Part shown: one piece after another, positions 1 to 64,000 of the stretch | How the letters are laid out: each line of letters opens with the position of its first letter | Position numbering within the stretch: position 1 is the stretch's first letter | Assembly (NCBI GenBank): GCA_945874895.1 | Contig: CAMCIC010000006.1 | Location: 124,001-188,000, forward strand | Direction of reading: 5' to 3' | Length of the DNA: 64,000 bases | DNA from: Akkermansia muciniphila | Lineage (GTDB): Bacteria; Verrucomicrobiota; Verrucomicrobiia; Verrucomicrobiales; Akkermansiaceae | The notes under the pieces: model-generated | Told to the model about the DNA's origin: nothing | What the model saw: the letters and a program-made list of their open reading frames with translations, nothing else | Databases searched by the model: none | Position numbers and translations under genes: made by a program

Positions 1-79
1 CAAAGAGCGACCGAATGGCAAGGTCCGCGCGTCTGTGTCGCGTAGAGCCCTTGCGAATCAGCATTTCCTCAGAAATCAT
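1..79 (-). CDS. pstA: Phosphate ABC transporter permease PstA, 5' end only
   Basis: The first 26 codons of a minus-strand gene run off the left edge of the window. The frame opens with ATG at 79, three bases after the pstC stop codon, and reads MISEEMLIRKGS and onward, a basic cytoplasmic N-terminus. PstA is the second inner-membrane permease of the high-affinity phosphate ABC transporter and normally follows pstC. The assignment rests mainly on this position and spacing, since too little protein is visible to recognise the family. A later in-frame Met at codon 6 could be the real start. Confidence 0.6.
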   Translation of the reverse strand, partial: MISEEMLIRKGSTRHRRADLAIRSLF

Positions 80-80
80 G

Positions 81-1982
81 TTAGTGCTTGATGTTGCGGG
101 TGAAGTGACGTGCGGTGGAATTGATTCCCATGACAATGGCGAAGAGCAGCATGGCTACCATGAAGAGAGCGCGGTAGTGAACGCTGCCAGCGGGCACTTC
201 TCCCAATTCTTGGGCGATGATCCCCGTCATGGTATGCACAGGTTGGAAGAAGGCACCGATTCCCGCCGTGAAGTCTGGGATGTTGATGCGATTTCCCGCT
301 ACCAGCAACACGACCATGGTTTCGCCGATGACGCGACCGAATCCTAGCAGAACTGCGGCGAGGATACCAGAGAATGCAGCTGGCACGACCACGCCAAAGG
401 TGGTTTGCAACTTGGTGGCACCCAGCGCTTCAGAGGCCTCGGCATAGGCCGATGGTACATGATGGAGGGCATCCTCTGCTAGGGAAAAAATGGTGGGCAT
501 GCTCATGAGAGCCAATAAGCAGCCCGCCGTGAAAATATTGAGGCGTTCCTCGATGGGAAAGCCAGGCATCCATGACAAAAAGGGCATGGTGGAGAGTTCG
601 CGCAATGGCTCGCCGATGATGAAAATGCCGATGAATCCGAGAACCACCGAAGGGATCGCTTGAATAAATTCGATCACCGGCTTGATGATTTTTTTTTCCC
701 GCTTGCTGGCAAATTGATTGGTATAGATCGCGGCACCTATGCCCATGGGAATGGCGATGGTGAGGGCGACGATCCCAATCATTAGGGAGCCAATCAGCAG
801 GGGAAGTATGCCGTAAAAATCTTGCCATTCTCCGCCCGTAAGCCAGCGCTTGTCAGTGAGAAACGAGATCACGGCATCGCTGAGCGGAACGGGCCGAGAA
901 GCATCCCATGCTCTCAATCTTTCCGGCGTGGTCTCGAGTTCGCTCAGATAGACGGGCATGGCTTTTCCGATCGCGAGCTGGAGTTTCCTCGCCTCCGCTT
1001 GCTGGTAGTCGAATGACAAGTCAGCCTGCATCGCGCTCAGGACATCTCTCAAGTGCTTGTGAGCCTGCTCACATTCGGCTTTTTTTTCCATGAGTGCGGC
1101 GGTGATGGGATGAATATCCGTCACGACAACCACTTTTTTTTCGGCTTCTTTTAACAATTTTTCCCGTTCAGCCGGATTTTTGTTTTCCGCTGCCGCTTCC
1201 AGCAATGTAGCACGATCGCGCTCGAGCCGATCCGCTTTTGCCAGTGCTTGCTGGGACGCTTTGACCTTGGCTGTGAGATCATCCACGATGCGGCTTACGA
1301 TATGGCCAGCCTCTTCGAAAGCGTCAATCCTCGCTCTCGCCTGACGCAAAGGTTGCGCATAGGTTTCTCTTGCGATCGCGTATTCATCGGCAAGTTGAGC
1401 GGCAAGAGCGGGAACCTTGTCATTTTCGATTTCTCGCGAGAGCAGATCATCGATGATACTGCGACGCTCATCCGCACTCAGGCTGGGGGTGGGCGGAAGC
1501 ATCGATACCGCTTTAGGGAGCAGTTCTTGGTAGCGCTCTTTGATGCGTTTCATCACTTCCTGCGTGACGGACCCTTTTTTCACCACAGCTAAGTAGGAAT
1601 CGCGGGGGGGAGCTGTGAAATCCTCGAAGTCCGCCACCAGTGACATCGACTCAGTGGTGCGCCGCAATTCGCGATCCGCCCGGCCGTTGATTTCGGCGTA
1701 GTAAGCGCGATTGAATAAAGAGGCGAGTTGTTCGTGGGAAGATTGATTGACTCGTGAAAGATCGACAAATTCCATGCCGGATAGTCGATAGATTTCCAGT
1801 TCTCGACGGTAGCCAGGGAAAAATCCCAGTCCCTCTTTGAGCAAGAATGCAATGATGAGCAGCAGGATCACCAGCGTAAGTCCTGCGTTGGAGGCGAAAA
1901 AGTAGCGGATCAGCCGATCGGCAGAAAAGCCCCTGCGCAGCAGTGTGGTCGGAGGAGTCTCAGCTGGGGACAAGTCGGGCAT
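81..1982 (-). CDS. pstC: Phosphate ABC transporter permease PstC with large insertion
   Basis: Inner-membrane permease of the PstSCAB phosphate importer. The C-terminal ~245 residues (about 390-633) are a typical binding-protein-dependent permease domain with several hydrophobic helices and the EAA-type segment around 'EASEALGATKLQTTFGVVVP'. One transmembrane helix lies at about 31-48. Between it and the permease core there is an extra hydrophilic region of roughly 330 residues, rich in Lys, Glu and Ala and probably partly coiled coil. Usual PstC proteins are about 300-330 residues, so this one is about twice that length. It lies 133 bp downstream of pstS on the same strand and is followed at once by pstA. 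Confidence 0.9.
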   Translation of the reverse strand: MPDLSPAETPPTTLLRRGFSADRLIRYFFASNAGLTLVILLLIIAFLLKEGLGFFPGYRRELEIYRLSGMEFVDLSRVNQSSHEQLASLFNRAYYAEINGRADRELRRTTESMSLVADFEDFTAPPRDSYLAVVKKGSVTQEVMKRIKERYQELLPKAVSMLPPTPSLSADERRSIIDDLLSREIENDKVPALAAQLADEYAIARETYAQPLRQARARIDAFEEAGHIVSRIVDDLTAKVKASQQALAKADRLERDRATLLEAAAENKNPAEREKLLKEAEKKVVVVTDIHPITAALMEKKAECEQAHKHLRDVLSAMQADLSFDYQQAEARKLQLAIGKAMPVYLSELETTPERLRAWDASRPVPLSDAVISFLTDKRWLTGGEWQDFYGILPLLIGSLMIGIVALTIAIPMGIGAAIYTNQFASKREKKIIKPVIEFIQAIPSVVLGFIGIFIIGEPLRELSTMPFLSWMPGFPIEERLNIFTAGCLLALMSMPTIFSLAEDALHHVPSAYAEASEALGATKLQTTFGVVVPAAFSGILAAVLLGFGRVIGETMVVLLVAGNRINIPDFTAGIGAFFQPVHTMTGIIAQELGEVPAGSVHYRALFMVAMLLFAIVMGINSTARHFTRNIKH

Positions 1983-2115
1983 GAAGGCAGGAATCAGTTC
2001 GGGAGATGACTAGGTTTCAGGGGCGCTTACGACCATTCTGCGAGAATGACTGGCGGCTCATCTGTTGTGAAGATATGAAATCGAAATAAAAGCGATCACG
2101 CATGAGATCTGGCAT

Positions 2116-2919
2116 TTAGTTGAAGTGAAGGAAGCCTGTGTCCTCCACCATTTTTTGTCCAATCGGGGTGAAGATGAAATCGACGAAAGCTTTGGTATCC
2201 CGCGACGCGTGGACGGGATGATACAGGAAGCACTCGCGCGCGTAAGCATAGGTTTTTTTGTTCTCGGCAGTTGGGAGAATGCCATCAATGCGAATCGCCC
2301 GGAGCCCACGGTTTTTCGCATAGGCGAGACCGACGTATCCGATGCCTCCCTTGTTTTTGGCCACTTCCTGTGCGATCTGTTCATTGCCGGCCATCTTGAG
2401 TGAGCTTGCTGGGTAGTCGCGGTCATTCATGGCGAGCTTTTGCCAGTCGTTGTAGGTGCCCGAGGAAGTGTTGCGAGTGTAGATCGAAATCTTGCCCGGG
2501 GTGCTGCCCACTTCTGACCAGTCCTTGACTTGTCCGGTGAAAATTTTTGCCACTTGTGCGCTGCTCAGATTTTGGATGGGTGAGCGTTTGTTCACAACCA
2601 CACACAGTATGTCATAGCAGATCAGATGTTCTTCCAGTGTGACCCCCTTCGCCTTGCAATTCGTGATCTCTTCATCGCGCGCGCGACGCGATGACATGCC
2701 GATATGCGCTGTCCCGTTCGCCAGTGCGGGAAAAGCGGTCGAAGACCCTTCGGCGGCAATCTCGAATTGGATCGATGGATGATCCAGAGATTTGTATTTT
2801 TCTGCAAGTTGCGGCATCAGCTTCGCGCCCAGAGTGTCACTGCCTTTGAGGCTGATGGTCTGGGCGGTGGCTAAGGTAGCGAAAAATATCGCAGAAAATA
2901 TGACAAGGAGAGAGTTCAC
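2116..2919 (-). CDS. pstS: Phosphate-binding periplasmic protein (PstS family)
   Basis: Secreted solute-binding protein expected to deliver phosphate to PstC/PstA. The N-terminus (residues 1-19) is a clear signal peptide ending ATA/Q. The mature part begins with 'ISLKGSDTLGAKLMPQLAEK', the hallmark PstS phosphate-binding opening, and later shows 'SSRRARDEE' and the 'NTSSGTYNDW' segment that contacts the ligand in this family. The protein is 267 residues, on the short side. It is the first gene of the pst operon and has a PhoB-like box about 45 bp upstream of its start. Confidence 0.9.
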   Translation of the reverse strand: MNSLLVIFSAIFFATLATAQTISLKGSDTLGAKLMPQLAEKYKSLDHPSIQFEIAAEGSSTAFPALANGTAHIGMSSRRARDEEITNCKAKGVTLEEHLICYDILCVVVNKRSPIQNLSSAQVAKIFTGQVKDWSEVGSTPGKISIYTRNTSSGTYNDWQKLAMNDRDYPASSLKMAGNEQIAQEVAKNKGGIGYVGLAYAKNRGLRAIRIDGILPTAENKKTYAYARECFLYHPVHASRDTKAFVDFIFTPIGQKMVEDTGFLHFN

Positions 2920-2945
2920 GTAAACTGGAAATGATGCTCTCTTCG

Positions 2946-2986
2946 AGAATAAGACGACGACATCGTCATTGTGACGTTATTGTGAC
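2946..2986 (-). promoter_or_regulatory. PhoB-type box and promoter of pstS
   Basis: Two adjacent 11-bp direct repeats lie at 2965-2975 and 2976-2986 (GTCATTGTGAC and GTTATTGTGAC on the + strand). Read on the minus strand they give GTCAC units exactly 11 bp apart, the layout of a Pho box. A -10-like TATTCT follows at 2951-2946, 13 bp beyond the second unit, close to the usual Pho-box-to--10 spacing. A third partial GTGAC lies at 2990-2994. The position in front of pstS supports phosphate-starvation control. No phoB or phoR gene is visible in the window. Confidence 0.65.
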
Positions 2987-3142
2987 AAAGTGACTGCGTG
3001 AAGTCGGTCATAATGGACAGGCACGGCAAGCGTCGGAGAAATCGTTGTCCTTTCCCAGCTACGAAATGATTTGTCACGAAGAGGAAAATTCTTTACAGTC
3101 GTCTGTTCTTCAAAAATTTTTTTCGAGTGTTTTCAGAAGTCC

Positions 3143-5020
3143 ATGAATCAAGTTGCTAAGATTGCCATTTTCCTCGTGTCATGGCTCTCGCTTTTTGCTG
3201 CCGCAGCTCCGAAGCCTATTGCGCCTGCGGCAGGCGCGGTGACTTATGCGCCGCATCCTCATTTCCTGTGGCAGAGCGATGCGGAAGCGAAGATGGAGGA
3301 TGTTCATACCATCCAGATTGCGCGCGATGAGAACTTTGCTTCGATGGTCTGTGAGGAAAGGATCGAAGTCGTATCGCGTTTTGTGCCGTTGCAACCTCTG
3401 CCTGCCGCGAAATACTGGTGGCGGGTGCGACGCTCAGAGGCTGAGTGGTCGCAGCGCGCGGCTTTGGAGGTTCGTCAGCCGCAGCACGTTTTCACGATTC
3501 GTGCGGGTAGCGATGAAAAAGAAGCGGCCCGCGTGATGGCTGAGGCTCAGACGCATTTCCCCGCTCTGGTGAATTTCGAGCCAGGTGAATACCGATGGTC
3601 GGCGGCAGACTGGACCGGTGTGCTGCGTCTGCGCGGGGTGAGTGATGTGACGCTGGATGGGCATGGCGCTCGCCTGATCGTGCGGGGCACGTTTCTTTCT
3701 GTCAACGATTCGCAGCGGGTTACAGTCCGCAACTTTCATGTCACGGGTGACAAACCTGGGCATACGCTCGTGCGCGTGACGGCGGTCGATGCCGCCCATG
3801 CCGCGATATGTGTGAAGCCTGAGCCTGGCTATGATTCCGATGTGGCGCGCTTCTTCGGTGGGCAGGGATTTTTGAATCGTGTGGATCCTGAACACCGTGG
3901 TCGACATCTCGGGGGCTTTGTCTCGACACAGTCCTCAAGCGCGCAGCCAGCGGATGCCGGACATTTCCGCATTGCACCCGTGCCAGAGAGTGCGTTGCGT
4001 TTGCAGTCACCCGGTGCGCTGAATGTGCTCACACTCTACGGGGATCCTTTCGTCAACGCGCGCCATACCGATGCATTGACTTTCCGCGATATTACGCTTG
4101 TGGACATGCCCGGAGCGTTCTGTGGTGGCGCGGAGAACAACGCGAAGAGTTATCTCGGGTGCCGCGTGATCACTCGCTCAGGGAATGACTACCAGGGTGG
4201 TCATTCCGCTGTAGGCGATGGACGAACGGGCGAGTGGATCGAGGGCTGCGAATTTCAGATGCTAGCCGATGATGGACCGAACGTTCGTACCATGCGAATG
4301 AAGATCGCGAAGGCAGAGGGCGACCGCGTGGTGCTGCTGGAGCAGTCTTGGACCAACACGGATTTGCGTTCCGGCGATACGGTCGCTTTCACCCATCCGC
4401 GGACTTGGGCGACTGCAACGGCGAAAGTTGTGAGCGCTTCGCATGACCATCCCATGCGCGTGGAAGTGGACTCAGCGCTTTCTGGCATGGCCTCGCAGAT
4501 CGGCGTGAGCGACTGGAGTGGGGTCTACTTCTACCGCGTGAATCCTTGTTGTGAAGACTTCGTTTATCGCCGCAACCGGCATGTGGGTGGTCGCGGACAT
4601 GGTGTGAAATTCAACGGTCGACGCGGCTTGATCGCCGACAATTACTTCGAAAACATCACGGGCAACGCGATCGAGATCGGTTACAACTGGCAGGACGCGT
4701 ATGAAGGCTTCGGTGCGAGCGATGTCCTGATCGCGCGCAATCGTATTACACGCTGTGGTTGGTCGCCCATCTCGAGTTTCTCAAGGACCCCGCTCGGTGG
4801 TCGCTATATCATCCGTGACAATCGGATTCATGAGCTCCGTGACGCCGCCATCTCGTTACGGAACTGCTCGGACGTGACTGTCTGGGGCAACTCTTTCGCT
4901 TCTTCGTCGCCGCCCCAGCACGGAGCTTGGATCATAGCTGAGGATGTGCGCCAACTCTCTACGTCCGCGAATCGTCATTCGGACGTAGTGCCCGAGGTGA
5001 AGTCCAAGCAGGCGAGGTAA
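3143..5020 (+). CDS. Secreted right-handed beta-helix protein
   Basis: A 625-residue exported protein. The start at 3143 is chosen because it begins a signal peptide (MNQVAKIAIFLVSWLSLF, then AAAA/P). Residues ~25-110 look like a fibronectin/Ig-like strand domain ending in 'YWWRVRR'. From ~150 on the sequence has the short repeated strands of a parallel beta-helix ('VTLDGHGARLIVRG', 'VTVRNFHV'), as in pectate-lyase-like carbohydrate-active proteins. A role in polysaccharide binding or cleavage is an inference from the fold. It is divergent from pstS, and no catalytic residues could be assigned. Confidence 0.75.
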   Translation: MNQVAKIAIFLVSWLSLFAAAAPKPIAPAAGAVTYAPHPHFLWQSDAEAKMEDVHTIQIARDENFASMVCEERIEVVSRFVPLQPLPAAKYWWRVRRSEAEWSQRAALEVRQPQHVFTIRAGSDEKEAARVMAEAQTHFPALVNFEPGEYRWSAADWTGVLRLRGVSDVTLDGHGARLIVRGTFLSVNDSQRVTVRNFHVTGDKPGHTLVRVTAVDAAHAAICVKPEPGYDSDVARFFGGQGFLNRVDPEHRGRHLGGFVSTQSSSAQPADAGHFRIAPVPESALRLQSPGALNVLTLYGDPFVNARHTDALTFRDITLVDMPGAFCGGAENNAKSYLGCRVITRSGNDYQGGHSAVGDGRTGEWIEGCEFQMLADDGPNVRTMRMKIAKAEGDRVVLLEQSWTNTDLRSGDTVAFTHPRTWATATAKVVSASHDHPMRVEVDSALSGMASQIGVSDWSGVYFYRVNPCCEDFVYRRNRHVGGRGHGVKFNGRRGLIADNYFENITGNAIEIGYNWQDAYEGFGASDVLIARNRITRCGWSPISSFSRTPLGGRYIIRDNRIHELRDAAISLRNCSDVTVWGNSFASSSPPQHGAWIIAEDVRQLSTSANRHSDVVPEVKSKQAR

Positions 5021-5152
5021 TGGGCCAGAGGCTACGTAATCATTGTGCCAGTCTGCCTGTCATCGCGCAGAATGAGTTTTTACGCTGTGACGAAATGATT
5101 TGCCAGTGGGTGGAAAATAATTACGATGGCGAACCCCCTTACCCCGTTTTTT

Positions 5153-6154
5153 ATGAGCGATTTGAAACATGTAGCAATTGTCGGTGCCACGGGCGCTGTA
5201 GGTGAAGAAATGCGGTTGTGCCTCGAGGAACGGAACTTTCCTGTGGGTCAATTGACCTTGCTAGCATCGAAACGCTCGGTCGGAAAAACTTTTCCGTTCC
5301 GTGGTCAGGAGATCGCTGTCCAGGAACTGACGCATGATTCCTTCGCTGGAGTGGACATCGCGCTGTTTAGCGCGGGTGGCTCGATTTCGGAAGAATTCGG
5401 CCCTTCGGCAGCGGCTGCTGGTTGTGTAGTGATCGACAATTCATCGGCCTTCCGCATGCTCGACGGCGTGCCCTTGGTAGTGCCGGAGATCAACCCGCAA
5501 GCTGCGCTCGATCATCCGAAAAACATCATCGCCAATCCGAACTGCACGACCATCATTTCATTGATGGCCCTCGCTCCCTTGCATCAGGCCTTCGGACTGA
5601 AGTCGATCATCGCATCGTCCTACCAAGCGGTTTCGGGCAGTGGTGCCCAAGGCATCGCCGAGTTGGAGCAGCAGGTGCATGCCATTACGCATGGTCTTCC
5701 GCTCGAGCAAAAAGTCTACCCCCGCCAAATCGCGTTCAATGTGATTCCGCAGGTCGACCGCTTCACCGACAACGGCTACACCAAGGAGGAAATGAAAATG
5801 CTCCACGAAGGGCGGAAAATTCTCGACCTTCCCGATCTCAAGGTTTCCTGCACCTGCGTGCGTGTGCCAGTCTATCGTTCGCACTCGGTATCGATCACCG
5901 CGGTGTTTGAAAAACCCATTACCGTGGAAGCCGCACGTGCGGTCTATGCGGGCAAACCTGGCGTGCAACTCAGAGATGATCCCGCGAATGGTGTTTTCCC
6001 TGTGCCTCTCGACACCACCGGCAAGGACGATTGTCTGGTCGGCCGCATGCGGAAAAATCTGGTGCTCGACAATGCGATCGACCTCTGGGTCGTGGGCGAC
6101 CAAGTGCGCAAAGGTGCCGCGCTCAACGCGGTGCAAATCGCCGAACTTCTCTAA
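5153..6154 (+). CDS. asd: Aspartate-semialdehyde dehydrogenase
   Basis: Catalyses NADPH-dependent reduction of aspartyl phosphate to aspartate semialdehyde, the branch point to lysine/diaminopimelate, threonine and methionine. Residues 11-17 (GATGAVG) form the NADP-binding glycine loop, and the catalytic Cys is C131 in 'NPNCTTI'. The length is 333 residues, normal for the family. The start at 5153 (MSDLKHVAIV) fits the family; an ATG 27 bp upstream would add nine residues. The next gene, a prenyl synthase, begins 8 bp after the stop, so the two are probably co-transcribed. Confidence 0.95.
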   Translation: MSDLKHVAIVGATGAVGEEMRLCLEERNFPVGQLTLLASKRSVGKTFPFRGQEIAVQELTHDSFAGVDIALFSAGGSISEEFGPSAAAAGCVVIDNSSAFRMLDGVPLVVPEINPQAALDHPKNIIANPNCTTIISLMALAPLHQAFGLKSIIASSYQAVSGSGAQGIAELEQQVHAITHGLPLEQKVYPRQIAFNVIPQVDRFTDNGYTKEEMKMLHEGRKILDLPDLKVSCTCVRVPVYRSHSVSITAVFEKPITVEAARAVYAGKPGVQLRDDPANGVFPVPLDTTGKDDCLVGRMRKNLVLDNAIDLWVVGDQVRKGAALNAVQIAELL

Positions 6155-6162
6155 CATTTCTT

Positions 6163-7053
6163 ATGGCCGACGCAGCATTCGCCCGATACCTCAGTGATTC
6201 CGCCAAGCGCGTAGACAAGGCGCTCGATGGTTTTTTGCCGAAAGAAAAAACCGCGCCGCAGACGATTCACAAGGCGATGCGCTATTCGGTCTTCGCTGGG
6301 GGAAAACGCCTGCGTCCGATTCTCTGCCTGGCTGCGGCGGAAGCCTGCGGCGGTGATCCGCAAAAAGCGATGCCCGCTGCTTGCGCGGTAGAGGTGTTGC
6401 ACACGTATTCGCTGGTCCACGATGATTTGCCCTGCATGGATGATGATGACCTGCGTCGCGGTCGGCCGACCTGTCACAAGGTCTTCGGCGATGGCATGGC
6501 GGTGTTGTGCGGCGACGCGCTCCTTACCGAGGCGTTTCTGATGTTGGCGCAAACCGCCGCTACACCGCGCTACAAGGTCGATGCCATGATCAAGGAACTC
6601 GCGCTCACCAGTGGCAGCCGCCATCTCATCGGTGGGCAGGTGATGGACCTCGAAGGCGAGGGCAAATCGCTGACGAAGGCGCAGTTGGTGCTGATCCACA
6701 AGGCAAAAACCGCGGCCTTGCTCACGTCTTCGTTGCGTCTGGGCGCGATGGCCGTGAATGCCACGCCGGCCAAACTGGACGCGCTCACCACCTTCGGCGA
6801 ATGTCTCGGGCTGGCCTTCCAGATCATCGATGACATTCTCGATGTGACCCAAAGCACCGAAGTTCTCGGCAAAACCGCGGGCAAGGATGCGAATGTCGCC
6901 AAGGCCACCTATCCCGCCATTGTGGGCCTGGAAAAATCCCGCAAGGAAGCCGCCGTTCTCACGAAAAAAGCCATGGCCGCATTGGAGGTCTTCGGTAATA
7001 AAGCCGATCACCTCCACCAAATCGCCGACTTTCTGTTAGTGCGAGAGTATTGA
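6163..7053 (+). CDS. ispA: Short-chain polyprenyl diphosphate synthase (farnesyl/geranylgeranyl type)
   Basis: Condenses isopentenyl diphosphate with allylic diphosphates to make C15-C20 isoprenoid precursors. Both aspartate-rich Mg-binding motifs are present: DDLPCMDDDD at 87-96, with the two-residue insertion typical of bacterial FPP synthases, and DDILD at 223-227. The 'GGKRLRP' substrate motif is at 46-52. The protein is 296 residues. The start follows asd by only 8 bp. Chain length (FPP or GGPP) cannot be settled from sequence reading alone. Confidence 0.9.
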   Translation: MADAAFARYLSDSAKRVDKALDGFLPKEKTAPQTIHKAMRYSVFAGGKRLRPILCLAAAEACGGDPQKAMPAACAVEVLHTYSLVHDDLPCMDDDDLRRGRPTCHKVFGDGMAVLCGDALLTEAFLMLAQTAATPRYKVDAMIKELALTSGSRHLIGGQVMDLEGEGKSLTKAQLVLIHKAKTAALLTSSLRLGAMAVNATPAKLDALTTFGECLGLAFQIIDDILDVTQSTEVLGKTAGKDANVAKATYPAIVGLEKSRKEAAVLTKKAMAALEVFGNKADHLHQIADFLLVREY

Positions 7054-7178
7054 TCGCAATGTCAATTCCTCCGATGCCTGTCAGGTAGTGAGGTTAGCAC
7101 ATGAGGTTGTGAGGGAGAGCCAAGAGCAGGCATGCTTACGGCGGCAGCAGTCAAGCGCCGATCACGAAAAAATCCGTC

Positions 7179-7207
7179 TTGTCGCAGATCGGTTTCTCGA
7201 TCATGAT
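7179..7207 (+). promoter_or_regulatory. Candidate leaderless promoter before the YqeY-like gene
   Basis: TTGTCG at 7179-7184 and CATGAT at 7202-7207 are separated by 17 bp. The start codon follows six bases after the -10-like element, so transcription would begin at or next to the ATG. The match to sigma-70 consensus is partial (4/6 in each element). Confidence 0.35.
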
Positions 7208-7213
7208 GCTTGC

Positions 7214-7669
7214 ATGAGCAACTTTGTGGAAACTCTCTCGGAAGATATCAAAAACGCGATGCGCGCCAAGGACAGTGTGGCGCTGAATACCCTGCGCGCA
7301 TTGAAGAGCGCCTTGACGAATGCGTCGATCGAAAAAGGTGGCCTCGGCACGCCACTGGAGGAGGTCGAGTGCCTCGCCATCGTGCGCAAGCAAATCAAGC
7401 AGCGTCAGGATTCGATCGAGCAATTCGAAAAAGCCGGTCGTGCGGAATTGGCGGACAATGAAAAAAGCGAGCTCGCCATTTTACAGAAATTCCTCCCCGC
7501 CGCACTGAGCGAAAGCGAGGTCGCCGAGCTGCTGGAAAAAGCGGTGGCAGAAACGGGTGCCACTTCCAAAGCGGACATGGGCAAGGTGATGAAAGTCTTG
7601 CAGGAATTGGTCGATGGCCGTGCCGATGGGCGCACGCTGTCACAGGCTGTCATGAAACGACTGAGCTAA
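7214..7669 (+). CDS. GatB/YqeY domain-containing protein
   Basis: A 151-residue protein of the YqeY family, related to the C-terminal tRNA-binding tail of the GatB amidotransferase subunit. Family features are the N-terminal helix '[18 protein letters not shown]', the central '[14 protein letters not shown]' and the C-terminal 'DMGKVMKVL' with a conserved GR-rich end. YqeY proteins may assist tRNA-dependent amidation, but the exact function is not established. The start at 7214 is preferred over a GTG 126 bp upstream because homologues begin here. It is followed 4 bp later by xthA. Confidence 0.85.
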
Positions 7670-7673
7670 GGCC

Positions 7674-8444
7674 ATGTTGCTGATTTCCTGGAACGTCAAT
7701 GGCATCCGCGCCGCGCTCAACAAGGGCATGGCGGATTTTGTCAGCGCGGAACAACCCGATGTGCTGTGCTTACAGGAAACCAAGGCGCGCGAGGAGCAGG
7801 TGGATCTTCCTTTGGAGTTCGCCGGGTATCGACGCTTCTGGAATTCCGCACAAAAGCCCGGCTATTCGGGCACGGCCATTTTTTGCAAAGCCCAACCGCT
7901 GGCAATCGAATACGGCATCCGTCATGACCATCACGATACCGAAGGCCGGGTGATTACGGCGGAGTTTGCGGACTTTTCGTTAGTCACGGTTTATACCCCG
8001 AATTCGCAGGATGAATTGCGCCGGCTCGATTACCGCATGCAGTGGGATGCGGATTTTCTCGCATTTGTGAAAACCATCGAGTCCGAGAAACAGAAACCCG
8101 TCATCTTTTGCGGGGACCTCAACGTTTCGCATCAGGAAATCGATCTCGCCCGACCGCGGGAAAACCGCCGCAATCCTGGATTTACTGATGAAGAGCGAAC
8201 GGGCTTCTCCCGTATGATCGAGGCGGGTTTCATCGACAGCTTCCGCCATCTTTATCCTGACAAGCGTGACGCCTATTCGTGGTGGTCCTATCGCGGCGGT
8301 GCGCGTGAACGCAACGTCGGCTGGCGTCTCGATTATTTCCTCACTTCGCTAGCTCTGCGTGATCGCATTGCCGCCGCTGAGATTTTGCCGCATGTGCATG
8401 GCTCCGATCATTGCCCTGTCAGCCTCCGACTTCACGGAAGGTAA
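7674..8444 (+). CDS. xthA: Exodeoxyribonuclease III (AP endonuclease)
   Basis: Cuts DNA 5' to abasic sites and removes 3' blocking groups during base-excision repair. The exonuclease-endonuclease-phosphatase fold motifs are all present: 'SWNVNGIRA' near the N-terminus, 'LQETKA' with the metal-binding Glu, '[14 protein letters not shown]' with the catalytic Asp/Asn pair, and the C-terminal 'GSDHCPV' Asp-His pair. At 256 residues it matches ExoA/XthA length. It starts four bases after the YqeY-like gene, so they are probably one transcript. Confidence 0.93.
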
Positions 8445-8519
8445 GGCATTCGAAGTCCAAAAATCTTTTTTCCCATGTTTTTGGAGACAAAGCACGGGGT
8501 TTGTGGCATTTTTTCATAG

Positions 8520-9050
8520 ATGGCAACTTCGGCAGCAGGAATGTGGCAGGCTTGGTTCGATGAAAACGGACCACGTCTGCTGTTGTTTGCCCGCGGATGG
8601 AGCACATCGCGCGAGGGGGCGGAAGATCTTGTGCAGGAAACAATGCTGCGCATGTGGCATTATCAGGCGGAGCGCGGTGGGATGCCGCCCGATCTCGCAT
8701 TGGCTTTCTCAACGATACGCTTTTGTGGACTGAATCAGAAGCGCACGGATTCACGCCGCAAAAAACGCGAGGAGTCGATCATTTACCTGAATGACTTCGA
8801 GGACGTGTGGTTAGACCCTGCACTCGAGGACGATGAGGAGGCCATTCTCCTGCGTGAGTCCGTGCAGCGCTTAGCGCCGAAGTTGCGCGATGTCATTACG
8901 ATGAAAATCTGGGGTGATCTCACTTTCCAAGAAATCGCCCAAGCTCTTGGCATCCCTCCTAACACTTGTGCATCGCGTTATCGTTATGCGCTGATGCAGC
9001 TTTCTCAACAACTTCAATCGGTGAAGGAGGCCCGGCATGAAATCGCCTGA
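8520..9050 (+). CDS. ECF-type RNA polymerase sigma factor
   Basis: A 176-residue sigma-70 family regulator. Region 2 lies at ~10-75 ('EDLVQETMLRMWHY' matches the core-binding and -10 helix). Region 4 lies at ~115-165 with the helix-turn-helix 'LTFQEIAQALGIPPNTCASR'. The linker is short, as in ECF factors. It overlaps the next gene, a membrane protein with the layout of an anti-sigma factor, by 14 bp. An internal ATG at codon 8 (MWQAW) could also be used. The signal it responds to cannot be told from the sequence. Confidence 0.88.
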   Translation: MATSAAGMWQAWFDENGPRLLLFARGWSTSREGAEDLVQETMLRMWHYQAERGGMPPDLALAFSTIRFCGLNQKRTDSRRKKREESIIYLNDFEDVWLDPALEDDEEAILLRESVQRLAPKLRDVITMKIWGDLTFQEIAQALGIPPNTCASRYRYALMQLSQQLQSVKEARHEIA

Positions 9051-9537
9051 GGAAATCGAAAAAGCTCTTCAACGCTTGGTTCCACCCGCCCTTAGCGAGC
9101 GGGCCCATACGAATGTGTCGTCGATGCTCACTTCTCTCGCGGCATCGTCATCCGTCGTGGACACCCCAGTATCGCCCCGCAGGGTTTCCTTGCGCCTGCC
9201 CATTGCCATCGCCGCGGCCATGGCCATCGCATCCGTGTCAATTACGACATGGACTTTGCGTGGACGGTCTGCACAGAAATCGATGGCCAGCAGCAAGCCG
9301 TCATCGCAACTTGCATCGACCGATGCCGAAACGGCGCCGATACTCATTGACCGCATGCTGGTTACCGATGGGATGACAGTTGAGGGGACACTTACCGCTG
9401 CGGATGGAAGTGTGATGAATCAAATCAACCGTCGCGTGCAAACGCGCGAACGGTATCGCGATGCGAAAAAAGGATACCTGATTACCATTTCCGAGACGCG
9501 GGATGAAAAAGTGTATCTTCCCAAAAAAGGTTTCTGA
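9037..9537 (+). CDS. Probable anti-sigma factor, single-pass membrane protein
   Basis: A 166-residue protein with an N-terminal cytoplasmic part of about 50 residues, one transmembrane helix at about 54-70 (LPIAIAAAMAIASVSIT), and a C-terminal outer domain rich in Ser/Thr. No zinc-binding HxxxCxxC motif is seen, so it is not a ZAS-type anti-sigma factor. Its start lies inside the last codons of the sigma gene, which implies translational coupling. That arrangement, the size and the topology suggest it sequesters the sigma factor. The function is inferred, not recognised by family. Confidence 0.55.
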   Translation: MKSPEEIEKALQRLVPPALSERAHTNVSSMLTSLAASSSVVDTPVSPRRVSLRLPIAIAAAMAIASVSITTWTLRGRSAQKSMASSKPSSQLASTDAETAPILIDRMLVTDGMTVEGTLTAADGSVMNQINRRVQTRERYRDAKKGYLITISETRDEKVYLPKKGF

Positions 9538-9550
9538 TGCCTGAAGAAAA

Positions 9551-10363
9551 ATGAATTTGCGCAGCTTCATGTCAATGGTCTTGTTGTCGCCTTGTGTGAT
9601 TTCGTGGTTAAGCGCTCAGGAAGTGGGTTCTTTGCCTGAATGGAATGCGAAGCCCGCGGTGATCAATGCCACAACAGGTCGCGCGCCCTGGGTAGGCTTC
9701 GAGGTTACGCGGGTTGACGATGTCGTGCGCGCCCAACTACCCAAACTGCCGAAGGGAGTCGGTTTTGTGATCACTACGGTGGCTGCTCAGGGACCGGCAC
9801 GTCAGGCGGGCATCCAAGCCTTTGACGTGCTGTGGAAGTGGAATGATCAATTGCTTGTCAATGAAGCACAGCTGGCCGCCCTTCTGGAGATGCGAGCCAT
9901 GGGGGAAACCGTTCAACTCACGATTTTTCGCGCAGGTGAGGAAAAAACGATGAACGTAGTACTTGGCGCCGAGCCCGACCCGAAAGCGGTCGCTGTAGGT
10001 CCCACCATGGAGAGCATTAAGAGACCCACTCTGGTGCCTCAGCTGCAATCACCTCGTCCGCTTGATGTGAATGCACGCATGGCACGACTGGAAGATGGCA
10101 ACGCGGTGCTTGAAATGGAAAGCCGTGCCGAGGGCTCTTGGTTGACCATTACCGATCAGCAGGGCGAGATTGTGTTCGATGGATTTTTTGACGAACAAAG
10201 TCAAAAGAAAATCCCCTCCGTCTGGTTGGATCGCGTGGGTGCGCTGCACCGTAGCTTGCAGGATCGCATGTGCCACAAAGCGTCCGCCGATGAGGCGCGC
10301 AAACCTGCCACCAAGCATCGGGAAATCGCTCCGATGACTCCCGTTTCGACACCGTCGCGCTGA
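9551..10363 (+). CDS. Secreted PDZ-domain protein
   Basis: A 270-residue exported protein. Residues 1-23 form a signal peptide ending LSA/Q. A PDZ domain lies at about 38-140: 'GVGFVITTVAAQGPARQAGI' and 'FDVLWKWNDQLL' match the carboxylate-binding loop and following strand of PDZ domains in HtrA/DegS-type proteins. No protease domain is attached. Third in the cluster, 13 bp after the anti-sigma-like gene, it may sense misfolded envelope proteins or present a substrate. That role is an inference from context. Confidence 0.7.
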   Translation: MNLRSFMSMVLLSPCVISWLSAQEVGSLPEWNAKPAVINATTGRAPWVGFEVTRVDDVVRAQLPKLPKGVGFVITTVAAQGPARQAGIQAFDVLWKWNDQLLVNEAQLAALLEMRAMGETVQLTIFRAGEEKTMNVVLGAEPDPKAVAVGPTMESIKRPTLVPQLQSPRPLDVNARMARLEDGNAVLEMESRAEGSWLTITDQQGEIVFDGFFDEQSQKKIPSVWLDRVGALHRSLQDRMCHKASADEARKPATKHREIAPMTPVSTPSR

Positions 10364-10443
10364 GGCGATGACCTCATATTTGTCAGGATTTTCCTCCAAG
10401 TGTTGCCTTGCAATTTTATGCGTTTGCCGCCAATGTCGCGCAT

Positions 10444-12276
10444 ATGCATCCTGAAGTCGCAAAATTGGTAGAAGCGGGTCGAATCAACTCGGCAGTCGGT
10501 GAGAGACTGTCTCAAGTGGCTCCCGGCTGCTATCTGCTCAGCAAATCTTGGGGTGCGGGCAAGGTGGTCTCTTGGAGCCTCCGCGATAAAAAACTCATTG
10601 TGGATTTCGCCGAAAAATCAGGTCAGGAAATGGATCTCCAGTTCGTGTTACAGAAAACCGAACCACTGCAAGCGGATGACTTCAGGGCAAAAAAAATCGA
10701 GCAGATCGAGGAACTCCGTCACCTCGCGAAGTCTGATCCCGTGGAACTCGCCGCCCATGTGCTCCAAAGCCATGGCAATAGCATGACCCTCGATGCCTTT
10801 GAAAAAGAACTGAACGGTCCGGTCATTCGCACTGCTGACTTTAAAAAATGGTGGGATGCAGCCAAAAAGCTTATGGCTGCCAGCAAGCGTGTGGTCGTGC
10901 CACCACGTCGCACCGACATGATCGTCTTGCGTGCCGGCGGCATGAGCCCTGCGGAAGCCTTAGTGGCCGATTTCGAGGCTGCCCGCGATCTCAAGGTGAA
11001 AGCTAAAACGCTCGAAGCCATTGCCGCGGAAATCCATTTGTTGGCGGATGATGAATCGACACTCCGTCGTCTCTACGATGATATCGAAGCCGAAGTGAAA
11101 CGCGGTACGCGCCTGCATTTGGGCAATGTGTTCGAGTTGTTGTTGATCCGCGATCAGATGGTCGCAGCTTCCAAAATTCCTCTAGTCGAAGATGCCACCA
11201 GACTCTCCGAGGTGATCCGCGCGGAATACAGCCGAGTATCCGAAGCGATTTCCAGCATGAGCGCGATACGTCAGCGTGAAGTGTATGATGCCTTTCCTTC
11301 CGCTTTCGGGGGACAATGGGTCGAAAAACTCATGGGAGTCGTGGAAAAAGCTGGTGCTCGTGGCTTGGGAGAAATTGCGAAAATTTTTGAAGCTCGTGGC
11401 GAACTCGCCGCTCTTGAGGATTACCTTCGCCGTGCGATCACACGCCGATCCCTCGGTCACGAGGCCCTCATCTGGGTCTGCCGCGAGCGCGAAGCCAGTG
11501 GAGCCAGGGTATTCAACGCAGATGTCGGTGCCGCCATTTTGAACCAGCTCGAGTCCGACTTCATTGCCGATGGGCCGCGCAAGTCGCAGCGACTGCAATC
11601 GTTGCTGGGCGAGGACAAGGAATTGCTCTCCGATCTCGTCAGCATGATGGACGTGAACGAGGCTCGCAATTTCGGACGACGTCTCATGGAATGCCCGGTC
11701 TTCAATGAGCTCGATAAAAAATCCCTGATGGCTCGCGTCATTAAGGCTCGTCCAGAGACGGAGACATTGGTCAGCGGCGAGGACAAAAACAAAGAGGAGG
11801 AATTGCTGGTTTCTTGGTCGAGCTTGGAAGCGCGTCGCGCCGAGTTGCAGGAACTCGTTTCGGTTCGCATTCCCCAAAATCGTGAGGATGTAAAAATTGC
11901 TCGCTCATACGGCGATCTGCGTGAGAACTTTGAGTATAAGTCCGCCAAGGACATGGAAAAATACCTCAACAGCCGCCGCCGCGATCTCGAACGCGATGTG
12001 GCGCGCGCCCGCGGCACGGATTTCAAAGGAGTGGATTGTTCTTTGGTCAACATCGGCACGGTGGTGACACTCAGTAATGACAAGGGAGAAAGCTATCAAC
12101 TCTCCGTGCTCGGAGCTTGGGACAGCGATCCCGAAAAACGCTGGGTTTCCTATCTGTCAGAAGCCGGCGCCGCTTTGCTTCACGCGAAGATGGGTGATGA
12201 AGTGCAATTGCGCGATCACGACAATCAGCAGCAAATGAACTGGACGGTCGCTAAGATCGAGCCATTCGCAAGTTAA
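10444..12276 (+). CDS. Large GreA/GreB-family transcription elongation factor
   Basis: A 610-residue protein whose C-terminal ~160 residues are a Gre factor. The coiled-coil tip 'GDLRENFEYKSAK' keeps the acidic Asp and Glu used to stimulate RNA cleavage by stalled polymerase, and a FKBP-like C-terminal domain follows. The preceding ~450 residues are mostly helical and have no domain I recognise. Ordinary GreA is ~158 residues. Chlamydial GreA is also known to carry a long N-terminal part, so this may be a PVC-lineage feature. The start at 10444 (MHPEVAKLVE) was chosen as the likely family start; an ATG 36 bp upstream is possible. Confidence 0.8.
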   Translation: MHPEVAKLVEAGRINSAVGERLSQVAPGCYLLSKSWGAGKVVSWSLRDKKLIVDFAEKSGQEMDLQFVLQKTEPLQADDFRAKKIEQIEELRHLAKSDPVELAAHVLQSHGNSMTLDAFEKELNGPVIRTADFKKWWDAAKKLMAASKRVVVPPRRTDMIVLRAGGMSPAEALVADFEAARDLKVKAKTLEAIAAEIHLLADDESTLRRLYDDIEAEVKRGTRLHLGNVFELLLIRDQMVAASKIPLVEDATRLSEVIRAEYSRVSEAISSMSAIRQREVYDAFPSAFGGQWVEKLMGVVEKAGARGLGEIAKIFEARGELAALEDYLRRAITRRSLGHEALIWVCREREASGARVFNADVGAAILNQLESDFIADGPRKSQRLQSLLGEDKELLSDLVSMMDVNEARNFGRRLMECPVFNELDKKSLMARVIKARPETETLVSGEDKNKEEELLVSWSSLEARRAELQELVSVRIPQNREDVKIARSYGDLRENFEYKSAKDMEKYLNSRRRDLERDVARARGTDFKGVDCSLVNIGTVVTLSNDKGESYQLSVLGAWDSDPEKRWVSYLSEAGAALLHAKMGDEVQLRDHDNQQQMNWTVAKIEPFAS

Positions 12277-12382
12277 TGAAAGCAGAGGAAAAGGGAGCGC
12301 AACTTCCGTGCACCGGTTTCGGAAAAAAGCAGCGGACTCAAATCCGCAATCCAAATTTGCATACGGCTCTCCTCAGTAAAGG

Positions 12383-12414
12383 CGTTTCTCGCGGATCACT
12401 CGCGAGAGGAAACG
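12383..12414 (+). other. Stem-loop in the nadE upstream region
   Basis: A perfect 7-bp stem (TCTCGCG at 12387-12393 with CGCGAGA at 12401-12407) has a 7-base loop and is extended by CGTT/AACG outside a small bulge. The outer left strand GGCGTTTC (12381-12388) could instead pair with GAAACGCC at 12433-12440, so two alternative folds exist. It may be the terminator of the Gre gene, lacking a U-run, or a leader structure. The intergenic region 12277-12475 holds nothing else clear. Confidence 0.3.
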
Positions 12415-12440
12415 AAAAAATCGATCGATAGGGAAACGCC

Positions 12441-12468
12441 TTGTCGAAGGCGACCCGCGTGCTATCTT
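12441..12468 (+). promoter_or_regulatory. Candidate leaderless promoter of nadE
   Basis: TTGTCG at 12441-12446 and TATCTT at 12463-12468, with a 16-bp spacer. Only seven bases separate the -10-like element from the nadE ATG, so a transcript would start at the codon itself. The elements match consensus partially (4/6 each). Confidence 0.4.
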
Positions 12469-12475
12469 CGCGCCG

Positions 12476-14116
12476 ATGCAAGCAGGACTACGGATCGGGA
12501 TCGCGCAGATCAATGGCACCGTTGGAGATTTTCCCGCAAACGCCAAAAAAATTCTCGCTGCCTATCGCGAGTGCCTCGATCAAGGGGCCGACCTAGTGAT
12601 CACGCCGGAGCTTTCTCTTGTGGGCTACCCACCGCGCGATTTGGTGCAGAAATCACAGTTTGTACCGAAGTGCCTGCAGGCGCTCGACTACCTGAGCGAG
12701 GAAATCAAATCCGTGCCGCTGTTGGTGGGTTACGTCGATTATCACACCGAACCCGCTCCTGGTCGTCCCTATCGCAATGCTGCTGCTTGGTTGCATGAAG
12801 GGAAAATCGTGCACAAGATCTGGAAAACCTTACTTCCTACCTACGACGTGTTCGATGAGCTACGCTATTTCGAGCCCGGCGAACGCAGCGAATGCATCGT
12901 GTGGAATGGTCATCGCATCGGCGTCACCATCTGCGAAGACATCTGGAATGAGGACTTTCTCCCGCGACCGCTCTACGATCGCGATCCCGTGGCGGAGCTG
13001 GCGGCACAGAAGATCGACCTTCTGCTCAACCTGAGCGCCTCGCCTTTTCATGCCGGCAAGCCCGCCTTGCGCCGTGCTCTCATCGCCGATATAGCTCAGA
13101 AAATCCAAGCACCCGTGGTCTATTGCAATGCCGTTGGTGGCAATGATGAACTGGTCTTCGATGGGCATTCGCTGGTGGTCACTCCTCAAGGAACCACCAC
13201 GCAGCTCGAGGGTTTTGTGGAGCAGGTGAAGACCGTGGACATGCAGAGCCTAACCGAATCTTTGGCGGAAACCGCCGAGCCCGAGCAACTCTATCGGGCA
13301 CTGGTGCTGGGCATGCGCGACTACGCGCACAAATGCGGATTTCACAGTGTCTGCCTCGGACTAAGTGGCGGAATCGATAGCGCCCTTACCGCTGTCATTG
13401 CTGCCGATGCTCTCGGTGCCGAAAATGTTCATGGATTGACCATGCCCAGTCCCTACTCTTCACGCGGTAGTGTGGATGACTCCTTCCAGCTTGCTCGCGC
13501 CCTCGGCATATCCTGCCACGAAATCGGCATTGCATCACCCTTTGCCGCCGTGAAAGAAAGCCTGTCGGATCTTTTTACCGGAAAAAAAGAGGATGTCACT
13601 GAGGAAAACATGCAGGCCCGCATCCGCGGTCTTTACCTGATGTCGTTCTCGAACAAGTTCGGTCATCTGCTGCTTACCACTGGCAATAAGAGCGAACTGG
13701 CTGTCGGCTATTGCACGATCTATGGCGACATGTGCGGCGGTCTAGCCGTCATTTCCGATCTCCCCAAAACGAAGGTTTACGAAGTGGCCCGCTGGATCAA
13801 TCGCGAACGGGAAATCATCCCCTGGAACACCATCGACAAGGCTCCTAGTGCCGAACTCCGGCCCGACCAAAAAGACCAAGACACTCTGCCTCCCTACGAT
13901 GTGTTAGATGCGCTGCTCCATCGTCTGATCGAACTGCAGGAAGACCCCGAGCAAGTCATCGCCGCTGGTTTTGAAGAAACCATGGTGCGCTGGGTGCAGC
14001 GCCGCATTGACCTCAATGAATGGAAGCGCCAACAAGCGGCTCCCGGCCTACGTGTCACCAGCAAGGCTTTCGGCATCGGCCGCCGCATGCCCATCGTGCA
14101 GCGCTTTCAGGGGTGA
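12476..14116 (+). CDS. nadE: Glutamine-hydrolysing NAD+ synthase
   Basis: Converts nicotinate adenine dinucleotide to NAD+ using ammonia from glutamine. The N-terminal ~265 residues are a nitrilase-type amidase with its Glu (TPELSLVGYPPRDL), Lys (KTLLPTYDVFDE) and Cys (ICEDIW). The C-terminal synthetase carries the PP-loop 'LGLSGGIDSALTA' and the 'TTGNKSELAVGYCTIYGD' block. The total of 546 residues is the normal size for the two-domain form. It converges on nadA, with eight bases between the stop codons, placing two steps of NAD synthesis side by side. Confidence 0.95.
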   Translation: MQAGLRIGIAQINGTVGDFPANAKKILAAYRECLDQGADLVITPELSLVGYPPRDLVQKSQFVPKCLQALDYLSEEIKSVPLLVGYVDYHTEPAPGRPYRNAAAWLHEGKIVHKIWKTLLPTYDVFDELRYFEPGERSECIVWNGHRIGVTICEDIWNEDFLPRPLYDRDPVAELAAQKIDLLLNLSASPFHAGKPALRRALIADIAQKIQAPVVYCNAVGGNDELVFDGHSLVVTPQGTTTQLEGFVEQVKTVDMQSLTESLAETAEPEQLYRALVLGMRDYAHKCGFHSVCLGLSGGIDSALTAVIAADALGAENVHGLTMPSPYSSRGSVDDSFQLARALGISCHEIGIASPFAAVKESLSDLFTGKKEDVTEENMQARIRGLYLMSFSNKFGHLLLTTGNKSELAVGYCTIYGDMCGGLAVISDLPKTKVYEVARWINREREIIPWNTIDKAPSAELRPDQKDQDTLPPYDVLDALLHRLIELQEDPEQVIAAGFEETMVRWVQRRIDLNEWKRQQAAPGLRVTSKAFGIGRRMPIVQRFQG

Positions 14117-14124
14117 ATCGTCTG

Positions 14125-15063
14125 TTAGCGCGACTGCTCTAACATCCGCAGCAAGGGAGTCTCGGCACGGGAGCGGATGTCCTCGGGGAGTTCGACTCTT
14201 GGCGTAAGATCGCGCAAGCAATCGTGCAGCTTTTGCAGTGTGTTCATTTTCATGTAACGACAATCCGCACAGGCGCAGCGATCGGTGGGGCCGGGGATGA
14301 GATTTTTATCCGGGCATTCGCGGCGCAAACGGTGCAGCATGCCGCTTTCGGTGACGACGATGATGTCTTTCACCGGTGCGTTTTGACAATAGGTCACCAT
14401 TTTTTCCGTTGAGCAAACTTCATCCGCCAACAATCGGACAGCTTGGGTGCATTCGGGGTGGGCGACAACCAGTGCTGCGGGATACTCTTCCTTGATCTTG
14501 CGGATCGAGTCGCGAGTGAATTCGACGTGGACGTAGCAGGAGCCTTGCCACAAGTCCATCTTGCGACCGGTTTGCTCCATCACCCAGGCACCGAGGTTTT
14601 GATCAGGCACGAAAAGAATGGGTCGATCCTGTGGCGCTTTATGGACGATTTTTACTGCATTGCCCGAGGTGCAGATTACATCACACAGGGCCTTCACGTG
14701 AGCCGAGCAATTGATGTAAGCGATCACGTAGTAGTTTTTCTCCGCGTTATCTTGGAGGAATTTTTCCAATGCAGGACCGGGGCAGGATTGCTCTAAAGAG
14801 CATCCAGCATCCTTGTCGGGCAGCACGACGATCTTACCTGGATTCACGATCTTCGCCGTCTCTGCCATGAAATGCACACCGCAGAACACAATCACGTCTG
14901 CCTGCGTTTCCTTGGCATGATAGGCGAGGCCTAAGGAATCACCGACGTAGTCCGCCACGTCCTGGATATCACCGGTCTGGTAATTGTGCGCAAGAATGAC
15001 GGCATTGTGCTCTTGCTTGAGGCGCTTGATTTCAGCGGCGAGATCGATGGCTGTGGCTGGCAT
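14125..15063 (-). CDS. nadA: Quinolinate synthase A
   Basis: A [4Fe-4S] enzyme that makes quinolinate from iminoaspartate and dihydroxyacetone phosphate in de novo NAD synthesis. Conserved family blocks are 'ILAHNYQ', 'FCGVHFMAET' (cluster Cys), 'ICTSGNA' and the C-terminal 'CACADCRYMKMNTL' (cluster Cys). The ATG at 15063 gives a 312-residue protein. A TTG at 15084 would add seven residues and overlap the fabF stop. It follows fabF by 13 bases on the same strand, so it is probably translated from the same message. Confidence 0.93.
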   Translation of the reverse strand: MPATAIDLAAEIKRLKQEHNAVILAHNYQTGDIQDVADYVGDSLGLAYHAKETQADVIVFCGVHFMAETAKIVNPGKIVVLPDKDAGCSLEQSCPGPALEKFLQDNAEKNYYVIAYINCSAHVKALCDVICTSGNAVKIVHKAPQDRPILFVPDQNLGAWVMEQTGRKMDLWQGSCYVHVEFTRDSIRKIKEEYPAALVVAHPECTQAVRLLADEVCSTEKMVTYCQNAPVKDIIVVTESGMLHRLRRECPDKNLIPGPTDRCACADCRYMKMNTLQKLHDCLRDLTPRVELPEDIRSRAETPLLRMLEQSR

Positions 15064-15076
15064 AAGAGACGGTAGC

Positions 15077-16330
15077 TTAGGCAAAGCGTTTGATCAACAG
15101 GGAAGCGTTGTGACCGCCGAAACCGAAGCTGTTGCTGAGCGCGATGTCCACTTTTGCCTCGCGTGCCACGTGTGGCACGTAGTCGAGATCGCACTCAGGA
15201 TCGGCTTGATCGAGGTTGATGGTGGGAGGCACGATGTTTTCTTGCATCGCCATCAAACAAGCGGCGATTTCCACACCTCCGGCCGCGCCGAGCAGGTGAC
15301 CCGTCATGGATTTCGTCGAGCTGACCAGTAGGCCGTTTTGTGCATGAGCGCCGAAGGTTTTTTTGATCGCCTTGGTTTCGCACACATCGCCCAGTCCTGT
15401 AGAGGTACCGTGGGCATTGACATAGCTAACCTCTTCCGCATTGATCTTGCCATGGCGTAGGGCCATGTCCATGCAGCGAGCTGCGCCTTCGCCTTCGGGA
15501 TGCGGGGAAGTCATGTGATAGGCATCCGCACTTAAGCCATAACCGATAAGCTCGGCATAAATCGTGGCACCGCGTTTTTTGGCGTGCTCCAGTTCCTCGA
15601 TCATCAGCACACCGGCGCCCTCTCCCATGACAAAACCATCTCGGTCAACATCGAAGGGACGCGAAGCTTTTTGCGGTTCATCGTTGCGAGTGCTCAGCGC
15701 TTTCATGTTGCCGAAGCCGGCCAAACCGCAGGGCAGCACGCTGGCCTCACCACCACCGCAGAGGAAGGCATCGGCATCGCCGAACTTGATGATGCGCCAG
15801 GCCTCGCCGATCGAGTGATTCGAGGTGGCGCAAGCAGTGACGATCGCCATGTTAGGACCGCCGAAACCGTATTCCATGGAAATGATGCCGCTGGAAATGT
15901 TCGCGATCATCATCGGAATGAGAAACGGAGAGACTCGACCTGGACCACGTTGGATGAGTTTGGTGTGCTCTTCTTCGAGAGTTCCCAGCCCGCCGATGCC
16001 ACTGCTGACCATGACGCCGACTCGGTTTTTATCGACACTTTCCACATCCAGTCCAGAGTGCACGAGAGCCATTCTCGCAGCGGCCACGGCCAATTGAACG
16101 TAGCGATCGGCACGACGGCAGTCTTTGGGATTGTTGAAAAACGGGGTGGCATCGAAATTTTTCACCTCGCCGGCGATGTGGGTGGTATAGCCCGTCGTAT
16201 CCATGGATGTGATGCGATCGATCCCGCTGCGGCCGGCCTTCATGGCATCCCATGTCGAGGTCAAATCATTTCCCATCGGGCTGATGCAGCCGATTCCTGT
16301 TATCACAACGCGTCTTTCGTTCATATCCAT
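15077..16330 (-). CDS. fabF: 3-oxoacyl-ACP synthase II
   Basis: Elongating condensing enzyme of fatty-acid synthesis (KAS II). The thiolase-fold catalytic triad is visible: the nucleophilic Cys in 'VTACATSNHS', His in 'NAHGTSTGLGD' and His in 'STKSMTGHLLGAAGG'. The C-terminal 'LSNSFGFGGHNAS' glycine motif is present. The length of 417 residues is typical. An alternative ATG two codons in (MNERRVVITG) is equally possible. It lies 82 bp downstream of the exb/ton-like operon and just ahead of nadA. Confidence 0.95.
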   Translation of the reverse strand: MDMNERRVVITGIGCISPMGNDLTSTWDAMKAGRSGIDRITSMDTTGYTTHIAGEVKNFDATPFFNNPKDCRRADRYVQLAVAAARMALVHSGLDVESVDKNRVGVMVSSGIGGLGTLEEEHTKLIQRGPGRVSPFLIPMMIANISSGIISMEYGFGGPNMAIVTACATSNHSIGEAWRIIKFGDADAFLCGGGEASVLPCGLAGFGNMKALSTRNDEPQKASRPFDVDRDGFVMGEGAGVLMIEELEHAKKRGATIYAELIGYGLSADAYHMTSPHPEGEGAARCMDMALRHGKINAEEVSYVNAHGTSTGLGDVCETKAIKKTFGAHAQNGLLVSSTKSMTGHLLGAAGGVEIAACLMAMQENIVPPTINLDQADPECDLDYVPHVAREAKVDIALSNSFGFGGHNASLLIKRFA

Positions 16331-16412
16331 GTTGGCGCTTGTTGCCGACCGTTCCTATACAGTCGATCCCCCTCGCGCAAGCCCAACTTGCGCCCAATCG
16401 GGAGGGTTTTTC

Positions 16413-16640
16413 TTATTGCGGGCGTTGGCAGGAACGACCGCAATGGGGACAATCCACGAGCTTTTCGCGCCCCCGATCTTCCCAGGCGGTGAGGCAGAGT
16501 GCGCATACGAAGCGCGTGCGTCGGCCTCGCCGTTCATCATTGAAATGCGCGAAACGGGAGATCCAGCTGAATAGCGCCACCAGCATCCATGAGCCGATGA
16601 CGATGGCCATGCAATACTCCATAAAACTCAACTCAATCAT
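16413..16640 (-). CDS. Small membrane-anchored zinc-ribbon protein
   Basis: A 75-residue protein with one hydrophobic helix at about 7-29 and a charged C-terminal part holding two CxxC pairs (C46/C49 in 'CALC' and C64/C67 in 'CPHC'), the layout of a small zinc ribbon. Its ATG overlaps the stop of the TonB-like gene by eight bases (ATGATTGA), which strongly suggests it is translated as the fourth gene of the exbB-exbD operon. I do not recognise a family. The coupling and the paired cysteines are the reasons for calling it real. Confidence 0.6.
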   Translation of the reverse strand: MIELSFMEYCMAIVIGSWMLVALFSWISRFAHFNDERRGRRTRFVCALCLTAWEDRGREKLVDCPHCGRSCQRPQ

Positions 16641-17391
16641 GTTTGTATTCCCATGTGATTTCGCAGGCTAACCAGCCCAGTGGTTCCTTGGTAGGTGAAA
16701 AGCGAATTCGCCGTAACCAGTTTTCCAGTGCGACCAATCGTGAATCGGTTTCCTTAGCGGTGGAAACACAGGTGACGACTCGCCCATCCGCATTGATTTC
16801 CATCATGTATTTGATGCCGGGAACTGCGGTCACGGGTCCAACGTAGTCCGGCCATGTCATCGAGAGTTGCTCGGGTTTCAGCGCTGAAAGCCATCGCAAC
16901 CTCGGTTGCAGAATTTGATCTCCATGACTGGGGGTAGAAGGAGTCACCGCCGCTGTCATGGACTCTTCCACAGGGGGCAACCACCAGTTTTGTTCGAAGG
17001 CGGGTTGGACATCGGGCTCGTCCACCGTACGCAATGTCAATCCAGGATGAAAGACGGGACGCAGTTCCGCACGCAGCGCTGCGTCACTCCACACTTCCAC
17101 TGGGCGGGGAGGTCCTACGGCAGGAAAAGGTGTCTTTTTCGCGATTGTTTCCAACCATGTGCGGTTGGCCACTAGGTCGGGGATCAAGACCAATTCCGCG
17201 GATCGGTTCAATACTGGCGGAGTAAAAAAAACTCGCACCCTTACCACACTGAGCAGCAGAGCAACAACCGGCATCACGAGCAAGAAGGACGCAAGAATGC
17301 TCCAGCGTCGGCGGAAGCTACGACGCCAAGGAAAGATCCACGCTTCGGTGCGCGCCGATTGCATGCCAGATGGGCGATCCTGTTGATTCAT
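16633..17391 (-). CDS. TonB-like energy transducer, probable
   Basis: A 252-residue protein with a basic cytoplasmic N-terminus, one transmembrane helix (about residues 30-52), a periplasmic region with scattered prolines, and a C-terminal ~75-residue domain ('MEINADGRVV...RRIRFSP') that reads like a TonB C-terminal domain. The start at 17391 is fixed by an ATGA overlap with the exbD stop; an open frame continues 24 codons upstream. Being coupled to exbB and exbD, it most likely transmits proton-motive force to an outer-membrane partner. The similarity is by eye, so the family is likely, not certain. Confidence 0.6.
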   Translation of the reverse strand: MNQQDRPSGMQSARTEAWIFPWRRSFRRRWSILASFLLVMPVVALLLSVVRVRVFFTPPVLNRSAELVLIPDLVANRTWLETIAKKTPFPAVGPPRPVEVWSDAALRAELRPVFHPGLTLRTVDEPDVQPAFEQNWWLPPVEESMTAAVTPSTPSHGDQILQPRLRWLSALKPEQLSMTWPDYVGPVTAVPGIKYMMEINADGRVVTCVSTAKETDSRLVALENWLRRIRFSPTKEPLGWLACEITWEYKHD

Positions 17392-17825
17392 GGTTCTTTG
17401 GTTTCTCCGGGCTTGCCGCGTCCCGATCCAGCCATCACGACTCGCAATCCCTTGCGCAGACATATTTCCGCGACCTGACGCAGATTTTCGGACGGCACCA
17501 AACGGTCCGCCATCAGGACGATCGCACGGTTCGTGCCGCTAGAGTTTTGCAATTGCTCATCGAGACGTAGGTCGAGCTCGTTCATCTGAATGCGCTGCGT
17601 GCCCACATACAGTTCGCCGCCGCCATCGGCTGTCATTGTCACGACCGCAGCTTCTTCAAAGCGGTCCAATTGGAAAAAAGAAGCAGGCATCTCGATCGAC
17701 ACACCTGTTTTTTCCTCCAACTTGGGACCGAGGGTGTAGCACATGAGCAATACCGCGAACAAATTGAACAGCGGCACGGCATGCAAAAAACCCACTCCCT
17801 CGGGCAATGTGGTTTGCAATTTCAT
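17388..17825 (-). CDS. exbD: ExbD/TolR biopolymer transport protein
   Basis: A 145-residue protein with one N-terminal transmembrane helix at about 14-32 and a periplasmic domain, the layout of ExbD/TolR proteins that form the proton channel with ExbB. The C-terminal part ('AIVLMADRLVPSENLRQVAE') matches the usual ExbD domain. The helix reads 'PLFNLFAVLLMCYTLGP' and lacks the conserved Asp normally found in the ExbD/TolR membrane helix, a point worth checking. It overlaps exbB by four bases (ATGA) and the TonB-like gene by four bases. Confidence 0.75.
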   Translation of the reverse strand: MKLQTTLPEGVGFLHAVPLFNLFAVLLMCYTLGPKLEEKTGVSIEMPASFFQLDRFEEAAVVTMTADGGGELYVGTQRIQMNELDLRLDEQLQNSSGTNRAIVLMADRLVPSENLRQVAEICLRKGLRVVMAGSGRGKPGETKEP

Positions 17826-18523
17826 ACGCGTCCCTCTCTGGCGGCTTCTTGAGCGCGGGCGGTGAGGTCCTCCATACGCGCATCGACAATCATGTTGACC
17901 GTTTCGATTCCCGCTCGTTCGAGGCGATGGATCATTCGCCGCGCACGACCGAGAAAATACAGGTAGAACAGATACATCACAATCGCAATCACCAGTCCGA
18001 GGGCTGTGGTGATGAGGGATTGAAATACACCGCCGGAAAGTTCCGCCGGTCCAGCAAAACCACCACGTTCATTCATTTTTTGAAAGACGTCGATCAGACC
18101 GAGAATCGTTCCCAGCATTCCCATCAGGGGCGCCAGCAAAGCGACCCCTAGGATGGCGCGCACGTTGCGTTCCAAGCGAGGCACTTCCAGTTGCCCCGCT
18201 TCTTGGGCGATGTCTCGCAAATCCTTGCGGGGGAGATCGGCGCGCAGCAGGATGGTGTGCGCCACTCGGGCAACCGGACCTGGCGCTCTTGCCGCTTCGT
18301 GGCGCGCTTCGGCAAACGCTTTCTTTTTGATATGATTGCCCAGGCCGATGAGCAGATCAGAGACATTGACTCGTGCCCGATGAAAGAAAAACATGCGTTC
18401 CACGATAAAAATCGCACCCAATACCGCGAGCACCAGTTGTATCCAGACAATAGGACCACCTTGTTCGACAAGGCCACTCGCTTCCAATACCGCTAACTGC
18501 ATAGCCATTTCTAAACAATCCAC
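17822..18523 (-). CDS. exbB: MotA/TolQ/ExbB proton channel protein
   Basis: Inner-membrane proton channel subunit that powers TonB- or TolA-type transducers. It is 233 residues with three hydrophobic helices: about 20-42, 125-150 and 170-195. The central family block 'LLAPLMGMLGTILGLIDVFQKM' with following 'GVFQSLITTALGLVIAI' is characteristic of the MotA/TolQ/ExbB domain. It is the first gene of a tightly overlapped operon. The upstream region is shared with the divergent isomerase gene. Whether the system serves Ton-type uptake or Tol-type envelope stability cannot be told. Confidence 0.88.
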   Translation of the reverse strand: MDCLEMAMQLAVLEASGLVEQGGPIVWIQLVLAVLGAIFIVERMFFFHRARVNVSDLLIGLGNHIKKKAFAEARHEAARAPGPVARVAHTILLRADLPRKDLRDIAQEAGQLEVPRLERNVRAILGVALLAPLMGMLGTILGLIDVFQKMNERGGFAGPAELSGGVFQSLITTALGLVIAIVMYLFYLYFLGRARRMIHRLERAGIETVNMIVDARMEDLTARAQEAAREGRV

Positions 18524-18582
18524 CCATCAGCGTCAACAAGGCTTTGCGCTGATACCGATTCCTTGGCTGTCCGATTTCCGCC

Positions 18583-18610
18583 TTGGCAAGGTGCGCCAGT
18601 GCGCTAGGCT
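18583..18610 (+). promoter_or_regulatory. Candidate leaderless promoter of the isomerase gene
   Basis: TTGGCA at 18583-18588 and TAGGCT at 18605-18610, with a 16-bp spacer. The ATG follows after six bases. This is the same geometry as before nadE and the YqeY-like gene. Confidence 0.4.
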
Positions 18611-18616
18611 CAGGAC

Positions 18617-19492
18617 ATGGATCGTCGCTCATTTCTGCTGCAATCACTCTCCGCCGCTCTCCTCACAAGTCCAGCTTTTCCCGCCCTCGCTGCCGACAAT
18701 CGCTATCGCCAACAAATCGGCCTCCAGCTTTACACCTTACGCAACCCGCTCGCGAAAGATGCCAAAGCCACACTCAAAGCCGTGGCCGAGGCCGGATACA
18801 AGCAGGTGGAAATGTATGGATTTCCGCAAAGCCAAGCGCAGATCGATGCCGCACGCGATGCGGGACTGGCCATCCATTCTAGCCATATCGAATGGGATTG
18901 CGTGGTGAATCCCAAGGACAGCCAACGATCGGACTTCACTCGCATGCTCGATAAAGCCAAGGAACTCGGTCTCAGCCACCTTGTGATTCCCTACCTGTTG
19001 CCGAACAATCGCAAAACACTCGACGACTACCGCAAGGTCGCGGAAAATGCGAACTACGCCGCCGCCATGGCGAAAAAAGCCGGCATCTGCTTGTCTTACC
19101 ACAATCACAACTTCGAGTTTGCTCCGCTCGAGGCGGGGAAATCAGGATTTGATGTTTTCGTCGAGGAATTTTCTACCGACATGAAATTCGAGCTCGATGT
19201 CTTTTGGATCGTGGCCGCGGGATTGGATCCCGTGAAATTGTTAGGAAAACTCCAAGGGCGAGTGACACAGTTGCATCTGAAGGATTTGAAAGCGGGCGTC
19301 AAAACACCAACCTATGAGACTGATGTGCCGCAGGACGCGTTTCAGGAACTGGGGGATGGAAGCATCGCCATGGCTCCCATCATGGAAGCTGCAGCAATCG
19401 CCGGAGTGGAACACTGCCACGTCGAGCAGGATCAATCTCCGGATCCTCTTGCCAGCGTAAAACAAAGCATCAGCTATCTCAAGACGCTTTGA
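18617..19492 (+). CDS. Tat-exported sugar phosphate isomerase/epimerase family protein
   Basis: A 291-residue TIM-barrel protein of the xylose-isomerase-like/AP endonuclease 2 superfamily. The N-terminus 'MDRRSFLLQSLSAALL' has a twin-arginine motif and a hydrophobic stretch ending ALA, so it is probably exported folded by Tat. The barrel shows 'QIGLQLYTLR', 'LSYHNHNFEF' and a metal-ligand-like 'QLHLKDLK'. Proteins of this type in Verrucomicrobiota and Planctomycetota often act on sugars outside the cytoplasm. The substrate is unknown. Confidence 0.8.
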   Translation: MDRRSFLLQSLSAALLTSPAFPALAADNRYRQQIGLQLYTLRNPLAKDAKATLKAVAEAGYKQVEMYGFPQSQAQIDAARDAGLAIHSSHIEWDCVVNPKDSQRSDFTRMLDKAKELGLSHLVIPYLLPNNRKTLDDYRKVAENANYAAAMAKKAGICLSYHNHNFEFAPLEAGKSGFDVFVEEFSTDMKFELDVFWIVAAGLDPVKLLGKLQGRVTQLHLKDLKAGVKTPTYETDVPQDAFQELGDGSIAMAPIMEAAAIAGVEHCHVEQDQSPDPLASVKQSISYLKTL

Positions 19493-19525
19493 CGCCCGGC
19501 GCAATCGTGAGATTGGTTGGTTACT

Positions 19526-22500
19526 TCAGTCGTCGATCCATTTGTCGAGTGACTGCAGAAGTTCATCGCTGCGTTTGACTTGATAGAGTTCCGGGAGCTC
19601 CACGGTGCAACGCTTACCGGAGCTATTTTGGAAATGAATCCAGACCGGTGTTTTACCGGGATAACCGGCGATGATGTGGCGTATGTCCTGCAAGTCATGC
19701 TCGCCATGACGCGTGGTCCATAGATGCAACTCGACGGGACCTTTATCGTTTTTCGAAGCCTTGCGCGGTTTTAGTTCATCGACCTCATAGCCCGTGAGAC
19801 GACGGCTGTTGGTGCGGTCGTCGACCTGGATCGCTGCCTTGCATTTGATGATCTTGCCCGCTTCCAGAAATCCTTTGTCGCGGGCTGGCACGAAGGACTC
19901 ACCCCACAGCAAAACTTCCACCGAACCGGTGAAATCTTCGATCGTAAGAACCCCAAACGGTTTGCCTGTTTTGGTGGTCTTCGCCTCGATGCTGCGGATC
20001 ATACCAGCGAAGGGATAGCGTGCCTTGGCATCGCTGGTGTCGATTTCATCGATGAGACCAATTTTGCAGAATTTATCGGAATCGAGCAAGCCGCGGAATT
20101 TGTCCAAGGGATGTCCTGTAACGTAAAAACCTAACAATTCTTTTTCATTCGCCAGTCGTTCCTCCTTCGGCCATTCCTCCATCATTTCGCTGCGTTTGGT
20201 CGGCGCCGCAGGCGGAGCGAAATCGAGCGAATCAAAGAGCGATACCTGACCGGCGGCGCGGTCTTTTTGCAACGAGGATGAGGCTGCCACTACGGACTCG
20301 AGACGTGAGAACATGTGGGCGCGTGTCTCACCCACCCAATCGAGCGCGCCGGCTTTCACGAGCGTCTCAAGAATGCGTTTGTTGATCACTCGGGAGTCAA
20401 GGCGGTTGGCCAGATCTTCCAAGGAGAGGAAGTGTCCGTTTTTTTCGCGCTCCTCGATTGCGATGGCCATGGCTCCCTCACCGCAGTTCTTGATGGCGGC
20501 AAGGCCATAACGAATCGCGGCCGCGCCAGAGGGGGTGGTTTCAGGCGAGAATCGCAGGCTGGATCGGTTCAGATCCGGTGGCAAAATTTCAATCTTCATC
20601 CGGTGGCACTCGGCGACGAAGACGGAAATCTTATCGGTATTGTTGATCTCGTTCGAGAGCAAGGCCGCCATGAACTCGACCGCATGGTTTGCCTTAAGGT
20701 ATGCGGTCCAATACGAAATGTGACCGTAACAAGCCGAGTGTGATTTGTTGAAGCCGTATCCGGCGAACATTTCGATTTTGTTGAAAATGGCATTCGCGAG
20801 CTTTTCTCCAATACCATTCGTTTTTTCACATCCTTCTACAAAAACGGCGCGTTGTTTTGCCATTTCTTCCGGGTTTTTCTTGCCCATGGCACGGCGCAGC
20901 AGGTCGGCACCGCCGAGGGTGTATCCGGCGAGGAGTTTGGCAGCGTTCTGCACCTGCTCCTGATAGATCATGATGCCATATGTGGAGCCTGCGACCTGCT
21001 CCAGCAGGGGATGTTCGAAGACGGGTTTGGTGCGGCCTTTTTTGACCTCGATCATCTGATCGATGAACTGCATCGCGCCGGGGCGATAGAGCGCGAGCAG
21101 GTCGATGATGTCTTCGATTTTATCGATGCCATACTTGCGGCACGTTTCAACCATGCCACCGGACTCGAGCTGGAACACGCCCATGGTTTCACCACGATTG
21201 AGAATCTCGAAGGTTTTCGCATCGTCGAGCGGAACCTGATCCACGCGGAAGCCGGGGATTTTTTTACGGATGTGCGCCTCAGCGTCGTGAATGACGGTGA
21301 GGTTCTTCAGGCCGAGGAAGTCCATCTTCAGTAGACCGACGTAGGTGATAGCACCCATGTCGAACTGTGTCACGACCTCGCCTTCATTGCCTACAGTGAG
21401 AGGCACATGTTCATCGAGCTCGCGGTCACCGATCACCACTCCCGCCGCATGGACGCCGGTATTTCGAACCAGACCTTCGAGTTTGAGAGCGTAGTCCCAG
21501 AGCTCGTGATAGGTGGTGGAACTATCGACCAATTCGCGGAGTTCGGCTTTTTCTTTCCACTCCTTTTCCAAGGTTACTCCAGGTTTGGCCTCAATCATCT
21601 TGGCAATGCGATCGGCCTCCCCGTAAGAAACCCCCATCACACGGGCGACATCGCGAATCACACTTTTGGCGCCCAGCGTGCCGTAGGTGATGATCTGCGA
21701 AACGCTACGTCGTCCGTATTTTTCTCTCACATATTCGATCACCTCACTGCGTCGCGACTGGCAGAAGTCGATGTCCACATCGGGCGGGCTGACACGTTCA
21801 GGATTGAGGAAACGTTCGAACAGAAGACCGAAGCGCAACGGGCAGATATCAGTAATGCCCATGGTGTAAGCCACGAGGGAGCCAGCTGCCGAACCACGGC
21901 CGGGACCCACGGGGATATCATGATCGCGTGCCCACTGGATGAAATCGGCGGTGATCAGGAAGTATGATGCGAAGCCGAGATGGTTGATGGTATTGATCTC
22001 GTAATCCAGCCGCGCTACGACATCGGGTTCAGCCGCTTTTTCGCTGCCGTAGCGGCGTTCTAGGCCCTCGAAGCAAAGCTTGCGGAAATAATCTTCGCGA
22101 GGTGAGCCGTCGGGCGTGCCGAACTGAGGGTATTTTTCCGAGCTGGAGGGGTCGAGCTTGAGCGTGACATCGCAGCGCTCGGCGATCTCTAATGTGGCAT
22201 CGCAGGCCTCAGGCAAATCGGCGAAAATTTCGCGCATTTCCTCAGCGGTTTTGAAATACACCTCGGGGGTGTAGCGCATGCGGTTTTCATCGATAAGTTG
22301 CTTTCCCGTGCCGATGCAAATCAGGGCATCGTGCGCTTCGTGATCGTTGCGGTGCAAAAAGTGCACGTCATTCGCCGCTACGGTTTTCAGGTTGAATTCC
22401 CGCGCCAGATCAACAAGCTGCGGCAACACCTGCAACTGCGGTCCGAGGCTGTGATTGTGCAGCTCGACGTAGATGTTTTCCTTGCCGAAAATCCCGACCA

Positions 22501-22993
22501 ATTCGGTTAGAGTCTCGGCGGCTTTGGCACGATCGCCTGCGAGCAACCACTCGTTGAGCGGTCCGGAAATGCAACCAGTGAGACAGATGATGCCTTTGGC
22601 GAACTTGCGCAAATCATCGCGATCGACGCGGGGTTTGCCGTAATACATTCCCTCCAGATGTCCGACAGTGACGAGTTTTGTGAGATTTTGCCACCCCTCG
22701 TTGGTTTCCGCCAGCAAGGTCATGTGGCAATTGCGTTTGCGGCCGGGGATTTCCTTTTTATCCTCCTTCACGGTGGGGCAGAGGTAAATCTCGCAACCTA
22801 GGATGGGTTTTACGCCCGCCTTCTTGCAGGCTTGGTAAAATTCGATCGCACCAAACATATTACCATGATCCGTCATGGCAACGGCTGGCATGCCCAATTC
22901 TGCCGCGCGTTTTGCCACATCTGCAGCCCGCGTCATGCCATCCAGAGTGGAATATTCCGTGTGAAGATGGAGATGAACGAAGGAGTCCGACAT
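19526..22993 (-). CDS. dnaE: DNA polymerase III subunit alpha
   Basis: Catalytic subunit of the replicative polymerase, 1155 residues. Residues 1-~220 are the PHP domain (HLHLHTEYS at 7-15, MTDHGN at 40-45). The palm carries the catalytic aspartates in PDVDIDF at 404-410 and the preceding 'GPGRGSAAGS'. Fingers and the tandem HhH motifs follow, then an OB domain near 970-1050. The start at 22993 (MSDSFVHLHL) is chosen because the PHP domain begins there; the frame is open 17 codons further upstream. The tRNA gene lies 67 bp upstream on the same strand. Confidence 0.96.
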   Translation of the reverse strand: MSDSFVHLHLHTEYSTLDGMTRAADVAKRAAELGMPAVAMTDHGNMFGAIEFYQACKKAGVKPILGCEIYLCPTVKEDKKEIPGRKRNCHMTLLAETNEGWQNLTKLVTVGHLEGMYYGKPRVDRDDLRKFAKGIICLTGCISGPLNEWLLAGDRAKAAETLTELVGIFGKENIYVELHNHSLGPQLQVLPQLVDLAREFNLKTVAANDVHFLHRNDHEAHDALICIGTGKQLIDENRMRYTPEVYFKTAEEMREIFADLPEACDATLEIAERCDVTLKLDPSSSEKYPQFGTPDGSPREDYFRKLCFEGLERRYGSEKAAEPDVVARLDYEINTINHLGFASYFLITADFIQWARDHDIPVGPGRGSAAGSLVAYTMGITDICPLRFGLLFERFLNPERVSPPDVDIDFCQSRRSEVIEYVREKYGRRSVSQIITYGTLGAKSVIRDVARVMGVSYGEADRIAKMIEAKPGVTLEKEWKEKAELRELVDSSTTYHELWDYALKLEGLVRNTGVHAAGVVIGDRELDEHVPLTVGNEGEVVTQFDMGAITYVGLLKMDFLGLKNLTVIHDAEAHIRKKIPGFRVDQVPLDDAKTFEILNRGETMGVFQLESGGMVETCRKYGIDKIEDIIDLLALYRPGAMQFIDQMIEVKKGRTKPVFEHPLLEQVAGSTYGIMIYQEQVQNAAKLLAGYTLGGADLLRRAMGKKNPEEMAKQRAVFVEGCEKTNGIGEKLANAIFNKIEMFAGYGFNKSHSACYGHISYWTAYLKANHAVEFMAALLSNEINNTDKISVFVAECHRMKIEILPPDLNRSSLRFSPETTPSGAAAIRYGLAAIKNCGEGAMAIAIEEREKNGHFLSLEDLANRLDSRVINKRILETLVKAGALDWVGETRAHMFSRLESVVAASSSLQKDRAAGQVSLFDSLDFAPPAAPTKRSEMMEEWPKEERLANEKELLGFYVTGHPLDKFRGLLDSDKFCKIGLIDEIDTSDAKARYPFAGMIRSIEAKTTKTGKPFGVLTIEDFTGSVEVLLWGESFVPARDKGFLEAGKIIKCKAAIQVDDRTNSRRLTGYEVDELKPRKASKNDKGPVELHLWTTRHGEHDLQDIRHIIAGYPGKTPVWIHFQNSSGKRCTVELPELYQVKRSDELLQSLDKWIDD

Positions 22994-23041
22994 GTGCGCA
23001 CTCACCCTAGCGGAGGGCGTGGATGCATGGCAAGTGCCGTG

Positions 23042-23143
<102 letters not shown>

Positions 23144-23253
23144 AGTTGCTACCAGGAGCAGCAACGGGCGCGGAGAGTGAACGAATCTGGCGATTTTGTC
23201 CAATGAAAAAATTCACGGTTGCATTTCATCGCATCCGTGCGAGCGTAAGGGCG

Positions 23254-23763
23254 ATGAATCCTTTCAAATTTCTCGCACCTGTCGCTGCTGTGGTGGGTCT
23301 AACGCTTCCAGGCTCTGCTGAACCCATCACCGAGGGCAGCATGATGCCATCCGTCTCTTGTCCCGATCAAGCGGGCAAGGATGTCAAACTCGAGGAAGCG
23401 GGCGCCAAGGGCTATACCTTGGTATATTTCTACCCCAAGGCCGACACTCCAGGATGCACGAAGCAGGCATGCAGCCTTCGCGATGCCTACGCGAAAATCA
23501 CCGACAAGGGAGTCAAGGTTTTTGGGGTGAGCATGGATTCCATTGAGGCACAGAAAGCTTTTGCGGAAAAATACAAACTGCCATTTTCCTTGCTGGCGGA
23601 CAAAGAAGGCAAAGTGGCGGATGCCTTCGGTGTGCCACACATGGCAGGCTTCGCCAAACGCCAAGCCTTTCTCTTTCTTGATGGCAAGCTCGTGTGGCGA
23701 GATCTTTCTGCCTCCACTGATCAGCAAGCGGCCGATGTGTTGGCGGCGATAGAGAAAAAGTGA
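23254..23763 (+). CDS. Exported peroxiredoxin (Bcp/AhpC-TSA type)
   Basis: A thioredoxin-fold peroxidase of 169 residues. After a signal peptide (MNPFKFLAPVAAVVGLTLPG, then SA/E) the Bcp-like core has 'YFYPKADTPGCTKQACSLRD', with the peroxidatic Cys in PGCTKQAC and the second Cys five residues later, as in BCP enzymes. It reduces hydroperoxides, probably in the periplasm. The start at 23254 is preferred because AAGG lies a few bases upstream; an ATG at 23203 would add 17 basic residues and make a poorer signal peptide. Confidence 0.85.
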   Translation: MNPFKFLAPVAAVVGLTLPGSAEPITEGSMMPSVSCPDQAGKDVKLEEAGAKGYTLVYFYPKADTPGCTKQACSLRDAYAKITDKGVKVFGVSMDSIEAQKAFAEKYKLPFSLLADKEGKVADAFGVPHMAGFAKRQAFLFLDGKLVWRDLSASTDQQAADVLAAIEKK

Positions 23764-23786
23764 CGCGAGTTGTTCCTGTTTCGGTC

Positions 23787-24965
23787 TCAGACTGATTCCT
23801 CATAGGCATCCACATACAATTGCCGCATCAGTGCGTCCGCTTTGACCAACTTCCCTGCAAAGGAAAACTCTCTGCCGTGGTCGGTGGTGCGTGACGAAAG
23901 AGGAAGTTTCAGAATCACTTGAAAGGATCCATGCAGATTCGTTGCGGACTTTTCCAATGGCATTTCAATCGTGGCCTTGACGAACTTACCGGTGCCAAAG
24001 ACAAAGTCGTAGCTGTTTTCCGCCCACGACCGCAATGTACCCTCACCCGTAACGTGGATCCCCCGATACTTTTTGGCAAATGTTTGATCGATCTCCGTGA
24101 TTCCCCATCTTTGCCCAAACAATGTTTGTCCTATCATGGATGCGCTCTCTGATGCAGTTGAAGCTGTGGATGGCATCGCACAAGTCTCGCTTCCTTCCGC
24201 GGGCGGTTCGTTCGTCGTCGGTTGGACAGGAGTGGCGGGCAAGCTTGGCGATGCCGAGCCCGGCAGTGGCGGCGGTCCCACGACAGTCCCTGCTTGAGTG
24301 AGAATGGTGCCGGGATGAGCAAGCGTGGGCTTGAAACGCAAAGGTGGCGGACTGGATGGCATAACGGGGTTCACTTGTTCCACGGCCATCGATCCGGCAA
24401 ATTCCACCAAACGCTGGATTTTTTCAATCATCACCGACCCGGATGATTCCCTTCCATAGTAAACCGACGTCAGCGAAATTTCATCCATTTCCACATCGTT
24501 GAACTCATGGAATAAGCGGGTGATTTTCTCCCGGCGCTCAAGTGTGAGAAATTGGGCCACGGCATGAGCATCGTCACCTTTGATCATGAAAAGCTGATCG
24601 AACTCGCGATCTCCCATCTCGATGTCCTGCGCGCCGAAAGCTTTCGTCAGACTGTTGACGAATCCCTGTCGAGAAATGCGGAAACTCACCCGCATGGTGC
24701 GCGGATAACTGACCTGATAGCGGGTGTATTTTTTCGAATCTTTGCCACTACCGCGGGTCAATGTTTGCACGGTCACTGCGCAACCATCGATGTTGCCCGA
24801 CATGACCCGATCCTTCATCATCGATCCTGAATCATACATCAGCCCGAGCGAACGAGCCACTGCTGACCAAGTCTGATCCAGTTGTTTGGATTGCTGGATC
24901 GAAAAAAGAATGCTTCCGATCACTATGATGATGAATAAAAAAAAGATGCCTGCTTCCATCGGCAC
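23787..24965 (-). CDS. Membrane-anchored protein of unknown function
   Basis: A 392-residue protein that I do not recognise. It starts with one strong transmembrane helix (residues ~5-22). A first domain (~30-205) has mixed strands and helices, and a linker at ~210-275 is very rich in Pro, Ser and Thr. A second domain (~280-392) includes 'LFGQRWGITEIDQTF' and strand-rich sequence. The middle of the first domain and the last domain each look like folded units tethered to the membrane. It converges on the peroxiredoxin gene, with aat upstream on the same strand. Confidence 0.7.
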   Translation of the reverse strand: MPMEAGIFFLFIIIVIGSILFSIQQSKQLDQTWSAVARSLGLMYDSGSMMKDRVMSGNIDGCAVTVQTLTRGSGKDSKKYTRYQVSYPRTMRVSFRISRQGFVNSLTKAFGAQDIEMGDREFDQLFMIKGDDAHAVAQFLTLERREKITRLFHEFNDVEMDEISLTSVYYGRESSGSVMIEKIQRLVEFAGSMAVEQVNPVMPSSPPPLRFKPTLAHPGTILTQAGTVVGPPPLPGSASPSLPATPVQPTTNEPPAEGSETCAMPSTASTASESASMIGQTLFGQRWGITEIDQTFAKKYRGIHVTGEGTLRSWAENSYDFVFGTGKFVKATIEMPLEKSATNLHGSFQVILKLPLSSRTTDHGREFSFAGKLVKADALMRQLYVDAYEESV

Positions 24966-25053
24966 GCAATATGGACGATCAGCGGACCAGTCGGCAATTC
25001 AAAAGCGGAAGCTGAGCTGGAACCTAAGTTGATCGGGTTGGGTAGTATTTTCC

Positions 25054-25686
25054 TTAAAACCGAGCGTCGATAGCAAGAGCCTGGCTCAGGCGCAGGAGAT
25101 ATTCCTCGCGTGGAATGTCGATGGCTCCTAACGAAATCGTGTGGGCATTGGTGGCTTGCACGTCGAATAGTTCAAAGCCGCGCGCGCTCAGATGCTGGAC
25201 GAGATAGGTGAGCGCCATTTTCGAACCATCACTCACGCGAGAAAACATCGATTCTCCGGCGAATAAGCCGCCCAGCGCCACGCCGTAGATTCCCCCCACC
25301 AGTTTTTGCTCATACCAACATTCGACGCTGTGCGCATGACCCAACTGATGCAAGCGGATGTAGGCATCGATCAATTGCTTGCCGAGCCAAGCGCCACCAT
25401 CATCGGCCCGCGGTTCGGCGCAGGCGCGGATCACCTCCTCGAAAGCCTGATCGCGAGTGAAAACGAATTTTTCCTGCCTCATTTTCCGCAGCAATCGGCG
25501 CGAAGCACGGAAGCGTGCGAGTTCGAAAATCCCGCGTGGATCTGGAGACCACCAGGTGATGGGACATTCCGACCACGGGAAAATCCCCTGACGATAGGCT
25601 GCAAGCAAGTTGTCCGGCTCTAGGTTTCCGCCTACTGCCACGAGCCCGTCATCGTCCGCTTCGGAGGGGTCAGGAAAAACGATCAT
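25054..25686 (-). CDS. aat: Leucyl/phenylalanyl-tRNA-protein transferase
   Basis: Adds Leu or Phe from charged tRNA to proteins with N-terminal Arg or Lys, marking them for ClpAP degradation (N-degron pathway). Family blocks are clear: 'DGLVAVGGNLEPDNLLAAYR', 'GIFPWSE', 'WWSPDPRG', 'HSVECWYEQKLVGGIYGVAL', 'GESMFSR' and the late 'QATNAHTISLGA'. The length of 210 residues is normal. It stands alone between an unknown membrane protein and a divergent hydrolase. Confidence 0.95.
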   Translation of the reverse strand: MIVFPDPSEADDDGLVAVGGNLEPDNLLAAYRQGIFPWSECPITWWSPDPRGIFELARFRASRRLLRKMRQEKFVFTRDQAFEEVIRACAEPRADDGGAWLGKQLIDAYIRLHQLGHAHSVECWYEQKLVGGIYGVALGGLFAGESMFSRVSDGSKMALTYLVQHLSARGFELFDVQATNAHTISLGAIDIPREEYLLRLSQALAIDARF

Positions 25687-25863
25687 AAGGCTAGGGATGA
25701 TTCCGGTTGATGATTCCGTGGGGTGGGACTGATGGGCATGCGATGTCCACGAAACGGAGTGCGAGGGAAGGGCAGATCGAATACCAGACGCATGGGTCCG
25801 TGCAAATCATTTTTCATTGGAGCAATCCGCGATGATCATAAGCGAATTCCTGACTCCCTTGAC

Positions 25864-25904
25864 AAATGCAGCTTCAGGTATCTAGTGAGTATTCTGCTGC
25901 ATTT
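25864..25904 (+). promoter_or_regulatory. Inverted repeat touching the hydrolase start codon
   Basis: AAATGCAGC at 25864-25872 and GCTGCATTT at 25896-25904 are perfect 9-bp inverted copies with a 23-bp loop. The right arm ends at the base before the ATG at 25905. A TTGACA at 25859-25864 overlaps the left arm. It could be an operator or a hairpin that hides the ribosome-binding region. The rest of the 218-bp gap (25687-25904) shows nothing clear. Confidence 0.5.
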
Positions 25905-26813
25905 ATGAAATCATTGCTTCTGACTTTTCTTATGGGCTTGCCTCTGCCGATTGTGGCTCAGGGGATGTCACCGGATCTCGCGAATTTGTTGGATGCGTTG
26001 AAGAAAGATCAGGATGGTCAGTTGACCCGCATGGCGCAGATGATGTTGGGTCCGAATGGAGGCAACAAGTTGTTTTACTTTCCGACCAAGGACATGCCCG
26101 CCACTCCAAATCAACGGGGCTTGGCGTTCAAAGACGTTCTTTTCACAACGGCAGACGATGTGAGCTTGCACGGTTGGTTTCTCCCTGTGGCCAAGGGGCA
26201 GCAACTGAAAGGAACTGTGGTGTTTTCTCATGGCAACGCCGGTTCGATCGGACATCATCTCGGCTTTGTCGATTGGTTGCCGCTCCACGGTTATCAGCTT
26301 CTGATGTATGACTATCGGGGTTTCGGTAAATCCGCGGGCGCGCCTTCGCGCGAAGGGCTGATTCGCGATGCGGAAGCGGCCTTCGCCTACGCGTGCTCGC
26401 GTGATGATGTCGCGAGTGGCAAGATCTACTCACTTGGGCACAGCATGGGAGGCGCCAAATCGATCGCCGCCCTGACTCGTGCAAAAGTCCCAGGACTTCG
26501 CGCCGTAATCACCGATGGCACCTTTGCTTCCTATGAGGAAATGGCTGAAATCATGGCGGGGAATTTTGGCAAAAATCTTGTTTCGGATGAATTCGCTCCA
26601 CGTTCCTTGGTAGCGAAACTTCCAGCGCCACTGTTGATGGTGCATGGTAGCAATGATGAGGTGGTTCCCATATCGCAGGGTAAGTCCCTATTTGCCGCGG
26701 CCCGTGAGCGCAAAACGTTTTTCGAAGTCAAGGGCGGCACCCACGGCGACTCGCTCTCGCGCAACCATGGCGAATATCGCAAGAAAATGCTGGAATGGAT
26801 GGAGCAGTTTTGA
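25905..26813 (+). CDS. Exported alpha/beta hydrolase
   Basis: A 302-residue serine hydrolase with a signal peptide (MKSLLLTFLMGLPLPIVAQG). The catalytic triad can be placed: Ser in 'LGHSMGGAKS', Asp in 'HGSNDEVVP' and His in 'KGGTHGDSL'. The oxyanion segment is 'FSHGNAGS'. It resembles the BAAT/FrsA-like and DUF1749-type hydrolases that act on esters or acyl groups; the substrate is unknown. The start at 25905 is chosen because the signal peptide begins there; an ATG 39 bp upstream lies across the inverted repeat. Confidence 0.82.
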   Translation: MKSLLLTFLMGLPLPIVAQGMSPDLANLLDALKKDQDGQLTRMAQMMLGPNGGNKLFYFPTKDMPATPNQRGLAFKDVLFTTADDVSLHGWFLPVAKGQQLKGTVVFSHGNAGSIGHHLGFVDWLPLHGYQLLMYDYRGFGKSAGAPSREGLIRDAEAAFAYACSRDDVASGKIYSLGHSMGGAKSIAALTRAKVPGLRAVITDGTFASYEEMAEIMAGNFGKNLVSDEFAPRSLVAKLPAPLLMVHGSNDEVVPISQGKSLFAAARERKTFFEVKGGTHGDSLSRNHGEYRKKMLEWMEQF

Positions 26814-26920
26814 GGTATAGGCTAAGTTCCATTTCAATCGTAAAAACCGATGGATCATTATTTACGATTCATTTGATTGCCATTCCTGTCATCGTTCGTG
26901 GCTTCATTTCATGCGGAATT

Positions 26921-26949
26921 TTGACATGAAGCAAATCGTGTGATAACTC
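26921..26949 (+). promoter_or_regulatory. Candidate promoter of the pirin gene
   Basis: A perfect -35 TTGACA at 26921-26926, then 17 bp, then TAACTC at 26944-26949 (only a partial -10 match). The predicted transcript would have a ~60-base leader before the ATG at 27015. Confidence 0.35.
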
Positions 26950-27014
26950 AGTAGGCGCAGCATTTGTCCATTGATCCTGAACCTAGCAGCGCCATGTGCG
27001 TAACAATGCATTCA

Positions 27015-27719
27015 ATGATGAAAACGACGATTAGAAAAGCAAACGATAGGGGGCACGCCAACCATGGCTGGCTTGATTCTTGGCATACTTTCAGTTTTGC
27101 CGATTACTATGATCCAAGACACATGAGTTTTCGCAGTCTTCGTGTGATCAATCAGGACCGCATTGCTCCAGGGCGTGGGTTCGGCACGCACCCTCATCGC
27201 AATATGGAAATTTTCAGCTATCTGCTCGAAGGGCAGTTGGAGCACAAGGATAGCATGGGCAACGGTCGCGTGCTATCGCCAGGGCAGATTCAGTTGATGA
27301 GCGCGGGCAGCGGCGTGACGCATAGCGAGTTCAATCCCAACGCCGATCAGGAGGCGCACTTATTGCAAATCTGGATTCTGCCACGGCAATCAAACCTTAC
27401 GCCTTCCTACACCGAGTGGCATCCCGATCCTGCAAGGGAAAACGAGGCCAAGGTGCTGGTGATCTCGCCCGATGGCCGCGATGGCTCAGCCACCATTCAT
27501 CAGGATGCGGATGTCTATCGCCTGCGACTGGCGGCTGGGCAAAGTGTGGATCACTTTTTGAGTGTCGATCGCGGTCTTTGGCTGCAGGTGATTCGCGGGA
27601 GCTTCGAAGTGGATGGTAAGACCGTAGAAGCGGGGGATGCCATCAGCACGGAAACGGCGGGAGCTTGGACATTCCGCGCCATCGCCGATAGCGAGGCGCT
27701 GCTGTTCGATCTACGATAA
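27015..27719 (+). CDS. Pirin family protein
   Basis: A bicupin of 234 residues. Metal-binding residues in the N-terminal cupin are in 'FGTHPHRNMEIFSYLLEG' and 'HKDSMGN'. The conserved pirin opening 'GWLDSWHTFSFADYYDP' and 'MSAGSGVTHSEFN' are present. Bacterial pirins include YhhW-type quercetinases and redox-linked regulators; the actual role here is unknown. The start at 27015 gives MMKTTIRKA; the adjacent ATG at 27018 is equivalent. The open frame further upstream lacks family similarity. Confidence 0.88.
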   Translation: MMKTTIRKANDRGHANHGWLDSWHTFSFADYYDPRHMSFRSLRVINQDRIAPGRGFGTHPHRNMEIFSYLLEGQLEHKDSMGNGRVLSPGQIQLMSAGSGVTHSEFNPNADQEAHLLQIWILPRQSNLTPSYTEWHPDPARENEAKVLVISPDGRDGSATIHQDADVYRLRLAAGQSVDHFLSVDRGLWLQVIRGSFEVDGKTVEAGDAISTETAGAWTFRAIADSEALLFDLR

Positions 27720-27827
27720 ACCTCGTTTCAGGTTATCTTGAAAACTCCACATTCACGCAGGGAGGTGCAGTGATACGCACTCTCGATGCAGATGGGGTGC
27801 ATTCCCATTGCCAGAAAAATGGACAAC

Positions 27828-27862
27828 AAAAAAACCGCACCGGATGAGGGTGCGGTTTTTTT
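27828..27862. terminator. Bidirectional terminator between pirin gene and rpsI
   Basis: Stem CCGCACC (27835-27841) pairs with GGTGCGG (27849-27855), with a GC-rich helix, a 7-base loop, seven A on the left and seven T on the right. It can stop transcription from the pirin gene on the plus strand and from rplM-rpsI on the minus strand. Confidence 0.85.
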
Positions 27863-27879
27863 CTTGAGCAGGAAACGGA

Positions 27880-28275
27880 TTAACGTTTCGAGAACTGGAA
27901 GCGCTTGCGGGCACCAGGGCGACCAGCTTTTTTGCGCTCTTTCATGCGGCCATCGCGTGTGAGCAGGCCGTGGGGCTTGATCAGTTTGCGAATCTCAGGA
28001 TTGAGTTGGGTAAGGGCGCGGGAAATGCCGAGGCTGATCGCTCCGACTTGACCATGAATGCCACCGCCTTTGGCTACTACTTTCACGTCAAACTTGTTGA
28101 TCAAGTGACCGTGTTGGAAGGGAAGCAGAACGGAGTTTTGCAGAGGGATGGTGGGAAGATACTCTTCAAAAGTACGGCCGTTGATGATGATTTGGCCGGA
28201 GCCCTCGGACAACCAGACGTGTGCGATGGCGTTCTTGCGGCGACCGGTGGCGGATGCTGTGGTGATTTCGCTCAT
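27880..28275 (-). CDS. rpsI: 30S ribosomal protein S9
   Basis: Small-subunit protein whose C-terminal tail reaches the P-site tRNA. It is 131 residues, with family blocks 'ATGRRKNAIAHVWL', 'LQNSVLLPFQ', 'GGGIHGQVGAISLGISRAL' and the basic C-terminal 'KKAGRPGARKRFQFSKR', which ends in the invariant Ser-Lys-Arg. It follows rplM by 31 bp on the same strand, as in nearly all bacteria. Confidence 0.97.
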   Translation of the reverse strand: MSEITTASATGRRKNAIAHVWLSEGSGQIIINGRTFEEYLPTIPLQNSVLLPFQHGHLINKFDVKVVAKGGGIHGQVGAISLGISRALTQLNPEIRKLIKPHGLLTRDGRMKERKKAGRPGARKRFQFSKR

Positions 28276-28306
28276 GGAATTGGAGAAATGATGTTAAATC
28301 GGAAAA

Positions 28307-28738
28307 TTAGGCAATGACGCGCTCTACGGGTTGTTGGGCAGCGTGGGGATGATCGGCACCGGCATACACTTTCAGTTTTGTGAACTGCTGGCGACCAAGG
28401 CTGCCTTTGGGAAGCATGCCCCAAACGGCGCGCTCAAGAAGAAGGACGGGGCGACGCTTGCGAACCATGCGAGGTGTCTCCACTTTTTTCCCGCCCACAT
28501 ACCCTGTGAAGCGAGTGTAAATCTTGTCGTTTTCTTTGGTGCCGCTCAGTTTCACTTGATCTGCATTGATGATCACGACGAAGTCACCTGTATCAATGTG
28601 CGTGGTGAAGATCGGCTTGTGCTTGCCACGGAGCAATACGGCAGCTTCTACAGCCACGGCACCGAGGATCTTGTCCTTGGCGTCGATGATGTGCCATGTG
28701 CGTTGCACATCCTGTGGCTTGGCGGAAAATGTTTTCAT
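28307..28738 (-). CDS. rplM: 50S ribosomal protein L13
   Basis: Early-assembly large-subunit protein of 143 residues. It has the family blocks 'WHIIDAKDKILG', 'LRGKHKPIFTTHIDTGDFV', 'GYVGGKKVETPR' and 'RAVWGMLPKGSLGRQQFTKL'. The start at 28738 matches the usual L13 N-terminus; an in-frame ATG 45 bp upstream adds residues with no family likeness. It heads the rplM-rpsI operon and has a good sigma-70 type promoter ~70 bp upstream. Confidence 0.97.
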   Translation of the reverse strand: MKTFSAKPQDVQRTWHIIDAKDKILGAVAVEAAVLLRGKHKPIFTTHIDTGDFVVIINADQVKLSGTKENDKIYTRFTGYVGGKKVETPRMVRKRRPVLLLERAVWGMLPKGSLGRQQFTKLKVYAGADHPHAAQQPVERVIA

Positions 28739-28807
28739 ACAGACAGAGAGATAGCGATTGGTGTGAAGTGATCTCGCGGCCACCGTTTGGGTCGCTGCGG
28801 GGCGCGA

Positions 28808-28836
28808 AAACTAGCGGTCAGGGCAGGGGATGTCAA
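28808..28836 (-). promoter_or_regulatory. Promoter of rplM-rpsI
   Basis: On the minus strand TTGACA (28836-28831) is followed after exactly 17 bp by TAGTTT (28813-28808). The predicted start near 28800 leaves a ~60-base leader. The rest of the divergent gap (28739-28962) is AT-rich and must also hold the infA promoter. TTGCCA near 28878 and TAATAG about 15 bp later are a weak candidate. Confidence 0.65.
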
Positions 28837-28962
28837 TGCAAAATCTCAAAATATCCGCGATTTTTTTATTTTAGGATTGCCAAATGCTAAAATTTCATAA
28901 TAGTGGTGTAGCGCACATGACCCTCAATGGGATGTTGACGCATCGATCCCAACACATCACGT

Positions 28963-29286
28963 ATGGCTAATTTCAACAGACCGGCAGGCAGACCTCAAGG
29001 CAGATCCTCGGCAAGACCCTCGGGGCCACGTCCCGACTCCGGTCCTAAAATCCGCAAAGGCATCAAAGGCGGAGAAGACAAAGCCATCGAGGTGGAAGGC
29101 ACGGTATCCGCAGTGCTGGCCGGCACGATGTTCAAAGTGAAGATGACCAATGGTCACGAGGTATTGGCTCACATTTCGGGCAAAATGCGCAAGCGCTTCA
29201 TCCGCCTGGTGGTCGGTGACGTAGTGCGCATGGAGATGTCACCTTATGATACGACAAAGGCACGCATCGTTTTCCGCGTTGGTTGA
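28963..29286 (+). CDS. infA: Translation initiation factor IF-1 with N-terminal extension
   Basis: The S1/OB-fold core (from about residue 38) contains 'IEVEGTVSAVLAGTMFKVKM', 'GHEVLAHISGKMRK' and 'RLVVGDVVRMEMSPYD', standard for IF-1, which binds the A site of the 30S subunit. Normal IF-1 has ~72 residues; this one has 107. The extra ~36 residues at the N-terminus are rich in Arg, Pro, Gly and Ser and look disordered. The first ATG is used because no SD-like sequence or ATG marks a start nearer the core. A bidirectional terminator follows. Confidence 0.9.
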   Translation: MANFNRPAGRPQGRSSARPSGPRPDSGPKIRKGIKGGEDKAIEVEGTVSAVLAGTMFKVKMTNGHEVLAHISGKMRKRFIRLVVGDVVRMEMSPYDTTKARIVFRVG

Positions 29287-29314
29287 TGGGCAAAAACGAA
29301 TAGTGGAAGAAGAG

Positions 29315-29340
29315 AAAAGGCGGCCGATGGCCGCCTTTTT
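29315..29340. terminator. Bidirectional terminator between infA and murA
   Basis: GGCGGCC (29319-29325) and GGCCGCC (29329-29335) form a perfect stem with a GAT loop. Four A on the left and five T on the right let it work from both sides, for the convergent infA and murA genes. Confidence 0.85.
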
Positions 29341-29356
29341 CTGTGACAGGTCGATA

Positions 29357-30628
29357 TTACTCTTTGACGCGCTCTACCCGGGCGTGGAGTTGAAGCAGCT
29401 TTTCGTCAATATGCTCGTATCCGCGGTCGATGTGATAGAGGCGTGATATGGTAGTGCTGCCCTTGGCAGTGAGCCCCGCCAAAACCAAGGCGGCGGAAGC
29501 ACGCAAATCACTCGCCATCACCGGTGCCGCGGAGAGTTGCTTCACACCTTTGATGATGGCCGTACCGCCATCGACGTTGATGTCTGCTCCCATCCGCTTC
29601 ATTTCTGCACAATGCATGAAACGTTGGGGGAAAATCGTGTCCTTGACCACGGAAATGCCAGGGGTGGTAGCGAATACCGCTGTCATCTGCGCCTGCATGT
29701 CGGTGGGATATCCAGGATAGGGTGCGGTGATGATTTCCGCTCCTACTGGGTTGTCTCCGCGATGAATCGTGACACTTTCTCCCGACTCACTGAACGACAG
29801 CCGATGTCCGCAGTCTTCGAAAATTTTCGTGATCGCAGTCATGTGCGAACGGTTGATGCGATGCAAGGTCACGCCCTCGCCAGCAATGACTGCGGCAGCC
29901 ATGAAAGTGCCGGCCTCGATGCGATCGGGAATTACGGTGTGCTCCACGCCACTCAGTGAGGTCACGCCTTGGATGGTGATGCGTCTGGTGCCCGCGCCTT
30001 CGATTTTTGCGCCCAGACCATTGAGGAAATTCGCTAGATCCTCGACCTCCGGCTCTGCGGCAGCGGATTCGATTACCGTCGTGCCCTCGGCAAAAACAGC
30101 AGCCATCATGACGTTATCGGTGCCAAGCACGGTCGGACCGTGAGTGCCGCGCAGGTTGATTTCTGCGCCTTTCAGCCCACCTTTCGGGGCGGTGATGATG
30201 ATGTTTCCTGCGTCAAATTCTGTCGTCGCACCCAGCGCTTCCAATCCCCGCAAATGCAAATCGACTGGGCGATCACCGATGATGCAGCCCCCCGGTAAGG
30301 AGACCACCGCGCGGCCGGTGCGGGCGAGCAGTGGCCCCATCACACAGATGGAGGCACGCATACGGCGCACCAGATCATACGGCGCGGTATCGACGATGGT
30401 TTTGTTGTGAATGCGCACCGTGCCCGAACTGCGTTCGATTTCTCCACCCAAGGCCGAGATGATTTGGACCATGTAGTTTGTGTCCGATACATCGGGCACG
30501 CGGCGTATGATCACTTCCTCGTCGGTGAGCAAAGAAGCTGCTAGGATGGGCAGGGATGCGTTTTTAGAGCCTGAAATGTTGATGCTGCCGTGCAAAGGGG
30601 AGCCACCGTGTACGAGAAGTTTGTCCAT
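29357..30628 (-). CDS. murA: UDP-N-acetylglucosamine 1-carboxyvinyltransferase
   Basis: First committed step of peptidoglycan synthesis: transfers enolpyruvate from PEP to UDP-GlcNAc. It is 423 residues with the two-domain inside-out barrel. The catalytic loop 'PGGCIIGDRPVDLHL' contains the Cys attacked by fosfomycin. 'GSKNASLPILAASLL' near the N-terminus holds the conserved Lys-Asn pair. The start at 30628 (MDKLLVHGG) matches family length. It lies 13 bp after the prmC stop and is probably in the same operon. Peptidoglycan synthesis is thus expected here. Confidence 0.95.
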   Translation of the reverse strand: MDKLLVHGGSPLHGSINISGSKNASLPILAASLLTDEEVIIRRVPDVSDTNYMVQIISALGGEIERSSGTVRIHNKTIVDTAPYDLVRRMRASICVMGPLLARTGRAVVSLPGGCIIGDRPVDLHLRGLEALGATTEFDAGNIIITAPKGGLKGAEINLRGTHGPTVLGTDNVMMAAVFAEGTTVIESAAAEPEVEDLANFLNGLGAKIEGAGTRRITIQGVTSLSGVEHTVIPDRIEAGTFMAAAVIAGEGVTLHRINRSHMTAITKIFEDCGHRLSFSESGESVTIHRGDNPVGAEIITAPYPGYPTDMQAQMTAVFATTPGISVVKDTIFPQRFMHCAEMKRMGADINVDGGTAIIKGVKQLSAAPVMASDLRASAALVLAGLTAKGSTTISRLYHIDRGYEHIDEKLLQLHARVERVKE

Positions 30629-30641
30629 AAAAGTCGGAAAA

Positions 30642-31514
30642 TCATGAGGTCGCCCCCGTGAGTTCAGCGTTCGGGGAATGGGGGAGTTTGGCAAGGGGAA
30701 AACGTGCGATGCCGGAGATGTCTTTCATGACGGTCACCTCCGCGAGACCTGCTGAGCGCAGAAGTGCGGCTGTGATATCCGCCTGGTCATGGCCGATCTC
30801 CATCGCCACCAGTCCACCAGGCCGAACAAACGGTTTTACTTGCGCGCAAAACAAACGGATCAGATCGAGACCATCGTCTCCAGAAAACAATGCCAGCGCT
30901 GGGTCGTGCATCACTTCCGGAGTCAAGGAACTGCGGTCCTTTTCCGGTATGTAAGGGAGGTTGGCGACGATAAGATCATAGCCGCCATCGATTGCGGAAA
31001 ATAGCGGGCTTTCACGAAAAGTTACCTTGCTGAGCCCAAGCAACTCGGCGTTTTCCCGTGCGAGTGCGAGAGCGTCTGGCGAGACATCGGCTAAGGTGAC
31101 CACGGCGCTGGGCCAGGCGGCTGCTAGGCTAAGACCGATCACCCCCGAGCCGCAGCCCATGTCCAGCACGGAAGAGGGCGGTGGCGTCAGGTTGGCGATG
31201 AGCCACTCGACCAGTTCTTCGGTCTCAGGACGCGGGATGAGAGCGCGCGCATCGGTCCTGAATTCCTGTTGATGAAAGGCTACGGTTCCTAAGAGATGCT
31301 GCAGCGGAATGCGCTCACCGCGTTTCTTGAGATCTACGCGCAATGGGGCGAGCACTTTCTCTTCCAGCGGTTCATCAAAGCGCAGATAGAGTTCCATCCG
31401 TGTGCACTTCAGGTGGTGGGCCACCAGCATCTGCATGTTGCGCCGCGCATCCTCAACGCCCCGTTTTTCCAAGTAAGCAGTTCCGGCATTGATGCATTCC
31501 AATACGCTGGTCAT
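30642..31514 (-). CDS. prmC: Peptide chain release factor N5-glutamine methyltransferase
   Basis: Methylates the GGQ glutamine of release factors RF1/RF2. It is 290 residues, with an N-terminal helical domain, then SAM motif I 'VLDMGCGSGVIGLSLA', then the catalytic loop. That loop normally reads NPPY but here reads NLPY ('ANLPYIPEKDR'). The usual following sequence 'PEVMHDPALALFSGDDGL' is intact, so the family is not in doubt. The start at 31514 is chosen because the helical domain begins there; the frame stays open 75 codons further upstream without family likeness. Confidence 0.9.
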   Translation of the reverse strand: MTSVLECINAGTAYLEKRGVEDARRNMQMLVAHHLKCTRMELYLRFDEPLEEKVLAPLRVDLKKRGERIPLQHLLGTVAFHQQEFRTDARALIPRPETEELVEWLIANLTPPPSSVLDMGCGSGVIGLSLAAAWPSAVVTLADVSPDALALARENAELLGLSKVTFRESPLFSAIDGGYDLIVANLPYIPEKDRSSLTPEVMHDPALALFSGDDGLDLIRLFCAQVKPFVRPGGLVAMEIGHDQADITAALLRSAGLAEVTVMKDISGIARFPLAKLPHSPNAELTGATS

Positions 31515-31833
31515 CTCTGCCCATGACGTTGCAGGGATTTCCAACGGCTGAAAAGAAAAATTGATGAATCCACAGGCGTGTTGCCTCACAAAACCCATAC
31601 GTCGCGTGATACAAGATGGGCTCCGCATGGAAACTCGCCATTTCCTCGCATCCTCCGCCGAGACGGAATTTTTTTCTGATGCTTTGTTCTTGGTTTTCTG
31701 TTCGGTCGAATCAGATAGGGCCGACTTTGGATCCAACAAAAAATCTCATCACGCAGTGCTAGCGTGATGAGATTTTGATGCAAGACTCCTTTCAGATGTC
31801 TGGCGGAGTGTTAGGCTGCCCGTTAGATCATCC
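31515..31833. other. 319-bp intergenic region between prmC and nrdA
   Basis: Upstream of prmC and downstream of nrdA. It holds a strong terminator (31741-31777). The minus-strand frame of prmC stays open through 31739, but the translated part has no family likeness. No RNA gene or other element was seen. Confidence 0.6.
31741..31777 (-). terminator. Terminator downstream of nrdA
   Basis: A perfect 14-bp inverted repeat (31741-31754 and 31764-31777) with a 9-base loop. On the minus strand the stem ends in a run of T, in the position expected after the nrdA stop at 31834. The left arm on the plus strand begins with A residues, so it may also work in the other direction. Confidence 0.8.
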
Positions 31834-34800
31834 TCATTGACAAGCCTCGCAAGTCCCGCCGTTCAGCATGGCATCTAGGCTGCAGGCGTTCTTTTCAGCT
31901 TCGGTGTAAGTGAGCTTGGGCTCGCCGGCCATGGTGCCGCGGATTTCCTTGGCGACCGTGGTCGTGGTTTTTTCGATGTTGCTGGCTTGCAGGGCACGCA
32001 GGTAATACGTGGTCTTGAGGCCTTTGCTCCAGGCACGACGATACATGTGGCTGAGGGCCTTGAAGTCGGGCGAGGCGATGAAGAGGTTGACGCTCTGGGC
32101 TTGGTCGATCCACTTTTGACGACGCGCTGCGGCATCGACGATGCACTCGTAACCGACGCCGAACGCGGTTTGGTAGCGGGCCTTGATGTGCTCGGGGATG
32201 GTGGGGATGTCATCGAGTTCGCCGTCGAAATACTTGAGCTGATCGAGCATTTCCTGGTTCCACAGCCCAGCTTTTTTCAAGTCCTTCACGAGGAAGGAAT
32301 TCAGGATGATGAAGTCGCCTGCGAGGTTGGATTTGACGAACAGGTTCTTGTAGTTCGGCTCGATGCAGGGTGTGGTGCCCATGATGTTCGAGATCGTGGC
32401 GGTGGGGGCGATGGCCAGCACGTTCGAGTTGCGCATGCCTTGCTTCGTGATTTTTTCACGCACGAAGGACCAGTCCATCTTACCGCCGCGAGGGGTATCG
32501 ATTTTCACGCCGCGCTCTTGCTCCAGCAGGTCGATGGTGTCCTGAGGCATGAGACCGCGATCCCACTTCGATCCTTTATAACTGGAGTAGGTGCCGCGAT
32601 CGGCAGCGAGGTCGGACGAAGAACTATAGGCATAGTAGGCGATAGCTTCCATGAACTCGTCATTGAATTCCACGGCTGCCTGCGAGCTGAAGGCTAGGCC
32701 TTTTTTGTAGAGCGCGTTTTGCAAGCCCATGACGCCGAGGCCGATGGGGCGGTGGCGCATGTTGGCTGTCTTGGCGGCCTCGGTGGGGTAGAAATTGATG
32801 TCGATCACGCTGTCAAGCGCACGGATGGCCACAGTGATGGTCTCCTTGAGCATCTCGTGATCAATCGTGCCGTCCTCGGTGATATGCGTATCGAGGATGA
32901 CGGAGCCGAGGTTGCAAACAGCGGTCTCTTCCTTGCTCGTGTTGAGTGTAATCTCGGTGCAGAGATTGGACGAGTGGATGACTCCGCAATGATCTTGCGG
33001 TGAGCGCACGTTGCAAGGGTCCTTGAAGGTGATCCATGGATGACCGGTTTCGAAAATCATCTTGAGCATCGATTTCCACAGATCGATCGCGGGAATCTGG
33101 CGCGACCACAGTTTTCCTTCAGCGGCGAGAGCTTCGTATTCTTCGTAGCGTTGCTCGAAGGCTTTGCCGTAAAGGTCGTGTAGGTCAGGAACTTCATTGG
33201 AACGGAACAGCGTCCAGTGTTGGCGGGCCTCCATGCGTTTCATGAACAGGTCGGGAATCCAGTTCGCCGTGTTCATGTCGTGCGTGCGACGGCGTTCGTC
33301 GCCCGTGTTGACCCGCAGTTCGAGGAAATCCTCGATATCGTTGTGCCAGGTTTCCAGATAGGCGCAGCCGGAACCACGGCGTTTGCCACCTTGGTTCACC
33401 GCGACGAGCTGATCGTTATGAAGTTTGAGGAAAGGAATGATGCCCTGTGACTCACCATTGGTGCCCTGAATGTAACCACCGGTTCCGCGCACGGCCGTCC
33501 AAGAACCACCGAGACCGCCTGCCCATTTCGAGAGGTAGGCGTTTTCAGCGATACCACGCTGCATGATGGACTCAATGGAGTCGTCCACTTTGTAAAGGTA
33601 GCAGGACGAGAGCTGGCTGTGCAGCGTGCCGGAATTGAACAAAGTAGGAGTGGAAGAGCAGAAACGACGCCCTTTGTAGAGATTGTAGAGACGCACGACC
33701 CACTGCTCGCGGTTTTCGACTTCGTTTTTGAACAGTCCCATCGCGACGCGCATCCAGAAGAATTGGGGCGTTTCCAAGCGGCGTGGTTTGGCGCCGGTCT
33801 TGTCGATGATGAGATAGCGGTCATACATCGTCTGCACACCGAGGTAGTCGAAATCAAGATCAGCACTGGGGTCCAGCGCATCGGCGAGGATATCGAGATT
33901 GAAGGCTTCGATAAGGTCCGGGTGAATTCGCTTGATGGTGACGCCGTGAGTCAGGTGGCGTCGGAAAGCGTTGCGGTGCGCGGTCTTGATGCCAGCGATG
34001 CCATCGCGCATGATATTCCAGTTGAGCACTTCCTCGTAGATGTAGGTGAGCAGAATCCGACCAGCGAACTTCGCGAAGTCGGCATCCTTTTCGATCATGG
34101 TGCGCGCGTTAAGAATGATGGTTTGTTTCAGGTCGTTGGCGGAAATTTCCGAGCCAATGGAGCGGCGCAGCTCACGCTCGATCTCGTTTTCCGTGAGGCA
34201 GAGATCCAGACCGATCGAAGCGAAGGCGATGCGTTTTTTCAGGTCGGCACCATCCCAGAATGCCGATTGTCCTTCCTCATCAGTGACGACGATCATCGAC
34301 TCCTGATTGATGTCCTCGACGACTTCCTGCTGCTCGCTGCGATAGCGTGCGCGCTCGAAACGATACGCCATGTAGGCGCGCATCGCTTTGAGATATCCGG
34401 CGCGGCCGAGTTCTTCTTCGACCATGTCCTGCACGTCCTCGATGTTTACAAAAGCCTGCTCTCCGGTGCGCACGCGATCGGTGACAGCTTTCGCAATGTC
34501 GTGGGAGGGTTCGGGATTTTCGCGGATGGAAAGAAAGGCCTTGCGAACGGCGATCTCGATCTTGGTCTCTGACCAAGGCACGACATTGCCGTTGCGGCGG
34601 ATCAAGCGCACGGGCATGGTTTGTGGCGCGGTGTTGACGTCCACATCACCGCTGCGTTCGAACGAGCGGCGGAACGCCAGAGACTTGGCGACATCGTAAG
34701 CGTCATTTTCCACAAGGGCTTTTTCGATGAGCAGGTAAAGATCGTTTTCGGAGAGACGAAGACGTCCGCCTTCTTCGATGTTTTTTGTGAGATCTTTTGC

Positions 34801-35097
34801 CACGGAATGGGCTACGGCGGACACAAAAGCGCGGTTGGTTTCGCTAAAGATGCTGTCCTGTTTCGTCTGGCGTGAGATGAGTAGGTCGGTGAGAGCGCTG
34901 CCGATGGTGTCAGCGACCTGAGCGAGGGAGAACTGGGTTTCCGTTGCTCCGGAGGTGACGGTGATTTCCGGATGGGTGGCGTGAAAGTCCTTGCCCAAAA
35001 CCTCGCGCCACGCGAACTGCGTATCGGTGATACTGGCACGGTCTGTGATGACCTTTTTCAGGGCGAGATCTTCTTCTAAGTTAAGGGAGCGATACAT
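31834..35097 (-). CDS. nrdA: Ribonucleoside-diphosphate reductase alpha subunit, long form
   Basis: Reduces ribonucleotides to deoxyribonucleotides. It is 1087 residues, much longer than E. coli NrdA (~760). An ATP-cone regulatory domain is clear at ~162-255 ('VRLIRRNGNVVPWSETK'). A second cone-like region lies at ~268-365, and the first ~110 residues may be a third, degenerate one. The catalytic barrel has 'SSCYLYKVDDSIES' and 'SNLCTEITL' with the radical Cys and Glu, plus 'PTATISNIMG'. The tail ends in a CxxC pair (GGTCEACQ) that regenerates the active site. Chlamydial NrdA has a similar multi-cone N-terminus. Confidence 0.93.
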   Translation of the reverse strand: MYRSLNLEEDLALKKVITDRASITDTQFAWREVLGKDFHATHPEITVTSGATETQFSLAQVADTIGSALTDLLISRQTKQDSIFSETNRAFVSAVAHSVAKDLTKNIEEGGRLRLSENDLYLLIEKALVENDAYDVAKSLAFRRSFERSGDVDVNTAPQTMPVRLIRRNGNVVPWSETKIEIAVRKAFLSIRENPEPSHDIAKAVTDRVRTGEQAFVNIEDVQDMVEEELGRAGYLKAMRAYMAYRFERARYRSEQQEVVEDINQESMIVVTDEEGQSAFWDGADLKKRIAFASIGLDLCLTENEIERELRRSIGSEISANDLKQTIILNARTMIEKDADFAKFAGRILLTYIYEEVLNWNIMRDGIAGIKTAHRNAFRRHLTHGVTIKRIHPDLIEAFNLDILADALDPSADLDFDYLGVQTMYDRYLIIDKTGAKPRRLETPQFFWMRVAMGLFKNEVENREQWVVRLYNLYKGRRFCSSTPTLFNSGTLHSQLSSCYLYKVDDSIESIMQRGIAENAYLSKWAGGLGGSWTAVRGTGGYIQGTNGESQGIIPFLKLHNDQLVAVNQGGKRRGSGCAYLETWHNDIEDFLELRVNTGDERRRTHDMNTANWIPDLFMKRMEARQHWTLFRSNEVPDLHDLYGKAFEQRYEEYEALAAEGKLWSRQIPAIDLWKSMLKMIFETGHPWITFKDPCNVRSPQDHCGVIHSSNLCTEITLNTSKEETAVCNLGSVILDTHITEDGTIDHEMLKETITVAIRALDSVIDINFYPTEAAKTANMRHRPIGLGVMGLQNALYKKGLAFSSQAAVEFNDEFMEAIAYYAYSSSSDLAADRGTYSSYKGSKWDRGLMPQDTIDLLEQERGVKIDTPRGGKMDWSFVREKITKQGMRNSNVLAIAPTATISNIMGTTPCIEPNYKNLFVKSNLAGDFIILNSFLVKDLKKAGLWNQEMLDQLKYFDGELDDIPTIPEHIKARYQTAFGVGYECIVDAAARRQKWIDQAQSVNLFIASPDFKALSHMYRRAWSKGLKTTYYLRALQASNIEKTTTTVAKEIRGTMAGEPKLTYTEAEKNACSLDAMLNGGTCEACQ

Positions 35098-35223
35098 GGT
35101 AATAAGTTGCTTTTTTGAGTTGGAAAAGGAGTGTGGGAGGCAAGTGCGTTTTTTAAGTGCAGAGTGATCAGTGATTTTTCGAAATGAATGGTCGAGATCA
35201 GAAAAGAGTAGGAGAACAATGGC

Positions 35224-35250
35224 GGCAATTTTTGACAGAATTTCGGAATT
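35224..35250. repeat. Left terminal inverted repeat of the GxxExxY cassette
   Basis: Starts GGCAATTTTTGACAG and ends GAATT. It pairs with 35677-35703 at 23 of 27 positions; mismatches are at repeat positions 6, 7, 10 and 22. The inner part (35238-35262) is also a near-perfect palindrome around GGAATTTTCC, so it could form a hairpin just past the stop codon. Confidence 0.6.
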
Positions 35251-35271
35251 TTCCGAATTTCTGATATTGTT

Positions 35272-35670
35272 TTATTTGGTTTTTTTCGGGTGAAGGTCTT
35301 TCTTTTTGAATGGGAGTGATTCGGTGCCAAAATTAAGGAGCAGACCCTGATTGACTCCGGTGGCTTTGAGGTAGTTGACAAGTTGCACTTTGTGAGCAGG
35401 CATGATGGTTGAGACAGCTTTGAGCTCGATGATCAGCTCTTTTTCCAATGCCATATCCGCTTCGAAGTCACCGACGAGGCGGCCTTGGTAAAAGACGGAA
35501 AGTTTGACGTATTGTTCGAAAGCGAGTTCATGTTCTGCAAATTCAAGAGCTGGCGCATTTTGATAGGCACTCTCTTGAAATCCATGTCCGCGCGCGCGGT
35601 GAACTGTCATCGCAATACCGATCACAGTTCCCGCCAAGTCGTATGCGTTCTTACCTATCATTCGGTTCAT
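35272..35670 (-). CDS. GxxExxY protein, PD-(D/E)XK nuclease-like
   Basis: A 132-residue protein of the GxxExxY family (Pfam PDDEXK_3). The name motif is at 30-36 (GFQESAY). Nuclease-like residues are D72, E82-L-K84 and a downstream Q96 in 'HKVQLVNYL', the order expected for a PD-(D/E)XK core. The function of the family is not known. It interrupts the nrdB-nrdA operon and is bounded by inverted repeats. The start at 35670 has GGAAAA just upstream; a second ATG lies at codon 4. DNA is AT-richer around it than in the neighbours. Confidence 0.85.
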   Translation of the reverse strand: MNRMIGKNAYDLAGTVIGIAMTVHRARGHGFQESAYQNAPALEFAEHELAFEQYVKLSVFYQGRLVGDFEADMALEKELIIELKAVSTIMPAHKVQLVNYLKATGVNQGLLLNFGTESLPFKKKDLHPKKTK

Positions 35671-35676
35671 TTTTCC

Positions 35677-35703
35677 AATTCTGAAATTCTGTCGAATTTT
35701 GCC
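35677..35703. repeat. Right terminal inverted repeat of the GxxExxY cassette
   Basis: Starts AATTCTGAAATTCTGTC and ends TTTTGCC. Its reverse complement matches 35224-35250 at 23 of 27 positions. It lies between the nrdB stop (35730) and the GxxExxY start (35670). Confidence 0.6.
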
Positions 35704-35729
35704 CTCTAGCCCAAAGCAGCCACTTTGAC

Positions 35730-36833
35730 TTACAGCTCATCATCGTCGATGTGGCCGAGGGCGGAGGCTTTTTGGTATTCGGTGACGCGACCTTCGAAGA
35801 AGTTCTGCTCTTTTTTCATGTCCATCATTTCCGCCAACCATGGGAAAGGATTGGAGACGCTCTCGTTAAGCGGAGCGAGACCGCAGGAGGCGAGTCGGCG
35901 ATCGGCAATGTAATCGATGTAATCCTCAAATTCATCGGCGCTGAGACCGATCGATGCCACTGGCAGGCAGTCGCGGATGAATTTTTTCTCAAGAGAAATG
36001 CCCTCTGCCATCGTGGCGCGCAGGTCCTCGCGGAACTCCTCGGTCCAGATGTCGGGATTTTCATCGACAAGGTCCATGAGCAGGTTGCGGAACACTTCGA
36101 TGTGGTTGGATTCATCGCGCAGGGTATAGCGGAACATCTGGCCGATACCGGGAAATTTGTTTTGGCGATAGAGGCTGAGAATCATGCCGAAGAGTCCGTA
36201 GAACTGCGTGCCTTCCATCACTTGGCCGAAAAGGAAAATGTTTTTTGCAAGAGCCTGCTTGTTGGCGGTAACGGTGAGATCGATGTCACGACGTAGCTTG
36301 CGGCTATTGGAGACGACGAAATGATTCTTCTCGGTGATGGTGGGAATGTCCTCAAACATGGCTTCACACTCATGCGGATTGAGCCCCAGTGAGGAAATCA
36401 TGTAAACGAGAGAGTCGGCATGAATGTTTTCCTCGTGAGCGTGGCGCCCGAGCACGAGCTTGAGTTCGGGAGCTGTCATCACTTCGCGAACGACGTGGAG
36501 GATGTTGTCGCCGACGATGCCTTCTGCTGCCGAAAAGTAGCCAATCCCCATCTTGATGATCCAGCGCTCCACATCCGAGATGTCATTGGAGCGCCATTGC
36601 TCCACGTCCTTTTGCATCGGGATGTCCTCTGGTTCCCAATGGTTGTTCTTCATGGTCTTGTAGAGGTCGTAGGCCCAAGAGTATTTCAGCGGAAGGATGT
36701 TGAAGAACATCGTTTCACGACCGTTGATCACTTTTTTCGCTGCATAGGCAGCTTCGGCTTTTTCTTTATCAAGAATGAATGTGCGCTGGCCCAGCGTGTA
36801 GCTGGTGGTATGGGAAGAGGTTGCGGTGCTCAT
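35730..36833 (-). CDS. nrdB: Ribonucleotide reductase beta subunit, class Ic-like
   Basis: Holds the metal cofactor that starts the radical chain for NrdA. It is 367 residues. The six metal ligands can be placed: E104, E135, H138, E207, E241 and H244 (four Glu, two His). The first is Glu where E. coli has Asp. Four residues after H138, where E. coli has the radical Tyr and Chlamydia Phe, there is L142. The overall sequence ('RQNKFPGIGQMFRYTLRDE', 'NPFPWLAEMMDM') closely resembles the chlamydial Mn/Fe protein as I remember it. The start at 36833 is chosen over an ATG 42 bp upstream. Confidence 0.93.
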   Translation of the reverse strand: MSTATSSHTTSYTLGQRTFILDKEKAEAAYAAKKVINGRETMFFNILPLKYSWAYDLYKTMKNNHWEPEDIPMQKDVEQWRSNDISDVERWIIKMGIGYFSAAEGIVGDNILHVVREVMTAPELKLVLGRHAHEENIHADSLVYMISSLGLNPHECEAMFEDIPTITEKNHFVVSNSRKLRRDIDLTVTANKQALAKNIFLFGQVMEGTQFYGLFGMILSLYRQNKFPGIGQMFRYTLRDESNHIEVFRNLLMDLVDENPDIWTEEFREDLRATMAEGISLEKKFIRDCLPVASIGLSADEFEDYIDYIADRRLASCGLAPLNESVSNPFPWLAEMMDMKKEQNFFEGRVTEYQKASALGHIDDDEL

Positions 36834-37275
36834 AATGGTCAAATTTGGAGAAGAGGGAACGGCAGCAAAACACATCAGAAGATCGCTTCAGATGCTTCAT
36901 TTGCAGCGCAAACAAAACTAGAGCAGGTTCGATACCAGGTCAAAGGAATTTTGCTCATGTGGTATCAACAAATTATTCACAATACCATATGTTGTGTATT
37001 CGGTTTTGTATTTGCAATGTAAAATCCCACCACCGCAAGCATCTTTGCGCTCTGGAGTGGAGGATCTAGGGGTAGAAAAAAAATTGCATACCCTCTGATC
37101 TAACAGCACTGAAGCGATTTTCTAAAAAATTCCCGTTGATGCCATGGGTGAGATGCTGTGCAAGAGCCATGGATGGCTGTGGAACATTGATTTTTCTTAG
37201 TGGAATAAAATTTCAAAAAATACGGCGATGAGAAAAATCCCATCGCCGTTGAGGTCAAATGCCGTTTGTGATCCG
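36834..37275. other. 442-bp intergenic region upstream of nrdB
   Basis: The promoter of the nrdB-nrdA operon must lie here. Two overlapping inverted repeats are seen: ATGTGGTAT (36957-36965) with ATACCATAT (36982-36990), and CACAA (36978-36982) with TTGTG (36992-36996). The second resembles an NrdR box but its spacer is 9 bp, not 4. The right end holds the terminator of the M42 peptidase gene. No gene was found. Confidence 0.6.
37214..37249 (-). terminator. Terminator after the M42 peptidase gene
   Basis: A perfect 9-bp stem (ACGGCGATG at 37222-37230 with CATCGCCGT at 37241-37249) and a 10-base loop. On the minus strand it is followed by A then six T. It lies 27 bp past the stop codon. Confidence 0.85.
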
Positions 37276-38334
37276 TCAGAATGACCAATCATACTTATCC
37301 ATTTCGCATGCACAGGCGGCGAGAAGGTCGATGCCCGCCTGAATGTCATCTTTGTCTGACATTTCAATGGTCTGATGGATGTGGCGTGTAGGGATGGAAA
37401 CGGCACCGGCGATGGAACCGCCTGCGCTCATGCGCTGCAGGCCTGCGGTATCGGTGCCGCCCCCGGCAAGGATCTCGGGTTGCCAAGCGATCTTGTGTTT
37501 TTTCGCGGTCTCTTTCATGAACGCGATCATGCGGTAGTCACAGATCACCGATGAATCCATCAGTTTGATGCCCACTCCTTTGCCCAGAGCGGTGCATTGC
37601 TCCTGCGGTGTGGAACCAGGAACATCATACGCAATGGTGGTATCCAGGCCGAAGCCGAAATCTGGCTGGATTTTTAAGGCGGAAACATGAGCGCCGCGCA
37701 GGCCGACTTCCTCTTGCACCGTGAATACGGCGTAAAAGTCATAGCATGGTTTGCGCTTGTTTTTTTTCAGAGCGCGCAGGGTTTCGATCAGAAGAAAAAC
37801 ACAAACGCGGTTATCTAACGATTTGACGTTCACACAGTTGCCGAGCTCGAGGAGTGGACCGTAGCGTGTCACTGAATCGCCGACGTGAATGTGCTTCTCC
37901 AGCTCTTTTTTCGTTAGACCGGTATCGATGAAATAATCGCGGATTTGAGCGGCTTTGTTGCGTTCCTCCGGTTGCATGATGTGGGTGGGCTTGCTTCCCA
38001 TCACGCCCATGATGTCCTTTTTGCCGTGAATGATTACACGCTGCGATGTGAGCGTTTTGGGATCGAAGCCGCCGAGCGTGTTGAAGCGCACGAAGCCCTT
38101 GTCATCGATGTGCGTGACGATGAAACCGATCTCATCCATATGCGCAGCGGCCATGATTTTTTTCTCAGAGGATTTGCCTTTTTTCAGAGCGACGACGTTG
38201 CCCATGTTGTCGACGGTGATGTCATCAGCAAGGTCTTTGATTTCCTCGAGCACGAGCTTACGGATTTCTTTTTCGAAGCCTGGTGCGCCGGGAGCTTCGC
38301 AAATGCGTGCGAGTAAGGGTGTGTTGATTGCCAT
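37276..38334 (-). CDS. M42 family metallopeptidase
   Basis: A cytoplasmic aminopeptidase-like enzyme of 352 residues, expected to form tetrahedral assemblies that trim peptides. Metal-binding and catalytic motifs: 'AAAHMDEIGFIV', 'NRVCVFLLIETLRAL' with the bridging Asp just before it, 'QEEVGLRGAH' and 'GGGTDTAGLQ'. The start at 38334 (MAINTPLLARICEAPG) matches the family; about 200 codons of open frame upstream overlap the divergent gene and are not likely to be coding. It is divergent from the DUF2851 gene. Confidence 0.9.
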   Translation of the reverse strand: MAINTPLLARICEAPGAPGFEKEIRKLVLEEIKDLADDITVDNMGNVVALKKGKSSEKKIMAAAHMDEIGFIVTHIDDKGFVRFNTLGGFDPKTLTSQRVIIHGKKDIMGVMGSKPTHIMQPEERNKAAQIRDYFIDTGLTKKELEKHIHVGDSVTRYGPLLELGNCVNVKSLDNRVCVFLLIETLRALKKNKRKPCYDFYAVFTVQEEVGLRGAHVSALKIQPDFGFGLDTTIAYDVPGSTPQEQCTALGKGVGIKLMDSSVICDYRMIAFMKETAKKHKIAWQPEILAGGGTDTAGLQRMSAGGSIAGAVSIPTRHIHQTIEMSDKDDIQAGIDLLAACACEMDKYDWSF

Positions 38335-38418
38335 GGCAGAGATAAATCGGAAAAGCCCTTTGTCGTCCAGTAAGAAGGCGGGAATTGACAAAAATGCCGC
38401 GATCCGCACTATGTCATT

Positions 38419-39792
38419 GTGCAATACGACGCGTTGATCGAGCAGGTATGGAACCATGGCTCCGTGGTGGCGGAAAGTGGTCCAGTCACTTTGCCAGCGG
38501 AGATCGAACTGCAGGCCCTCTGGTTTTCGGGAGCCTTTGGCAGGGACTTCACTACGACGGCTGGCGATGACGTACGCATCCTGCAATTCGGCGAGTGGAA
38601 CCGCAGTGCGGGGCCCGACTTTCAGCACGCAGTGGTCAGAATCGGGGATAGAGAACTTCATGGCTCGTTGGAACTGGATCCCCATCCTGGTGATTGGGAA
38701 AATCATCAGCACGCCACGAATCCCGCTTATCGGAATGTGGTTTTGCATGTGAGTTTCCGTGGTGAAGAGCGCTCTCATTTCATCCGCAATGACGAGCACA
38801 CGCTCATTCCGCAGGTGATCATCGATGACGAAGCCATCGCGCGTGCTTTGCAAGTTCCCAGGCGCGAAACGGCAATCGCAAGGGCTGGTCGTTGTGTTGC
38901 ACCCCTTCGCGACATGAGTGCGGTCCATGTGCAAACACTACTGCGCGAGGCCTCACTTCATCGGGCCCAAAACAAGACTCGGCTTTTTTTGCAAAATGTT
39001 GATGCGCATGGTCGTGATGCCGCATTGTTCCAATCGGTTGCTCAGACGCTGGGGTATCGTGGCAATGCTTTGTCGATGAAGATACTCGCACAGAGGGCGA
39101 GTCTGAGGAAACTCCGTGAATCTCACGATGCCATAGAAGCCATCCTTTTTGGGAGCGCGGGATTTCTGCATCCCCAAATTCACGAACGAGCTACGGGCGC
39201 TACACGCGAGTATCTCCGCGCGTTATGGGAAACCTGGTGGAAACATCGGGCCCTGTTTGAATCCACCCGTGAGATCCCATGGAAAATGCATGGTCATCGT
39301 CCGGCCAATCATCCGCACCGGCGCGTCGCGGCCCTAGCTTGTCTGGCAAAGCATTGGCCCACATTTCGATCGCTTGCCTATGCCCGACCGTTTCGTGTGG
39401 AACCTTTGCTCGCGGCTCTGAACCAACTCCACCACGAGTTTTGGAACCACCATCACACGCTTGCCTCGGTTCGCTCCGCCACACCGATCGTGCTGTTCGG
39501 TAAAACCCAAGCCCTTGAGTGGATTGCAAATCACCTTGCACCACTGGCCTTGCATGAGGATGCGGAATACGATTACGAGGTCTATCAGACATTGCGCGCA
39601 CCGACTTGCAATGAGACCGTGCGCCGCGCCGGCATTCGCCTCTTCGGCCACGAAACCCTGGCGAAGCCGTGGCAACGAACACTCGCACACCAACAGGCGC
39701 TGTTGCAGATCTATCGCGACTTTTGCTTGGAAGATACTAGCGATTGCGCTCACTGTCCTTTTCCCGAACAACTTTCCCAATGGCAATCATGA
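38419..39792 (+). CDS. DUF2851 family protein
   Basis: A 457-residue protein of a family known mainly from Bacteroidota and Verrucomicrobiota, with no known function. Characteristic blocks are 'QALWFSGAFGRDFTTTAGD', 'GPDFQHAVVRIG', 'LHGSLELDPHPGDW' and 'YRNVVLHVSF'. The C-terminal end holds four Cys (C448/C451 in 'DCAHC' and nearby), possibly metal binding. It starts with GTG at 38419, 28 bp after a TTGACA -35-like box. It overlaps dprA by four bases (ATGA). Confidence 0.85.
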   Translation: MQYDALIEQVWNHGSVVAESGPVTLPAEIELQALWFSGAFGRDFTTTAGDDVRILQFGEWNRSAGPDFQHAVVRIGDRELHGSLELDPHPGDWENHQHATNPAYRNVVLHVSFRGEERSHFIRNDEHTLIPQVIIDDEAIARALQVPRRETAIARAGRCVAPLRDMSAVHVQTLLREASLHRAQNKTRLFLQNVDAHGRDAALFQSVAQTLGYRGNALSMKILAQRASLRKLRESHDAIEAILFGSAGFLHPQIHERATGATREYLRALWETWWKHRALFESTREIPWKMHGHRPANHPHRRVAALACLAKHWPTFRSLAYARPFRVEPLLAALNQLHHEFWNHHHTLASVRSATPIVLFGKTQALEWIANHLAPLALHEDAEYDYEVYQTLRAPTCNETVRRAGIRLFGHETLAKPWQRTLAHQQALLQIYRDFCLEDTSDCAHCPFPEQLSQWQS

Positions 39793-40892
39793 CCGACACC
39801 GAAGCCTTCGTCGCCCTCAATCTACTGCCTCGCATCGGACCGGTGCGGGTGCAAAAGTTGCTCGATCATTTCTCCTCACCATCCGATGTTCTCGGCGCTC
39901 CGATGGATGTGCTGATGCGCGTGAGCCACATCGGCGAGGAAACCGCTGCCCTCCTCCACCGCTGGGAGGAACACTGCGATGTGACCCGCGAGTTGACCGA
40001 GGTGAAATCGCGAGGGCTGACCTTGCTGTCGAAGTTCGATGCCGATTACCCCGCACCTCTGCGTGAGGTGTATGATGCTCCCAATGTCTTGTATGTGTGG
40101 GGCAAGCTGGAGGAGCGCGACAAGCACTCCGTCGCCGTGGTCGGCTCACGGCGCAGCACGATGTATGGGACGCAAGCGACGAAAAAGTTTTCTTATCAAC
40201 TCGCCCACGCCGGTTATACCATCCTCTCTGGCTTGGCACGCGGCATCGATACAACCGCTCATGAAGCCGCCGTCGCTGCTGGTGGTCGCACCATCGCGGT
40301 GATCGGCTCGGGCTTGGCGAAACTCTATCCGCCGGAAAACCTCGCGCTGGCTGAAAAAATTGCCGACGGTCACGGCGCCGTTGTCTCCGAATTTCCTCTC
40401 CATACCGAGCCGGACAAACAAACCTTTCCACAGCGCAATCGCATCGTCGCCGCGTGGTGCCGGGCCTTGTTGGTGACGGAATGTCCGGCCTGGTCGGGCG
40501 CGATGATCACCGCCCATCTCGCCAGCGAATACGGCAAATCCGTCTACGCCGTTCCCGGCCCCATTGATAAACCGACCTCCGCTGGTTGCCACCAACTGAT
40601 CCGTGACGGCGCCACGCTAGCCGCTGATCCCGCACACATCATCGATGACCTCGGCGTGTTTTCCTTCGGCAAAAGTACGATGAACGTAGTAGATGAGTCG
40701 CAAGCGGAAATGCCCTTGTTGGAAGGTGATGAGGCAACGATTTACGCGGTCCTGGATAGCGAGGAAAAAAGTGTAGACCGCATCATCGGGCTCAGTGGTT
40801 TGCCAGCAGCCACAGTGACTGCCACCTTGATGAAACTGGAAATGCGTCGCTTGGTCAAAGCGCTGCCCGGTTTCCGGTTTTGTCGGCGGTGA
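39789..40892 (+). CDS. dprA: DNA-processing protein DprA
   Basis: Loads RecA on incoming single-stranded DNA during natural transformation. It is 367 residues. An N-terminal SAM-like domain is followed by the Rossmann fold with 'VVGSRRSTMYGTQATKKF', 'LARGIDTTAHEAA', 'IAVIGSGLAKLYPPEN', 'SEFPL' and 'PQRNRIVAAWCRALLVTE'. A C-terminal winged-helix domain (~300-367) follows. The start is the ATG inside the DUF2851 stop (ATGA); an ATG at 39780 is also in frame. No other competence gene is in the window. Confidence 0.93.
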   Translation: MTDTEAFVALNLLPRIGPVRVQKLLDHFSSPSDVLGAPMDVLMRVSHIGEETAALLHRWEEHCDVTRELTEVKSRGLTLLSKFDADYPAPLREVYDAPNVLYVWGKLEERDKHSVAVVGSRRSTMYGTQATKKFSYQLAHAGYTILSGLARGIDTTAHEAAVAAGGRTIAVIGSGLAKLYPPENLALAEKIADGHGAVVSEFPLHTEPDKQTFPQRNRIVAAWCRALLVTECPAWSGAMITAHLASEYGKSVYAVPGPIDKPTSAGCHQLIRDGATLAADPAHIIDDLGVFSFGKSTMNVVDESQAEMPLLEGDEATIYAVLDSEEKSVDRIIGLSGLPAATVTATLMKLEMRRLVKALPGFRFCRR

Positions 40893-40905
40893 GGACTGTG
40901 GTGGC

Positions 40906-40919
40906 GCTCCGATCGGAGC
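40906..40919. repeat. Short perfect palindrome between dprA and ABC-F gene
   Basis: The 14-bp palindrome GCTCCGATCGGAGC lies between two convergent genes. It has no T-run, so it is at best a weak terminator. Confidence 0.3.
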
Positions 40920-40962
40920 AGAATCTTCTCGTTGTGGTAATCCGCCTACACGTCATTCCTAC

Positions 40963-42573
40963 TCACGCGGTCACCGCACCGCGGTCGTCGTTGAGACCGG
41001 ATTTTTCGAGGAAATACTCGTAGCCGCCGGCATAGCGAGTGACTGTGCCGTTGTTGATGTGCAGCGTGGTTTCGGCCAGCGAGCGGATGAAGTGCACATC
41101 GTGGGAGATGAAAACCAGAGTGCCTTCGTAGCTCTTGAGAGCAGAAACGAGGGAGTCGATGGAGAGGATGTCGAGGTGGGTCGTCGGCTCATCCATGAGC
41201 AGGAGATTTGGCGGGTTGACGAGGAATTTCACCAGGTTCAAACGCGATTTTTCTCCTCCGGAGAGCACGGGAATGCGCTTCTCCACATCGGTGCGGCGGA
41301 ACAGGAAGGATCCGAGAATGGAACGTGCCTCATCCTCACGCAGCGTCGAACAGGCAGACATCACTTCCTCCAATACCGTGTTGTTTTCGTTGAGCGCTTC
41401 CGAGCGGTGCTGCGAGTAGTAGCCGAGTTTGGTCGCGTAGCCGACGTCGATTTTCCCGCCATTGATGGGCAAAACGCCGGCGAGAATCTTGAGCAAGGTC
41501 GATTTTCCCGCGCCGTTGGGGCCCACGAGCACGATCTTGTCGCCGCGTTCGATCGTGAGGTCGAGGTCCTTGTAAATCTGCTTCGTGCCATAAGCCTGAG
41601 AGATTTTTTGCAACTCGATGACTTTCTGGTTCGAGCGTGGCGGTTGGGGAAAACTGAACTTGAAGGCCTTGCGCGGTGCGCGTGGTTTTTCGATTCGTTC
41701 GAATTTTTCGAGGAATTTCACACGTGACTGCACTTGGGATGCTTTCGAAGTCACTTGGCGGAAGCGATCGATGAATTCCTGATGCCCCTCGATTTCCTTC
41801 TGCTGGTTGCGATAAGCCTGCACAAGCTGTTCGTAGCGCTGTTCGCGCTGTTGCAGATACGCGCTGTAGTTGCCGGGATAGGTGATGAGTTTCGCGGCAT
41901 CCGGATCGATTTCCACTACCGATTCGACCAAGGCGTCCATGAAATCGCGATCGTGGGAAATCATCAGAATCGCACCCGAGTAGTTGATCAGGTAGCGCTG
42001 GAGCCACAACAAAGAAAGCAGGTCGAGGTGGTTGGTGGGCTCATCGAGCATCAACAAATCCGGCTCCATGACGAGCAGTCGCGCGAGATAGGCGCGCATC
42101 ACCCAGCCGCCGGAGTATTCGCAAGCGGGTTTGTGAAAATCTTCCTCTTTGAAGCCGAGTCCATTGAGAATTTTTTTCGCCTTCGGTTCGAGTTGGTAGC
42201 CGTTGAGGTGATTGAACTGGTCCTGCGCCTTAGCGTATTCGGGATCGCCGTGATTGTCCTTGGCCTCGTGCTCGCGCATGGTGCGCAGCAGACCCACCAT
42301 TTCGGGCGTGACGCCCATGGCAATTTCCAGAATCGTCTCGTCCCCCGGCGATCCCGCTTCCTGAGCGAGGTAACCAGTGATGGCGTATTCATCGCGTTCG
42401 ATCGTTCCTTCGTCGGGAGAATCCTCGTCGAGGATCATACGAAATAGCGTCGATTTGCCAGCACCGTTGGGTCCCACCAGCGCCACGCGTTCTCCCCAGT
42501 TGATGGTCATTTCGGCTTCGCGCAGCAGCGTGCGGCCACCAAGAGTTTTGGTCAATTTGTGAACGGAAAGCAT
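40963..42573 (-). CDS. ABC-F family ATP-binding protein
   Basis: A soluble protein of 536 residues with two ATP-binding cassettes and no membrane domain; ABC-F proteins act on ribosomes (translation factors or antibiotic protection). Walker A 'GPNGAGKST' occurs twice, with Walker B 'LLMLDEPTNHLDL' and 'LLLMDEPTTHLDI' and signatures 'YSGGW' and 'LSGGEKSR'. A long charged linker between the cassettes ('QREQRYEQLVQAYRNQQKE') is helical, as in the P-site tRNA-interaction motif. The start at 42573 (MLSVHKLTK) fits the family. The subfamily (Uup, EttA, YbiT) was not resolved. Confidence 0.9.
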   Translation of the reverse strand: MLSVHKLTKTLGGRTLLREAEMTINWGERVALVGPNGAGKSTLFRMILDEDSPDEGTIERDEYAITGYLAQEAGSPGDETILEIAMGVTPEMVGLLRTMREHEAKDNHGDPEYAKAQDQFNHLNGYQLEPKAKKILNGLGFKEEDFHKPACEYSGGWVMRAYLARLLVMEPDLLMLDEPTNHLDLLSLLWLQRYLINYSGAILMISHDRDFMDALVESVVEIDPDAAKLITYPGNYSAYLQQREQRYEQLVQAYRNQQKEIEGHQEFIDRFRQVTSKASQVQSRVKFLEKFERIEKPRAPRKAFKFSFPQPPRSNQKVIELQKISQAYGTKQIYKDLDLTIERGDKIVLVGPNGAGKSTLLKILAGVLPINGGKIDVGYATKLGYYSQHRSEALNENNTVLEEVMSACSTLREDEARSILGSFLFRRTDVEKRIPVLSGGEKSRLNLVKFLVNPPNLLLMDEPTTHLDILSIDSLVSALKSYEGTLVFISHDVHFIRSLAETTLHINNGTVTRYAGGYEYFLEKSGLNDDRGAVTA

Positions 42574-42672
42574 AGGACAGGCGAGACGGTGCGGGAAAGA
42601 ACGCGGATATTCAAGGTTTTTCGCGGATGCAAAGGGGCGTGAATTTCGCTGTATTTTGACGGAAGGAATGCA

Positions 42673-42701
42673 TTGAGCTTCCGGAACTTCGCGTTTATGG
42701 T
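42673..42701 (+). promoter_or_regulatory. Candidate leaderless promoter of the EVE-domain gene
   Basis: TTGAGC at 42673-42678 and TATGGT at 42696-42701, with a 17-bp spacer. The ATG is eight bases downstream, the same geometry as three other promoters in the window. Confidence 0.4.
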
Positions 42702-42709
42702 GTCGCGGC

Positions 42710-43165
42710 ATGAAGCACTGGCTGATCAAGAGCGAACCGGATGTGTTTTCCATTTCCGATCTGAAAAAAGTCAAACAGGAACCCTGGAGTGGGGTGCGCA
42801 ATTATCAGGCGCGCAATTTCATGTGGCGCGAGATGCAGATCGGCGACCTGGCGCTGTTCTACCATAGCAATGCCACTCCTCCGGGCGTGGTCGGCGTCGC
42901 CCGCGTGGCATCGGAGCCCTATCCTGATCCGACCCAGTGGGATCCGGCATCGGAATACTTCGATGAAAAATCCACTGAGGCCAAGCCGCGCTGGTGGTTG
43001 GTGGATTTTTCTTTTGAAAAAGAGTTTTCGCAGATGGTGACGCTGGAGATGCTGCGTCAGGAAGCGAGACTCGAAGGCATGCTCGTGCTGCAAAAAGGCA
43101 CACGGCTTTCCATCACTCCCGTGGTGAAAAAACACTTCGATCTCATCGTGAAAATCGGGCGGTGA
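42710..43165 (+). CDS. EVE domain-containing protein
   Basis: A 151-residue protein of the PUA-like EVE family, related to human THYN1. Family blocks: 'HWLIKSEPDVFS', 'WSGVRNYQARNFM', 'IGDLALFYHS' and 'GVVGVARV'. EVE domains read modified bases in DNA or RNA, and some are fused to restriction enzymes. No such partner is nearby. It overlaps the next gene by four bases (GTGA). Confidence 0.9.
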   Translation: MKHWLIKSEPDVFSISDLKKVKQEPWSGVRNYQARNFMWREMQIGDLALFYHSNATPPGVVGVARVASEPYPDPTQWDPASEYFDEKSTEAKPRWWLVDFSFEKEFSQMVTLEMLRQEARLEGMLVLQKGTRLSITPVVKKHFDLIVKIGR

Positions 43166-43911
43166 ACATGATGCCCGACAATCCGACGGCCTGGACCATG
43201 GCGCTGTGCGGCGCCTTGTGCGTCGGCTTGTCGAAAACCGGCTTCACAGGGATTTCGATGATTTCCGTGCTGTTGTTTGCGGATTTGTTTGGGGCGAAAA
43301 CATCCGTGGGATTGGTCCTGCCCTTGCTGGTGATTGCGGACCTGACGGTTTACCCGGCTTTTCGCGAGCATGGTTCGTGGAAGCCGGTGGGGAAGTTGTT
43401 GTTGCCCACGTTGATCGGTCTGGGCATCGGCTATCTGGTATTGGCGTCGATCGATGATCAACAAGCGCGCAAGGGCATTGGCGTCTCCGTGCTTTTGATG
43501 GTGGCGGTGCAAGGACTGCGCTGGGCAAACCAACCGCTCTTTCATCGCGTCGCGGATTCGCCGTCGTTCGGGATCGCGGCGGGAGTGGCGGGTGGGATGG
43601 CGACCATGATCGCCAACGCCGCCGGCCCCGTGATCCAGTTGTTTCTGCTTTCTCGCCGCATTCCCAAGATGGAACTGATCGGCATCAGTGCGCGTTTTTT
43701 CCTGCTGATCAACCTGCTCAAAATACCGATGACGGTGAATCTATCGCTGACCACGTGGGAGACCTTGAAAATCAATCTGCTTCTGGTGCCCGGTGTATGG
43801 CTGGGCGTGGCGATGGGGAAATATCTTGTCAAGCGCGTGCCGCAGCGCTGGTTCGAGGGCTTGGTGATCGCCTTTTCCCTGACCGCCGGATTGCGCTTGT
43901 GTTTTTTCTAA
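43162..43911 (+). CDS. TauE/SafE family sulfite exporter-like membrane protein
   Basis: A 249-residue polytopic membrane protein with about eight hydrophobic helices. Family signs: 'LCVGLSKTGFTGISMISVLL' at the start and 'GVAGGMATMIANAAGPVIQL' in the second half, the two symmetric halves of the TSUP/TauE fold. These proteins move organosulfur or sulfite anions; the substrate is unknown. The GTG start overlaps the EVE stop (GTGA); ATGs at 43168 and 43171 are alternatives. It converges on the M50 peptidase gene, three bases apart. Confidence 0.85.
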   Translation: MNMMPDNPTAWTMALCGALCVGLSKTGFTGISMISVLLFADLFGAKTSVGLVLPLLVIADLTVYPAFREHGSWKPVGKLLLPTLIGLGIGYLVLASIDDQQARKGIGVSVLLMVAVQGLRWANQPLFHRVADSPSFGIAAGVAGGMATMIANAAGPVIQLFLLSRRIPKMELIGISARFFLLINLLKIPMTVNLSLTTWETLKINLLLVPGVWLGVAMGKYLVKRVPQRWFEGLVIAFSLTAGLRLCFF

Positions 43912-43914
43912 CGG

Positions 43915-44553
43915 TTAGTAACCGGTATCTTTCATTTCCTGGTAATTCAACCAGGCGAAATACAGAAGATAAAACGGCATCAACGTGCCGATGCCGAATT
44001 TCCACATCAGCGCCACGCAGACCACAGCGGCGATCATGCTCACTTGTAAACTCAGCTTGCGCCGTTGGGGACCAAGCAGGGCTGCCATCATCTGCCCTCC
44101 ATCCAGCGGAATCACAGGGAGCAAGTTGAGCAAGGCCCAAAAGATGCTCACGAGCGCTAAGTCTGTCAGGAATATGCGGAACATATCGGAGAGCTCAGGC
44201 ATCATGTAATTCGCGAAAAGAGCCAATCCACCGAGCATCAGTTGAATCGCCGGCCCTGCGGCCGTCACCAGGAAACTTTGCCACTGGGAGAAATAGGATC
44301 CGGGAAAGGCGGCGTATCCACCAAATCCGTGCAGCACAATGAAAGGCCGGGCACGGAACATTTTTCCGGTAAGGGCATGACCTAGTTCATGAACAAAAAT
44401 CGAAAAACCGCCGGCAATGACAAACAATGCGATCAGAAGAGCCTGGTTGGAGCCCTCATCCATCCGGCCAAAATTCGATCCAATGAGCGCGAGAATCACC
44501 CAGAACCATGGCTGAATCTCCACCGGGATACCGAAAAAGGAAAAACGAATCAT
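43915..44553 (-). CDS. M50 family site-2-type metalloprotease
   Basis: A membrane-embedded protease of 212 residues with about six helices. The zinc site is complete: HExxH in 'FVHELGHALTG' (about residues 54-58) and the second motif 'LLNLLPVIPLDGGQ' with the third ligand Asp. No PDZ or CBS domain is attached, so it is a minimal core. Family members cut membrane proteins, such as anti-sigma factors or signal peptides. Its target here is unknown, though an anti-sigma-like protein is encoded at 9037-9537. Confidence 0.88.
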   Translation of the reverse strand: MIRFSFFGIPVEIQPWFWVILALIGSNFGRMDEGSNQALLIALFVIAGGFSIFVHELGHALTGKMFRARPFIVLHGFGGYAAFPGSYFSQWQSFLVTAAGPAIQLMLGGLALFANYMMPELSDMFRIFLTDLALVSIFWALLNLLPVIPLDGGQMMAALLGPQRRKLSLQVSMIAAVVCVALMWKFGIGTLMPFYLLYFAWLNYQEMKDTGY

Positions 44554-44641
44554 CAGCGCTACGATGGCTGTTTTTATCTGAATTGCAAGGATCGGATGTC
44601 GCGCGCACTCTCAAGCTTGACCTCGTGACCTGATCTCGGGC

Positions 44642-45421
44642 ATGATTCGCGCCGTGCGATTTGCAATTCTCGGCAGCGGTAGCAGTGGTAATGCCACGTT
44701 GGCCCAATACGCCCAAACCACCCTCCTCATCGATGCCGGACTGAGTGCCAGGCAGTTGGTCGCGCGCGCTCGGCAGCTGGGCAGCGAGGTTATTGACGGC
44801 ATCTTGATCACTCACGAACACGGGGATCATGTGAAGGGTCTAAAAACATTACTCAAACAATACGACATACCCCTTTACGCCACCACCGCTACCGCCCACG
44901 TGTTGCGACAGTCGGGCATCAACGGGCGTTGGCACACTTTTGAGGCGGGGCAGGATTTTACCATCGGCAGCATGCGAGTGGAAAGTTTTTCCATCCTTCA
45001 CGATGCAGTGGATCCGGTGGGCTATGTGGTGCGTAGCGCGGAAAAAAGCCTTGGATTTATCAGCGATCTCGGCCATGTGACTCACAGTGTTACCCAGCGC
45101 CTGCAGGGCATGAACGGGCTATACCTCGAAGCGAACTATGACGAGGAATTGCTTGATGCCGATACCAAGCGTCCTTGGTCAATCAAACAACGGATCAGTT
45201 CGCGACACGGACACTTGTCGAATCGCCAGGCCGCTGATTTGTTAGACAGTATCACTCACTCTGATCTCCGACATGTCGTGCTCGGGCATCTCAGCAGCGA
45301 TTGCAATTGCCGTGACATCGCCACACATACCATGCGTGAGGTTCTCCAAAAAAAAGGCCTGATGGATGTGAGCTTGTGCTGCGCTACCCAGGATGAACCC
45401 TGTGGTTGGTGGTTGTTGTAA
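44642..45421 (+). CDS. MBL-fold metallo-hydrolase (YycJ/WalJ type)
   Basis: A 259-residue metallo-beta-lactamase-fold hydrolase. The metal motif 'ITHEHGDHVKGL' follows the opening 'LGSGSSGNATLA', both typical of WalJ/YycJ. The later metal ligands are near 'SDLGHVTHSV' and 'VVLGHLSSDCN'. These enzymes are reported as 5'-3' exonucleases linked to DNA repair and cell-wall signalling in Firmicutes; the role here is unknown. No walKR genes are close. Its last bases lie 57 bp before the next start. Confidence 0.88.
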   Translation: MIRAVRFAILGSGSSGNATLAQYAQTTLLIDAGLSARQLVARARQLGSEVIDGILITHEHGDHVKGLKTLLKQYDIPLYATTATAHVLRQSGINGRWHTFEAGQDFTIGSMRVESFSILHDAVDPVGYVVRSAEKSLGFISDLGHVTHSVTQRLQGMNGLYLEANYDEELLDADTKRPWSIKQRISSRHGHLSNRQAADLLDSITHSDLRHVVLGHLSSDCNCRDIATHTMREVLQKKGLMDVSLCCATQDEPCGWWLL

Positions 45422-45477
45422 GATATCCTTCGATAGATGCCATGGGCATGAATCGTAGCCAGAAGAAGATTTTTCTT

Positions 45478-46482
45478 ATGAAAATGCATTCTCTCTTTTT
45501 CGGCATGGCTTTGACCGGCGCCTTACTGGCGGACACTCCCGCCTCGAACCAAAAGGTTTGGATCGAACCCGAGCTCGCAGCGAAAGAGGATCCTGATTTT
45601 TCCATTCAGGGCGAATATCGCAGCAAGGATCCGATCGGACAGGGCGCTCAGGTGGTGGCATTGGGGCAGGGGAAGTTCGATCTTTACATGCTGGAAGGTG
45701 GTCTTCCCGGCGATGGCTGGACTTCGGGTCAATCGCGTCATCGATTGTCCGGTGAGCGTAAGGGCGAACTCGTTGTTTTTCGCCAAGAGCAACCCTACAT
45801 CCAAGTTTCCCTTCAAGCGGGGACCATGGTCATCACCGATTCCAATCGCAAACACGATACTCTGAGCCGCATCGAACGCAAGAGCCCGACGCTGGGCGCT
45901 ACGCCTCCCGCGGGTGCCGTGGTGTTGTTCGACGGCAGCTCCGCCGATGCATGGGACAAGGGCAAGGTTGAAAATGGTTTTTTGCATGCGACCAGTTGTT
46001 TCAGCAAACAACAGTTCAGCGATTACCAATTGCATGTCGAGTTCCGCACGCCCTACAAACCACTGGCTCGCGGTCAGCAGCGCGGTAACAGCGGCATTTA
46101 CATGAACGGACGCTGGGAAACGCAGGTGCTTGACTCCTTCGGTCTCGATGGGCGCGACAACGAATGCGGTGGAGTGTATTCTCTATCAAAACCTCTTTTG
46201 AACATGTGCTATCCTCCATTGTCATGGCAAACCTACGATGTTGATTTCACGTCAGCGACTTTCGATGCCGATGGCAAGCGCCTGACGTGGCCGCGCATGA
46301 CCGTGCGTTTGAATGGCGTGGTCGTGCATGAGGATCTGGAGTTGAAAAAGGATTTCACCGCATCGGCCCCGCTTGCGAAGCCACTCGACTCCGCCGCTGG
46401 TCCGGTGTTTTTGCAAGATCACGGCAACCCGGTGGTCTATCGTAACATTTGGATTCTTCCTAGGAAGCCGATTGCCAAATGA
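45478..46482 (+). CDS. DUF1080 (3-keto-disaccharide hydrolase) domain secreted protein
   Basis: A 334-residue exported protein. The start at 45478 has AGAAGAAG about nine bases upstream and begins a signal peptide (MKMHSLFFGMALTGALLA). The DUF1080 domain fills ~145-334: 'VVLFDGSSADAWDKGK' and 'HVEFRTPYKP...GNSGIYMNGRWETQVLDSF' are typical. The family has a lectin-like jelly-roll fold and members hydrolyse 3-keto-glucosides. The first ~130 residues are of unknown nature. Its 3' end overlaps the convergent tilS gene by 23 bp. Confidence 0.85.
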   Translation: MKMHSLFFGMALTGALLADTPASNQKVWIEPELAAKEDPDFSIQGEYRSKDPIGQGAQVVALGQGKFDLYMLEGGLPGDGWTSGQSRHRLSGERKGELVVFRQEQPYIQVSLQAGTMVITDSNRKHDTLSRIERKSPTLGATPPAGAVVLFDGSSADAWDKGKVENGFLHATSCFSKQQFSDYQLHVEFRTPYKPLARGQQRGNSGIYMNGRWETQVLDSFGLDGRDNECGGVYSLSKPLLNMCYPPLSWQTYDVDFTSATFDADGKRLTWPRMTVRLNGVVVHEDLELKKDFTASAPLAKPLDSAAGPVFLQDHGNPVVYRNIWILPRKPIAK

Positions 46483-47479
46483 TGCGTCCGGCTTTGCGCC
46501 GCAGGAAATGCCCGCCCGGGAGATTGACGCAATGAATGTTGGCATCGTTCAGTAGCAAAAGACAGCGGTCTAACAAATCACGGGAAATGCTTCCGCATCG
46601 ATGTTGTTGCAGGTAATCGCGGAACACCAGACGCTGCAGGGCGGGTGGGAGATTTTTGAGCACCGGCACATGCAAGCGGCCCTGCGGATCGAGCGCATGA
46701 ATCTGCTCCAGCGCCCATGAATCAAGCACTTGTTGATCATCCTGCGCCTTTTCTTGTTGTAACAGTAGAGGTGTCACGTCTCGGCGAGCAACGTCGCAGA
46801 GCAGAGGCAACACTTCGAGGCGCATGCGGTTGCGGGTGGCACGTGGCACGGCATTGCTGGCATCCTCCCGCCATGCCATCTGATGCTCGAGTAGGTAGTC
46901 ACGCAGTTCCTGGCGTCGGGTGGAAAGCAAAGGCCGGATCACTTCCAACTTTTGTGAGCCGATCGAAAGGTGTTGTTTGGCGCTCATGCCTTTGAGCCCG
47001 TGCGAGCCACGCACCAGATTCCATAGCATGGTTTCCGCCTGATCATCGGCATGGTGGGCGAGCAGCAAACGCGGGCATCTGTGCTCGCGGGCGACGCTGG
47101 CAAAAAATTCGTGGCGCAGATGACGAGCCGCCGTTTCGATGGATTCGCCTCGCTCGGTGGCCATTTTTTTCACGTCGATCCGGGTGCTGCAATAAGGCAG
47201 TGCGAGTTTCCGGCATAGGACCTCCACAAATCTCGCGTCCGCGGTCGAGTCTTTTCCGCGGAGTCGATGATCGACATGGCAGATGATGAGACGTTTCACG
47301 CCCGCTTCCAGCAGAAGATGCACCAACGCCACGGAATCCGCGCCGCCTGAGACGCCCACGAGATATCGGCGTCGCGGGGATAGCTGTTCGAAGAGGATTT
47401 TGCGGGTGGGTAAGGGCACAACGCCAAGGTATCGCCGAGCGATTCTTTTGGCAATGCGTGACTTATGCGGGATTCCCAT
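46460..47479 (-). CDS. tilS: tRNA(Ile)-lysidine synthase
   Basis: Modifies C34 of the CAU-anticodon tRNA(Ile2) to lysidine so that it reads AUA. The PP-loop ATPase motif 'VGVSGGADSVALVHLLL' is intact, with 'CHVDHRLRGKDS', 'RHLRHEFF' and 'LLAHHADDQAETMLWNL' as the other family blocks. A C-terminal TilS domain follows. The start at 47479 is next to a REP-like repeat and gives 339 residues; the frame is open 36 codons further through the repeat, which I consider non-coding. The candidate substrate tRNA gene lies at 23060-23134. Confidence 0.9.
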   Translation of the reverse strand: MGIPHKSRIAKRIARRYLGVVPLPTRKILFEQLSPRRRYLVGVSGGADSVALVHLLLEAGVKRLIICHVDHRLRGKDSTADARFVEVLCRKLALPYCSTRIDVKKMATERGESIETAARHLRHEFFASVAREHRCPRLLLAHHADDQAETMLWNLVRGSHGLKGMSAKQHLSIGSQKLEVIRPLLSTRRQELRDYLLEHQMAWREDASNAVPRATRNRMRLEVLPLLCDVARRDVTPLLLQQEKAQDDQQVLDSWALEQIHALDPQGRLHVPVLKNLPPALQRLVFRDYLQQHRCGSISRDLLDRCLLLLNDANIHCVNLPGGHFLRRKAGRIIWQSAS

Positions 47480-47481
47480 GG

Positions 47482-47538
47482 GAGCGCGGACTTCAGTCCG
47501 CTTTTGCGTGAGAGGGAAGCGGACTGAAGTCAGCGCTC
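47482..47538. repeat. REPIN-like inverted pair of short palindromes
   Basis: Two 22-bp arms (47482-47503 and 47517-47538) are inverted copies with one mismatch, separated by 13 bp. Each arm contains its own small palindrome, GCGGACT-TC-AGTCCGC. This two-palindromes-in-opposite-orientation layout is that of a REPIN/BIME element. It lies between the divergent tilS and HIT genes, directly upstream of tilS. Confidence 0.7.
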
Positions 47539-47596
47539 GAGGCCCATCGAATCTTTCGAGGGTTGCATTTCTGTGATGAAAAGACAAAGTTCGCTC

Positions 47597-48013
47597 ATGT
47601 CTTTTGCGTTACATGATCGCTTGGCACGCGGCTCCTTTGATCTCGGTGTGCATGGCATCTGTCGTGTGCTGCTGAAGGATCAAGCTCATTTCCCGTGGAT
47701 TCTGTTAGTGCCGGAAGTGGATGCATCTGTGACCGAACTGCACCAGCTTTCGTCCGCGCAATTTCAGTCCGTATGCGAGAGCATGCGGCTTTTTTCCGCA
47801 GGCATGGCGGAGTGGCCGGGGGTGGAAAAGGTCAACGTCGCCGCGATCGGCAACCAGGTATCCCAGTTGCACATTCATATCGTCGGTCGCCATCAGGCGG
47901 ATATCGCTTGGCCCGGCGTGGTGTGGTCGTGCGCGGAGAAAAAAAACTACGGTGCCGATGAAGTCACCGCACACCGGCAACGCATCCTCGGTTGGATGGG
48001 TGCTAACAGCTGA
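47597..48013 (+). CDS. HIT family protein
   Basis: A small nucleotide-binding hydrolase of the histidine-triad superfamily, 138 residues. The triad is 'QLHIHIVGR' (H-x-H-x with a changed third position), so the usual HxHxH is only partly kept. The opening 'HDRLARGSFDLG' and 'PWILLVPEVDA' match the family. The start at 47597 is chosen over an ATG 24 bp upstream, which lies in the divergent region next to the repeat. Its end overlaps the convergent rsmE by 11 bp. Confidence 0.8.
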   Translation: MSFALHDRLARGSFDLGVHGICRVLLKDQAHFPWILLVPEVDASVTELHQLSSAQFQSVCESMRLFSAGMAEWPGVEKVNVAAIGNQVSQLHIHIVGRHQADIAWPGVVWSCAEKKNYGADEVTAHRQRILGWMGANS

Positions 48014-48728
48014 GCAGGCAGCGCAAGGAAGCGAGCGCATACAGAGCTGCCGTTTCGCTGCGTAGCACAAGGGATCCGAGAGCTGCGGGGCGATAACCGG
48101 CATCCAGAGCCCATTGCGTTTCTTCGTTGGAAAAATCGCCCTCTGGGCCGATCATGATCGTGATCTCCTCTTCGGTCGCCAGCTCATCGATCACTTGTTT
48201 CAGAGGAAGGGCTCCCGGTGCCAGCGAGGCGATGATGCGGCCTCCCGCGCGCGGTTGTGAAAGAAATATTCGGCCATCCACAGGGGGCTCGACCTGAGGC
48301 ATGCGGTTTTGCCCGCATTGTTTGCAGGCTTCCAGCGCGACCTTCTGCCATTTTTCGGATTTTTTGATCGCCTCGGATGCATCGTATTTAACGATGGTAT
48401 AGCGGGTGACGAGTGGGATGATCCGCGAGACGCCGAGTTCCACGGCTTTTTCTATGATCCAATCCATCGTCTTCCCCTTGGGCACGGCCTGGGCCAAGGT
48501 AATGATGGGGCGTGGCGTATCATCCAGTATTTCCTCGCCCAATTCGATTGCGACGGCGTTTTTGCTGACTTGGCGAATGGTTGCCTTCGCCGAGCGACCG
48601 CAACCATCGAAAACGGTGATGTCATCACCTGTCGAAAGACGCAGCACTTGCGAACAATGACGGGACTCCTCCTCCTCCAACCGGGCGATGGTTTGCCATG
48701 CTGCGGGAGGAAGATGGAATCTCGCCAT
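48003..48728 (-). CDS. rsmE: 16S rRNA m3U1498 methyltransferase
   Basis: Methylates U1498 of 16S rRNA. It is 241 residues: an N-terminal PUA-like domain, then a SPOUT (knotted) methyltransferase domain with 'IGPEGDFSNEE' and 'LGSLVLRSETAALYAL', which form the SAM knot. 'AQAVPKGKTMDWIIEKAVELGV' is another family block. It starts 11 bp after the dnaJ stop; dnaJ-rsmE linkage is common in bacteria. Confidence 0.94.
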   Translation of the reverse strand: MARFHLPPAAWQTIARLEEEESRHCSQVLRLSTGDDITVFDGCGRSAKATIRQVSKNAVAIELGEEILDDTPRPIITLAQAVPKGKTMDWIIEKAVELGVSRIIPLVTRYTIVKYDASEAIKKSEKWQKVALEACKQCGQNRMPQVEPPVDGRIFLSQPRAGGRIIASLAPGALPLKQVIDELATEEEITIMIGPEGDFSNEETQWALDAGYRPAALGSLVLRSETAALYALASLRCLLSC

Positions 48729-48739
48729 GATCGAATTCG

Positions 48740-49882
48740 TTATCTGTCGAAAAACCTCTTCGCCTTAGCAAAGAAGCTTTCCTCCATCGGTTTGTTTTTC
48801 TCGCCGATCGATTCCCCGAAAGCGCGGAGTTTTTCCTGCTGTTCGCCATTCAGCTTGGTGGGCACTTCGACCTGCACAGACACGTGCAAATCACCGCGAC
48901 GTCCGCCACTGAGGTTGGACATACCTTTTTCCTTCAGGCGGAAGACGGTGCCGCCTTGAGTGCCTGCGGGAATTTTGATCGAGGCCTGACCGTCGAGTGT
49001 GGGCACTTGGGTCTCGCCACCGAGGGCCGCTGTGACAAACGAAATCGGCACTTCGCAGATGAGGTCATTGCCATCGCGTTCGAAGAAATCGTGTTTCTTG
49101 ATGATGAGGAATACGTAAAGATCACCAGAGGGGCCACCGCGCAGTCCCGCATCGCCATGTCCCGTGGAGCGTAGGCGCGTACCAGTATCGACACCCGCTG
49201 GAATGCGGATCTTGATGCTGGTTTCCTTCTGCACGCGGCCCTCGCCACGGCAGGAATCGCAGGGATCCGAGATCAGATCGCCGGTGCCATGGCAGGTGGG
49301 GCACTCGCTTTGTTGCACAAAGATGCCGGCCGAGCGGGTCACCACACCGCGACCGCCGCAAGTGTGGCATTTTTTTGTGCCACTACCGCTTTTCGAACCT
49401 GTGGTGCCGCAGCTCTCGCAGGAAACGTAGCGCTCGATCAGCAATTCCTTTTCCACCCCGCGCGCGGCTTCTTCTAACGAAAGTTCCAGATCGTAGCGCA
49501 AATCGCTACCGCGTTGTTTGCCGCTCTTGCGCCGTGCACCACCACCTCCGAACATGTCTTCGAAGCCTCCGCCAAATGCGCCGCCGAAAACTTCGCGGAA
49601 CAAGTCCATCGGGTCATGGAAGCCGCCACCGCCACCACCACCGCCGCCCGGACCACTGAAGGCTTGGTGACCGTAGCGGTCATATGCCGCGCGTTTGTCC
49701 TCATTGCTGAGCACATCGTAAGCTTCGCCCAGCTCTTTGAATTTTTCCTCAGCCGCCTTGTCGCCTTGATTCTTATCGGGATGCCACTGCATCGCCAATT
49801 TCCGATAGGCTTTTTTGATCTCATCGGCACTGGCCGATTTGCCCACGCCGAGGATGTCGTAATAGTCGCGTTTTTCCGCCAT
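48740..49882 (-). CDS. dnaJ: Molecular chaperone DnaJ
   Basis: Co-chaperone that delivers substrates to DnaK and stimulates its ATPase. It is 380 residues. The J domain at 1-~70 has the HPD tripeptide in 'WHPDKN', followed by a Gly-rich and Phe-rich linker. The zinc domain (~140-215) has four CxxC pairs: 'CESCGTTG', 'CHTCGGRG', 'CPTCHGTG' and 'CDSCRGEG'. The first pair lacks the usual CxxCxGxG glycine pattern. The C-terminal substrate domain ends ~380. It follows grpE by six bases on the same strand; dnaK is not in the window. Confidence 0.95.
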
Positions 49883-49888
49883 GTCGTG

Positions 49889-50431
49889 TTATTGGGCTGA
49901 TTCTTCTTGAGCTTTGGCCACCACCACATTCGCCGGGCGCAACAGACGGTCGCGCAGACGGAAACCGCGGCGCAACACACGAACGACGGTGCCCGGTGCA
50001 TGTTCGGCGCTCACTTCTTCGCTCACGGCCTCGTGCATGTTGGGATCGAAAGCCGCATGCAGTGCGACGATTTCCTCCACACCTTGCTGAGAGAGAAATT
50101 CATTGAACTGCTTGCGCACCATATCCATGCCGATGTAGATCATCGAGCTGGTATCACTGGCAGCTGCCATCATCCCCATTTCGAAATTATCGAGGATGGG
50201 GATGAGCTGTTCTAACAAATCCTGGTTGCCAAAACGTACAGCTTCCTCGCGTTCGCGTGCGACGCGCTTGCGGAAATTGTCGAAATCCGCTGCCGTGCGC
50301 AAGGCGAGATCGCGCCAGCGCGCGACTTCCTCAGCCATGGCCTGTGCTTGATCGCCAGCGTCCATTTCTTCGGCAGAGGCCACGTTAGGATCCTCTGGTT
50401 GTTCTGTTTCTGTGCTCTGATTCTCGTTCAT
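49889..50431 (-). CDS. grpE: Nucleotide exchange factor GrpE
   Basis: Releases ADP from DnaK. It is 180 residues: an acidic disordered N-terminus, a long coiled coil (~30-90, 'WRDLALRTAADFDNFRKRVA'), and a C-terminal beta domain ('GVEEIVALHAAFDPNMHEAV'). It is first in the grpE-dnaJ-rsmE group and 45 bp after leuA on the same strand. No CIRCE element was seen in the short gap. Confidence 0.93.
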   Translation of the reverse strand: MNENQSTETEQPEDPNVASAEEMDAGDQAQAMAEEVARWRDLALRTAADFDNFRKRVAREREEAVRFGNQDLLEQLIPILDNFEMGMMAAASDTSSMIYIGMDMVRKQFNEFLSQQGVEEIVALHAAFDPNMHEAVSEEVSAEHAPGTVVRVLRRGFRLRDRLLRPANVVVAKAQEESAQ

Positions 50432-50476
50432 ACGCCCGTTTCTTTACTCATGAAAAGCGATTCGTCAACTGCGGAG

Positions 50477-52174
50477 TCATGCTTGCGCGGGGTGCAGCAG
50501 GTTCCACGCACTGACAAGGGCTCGTAAGCCGGCCATTTCGATGGAATTGTCAATGCCCGCTCCCCACAACAAACGCCCGTCGTCCGACTGAAGTTGGACA
50601 TAGGCCGCTGCACTGGCATCCGATCCACCGCGCACCGCATGCGAGCGGTAATCCGTCACTTTGAAGTCCTTCAGCCCGGCTCCCTCCAGCGCGTGCACAA
50701 AGGCATTGATCGGTCCATTGCCGCGACCGATGATTTCCTTCGACTTAGATTCGTGCACGATGGTCGCCCGGCACTCGACCACGCCGCGTTCATCGGTAAG
50801 GTGAATGAGTTCATATTCGGTAACATCGAGTGGATGGGAGACATTGGCAAAGTGTTGATGAAACGCCTCGCCGATCTCGTCGGCAGACATTTCTCGACCC
50901 CACTGGTCGGCCAGATCATAAATGAACTTCCCTACCTGCGGGTGCATGGTTTTCGGCAGGTCCAGACCATGTTCGCGATCGAGAATGTAAGCCACACCGC
51001 CTTTGCCTGATTGCGAGTTGATTCGGATGATCGCCTCGTAGCTGCGGCCTATGTCCTGCGGATCTATCGTCAGGTAAGGCACCGCCCAAGAAATGACTTC
51101 CGAGTGGGACGCACATTCCTGATCGCGGCGGTCGAGACCTTTTTTGATGGCGTCCTGATGCGATCCCGAAAATGCGGTGAAGACCAACTCGCCTGCGTAT
51201 GGCTGACGCTCCGGCACGACCAGACGGCAGCAGCGTTCGTATACCTCGCGCACGGATGCCAGATCAGAAAAGTCCAATCCTGTCTCCAAGCCGTGGCTGT
51301 TCATGTTCAGCGCGACCGTTACGATATCGAGGTTGCCGGTCCTCTCGCCATTGCCAAACAGCGTGCCTTCCACGCGGTCCGCACCGGCTAACAAACCGAG
51401 CTCGGTGGATGCTGTGCCGGTGCCGCGGTCGTTGTGTGTGTGAAGGGAAATGATCACACGATCGCGATCGCGGATGTTACGGCACATCCATTCGATCTGA
51501 TCCGCATGAACGTTGGGCAAGCACCACTCGACGGTATTTGGCAAATTGAGAATCACTTTTTTCTGGGGCGTGGGTTGCCAGACATCCATCACCGCATGAC
51601 AGCACTCCAGTGCAAAATCGAGCTCGGTATCGCTGAAGCTTTCCGGCGAATATTGAAAAGTCCACTCGGTCTCGGGAGCCAACGCGGCATATTGTTTCAC
51701 CCACTGCGCTCCCTGCACGGCGATCGCACGGGTCTCCTCACGCGAGGCATTGTGAAAAGTCACCCTGCGCTGCAATGTGCTGGTGGGATTGTAGAGGTGC
51801 ACGATCGCTTGCTTCACGCCTTGGAGACTCTCGTAACTGCGCTGAATCAAATGCTCACGCGCCTGCACCAGCACTTGGATCGTGACATCGGCAGGAATGC
51901 GGTTTTCCTCGATCAATCGGCGCACGAAATGAAATTCTGTGTCGGACGCCGAGGGAAAGCCCACCTCGATCTGCTTGAATCCGATCCGCACCAGTAGATC
52001 GAAATACTCGAGTTTTTCCTCGATCGACATCGGCGTCGGCAGCGCTTGATTGCCATCGCGTAGGTCCACCGAGCACCAAATCGGAGCTTGCGTGATGGAT
52101 TGATCCGGCCAAGTCCGGTCCGGCAACGAAACCGGAGGAAATGGTCGATATTTGGCGATGGATGAAGGCTTCAT
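50477..52174 (-). CDS. leuA: 2-isopropylmalate synthase
   Basis: Condenses acetyl-CoA with 2-oxoisovalerate, the first step of leucine synthesis. It is 565 residues, the size of the longer (LeuA2/yeast-like) form. The TIM-barrel HMGL domain has 'DLRDGNQALPTPM' and the metal-binding 'SLHTHNDRGTGTA'. A C-terminal regulatory LeuA dimer domain (~430-560) binds leucine as feedback inhibitor. It starts 'MKPSSIAKYRPFPPVSLPDR', typical of this subgroup. Other leucine genes are not in the window. Confidence 0.94.
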   Translation of the reverse strand: MKPSSIAKYRPFPPVSLPDRTWPDQSITQAPIWCSVDLRDGNQALPTPMSIEEKLEYFDLLVRIGFKQIEVGFPSASDTEFHFVRRLIEENRIPADVTIQVLVQAREHLIQRSYESLQGVKQAIVHLYNPTSTLQRRVTFHNASREETRAIAVQGAQWVKQYAALAPETEWTFQYSPESFSDTELDFALECCHAVMDVWQPTPQKKVILNLPNTVEWCLPNVHADQIEWMCRNIRDRDRVIISLHTHNDRGTGTASTELGLLAGADRVEGTLFGNGERTGNLDIVTVALNMNSHGLETGLDFSDLASVREVYERCCRLVVPERQPYAGELVFTAFSGSHQDAIKKGLDRRDQECASHSEVISWAVPYLTIDPQDIGRSYEAIIRINSQSGKGGVAYILDREHGLDLPKTMHPQVGKFIYDLADQWGREMSADEIGEAFHQHFANVSHPLDVTEYELIHLTDERGVVECRATIVHESKSKEIIGRGNGPINAFVHALEGAGLKDFKVTDYRSHAVRGGSDASAAAYVQLQSDDGRLLWGAGIDNSIEMAGLRALVSAWNLLHPAQA

Positions 52175-52335
52175 GACAGGAGTCGAAGGGTAGCGAGAGC
52201 GATGTTTCTGTCAAGAATTGTGATCACTGGAAAACAGTCGTGCCAAAAAGCGTTAGAGTATCGTTTTGCGCCGATGAATCGCACGTTTTATCGCATATGT
52301 GTTGCGTTAGTTTTGAACTATGTCATGCTCCACTC

Positions 52336-53217
52336 ATGAAAACACTGTGTTTCTGGTTATGCATGTCACTTTGCGTATCGGCTCAGATCAAAGCTGTAAC
52401 CTTGCATCCGTTGCTTACGAATCTGTTGCAAAACATCGGAGGTGAACATGTGACCATCATTGACTTGATCGGCAAAACCGGAGATCCCCATCATTTCGAA
52501 CCGGATGCCCAGCTGTTGAAATCCACTGCGGGAGTGAAATTGTATTTTGTCTCTGGCAAGGGACTGGAGCCCTACTTGCCCACGTTGAGAAACATCGTCG
52601 GCGCGAGCGCCAAGGTGGTGGAGGTTGGTGCTACCTTGCCATCGCGGGAGGGTTCATGCTCGCATTCCGAGCATGAACATGCAGGAGAGCATCATCATGG
52701 GGTCGATCCCCATTGGTGGCATTCGATCGAAAATTTCCGCCGTGCGACTCAAGTCGTATTGGCCGAACTGATTTTGGCTGATCCCGAGCACAAGGTGGCC
52801 TTTGAAAAAAATGCCGCGCAATACCGCCTCCGCCTCGAGGAACTCGATCGCTGGGCGCGAAGAGAAATCGCAAAAATTCCCAAAGAAAACCGCCATCTCG
52901 CCACAGCTCATGATGCTTTCGGCTATCTTTGCGATGACTATCATTTCACCGCTTTTCCTGTGCAGGGGATCAACCGCGAACAAACACCAGCGACTACGGA
53001 ATTGGCGGCCTTGGTCAAGGCACTGAAGGACCATCACGTCGTAGCGATTTTTCCAGAAAAGGAGTCCAACCCCAAGATCCTCGAAACACTGACCAAAGAC
53101 AGCGGCATCGTTTTGGCGGAACCATTGATCGCTGATGGCACCAACGTCGATAGCTACGAAGACATGATGCACCGCAACATTGGCGCGATCGTGAAAGTTC
53201 TCGCTCCCGCGCGCTGA
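52336..53217 (+). CDS. Zinc-type ABC transporter substrate-binding protein
   Basis: A 293-residue periplasmic cluster A-I (ZnuA/TroA-like) binding protein. Signal peptide: MKTLCFWLCMSLCVSAQ. Metal-site His: 'DPHHFEPDAQLL' (first), 'DPHWWHSIENF' (second, after a His-rich loop at ~113-130 with 'HSEHEHAGEHHH'), and 'TAHDAFGYL'. The Asp is near the C-terminus in 'GTNVDSYEDMM'. The His-rich loop points to zinc. No permease or ATPase gene is beside it. The start at 52336 is chosen for the signal peptide over an ATG 96 bp upstream. Confidence 0.88.
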   Translation: MKTLCFWLCMSLCVSAQIKAVTLHPLLTNLLQNIGGEHVTIIDLIGKTGDPHHFEPDAQLLKSTAGVKLYFVSGKGLEPYLPTLRNIVGASAKVVEVGATLPSREGSCSHSEHEHAGEHHHGVDPHWWHSIENFRRATQVVLAELILADPEHKVAFEKNAAQYRLRLEELDRWARREIAKIPKENRHLATAHDAFGYLCDDYHFTAFPVQGINREQTPATTELAALVKALKDHHVVAIFPEKESNPKILETLTKDSGIVLAEPLIADGTNVDSYEDMMHRNIGAIVKVLAPAR

Positions 53218-53228
53218 TGCTGATGGCA

Positions 53229-53606
53229 CTACGGTCTCTCGAGAATTTCCACCTCGTAGCCGTCTGGATCGGTAACAAAGGCCATTCTTTTCTCGTTCTG
53301 AAGAAACTTTTCTCGCCATCCTGTGGGCCAGATCTCGATCCCTGATTTTTCCAATTGATCACAATACGCAATGATATCCGGCACGCCGAGACAAGTATGC
53401 ATGAGATCCTCAGGACAACGGGCATCGTATTCTGGGGAATAACATAGTTCCAAAAAAACGTCGTTTCCGGGAAGTTCCAAAAATGCCAATTGATTGCCTT
53501 GGGGCGAGGCTTTTTTCACACCCTCTTGGTAGCCGAGTTTTTTGTAAAAGGAAATGGAGGCTTCGATGTCCTTGACGCGAATGCGGGTGTGAAGAAAGCG
53601 GATCAT
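53229..53606 (-). CDS. VOC family glyoxalase-like protein
   Basis: A 125-residue member of the vicinal-oxygen-chelate superfamily, most like lactoylglutathione lyase. Metal-ligand positions: His in 'MIRFLHTRIRVKD', Glu in 'DVFLELCYSP', His in 'EDLMHTCLGVPD' and Glu in 'YEVEILERP'. It would detoxify methylglyoxal via glutathione or a related thiol; substrate not proven. The start at 53606 matches family N-termini; 34 codons of upstream open frame overlap the recG region. Confidence 0.85.
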   Translation of the reverse strand: MIRFLHTRIRVKDIEASISFYKKLGYQEGVKKASPQGNQLAFLELPGNDVFLELCYSPEYDARCPEDLMHTCLGVPDIIAYCDQLEKSGIEIWPTGWREKFLQNEKRMAFVTDPDGYEVEILERP

Positions 53607-53722
53607 GAGCGAATCTACTTCGGGTTCATTTGGTTCGCAAGCAAGAGATGAGGGAAAAGTATGTTCAAATGAGCATTTGGAGTTGGCATCACTCTTATTT
53701 GCGATCATTCTACCACACCGTC

Positions 53723-55786
53723 ATGCCCGAAGTGCCGCCGCATTTGTCCGCTTCCTACCTGTTAGAAAAATCTTCTTTTCTGACACAGAAGGAAATTGCC
53801 TCGCTCAAGGCCGCGGGCTTTTCGACCTACGGTGATCTGATCATGCATCTGCCGAAGCGTCATGAGGACAGGAGAAGTTTCGATGCTTTTCCTGCGATGC
53901 CTACGATTCACGCAGTTTGTTTGCGCGGCATGGTGATCGATGCGCGCGCCATGCGGTTTTCGTCCTCATACGCCGCCTACGAAGCGGTGATTCTCAACGG
54001 CGCGGGTGGGGTGTTTGGATCTAACAAAATCACATGCCGATGGTTCAACATGCCGTTTCTCTCGAAAATGCTGGCCGCAGGACATGAGGTGATCGTCTTC
54101 GGTAAGGTGAAGGATTTCAAAGGCAAGATGGTGATCGATCATCCGGAGTTCGAGATCATGCGTGACGATGAAACCGAGTCCATCCACGTCGGGCGTATCG
54201 TGCCGATTTACAAAAACATCAGTGGTATAGCGCAACGCCGCCTGCGTGACATCATGCACTTCTTGTTGCAGCGCCTCGATCCCGCAAGTGTGGTCCATGC
54301 TTACGATGTGGCTTCCGGAAGATCGCGTTTCGACGACCTGCGCGCCGTGCATTTTCCTGATTCTTTGGAAGCCGCTCACGCGGCAAGACGGCGATTCGCG
54401 TTGGAGGAATTTTTCATCCTGCAACTCAACGTGGTCTGGCGCAGAACCCGTCATCTCGATCATGCCGGTCGCGTGTTAGGCACGAAAACCACCTTGCTCA
54501 AAGCGTTTTACGCATCCTTGCCCTTCGATCTGACCCATGCGCAGAAGCGCTCGATCAAGGAAATTCTGGCGGATATGCGCAGTCCGCGTCCGATGAACCG
54601 GTTGTTACAAGGTGATGTGGGCTCGGGTAAGACCTTTGTCGCGATGGCCTCGATGCTGCTAGCTATCGATTCCGGATGCCAGGCTGCATTGATGGCACCC
54701 ACCCAGATTCTTGCCGAGCAACATTATCTCACATTTCAGAAATGGCTGTCACCCTTAGGCATGCGAATTTCGCTGCGCACGGGGACTCGCGAGGAGCAAT
54801 CCCACACCATGAAGGAAGGCCGCGCGCAAATCATCATCGGTACGCATGCTTTGCTTTATGACGCCAGTGCTTTCCCCGACCTAGGATTTGTGGTCATCGA
54901 TGAACAACACAAATTTGGTGTCTCCCAGCGGGCACGTTTGATTTCTCATGGGGTCAAACCTGATGTCCTCGTGATGACAGCCACGCCGATTCCGCGCACG
55001 CTGACACTCACGCTCTACGGGGACCTTGATGTTTCCGTGCTCGATGAGCGCCCGGCGAACCGAGGTAAAGTCGTCACCGCCCTGCGCAAGGACCCGAAGG
55101 TCTCAGACATCACCGCTTTCCTGAAGCAGCACATGCAGGAAGGACGACAAGTGTATCTGGTTTATCCGCTCGTAGAAGAATCGGAAAACATCAAAGCAGA
55201 ATCCGCCACCGAGGCCTTTGAGAAATGGCAGAAGCGACTGAAACCTCATCGCGTTGCATTGCTCCATGGAAAAATGAGCGGCGAGGAAAAAGAGCAGACC
55301 ATGAAGGCTTTTCGCGAGGGTGAAACCCAAGCACTGATCGCCACCAGCGTCATCGAAGTGGGAGTCGATGTGCCCAATGCCAACATCATGATCATCCATC
55401 ACGCCGAACGTTTCGGCCTAGCGCAGTTGCACCAATTGCGCGGTCGCATCGGTCGCGGCGAACACAAGTCCTATTGCATTTTGTTGACCGATTCGAAGCA
55501 GCCCGAAGCGCTCGAAAAACTGCAAGCACTCGTCGATAGCATCGACGGCTTTGTGATAGCAGAAGTCGATCTGCGACTGCGCGGACCGGGCGATGTGTTG
55601 GGCACCGCGCAAAGCGGTATGGCTGACCTGAAATTTGCCGATTTTCTGGCAGATCCCACCTTGCTCAGGGAGGCCCGAAGTCTTGCAGATGCGGTGATGG
55701 CGGCCGATCCTCTCTTGGATAACACCCACGCTGCGCTGCGGCCGTGGATCATGGATCAACTTGCCCTGACCGAGCCGCGTGACTGA
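53723..55786 (+). CDS. recG: ATP-dependent DNA helicase RecG
   Basis: Remodels stalled replication forks and Holliday junctions. It is 687 residues: an N-terminal wedge/OB domain that grips the junction, then the helicase core with Walker A 'LLQGDVGSGKTFVAM', DEQH Walker B 'VVIDEQHKFGV', 'TATPIPRTL', and C-terminal 'EVGVDVPNANIMIIHHAERFGLAQLHQLRGR'-type blocks (motifs V and VI). It ends with the RecG TRG-like region. The start at 53723 (MPEVPPHLSAS) is preferred; the frame is open 31 codons further upstream with no family likeness. Confidence 0.94.
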   Translation: MPEVPPHLSASYLLEKSSFLTQKEIASLKAAGFSTYGDLIMHLPKRHEDRRSFDAFPAMPTIHAVCLRGMVIDARAMRFSSSYAAYEAVILNGAGGVFGSNKITCRWFNMPFLSKMLAAGHEVIVFGKVKDFKGKMVIDHPEFEIMRDDETESIHVGRIVPIYKNISGIAQRRLRDIMHFLLQRLDPASVVHAYDVASGRSRFDDLRAVHFPDSLEAAHAARRRFALEEFFILQLNVVWRRTRHLDHAGRVLGTKTTLLKAFYASLPFDLTHAQKRSIKEILADMRSPRPMNRLLQGDVGSGKTFVAMASMLLAIDSGCQAALMAPTQILAEQHYLTFQKWLSPLGMRISLRTGTREEQSHTMKEGRAQIIIGTHALLYDASAFPDLGFVVIDEQHKFGVSQRARLISHGVKPDVLVMTATPIPRTLTLTLYGDLDVSVLDERPANRGKVVTALRKDPKVSDITAFLKQHMQEGRQVYLVYPLVEESENIKAESATEAFEKWQKRLKPHRVALLHGKMSGEEKEQTMKAFREGETQALIATSVIEVGVDVPNANIMIIHHAERFGLAQLHQLRGRIGRGEHKSYCILLTDSKQPEALEKLQALVDSIDGFVIAEVDLRLRGPGDVLGTAQSGMADLKFADFLADPTLLREARSLADAVMAADPLLDNTHAALRPWIMDQLALTEPRD

Positions 55787-55859
55787 GCTCTACGCGTCCT
55801 ACCTGCTCCGTAAGCTACTGTTCCGATAGACCATGGGTTGATCTAGCGTATCATCATGG

Positions 55860-57134
55860 ATGATGAACCGATCTGCAATTCACTCCCGTCGTCAATTTCT
55901 CGGTAGCCTTGCCGCCACGATGGTGATGGCTCCCATGATACTGCGTGCCGCACCCCGACGCGAGAGGCTGCAAATCGCCTTCATCGGCTATGGGAAACGT
56001 GCTTACGGAGTGATGAACCATGCGCTGGGACAAAAGGATGTGCGCATCGTGGCGGTTTGTGATGTCGAGGGCACGCGCCGCGCCAAGGCGCAGGAAGTGG
56101 TCGAGAAACGCTATGCTGAGGATAGGAAATCCGGTGCCTACCAAGGTTGCCGCTCTTATGTCGATTATCGTGAGATGTTCGAGAAGGAAGACCTCGATGG
56201 AGTGGTCATCATGACTCCAGATCATCTGCACGTTCATCCCGCGCTGCTGGCGGCAAATCATAAGATCGATATTTATTGTGAGAAACCGTTGACGCACCAT
56301 ATACAAGAAGGTCGATTGCTCGTATCCACGGTGGCGAAGAATCAGGTGATTTTCCAAACGGGCAGTCAGCAACGCAGCGAGTTTGGTGGTAGGTTTCGCA
56401 CGGCGGTAGAAATGATTCATGCGGGGCGGATCGGGCAATTGAAGACGATTCGCGTGGGTGTGGGCTCGTCACCGATACGCTGCGATTTACCGCCTCAGCC
56501 CAAGCCTGATAACGTGAACTGGGACTTGTGGTTGGGACCCGCTCCTTGGCGCGAATATCACGAGGATCTCTGTCCCAAAGGACTTCACAGTCATTATCCT
56601 GCATTCCGCAAGTATGAGGAATACGCCGGTGGCATGCTGGCGGACATGGGGGCTCATCATTTTGACATTGCGCAATGGGCGATGGGAATGGACACCAGTG
56701 GTCCAGTGAAAATCGAACCACCCGCGCAGGGCGATAGTGGTCTGAAGTTCACGTATGCGAATGGCACCGAAATGCATCACGGTGGCCCCGGTGGATGCAC
56801 CTTTGAGGGCAGCGAAGGCTCCATCTCTGTGGATCGCACTGTTCTGAAAAGCAGCAAACCAGACATCCTTCTTCCCTTGGATGCTGGAGCGAAACGTTTC
56901 ACCTCACCCGCTGATCACTTTCGCGATTGGATCGATTGCATGAAATCTCGCAAATCTCCCATCTGCACGGCGGAAACAGGTCATCGCTCGGCGACCGTCT
57001 GCCATCTTGCTAACATCGCCTATAAACTCCGACGCCCCTTGATCTGGGATCCGGTCAACGAGAGATTCAAGGACGATGCCGATGCGAATGCACTTACCAC
57101 CCGCACCAACCGCAGCGGCTGGGAGTATGTGTGA
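55860..57134 (+). CDS. Tat-exported Gfo/Idh/MocA family oxidoreductase
   Basis: A 424-residue NAD(P)-dependent sugar oxidoreductase. The N-terminus has a twin-arginine motif ('SRRQFLGSLAA') and a hydrophobic segment ending LRAA, so it is probably exported by Tat with its cofactor bound. The Rossmann motif is 'IAFIGYGKRAYGVM' and the catalytic Lys motif 'YCEKPLTHH'. The C-terminal domain has 'GGMLADMGAHHFDIAQWAMG'. Such enzymes are frequent in Verrucomicrobiota and act on outer polysaccharide sugars. The substrate is unknown. Confidence 0.88.
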   Translation: MMNRSAIHSRRQFLGSLAATMVMAPMILRAAPRRERLQIAFIGYGKRAYGVMNHALGQKDVRIVAVCDVEGTRRAKAQEVVEKRYAEDRKSGAYQGCRSYVDYREMFEKEDLDGVVIMTPDHLHVHPALLAANHKIDIYCEKPLTHHIQEGRLLVSTVAKNQVIFQTGSQQRSEFGGRFRTAVEMIHAGRIGQLKTIRVGVGSSPIRCDLPPQPKPDNVNWDLWLGPAPWREYHEDLCPKGLHSHYPAFRKYEEYAGGMLADMGAHHFDIAQWAMGMDTSGPVKIEPPAQGDSGLKFTYANGTEMHHGGPGGCTFEGSEGSISVDRTVLKSSKPDILLPLDAGAKRFTSPADHFRDWIDCMKSRKSPICTAETGHRSATVCHLANIAYKLRRPLIWDPVNERFKDDADANALTTRTNRSGWEYV

Positions 57135-57148
57135 TCCTTCATGACTTT

Positions 57149-57928
57149 TTACAGAGCTGCCCGGAGGCGTTTGCTCTGTAGATTGCTGAGTTGAATCGGC
57201 TCCTTGGCACCCTTAAGATGGAGCTCCCAAGTGAGGAGATTTTTTTTCACCATCTTGGCCACGGATTGAGTGTTTACTAGCAGGCTGCGACTGACTTTGG
57301 AAAAGAGACCCGCTGGCAGTTTGCTCTCCCAGAGGGATAAGGTCTGTTTCATCATGAGGTTTTTACCTTCATGGAGGAGTATCCGTGTGTAGTCGCCATG
57401 GGCCTCAATGGCGTTGATTTCCCCTACTTTCACCATCATCGAAAGAGATTTATCTCGAAGCAATACGAGGTCCTCTACGGCAAGCCGTTCTCCTGCTTTG
57501 GCGACCGGATGAGGGACTCCCGTTTCAGCGATCCGCGGCTTGGAAAGGCGGAGGATCGTCTTAGCTAGCCTCGCTGCGCTGACCGGCTTGGTGAGATAGT
57601 CTAAGGCGTTTGCCTCGAATGCTCGGATGGCATACTCGTCATAGGCGGTGACAAAGACAACCGCCGGCTGCGGTATGAGATTCTCAAGAGTAGGCAGAAG
57701 GGCGAAGCCATTTTTTTTGGGCATCTGGATATCGAGAAAAATCAAGTCCGGCTTGAGTGTTTGCACGAGATCGTTTGCCGAGTTGACATCTTCCGCCTCA
57801 CCCACGATCTCGAGCTCGGGATGGGATTGGAGCCGGTTGGTGAGTTGGACTCTGGCCGTGGGCTCGTCATCCACCAGAATGACGCGGAAACGCGGTGTCG
57901 AAGCCAGGGTTGGAGTATTCGTATTCAT
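57149..57928 (-). CDS. LytTR-type response regulator
   Basis: A 259-residue regulator of the LytR/AlgR family. The receiver domain (~15-130) has the acidic pair D20/D21, phosphoacceptor D66 ('DLIFLDIQMPKKNG') and the Lys in 'YLTKPVS'. The DNA-binding LytTR domain occupies ~155-259 ('IEAHGDYTRILLHEGK', 'LSNLQSKRLRAAL'). The start at 57928 lies four bases after the stop of the kinase gene, which is upstream on the same strand. It most likely binds the repeats between the kinase gene and the divergent secreted operon. Confidence 0.92.
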   Translation of the reverse strand: MNTNTPTLASTPRFRVILVDDEPTARVQLTNRLQSHPELEIVGEAEDVNSANDLVQTLKPDLIFLDIQMPKKNGFALLPTLENLIPQPAVVFVTAYDEYAIRAFEANALDYLTKPVSAARLAKTILRLSKPRIAETGVPHPVAKAGERLAVEDLVLLRDKSLSMMVKVGEINAIEAHGDYTRILLHEGKNLMMKQTLSLWESKLPAGLFSKVSRSLLVNTQSVAKMVKKNLLTWELHLKGAKEPIQLSNLQSKRLRAAL

Positions 57929-57932
57929 GGCT

Positions 57933-59057
57933 TTAGAAGGTGGAGCGTCCCTTTGCCGCGACAACGATCGGAAGCGTCACGCGTGCCCGCACCCGGCCTG
58001 AGACGTTTTCATAGGTCAGCGAAGCGCGGTTGCCATAGATCAGTTGGATGCGTCGGCGGAGATTGCTGATTCCAATACCCGTTCCGTTGTTTTTTTCACG
58101 AGATGTTGCGGAAGCGGGCTCTACCCACGATCCTGTATTCTCCACCGTGAGATGGAGTTCTCCTGCAGCGAATTGTGTCTGGATAAGGATCGAGAGTGGC
58201 ATTGGGCTGGTCTGCTGGCCATACTTGATCGCATTTTCGAGCAGTGGTTGCACCAGATGCCTGGGAGTTTTCAAGGAGCGTGTTTCTTGATTCGCATCGA
58301 TTCGGCATACCAGATTCGCGCCGAACCGGACCTTTTCCACATGGAGATAGTTATCCAGAGCGTTCAGCTCCTCTCCCAGAGGAGCCTGATCTTCATCACT
58401 CTTGCTCAGCGAGAAGCGGAGATAATCAGCCAGTGACTGGGTGAGCGTCTCCACTTTGTCTTTGTCATTGCTCACCGCCATGACTGCGGTGAGCGCGTTG
58501 AAGAGGAAGTGAGGCTGCATCTGGTATCTGAGAAGAGCAAGTTCGCTTTTCTGCTGGCGACGATTCAGCTCAACAGAATCAAAAAAGAGCGAGCCGGCGA
58601 AATAGAAACCGATCCAAAATGCTAAAAAGAATAGATCCGTATAGAATCCCAGCACCATCACGCTGGTTCCTATCGAAAGAGTGGTTGTCAGTGACTCGAA
58701 GTGCTCTCGCAGAAAGGGAATCTGAGTGGTGAGGAGAATTTCAATTGCTGTGCAAGAGAGTGAAATCCCGAGAAGTAACGTGGCCATTCGCAGGGGATGC
58801 CATTTCCTCGAATGAATCCGAATAAACAGCGGGTGAAGGAAACTGGTGATCAGAAATCCGTAGGCTGACTTGAGGAGAGTCCATTCCAGGAGCAACCATT
58901 CTGATCCGATTAAGATGATTCCCGCAGCGATCAGTAGGCATATGGCAATTCCCTGCAGAATCGTGTAAGCAGCCCAGTAGACGATCTGCAGTTTCCAAAA
59001 GTAGGGAGACTTACTGCTCTCAGCCCCACGATCATCCAAATGTTGATGTATCATCAT
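57933..59057 (-). CDS. LytS-like sensor histidine kinase
   Basis: A membrane histidine kinase of 374 residues, of the His_kinase/LytS group. The N-terminal ~165 residues form about five transmembrane helices with very short loops, so it likely senses a membrane or envelope signal. The phosphorylated His is H183 in 'QPHFLFNALTAV'. The ATP-binding domain has 'QPLLENAIKYG' and 'GTGIGISNLRRR'. It is cotranscribed with the LytTR regulator and divergent from the secreted operon at 59296. Confidence 0.92.
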   Translation of the reverse strand: MMIHQHLDDRGAESSKSPYFWKLQIVYWAAYTILQGIAICLLIAAGIILIGSEWLLLEWTLLKSAYGFLITSFLHPLFIRIHSRKWHPLRMATLLLGISLSCTAIEILLTTQIPFLREHFESLTTTLSIGTSVMVLGFYTDLFFLAFWIGFYFAGSLFFDSVELNRRQQKSELALLRYQMQPHFLFNALTAVMAVSNDKDKVETLTQSLADYLRFSLSKSDEDQAPLGEELNALDNYLHVEKVRFGANLVCRIDANQETRSLKTPRHLVQPLLENAIKYGQQTSPMPLSILIQTQFAAGELHLTVENTGSWVEPASATSREKNNGTGIGISNLRRRIQLIYGNRASLTYENVSGRVRARVTLPIVVAAKGRSTF

Positions 59058-59105
59058 CGGTCTCCTTGGCGTTCTGCATTCATGTCAGATCGTGTAAGCA
59101 ACTAA

Positions 59106-59238
59106 ACGATTCGTTGCTCGACTCACAAGAAGAAAATCCCGCACGAGTTGCTAAAACGAGATGGAAAGCGACCTTCCATGCGATTCATCGACGATTTCAA
59201 GCGATTCGTCGAATCTCCATTGCAAAGATCCTTATAAT
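59106..59238 (+). promoter_or_regulatory. Putative LytTR-binding repeats and promoter of the secreted operon
   Basis: GCGATTCATCGA (59180-59191) and GCGATTCGTCGA (59201-59212) are direct repeats with one mismatch, start to start 21 bp. A third related half (CGATTT at 59192-59197) lies between, and a fourth (ACGATTCGTTG at 59106-59116) lies further upstream. CGATTCGTC matches the AlgR consensus CCGTTCGTC at seven of nine positions. A perfect -10 TATAAT follows at 59233-59238; no good -35 is seen, as expected of an activated promoter. The whole 238-bp gap (59058-59295) is shared with the kinase gene. Confidence 0.55.
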
Positions 59239-59295
59239 GGAAAATTTACTGCATCTAAAATTTTAAGCACAAACAAACTATCACTGAAAAAATCA

Positions 59296-60165
59296 ATGTT
59301 CTCTAACAAGGTTAGTCATGGAATCTGTCTCACGTTTGTCCTGCATTGCCTATGCAACCTGCTTTTGGCCATGGGTATCGCCCGTGCTTTCCCGCCCGCG
59401 CCCTACTACACTCTCTACGGCGTGGTGCGCGACCAAGTCGGTCAGACTGTCACCGCTCAGGGCGCGCAGGTGATACTGCTGAAAGGCGGTGTCGAGGTCG
59501 GCCGCACTCCGATCACCTCGAGCCGGACCGATCAGAGTTACGAGCTCAACGTTCGAATCGACCAAAACCGAAGCGGCACGATTTTCTATACAGAAAAAGC
59601 AATAGCGGCTCAGGGTCTATTTAGCCTTGTAGTCTCCATGAACGGCGAGCTGTTTTATCCGATCGAAGTCTCCGGCAACCTCACTGCAGGTAAGGGGGGC
59701 GAACGCGTGAAGCTGGACCTCACGCTCGGTGAGGACAAGGACAAGGATGGCCTCCCCGATACTTGGGAGGCTTGGCAGCTCTATCAGGCCGGGCTTTATC
59801 CGGATGAGAATGGCAACTGGGATCTCAGCCTGCTCGACAAGAACGGCGACTTCGATCAAGATGGCCAGAGTAATCTGCTGGAATACATTGCCGGCACCTT
59901 CGCGGGCGATGCCACCGAGACCTTCGGGCTGACCATCAAGGAAAAACGGCCGCAGAGCGTGCGCTTCGAGTTCTACGGCATCACCGGGAAAGTTTATACG
60001 ATTGAGAGCACGCTGGACATGAAGACCTGGACGCGGGTGGCATTCTCCGTGGGGGCTCCCAGCACCGAGGTGAACGGCTATCAGGCTACGAGTGTGGGGA
60101 TTGTCTCCGTATTCACGGCGCCGCGCTCCAGCACCTCCGAATTCTACCGCCTATCCGTCCGATGA
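59296..60165 (+). CDS. Secreted protein with calcium-binding type repeats
   Basis: A 289-residue exported protein of no recognised family. A signal peptide spans 1-31 (hydrophobic run then GIARA/F). Residues ~35-145 look like a carboxypeptidase-regulatory or Ig-like strand domain. Two Asp-rich loops, 147-158 (DKDKDGLPDTWE) and 181-192 (DKNGDFDQDGQS), resemble thrombospondin type 3/EF-hand calcium loops; a strand-rich C-terminal region follows. The start at 59296 is preferred because the signal peptide begins there. It overlaps the next gene by four bases (ATGA). Confidence 0.72.
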   Translation: MFSNKVSHGICLTFVLHCLCNLLLAMGIARAFPPAPYYTLYGVVRDQVGQTVTAQGAQVILLKGGVEVGRTPITSSRTDQSYELNVRIDQNRSGTIFYTEKAIAAQGLFSLVVSMNGELFYPIEVSGNLTAGKGGERVKLDLTLGEDKDKDGLPDTWEAWQLYQAGLYPDENGNWDLSLLDKNGDFDQDGQSNLLEYIAGTFAGDATETFGLTIKEKRPQSVRFEFYGITGKVYTIESTLDMKTWTRVAFSVGAPSTEVNGYQATSVGIVSVFTAPRSSTSEFYRLSVR

Positions 60166-63100
60166 AAAAACTTCTCCTTGCCCTCGTTTCGCTTCTTTTC
60201 GCCGCCACGGCAAACGCGCAGTGGAAAACCACGACCTATTCGCTCAAAGGTGGTTGGAACTCGATCTATCTGCATGGCGATGCGAACCATGCTACTCTTG
60301 ATAGCCTACTGCCAGCTTCCGTGTTGGAAGTTTGGCGCTGGAACCCCAATCCCAATCAGGTCGGGTTTACCGAATCGCCGCTGATTCCTTCGTCTGGCAC
60401 CTCGGAGTGGAGTGTTTGGAAACGCGGCATGCCTGCCGAAAGCAACCTCACGCAGCTCATCGGCCAGATGGCGTATTTGGTGAAATGCAGCGGCACCAGT
60501 TCTGACACCTACAGCGTGCCGATCAAGCAGTCGCCACAACTGCCAGCCAATAGCTGGGTTCGTAATGGAGCCAACTTGCTCGGCTTTCCCACTTATAAAA
60601 ACGGCAGCAATTACCCGACGATGTTGTCCTACTTTGCTACCTTCCCCGCGGCGATCGCAGCCAATGCCAAAATTTATAAATATGTTGGCGGCGATCTGGG
60701 TCCCGGCAATCCGCTGCAGGTATTCTCCACCGCCTCGGAGCGTCTCGATCCGAACCAGGCCTATTGGTTTTCCGCCGAAGTCACGGGTGACTTTTACGCA
60801 CCATTGGAAATCAGCCCTAGCACCAGTGGCGGTCTTCATTTTGGCCGCGGCCTCTCGGACCTCAAGCTGCGCATCCGCAACCGTACGACCGCGCCGGTCA
60901 GCGTCACCCTTACCCCCACGGCCAGTGAGGCGGAACCTGCTTTTCAAACCCCCATTGCTGGTTCGGTTTCACTGACGCGCCGCACCTTTAACGCGGCCAC
61001 GGCCACGTGGAGCGAGGTGTCCTTCAGCGCAGCGGCCACCGAAGTGATTTCACCGCAGTCTACCTTGGAGCTGAGTTTTGGAATAAACCGTAATACGATG
61101 ACGGGGCCGGTGGGGGCGTTATACGCCTCGCTGCTGCGGATCACAGAAAGCTCGAGTTTGATGGATGTTTATCTGCCTGTCAGCGCGAAAAAAGATTCGC
61201 TCGCTGGCTTGTGGGTGGGAGACATTAGCTTAAACAGAGTCAGCAACAAAGTATCCAACCCCGCCAGCGCCACCGCGACCTTGACCAACGGGGTGGTTAC
61301 CGGCTTGAGGCTGGAGGGATCGGGCGGTTCGGGCTACACCTCGCCCCCCGCAGTCACCATCACCGCGCCAGCGAACAACGCTATGAAGATGGCGACCGCG
61401 ACAGCAGCGGTCAACTCCTCGACTCGGGTGGTGAGTTCGATCACACTGGTGGACAGTGGATTCGGCTATCCAACCGCCCCGCAGGTGACGCTTAGCGAGC
61501 CTACACCTTCGGTTGCGGCGGAGGCCACCGCTGTCCTGTCGGCGGGAACAGTGGCCTCTTTGACACGAAGCTCCGACGGTTCCGCGTATCGGACCGCGCC
61601 GACGATCACCATCAGTGCACCCGCTTCCAGCAGCCACGCCACCGCAACGGCTCGACTGACGGGAAAAAGCGTGGGTGCTATCGAAGTAAATAATGCTGGT
61701 GGATACTACTCGTCGGCTCCTACGGTGGGGATCGCCGCGCCGCCTGCAAGGGTGAGAGCCACCGCCACACTCGGTGGCACTGCGGCTAACTGGACAATTT
61801 CCAGGGCTACTGCCGGCACAGGTTATGCCACGGTGCCAGCGGTGACGGTTTCTGGCGGCACGGGCAGCGGCGCGACGGCCACCGCCAGTCTCGGACTGAC
61901 GGCGGACAGTTTTTCAATCACTCCGGGAACCATGAGTTATTCGGTGGCGCCAACCGTCACCATCACTGGCGGCGGCGGCACGGGTGCCACCGCCACGGCG
62001 GTTCTTACCGGCGGGTCGGTGACTAGCATTACCATCACCAACCCTGGATCGGGTTACACCACCGCACCCTCCCTCGGCTTCACTGGGGGAACGACCACCG
62101 GCGGCGATGTCGCGCCCAGTGCGGTGGGAAATGCCACTCAATTTACCGTCAGCACCGTGGTCAAGGGAGCGAACGGAACTTACTCAGTGATTCCGAGCAC
62201 TGTTCTCATCGACGCACCACCCGCTGCGGTGCAAGCCACGGCGACGGCGTCGATCGCGAGCGGTATCGTTACGGGATTCACCGTGACCAATGGCGGGACC
62301 GGCTACACCAGTCCCCCCACGGTGAACCTCAGCGGCGGTGCTTTCGTCTCGCCTGTCACGGCGACGTTCACCGCCACCCTCTCCGGCGACAAGGTGAACG
62401 GCACCCCCCGAGGTAATGCTGGGGCCGGCTACATAACCCCGCCGACGGTGACCTTCTCGGCTCCCCCGGTCTCGGTGCAGGCGACCGCGACGGCGACAGT
62501 CAGCAACAATCGCGTAACGGGCTTTACTCTCACCAACGCGGGTTCAGGCTACTTTTCTTCGCCGACGGTGACCTTGGCAGCTCCGAGTCTTGGGGCGCAG
62601 TCGGCATCGGCAGTGGCCCAGGTGAGCAACGGTAGAGTGACGGGTTTCAGTATCATTACGGGCGGTAGCGGATATGGCTTGACTCCCAAGGTCACGATTG
62701 CCGCGCCGCCTGCCCAGACGGGGACGGCTACTCCCGGTCGTTTCAAGTTGCGCACATTGCTCCATGTGGCGGATGGCGGCGTGGCCAAACTGCTCTCCAA
62801 GGCCTATCTCGGTCCTTTGGCGGTGGCTCCAAATGATAGGGGAATCGCCACTTCACAGAGCTTATTGAAGCGGTCCGATCTAGCATCTTCGATACGTATT
62901 TCTGCAGCGCATTTGCCCACCGGGCAGGTGTTCCCGTGCAGCGGCAACGTCGCCAGCGGCAGCAGCTTGGCCTGCACCATTTCGTTGCCTTACAACGATC
63001 CGACAAACCCCTTTGTCCACCCATTTCATCCAGATCACGACAACAAAGATGCCCGCTTCGAGCCGGTGGGTGCAGGGGTGGAAAGCTACACCGTGAACCG

Positions 63101-63287
63101 TGCTGCCACTTTTACTTTTACCAGCACGCCGCCATCCGGCGGGGTCGTTGCTGGCTGGGGTAGCAGTGTGATTGGAGGCACGTATCAGGAAATCATCACC
63201 GGCCTCCACAGCAGCTCAATCCAGCTGGATGGAACCTTCGAACTTCGCCGCGTTTCGGAAATCGGAACCCTCTCGGAGCAACCATAG
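60162..63287 (+). CDS. Large secreted protein with twelve GSGY-type repeats
   Basis: A 1041-residue exported protein. Signal peptide: MKKLLLALVSLLFAATANAQ. The N-terminal ~360 residues are strand-rich and include 'GWNSIYLHGD'. Residues ~366-850 hold about twelve units of ~40 residues, each with a core like GSGYTSPPAVTITAP (Gly-x-Gly-Tyr...Pro-x-Val) between runs rich in Ala and Thr. The last ~190 residues form a separate domain without repeats. It starts at the ATGA of the preceding gene. Repeated strands of this kind are usually surface or fibre-like. The function is not known. Confidence 0.8.
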   Translation: MKKLLLALVSLLFAATANAQWKTTTYSLKGGWNSIYLHGDANHATLDSLLPASVLEVWRWNPNPNQVGFTESPLIPSSGTSEWSVWKRGMPAESNLTQLIGQMAYLVKCSGTSSDTYSVPIKQSPQLPANSWVRNGANLLGFPTYKNGSNYPTMLSYFATFPAAIAANAKIYKYVGGDLGPGNPLQVFSTASERLDPNQAYWFSAEVTGDFYAPLEISPSTSGGLHFGRGLSDLKLRIRNRTTAPVSVTLTPTASEAEPAFQTPIAGSVSLTRRTFNAATATWSEVSFSAAATEVISPQSTLELSFGINRNTMTGPVGALYASLLRITESSSLMDVYLPVSAKKDSLAGLWVGDISLNRVSNKVSNPASATATLTNGVVTGLRLEGSGGSGYTSPPAVTITAPANNAMKMATATAAVNSSTRVVSSITLVDSGFGYPTAPQVTLSEPTPSVAAEATAVLSAGTVASLTRSSDGSAYRTAPTITISAPASSSHATATARLTGKSVGAIEVNNAGGYYSSAPTVGIAAPPARVRATATLGGTAANWTISRATAGTGYATVPAVTVSGGTGSGATATASLGLTADSFSITPGTMSYSVAPTVTITGGGGTGATATAVLTGGSVTSITITNPGSGYTTAPSLGFTGGTTTGGDVAPSAVGNATQFTVSTVVKGANGTYSVIPSTVLIDAPPAAVQATATASIASGIVTGFTVTNGGTGYTSPPTVNLSGGAFVSPVTATFTATLSGDKVNGTPRGNAGAGYITPPTVTFSAPPVSVQATATATVSNNRVTGFTLTNAGSGYFSSPTVTLAAPSLGAQSASAVAQVSNGRVTGFSIITGGSGYGLTPKVTIAAPPAQTGTATPGRFKLRTLLHVADGGVAKLLSKAYLGPLAVAPNDRGIATSQSLLKRSDLASSIRISAAHLPTGQVFPCSGNVASGSSLACTISLPYNDPTNPFVHPFHPDHDNKDARFEPVGAGVESYTVNRAATFTFTSTPPSGGVVAGWGSSVIGGTYQEIITGLHSSSIQLDGTFELRRVSEIGTLSEQP
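61260..62710 (+). repeat. Tandem GSGY protein-repeat region
   Basis: About twelve degenerate repeats of ~120 bp. Cores in order: GSGYTSPP, GFGYPTAP, GSAYRTAP, GGYYSSAP, GTGYATVP, MSYSVAP, GSGYTTAP, GTYSVIP, GTGYTSPP, GAGYITPP, GSGYFSSP and GSGYGLTP, mostly followed by a short strand such as VTI. They are similar as protein but not identical as DNA, so they are old, not recently expanded. Confidence 0.8.
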
Positions 63288-63372
63288 AATCTAAAAGCAG
63301 ACATTCCAATCAAAGCATCCACTCAAAAAAAGTAACCACTACCACCTCTCACACAACATTCTCCAAACCACC

Positions 63373-64000
63373 ATGAAAACGACCTCTCGTATCCTCGCCT
63401 TCCTGCTCTTGTCTGGGGCATCGCTGATTGCCGCTGTTCCAGCCACCATCAACTACCAAGGCGTCGTCGCCGATTCCTCAGGGACTCTGCTCGGTGCGAG
63501 TGGGGCGATCAACCGCAAGGTCATCTTTCGGATTTTTGATGCCTCCACGGGCGGCAATCGCCTTTGGACGGAGGAGCAAACGGTGACGATTTACAAGGGC
63601 GAGTTTAGCGTGCTTCTGGGCGCGGGTACCACCGCCACCGGCACGGCTTCCTCAGAGACCCGCCCCGCGCTCGACACGGTTTTCACCGCAACTGCCACCA
63701 GCCGTTTCATCGAAATCATGGTGGACAACGGCGACTCCAGCATCACAGCGGGCGATACTCCGATCAGCCCACGCCAAGCGATTACCTCGGCAGCCTTCGC
63801 TTTCCGTTCTCAGGTGGCCGAATCGATCCTCAGCGGTTCCGACCTGACCATCACGCCCACATCCGGCACCGCATCCAACTATGGCCTCGGCTGGTATGGC
63901 AGCGGCCGGCAATGGAACGGGATCTCGGTTGATGGGCCGGTGCTCTATGGCAACAGCGGTGGTGTTTTAGGTTCCAACGCGAGTGGCAACCGCAATACCG
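63373..64000 (+). CDS. Secreted tail-fibre-like protein, 3' end missing
   Basis: The gene starts at 63373 and is open to the window end (209 codons seen). Signal peptide: MKTTSRILAFLLLSGASLIAA. The next ~100 residues ('INYQGVVADSSGTLLG', 'FRIFDASTGGNRLWTEEQTV', 'GEFSVLLGAG') are a strand domain often seen at the N-terminus of bacterial proteins that end in a phage tail-fibre/endosialidase chaperone domain. That end lies outside the window, so the link is an inference. It follows the GSGY-repeat gene by 85 bp and is probably in the same operon. Confidence 0.7.
   Translation, partial: MKTTSRILAFLLLSGASLIAAVPATINYQGVVADSSGTLLGASGAINRKVIFRIFDASTGGNRLWTEEQTVTIYKGEFSVLLGAGTTATGTASSETRPALDTVFTATATSRFIEIMVDNGDSSITAGDTPISPRQAITSAAFAFRSQVAESILSGSDLTITPTSGTASNYGLGWYGSGRQWNGISVDGPVLYGNSGGVLGSNASGNRNT

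Follow-up and report, generated by a model that had tools for sequence, protein, structure and literature searches.

Homing endonuclease cassettes, which include PD-(D/E)XK ones, are among the described systems that come closest to the element analysed here. Further systems for comparison are the REPIN-RAYT (TnpA-REP) systems (PMC3116915, PMC8266576, PMC8049555), the S23/IVP intervening sequences (IVS) of rRNA (PMC4990558) and the rRNA insertions of CPR bacteria (PMC11270868). GxxExxY and S23/IVP are both abundant protein families without a settled function. Earlier papers report IVP genes within cas loci (PMC3936711) and a GxxExxY gene next to a CRISPR reverse transcriptase (PMC8934634); both links may be mere insertions. 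In this study, we analysed a GxxExxY gene that lies between inverted repeats in a stretch of 64,000 nucleotides of Akkermansia muciniphila (the window), together with its counterparts in other genomes. We consider it about 70% probable that this unit is a REPIN-RAYT-like or homing-like mobile cassette, whose nuclease would act on its own ends.

The cassette between nrdB and nrdA

The gene (35272..35670, minus strand) encodes a protein of 132 amino acids, which in a profile search matched PF13366 (PDDEXK_3, E=2e-33) and NCBIfam TIGR04256 (GxxExxY, E=1.6e-34). The profile match and the G-x-x-E-x-x-Y and D...E-x-K motifs, all of which are present, agree on its membership of the GxxExxY/PDDEXK_3 family. 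The PD-(D/E)XK core residues named in the initial annotation (D72, E82-x-K84 and Q96) were confirmed: in the family alignment G30, E33, Y36, D72, E82, K84 and Q96 (window numbering) are invariant or nearly so. Residue 13 is A. The ratio dN/dS of the GxxExxY protein is 0.035-0.11, which indicates purifying selection and, together with the invariant catalytic residues, shows that the protein is in use; such low ratios suggest that cassettes can be long-lived. The host genome (2.9 Mb, 26 contigs) holds one PF13366 gene. Defence-system models did not match the window protein, and no relatives of solved structure were found when sought by sequence.

The gene is the only ORF between two inverted arms, and PF13366 is the sole profile match of the element. 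The 5' arm (35677..35703, minus strand) reads GGCAAAATTCGACAGAATTTCAGAATT on the minus strand and contains the unit (A)CAGAATT, and the 3' arm (35224..35250, plus strand) reads GGCAATTTTTGACAGAATTTCGGAATT inward and carries a T-tract on its outer side. As first described, the arms are 27 nt long, pair at 23 of 27 positions (85%) and share an unbroken 11-nt core, GACAGAATTTC; when the two 250-nt flanks were shuffled 400 times, no shuffle reached their score. Their distances from the gene are 6 nt before the start codon and 21 nt past the stop, each one less than the annotated 7 and 22. On the nrdA side the 3' arm is extended by a palindrome, CAGAATTTCGGAATTTTCCGAATTTCTG (35237..35264; fold z -3.75). 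The cassette, a type of about 480-540 bp, does split the nrdB-nrdA operon, with nrdB (35730..36875, minus strand) upstream and nrdA (31834..35097, minus strand) downstream on the same strand. Elsewhere in the window, a strong palindrome, GAGCGCGGACTTCAGTCCGCTT / AAGCGGACTGAAGTCAGCGCTC, lies in an intergenic gap (47482-47538), and might be a terminator or another dispersed repeat.

Array ends and their match with the protein

The recurrence of the 27-bp ends around other GxxExxY genes, on which the idea of a cassette depends, was borne out for the type of end and not for its sequence. In 57 related genomes, 45 of which carry PF13366 genes, 90 GxxExxY loci were read, and inverted-repeat ends (flanking score >=12) were present at 60 of the 90, versus 0 of 73 equally large mock places taken from these loci and 0 of 90 shuffles. 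About a third of the GxxExxY genes had no clear ends by this ungapped method. The independent scan was confined to the clade of the window protein, as the wider GxxExxY alignment is too diverse; it gave 80 loci from Verrucomicrobia, Bacteroidota, Planctomycetes, Chloroflexi, Proteobacteria, Spirochaetes and others. Paired ends were found at 57 of 77 of these loci (2/77 mock), and at least two inward ACA[GA][GA]AT units at 58 of 77 (2/77 mock). In this clade the units follow each other with a period of 9 nt (103 of 128 spacings), and the T-tract (TTTT) is on the outer side. Among the relatives, each end is an array of units of 7-8 nt that recur every 9-10 nt, the two arrays of an element being inverted; the sequence of the unit varies among elements (CACAGAT, CGCAGAG, CACTGAG, ACGGATT, ACAGGATT, ACAGAATT and others). 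The conserved feature of the ends is thus a repeated short unit, specific to the protein, and no fixed 27-mer. Four elements of Prevotella and relatives (L272, L292, L294, L301) belong to the window protein clade and have another unit family (ACATAA, ACTATAGA), whose arrays are often split into several blocks.

Array similarity tracks protein similarity even where the two members of a pair come from different genomes and sites (Mantel r=0.27, 0 of 2000 permutations), whereas for the DNA further out the relation is weak (r=0.09, 53 of 2000). Within the window clade, whether the unit is ACAG-A-ATT or ACAG-G-ATT is correctly predicted from residue 13 (A and similar, or T/S) in 70 of 73 elements. 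This residue changes in six of seven independent unit switches, versus 4 of 25 equally distant control pairs. Because it was chosen out of about 125 alignment columns, the rule was retested on new loci. The first test gave 30 correct predictions out of 32, nearly all in one class and hence weakly informative, and therefore a balanced second set was drawn, in which all 14 predictions were right (9 T, 5 A; loci counted regardless of relatedness); both tests pooled give 44 of 46 elements. The strongest indication that the unit would be read by the protein itself is, in our view, the residue-13 prediction. Copies of the end motif are also commoner in congeners with a matching protein. The one clear exception is G002, in which unit copies remain though the window protein clade is absent.

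Array ends are also found in a second family. The four-helix S23/IVP family (PF05635) occurs in 45 of the 57 related genomes, and 45 of 63 S23/IVP loci, versus 1 of 58 mock places, carry array ends of like design with other units. We read the S23/IVP genes as a second, independent cassette class in the gaps that GxxExxY cassettes use. One genome has an unusual cluster of at least four S23/IVP genes in a stretch of about 12 kb (L136, G039:C1:2566000-2585000).

Occupancy and exchange in operon gaps

The elements repeatedly occupy the short spaces that separate co-directional genes, in many cases genes of one pathway, in operons that are essential to the host. In the relatives, where gene names were assigned from translations, the filled gaps are nrdB-nrdA, nuoK-nuoL, nuoH-nuoI, nuoF-nuoG, nuoG-nuoH, gltB-gltD, pheS-pheT, hisS-aspS, metK-ahcY and cysD-cysN; in other phyla they are argF-argG, menB-menC, menC-menE, fabD-fabG and the gap between a LigT-family gene and recA. 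The family is thus found inside unrelated operons, as had been supposed. By crude ORF calls, both neighbours are co-directional for 98 of 125 elements versus 20 of 51 window genes, and in the independent set of many phyla the count is 48 of 63. Across genera, the proteins group by insertion gap (18 changes, 38.4 with shuffled labels), which indicates that much of the inheritance is vertical or site-faithful; a cassette would either stay in its gap for a long time or re-enter it, and this leaves room for a homing route.

The same gap can hold different cassettes. If relatives always kept the same gene between nrdB and nrdA, this would speak against a mobile cassette, and they do not: in ten congeners the gap holds three unrelated cassettes, namely a ACAGAATT cassette (three genomes), an ACGGATT GxxExxY cassette (three) and an S23 cassette (four). 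On the NrdB+NrdA tree these types require five changes, the same as with shuffled labels, on a tree with two firmly supported branches. The motif GAGTGATCAGTGA, present in the window at 35162..35174 (plus strand), is found at the matching place in G009 and G002, where it belongs to the 3' array of the S23 cassette, and in G006, where it lies beyond the GxxExxY cassette. Because the window copy sits where the S23 array lies in G009 and G002, it is probably a relic of an earlier S23/IVP cassette, which probably preceded the GxxExxY cassette in this gap.

Gaps without a cassette were also observed. In a second genus the pheS-pheT gap is filled in at least 12 species and empty in G066 (a 14-nt gap), G080 and G062; in G079 it contains a single half array, and in several further species ORF-less elements with other units. 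A similar range of states (filled, empty, half-array, ORF-less) was found in the gltB-gltD and metK-ahcY gaps. Single and paired ORF-less copies of cassette ends are dispersed in the genomes, and 49 of 55 dispersed end-motif copies lie outside ORFs (about 27% expected). The window's own genome has the end motif a third time, as half of an ORF-less solo element of about 135 bp. As separate observations, the gltB-gltD gaps of L175 (G005) and L180 (G000) hold ORF-less palindromic mini-elements of a AAGACATAAGAC-type unit, which is the unit of the S23 cassette at metK-ahcY in the same genus, and two near-identical ACCACGGATT mini-elements in G007:C62 (L236 and L245) lie about 136 bp apart as a tandem duplication.

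One cassette was found within a gene. In Anaerolineales H5_CFX7 (L322:2300-3060) a GxxExxY cassette breaks up a type ISP restriction-modification gene, whose homologues are single ORFs; the T-tract of the cassette plus TGA supplies the stop. The break falls between the methylase and specificity domains, possibly leaving two functional halves. The initial suggestion of a small mobile cassette of 480 bp thus gains from the filled, empty and ORF-less gaps, the swapped cassettes and the intragenic copy, whereas the clean target duplications that would go with it were not found: neither target-site duplications nor exact junctions were recovered in congeneric empty gaps, whose flanks are too diverged for reading at the base level. 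Near-identical full copies within one genome were not seen, most genomes having few copies, and viral and phage copies of the cassette were not found.

Possible mechanism and comparison with known systems

Several other explanations of these loci were considered. Short AT-rich inverted repeats are generally common, and the window gene might be an ordinary operon gene with incidental repeats; the window shuffles (0/400) and two data sets with mock rates close to zero refute this, and we give it practically no weight. The arms might instead pair in the operon transcript, so that RNase III, or GxxExxY acting as an RNase, excises the cassette or tunes nrdB against nrdA. The S23 IVS is cut out of rRNA by RNase III (PMC4990558), the arms are complementary, and the gaps that hold the cassettes are transcribed, with cassette and operon running in one direction. 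However, selection for RNA pairing should leave an excess of G-U among arm mismatches, and none was observed (G-U versus A-C types 43 vs 66, 31 vs 35 and 38 vs 37), so that RNA pairing is probably not what maintains the arms. Many half arrays, moreover, have no partner, and the window gap has no Rfam match at E<=1. We regard such a role in the transcript as quite improbable.

It is unlikely, too, that GxxExxY is a domesticated regulator, which binds the arrays to control itself and the host operon, with arrays that spread by other means (e.g., a lost transposase) and are now inherited vertically. Strong purifying selection, site-faithful protein clades and arrays matched to the protein would fit a regulator; the patchy presence, the swapping of cassettes in one gap among congeners, the empty gaps, the invariant catalytic residues and the insertion that disrupts a restriction-modification gene do not. 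Somewhat less doubtful, and itself a special case of mobility, is a site-specific homing endonuclease, of which each clade would cut one cassette-less gap and spread by break repair with flanking homology, the arrays being secondary. The grouping of proteins by gap across genera and the filling of one gap in separate host clades speak for it, yet the protein at different sites is tracked by the array unit and not by the gap, and ORF-less copies that have the same ends occur at unrelated sites.

A mobile cassette acting on its own ends could work as follows. The GxxExxY protein would bind the units in its own ends as DNA, and its nuclease would cut or join at the arrays, by which the cassette ends would be copied into operon gaps. 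The PD-(D/E)XK enzyme would take the place of a HUH transposase or of a known homing nuclease, and ORF-less copies and half arrays would be mobilised in trans. Insertion into an operon gap might do little harm, and the cassette gene would be transcribed by the host operon. It is tempting to go further and propose a transposable or homing DNA with a 130-aa PD-(D/E)XK protein as its only enzyme, in which residue 13 specifies base 5 of the unit, which moves itself and its ORF-less copies, and beside which S23 founded a second class independently; this tentative proposal we place just short of even odds. The sequence data suggest that GxxExxY and S23/IVP cassettes form an undescribed class of miniature mobile DNA. 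Such ends were not found described in the open-access literature; most subscription papers lay outside this search, and an earlier description is possible. Should GxxExxY and S23/IVP prove to be the core genes of mini mobile cassettes, what they do could be tested directly, and finding them in an operon would no longer point to a shared pathway. The match between unit and protein would also amount to a recognition code that can be read, in a nuclease-like protein of very small size.

Compared with known systems, the GxxExxY family has a weak profile similarity to Cas4/RecB-like PD-(D/E)XK nucleases (Cas_Cas4 in 27 of 62 members, best E 0.007), but this match is far weaker than that to PF13366, allows no confident family assignment and concerns proteins of another context. 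Like IS elements and MITEs, the cassettes combine an ORF between inverted repeats with ORF-less derivatives; their ends, however, are repeated units, and no target duplication was seen. The single PF13366 ORF, with no DDE, HUH, tyrosine or serine recombinase, sets the window element apart from insertion sequences. With homing cassettes it shares a small nuclease gene that recurs at conserved sites and is exchangeable there with other cassettes, but it has its own inverted arrays and usually lies outside coding sequence. An intron- or intein-borne homing endonuclease was rejected, as there is neither an Rfam match (E<=1) nor, by profile search, an intein domain.

The rRNA IVS are similar in form: they, too, lie in transcribed DNA, measure about 0.4-0.7 kb and end in complementary sequences. 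IVP genes recur at shared sites, and the nrd gap holds S23 cassettes of this kind in some congeners and GxxExxY cassettes in others. The GxxExxY protein is nevertheless unrelated to S23/IVP, its cassettes lie in operon gaps and not in rRNA, and their arms carry no sign of selection for RNA pairing. The window element, in nrdB-nrdA with PF13366, has no rRNA site and no S23/IVP protein, and is thus not an rRNA IVS. Nor is it a REPIN-RAYT system in the strict sense, since the defining Y1/HUH TnpA-REP transposase is absent and PF13366 is the sole match. RAYT carries a HUH/Y1 transposase where the cassette has a PD-(D/E)XK protein, REPs are GTAG-tagged palindromes where the cassette ends are tandem 8-nt units plus a T-tract, and the cassette occupies operon gaps. 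The likeness to REPIN-RAYT lies in a low-copy, conserved nuclease gene between inverted short repeats that are matched to its protein (here by statistics), in intergenic repeats, paired or single, that lack an ORF, and in long vertical persistence.
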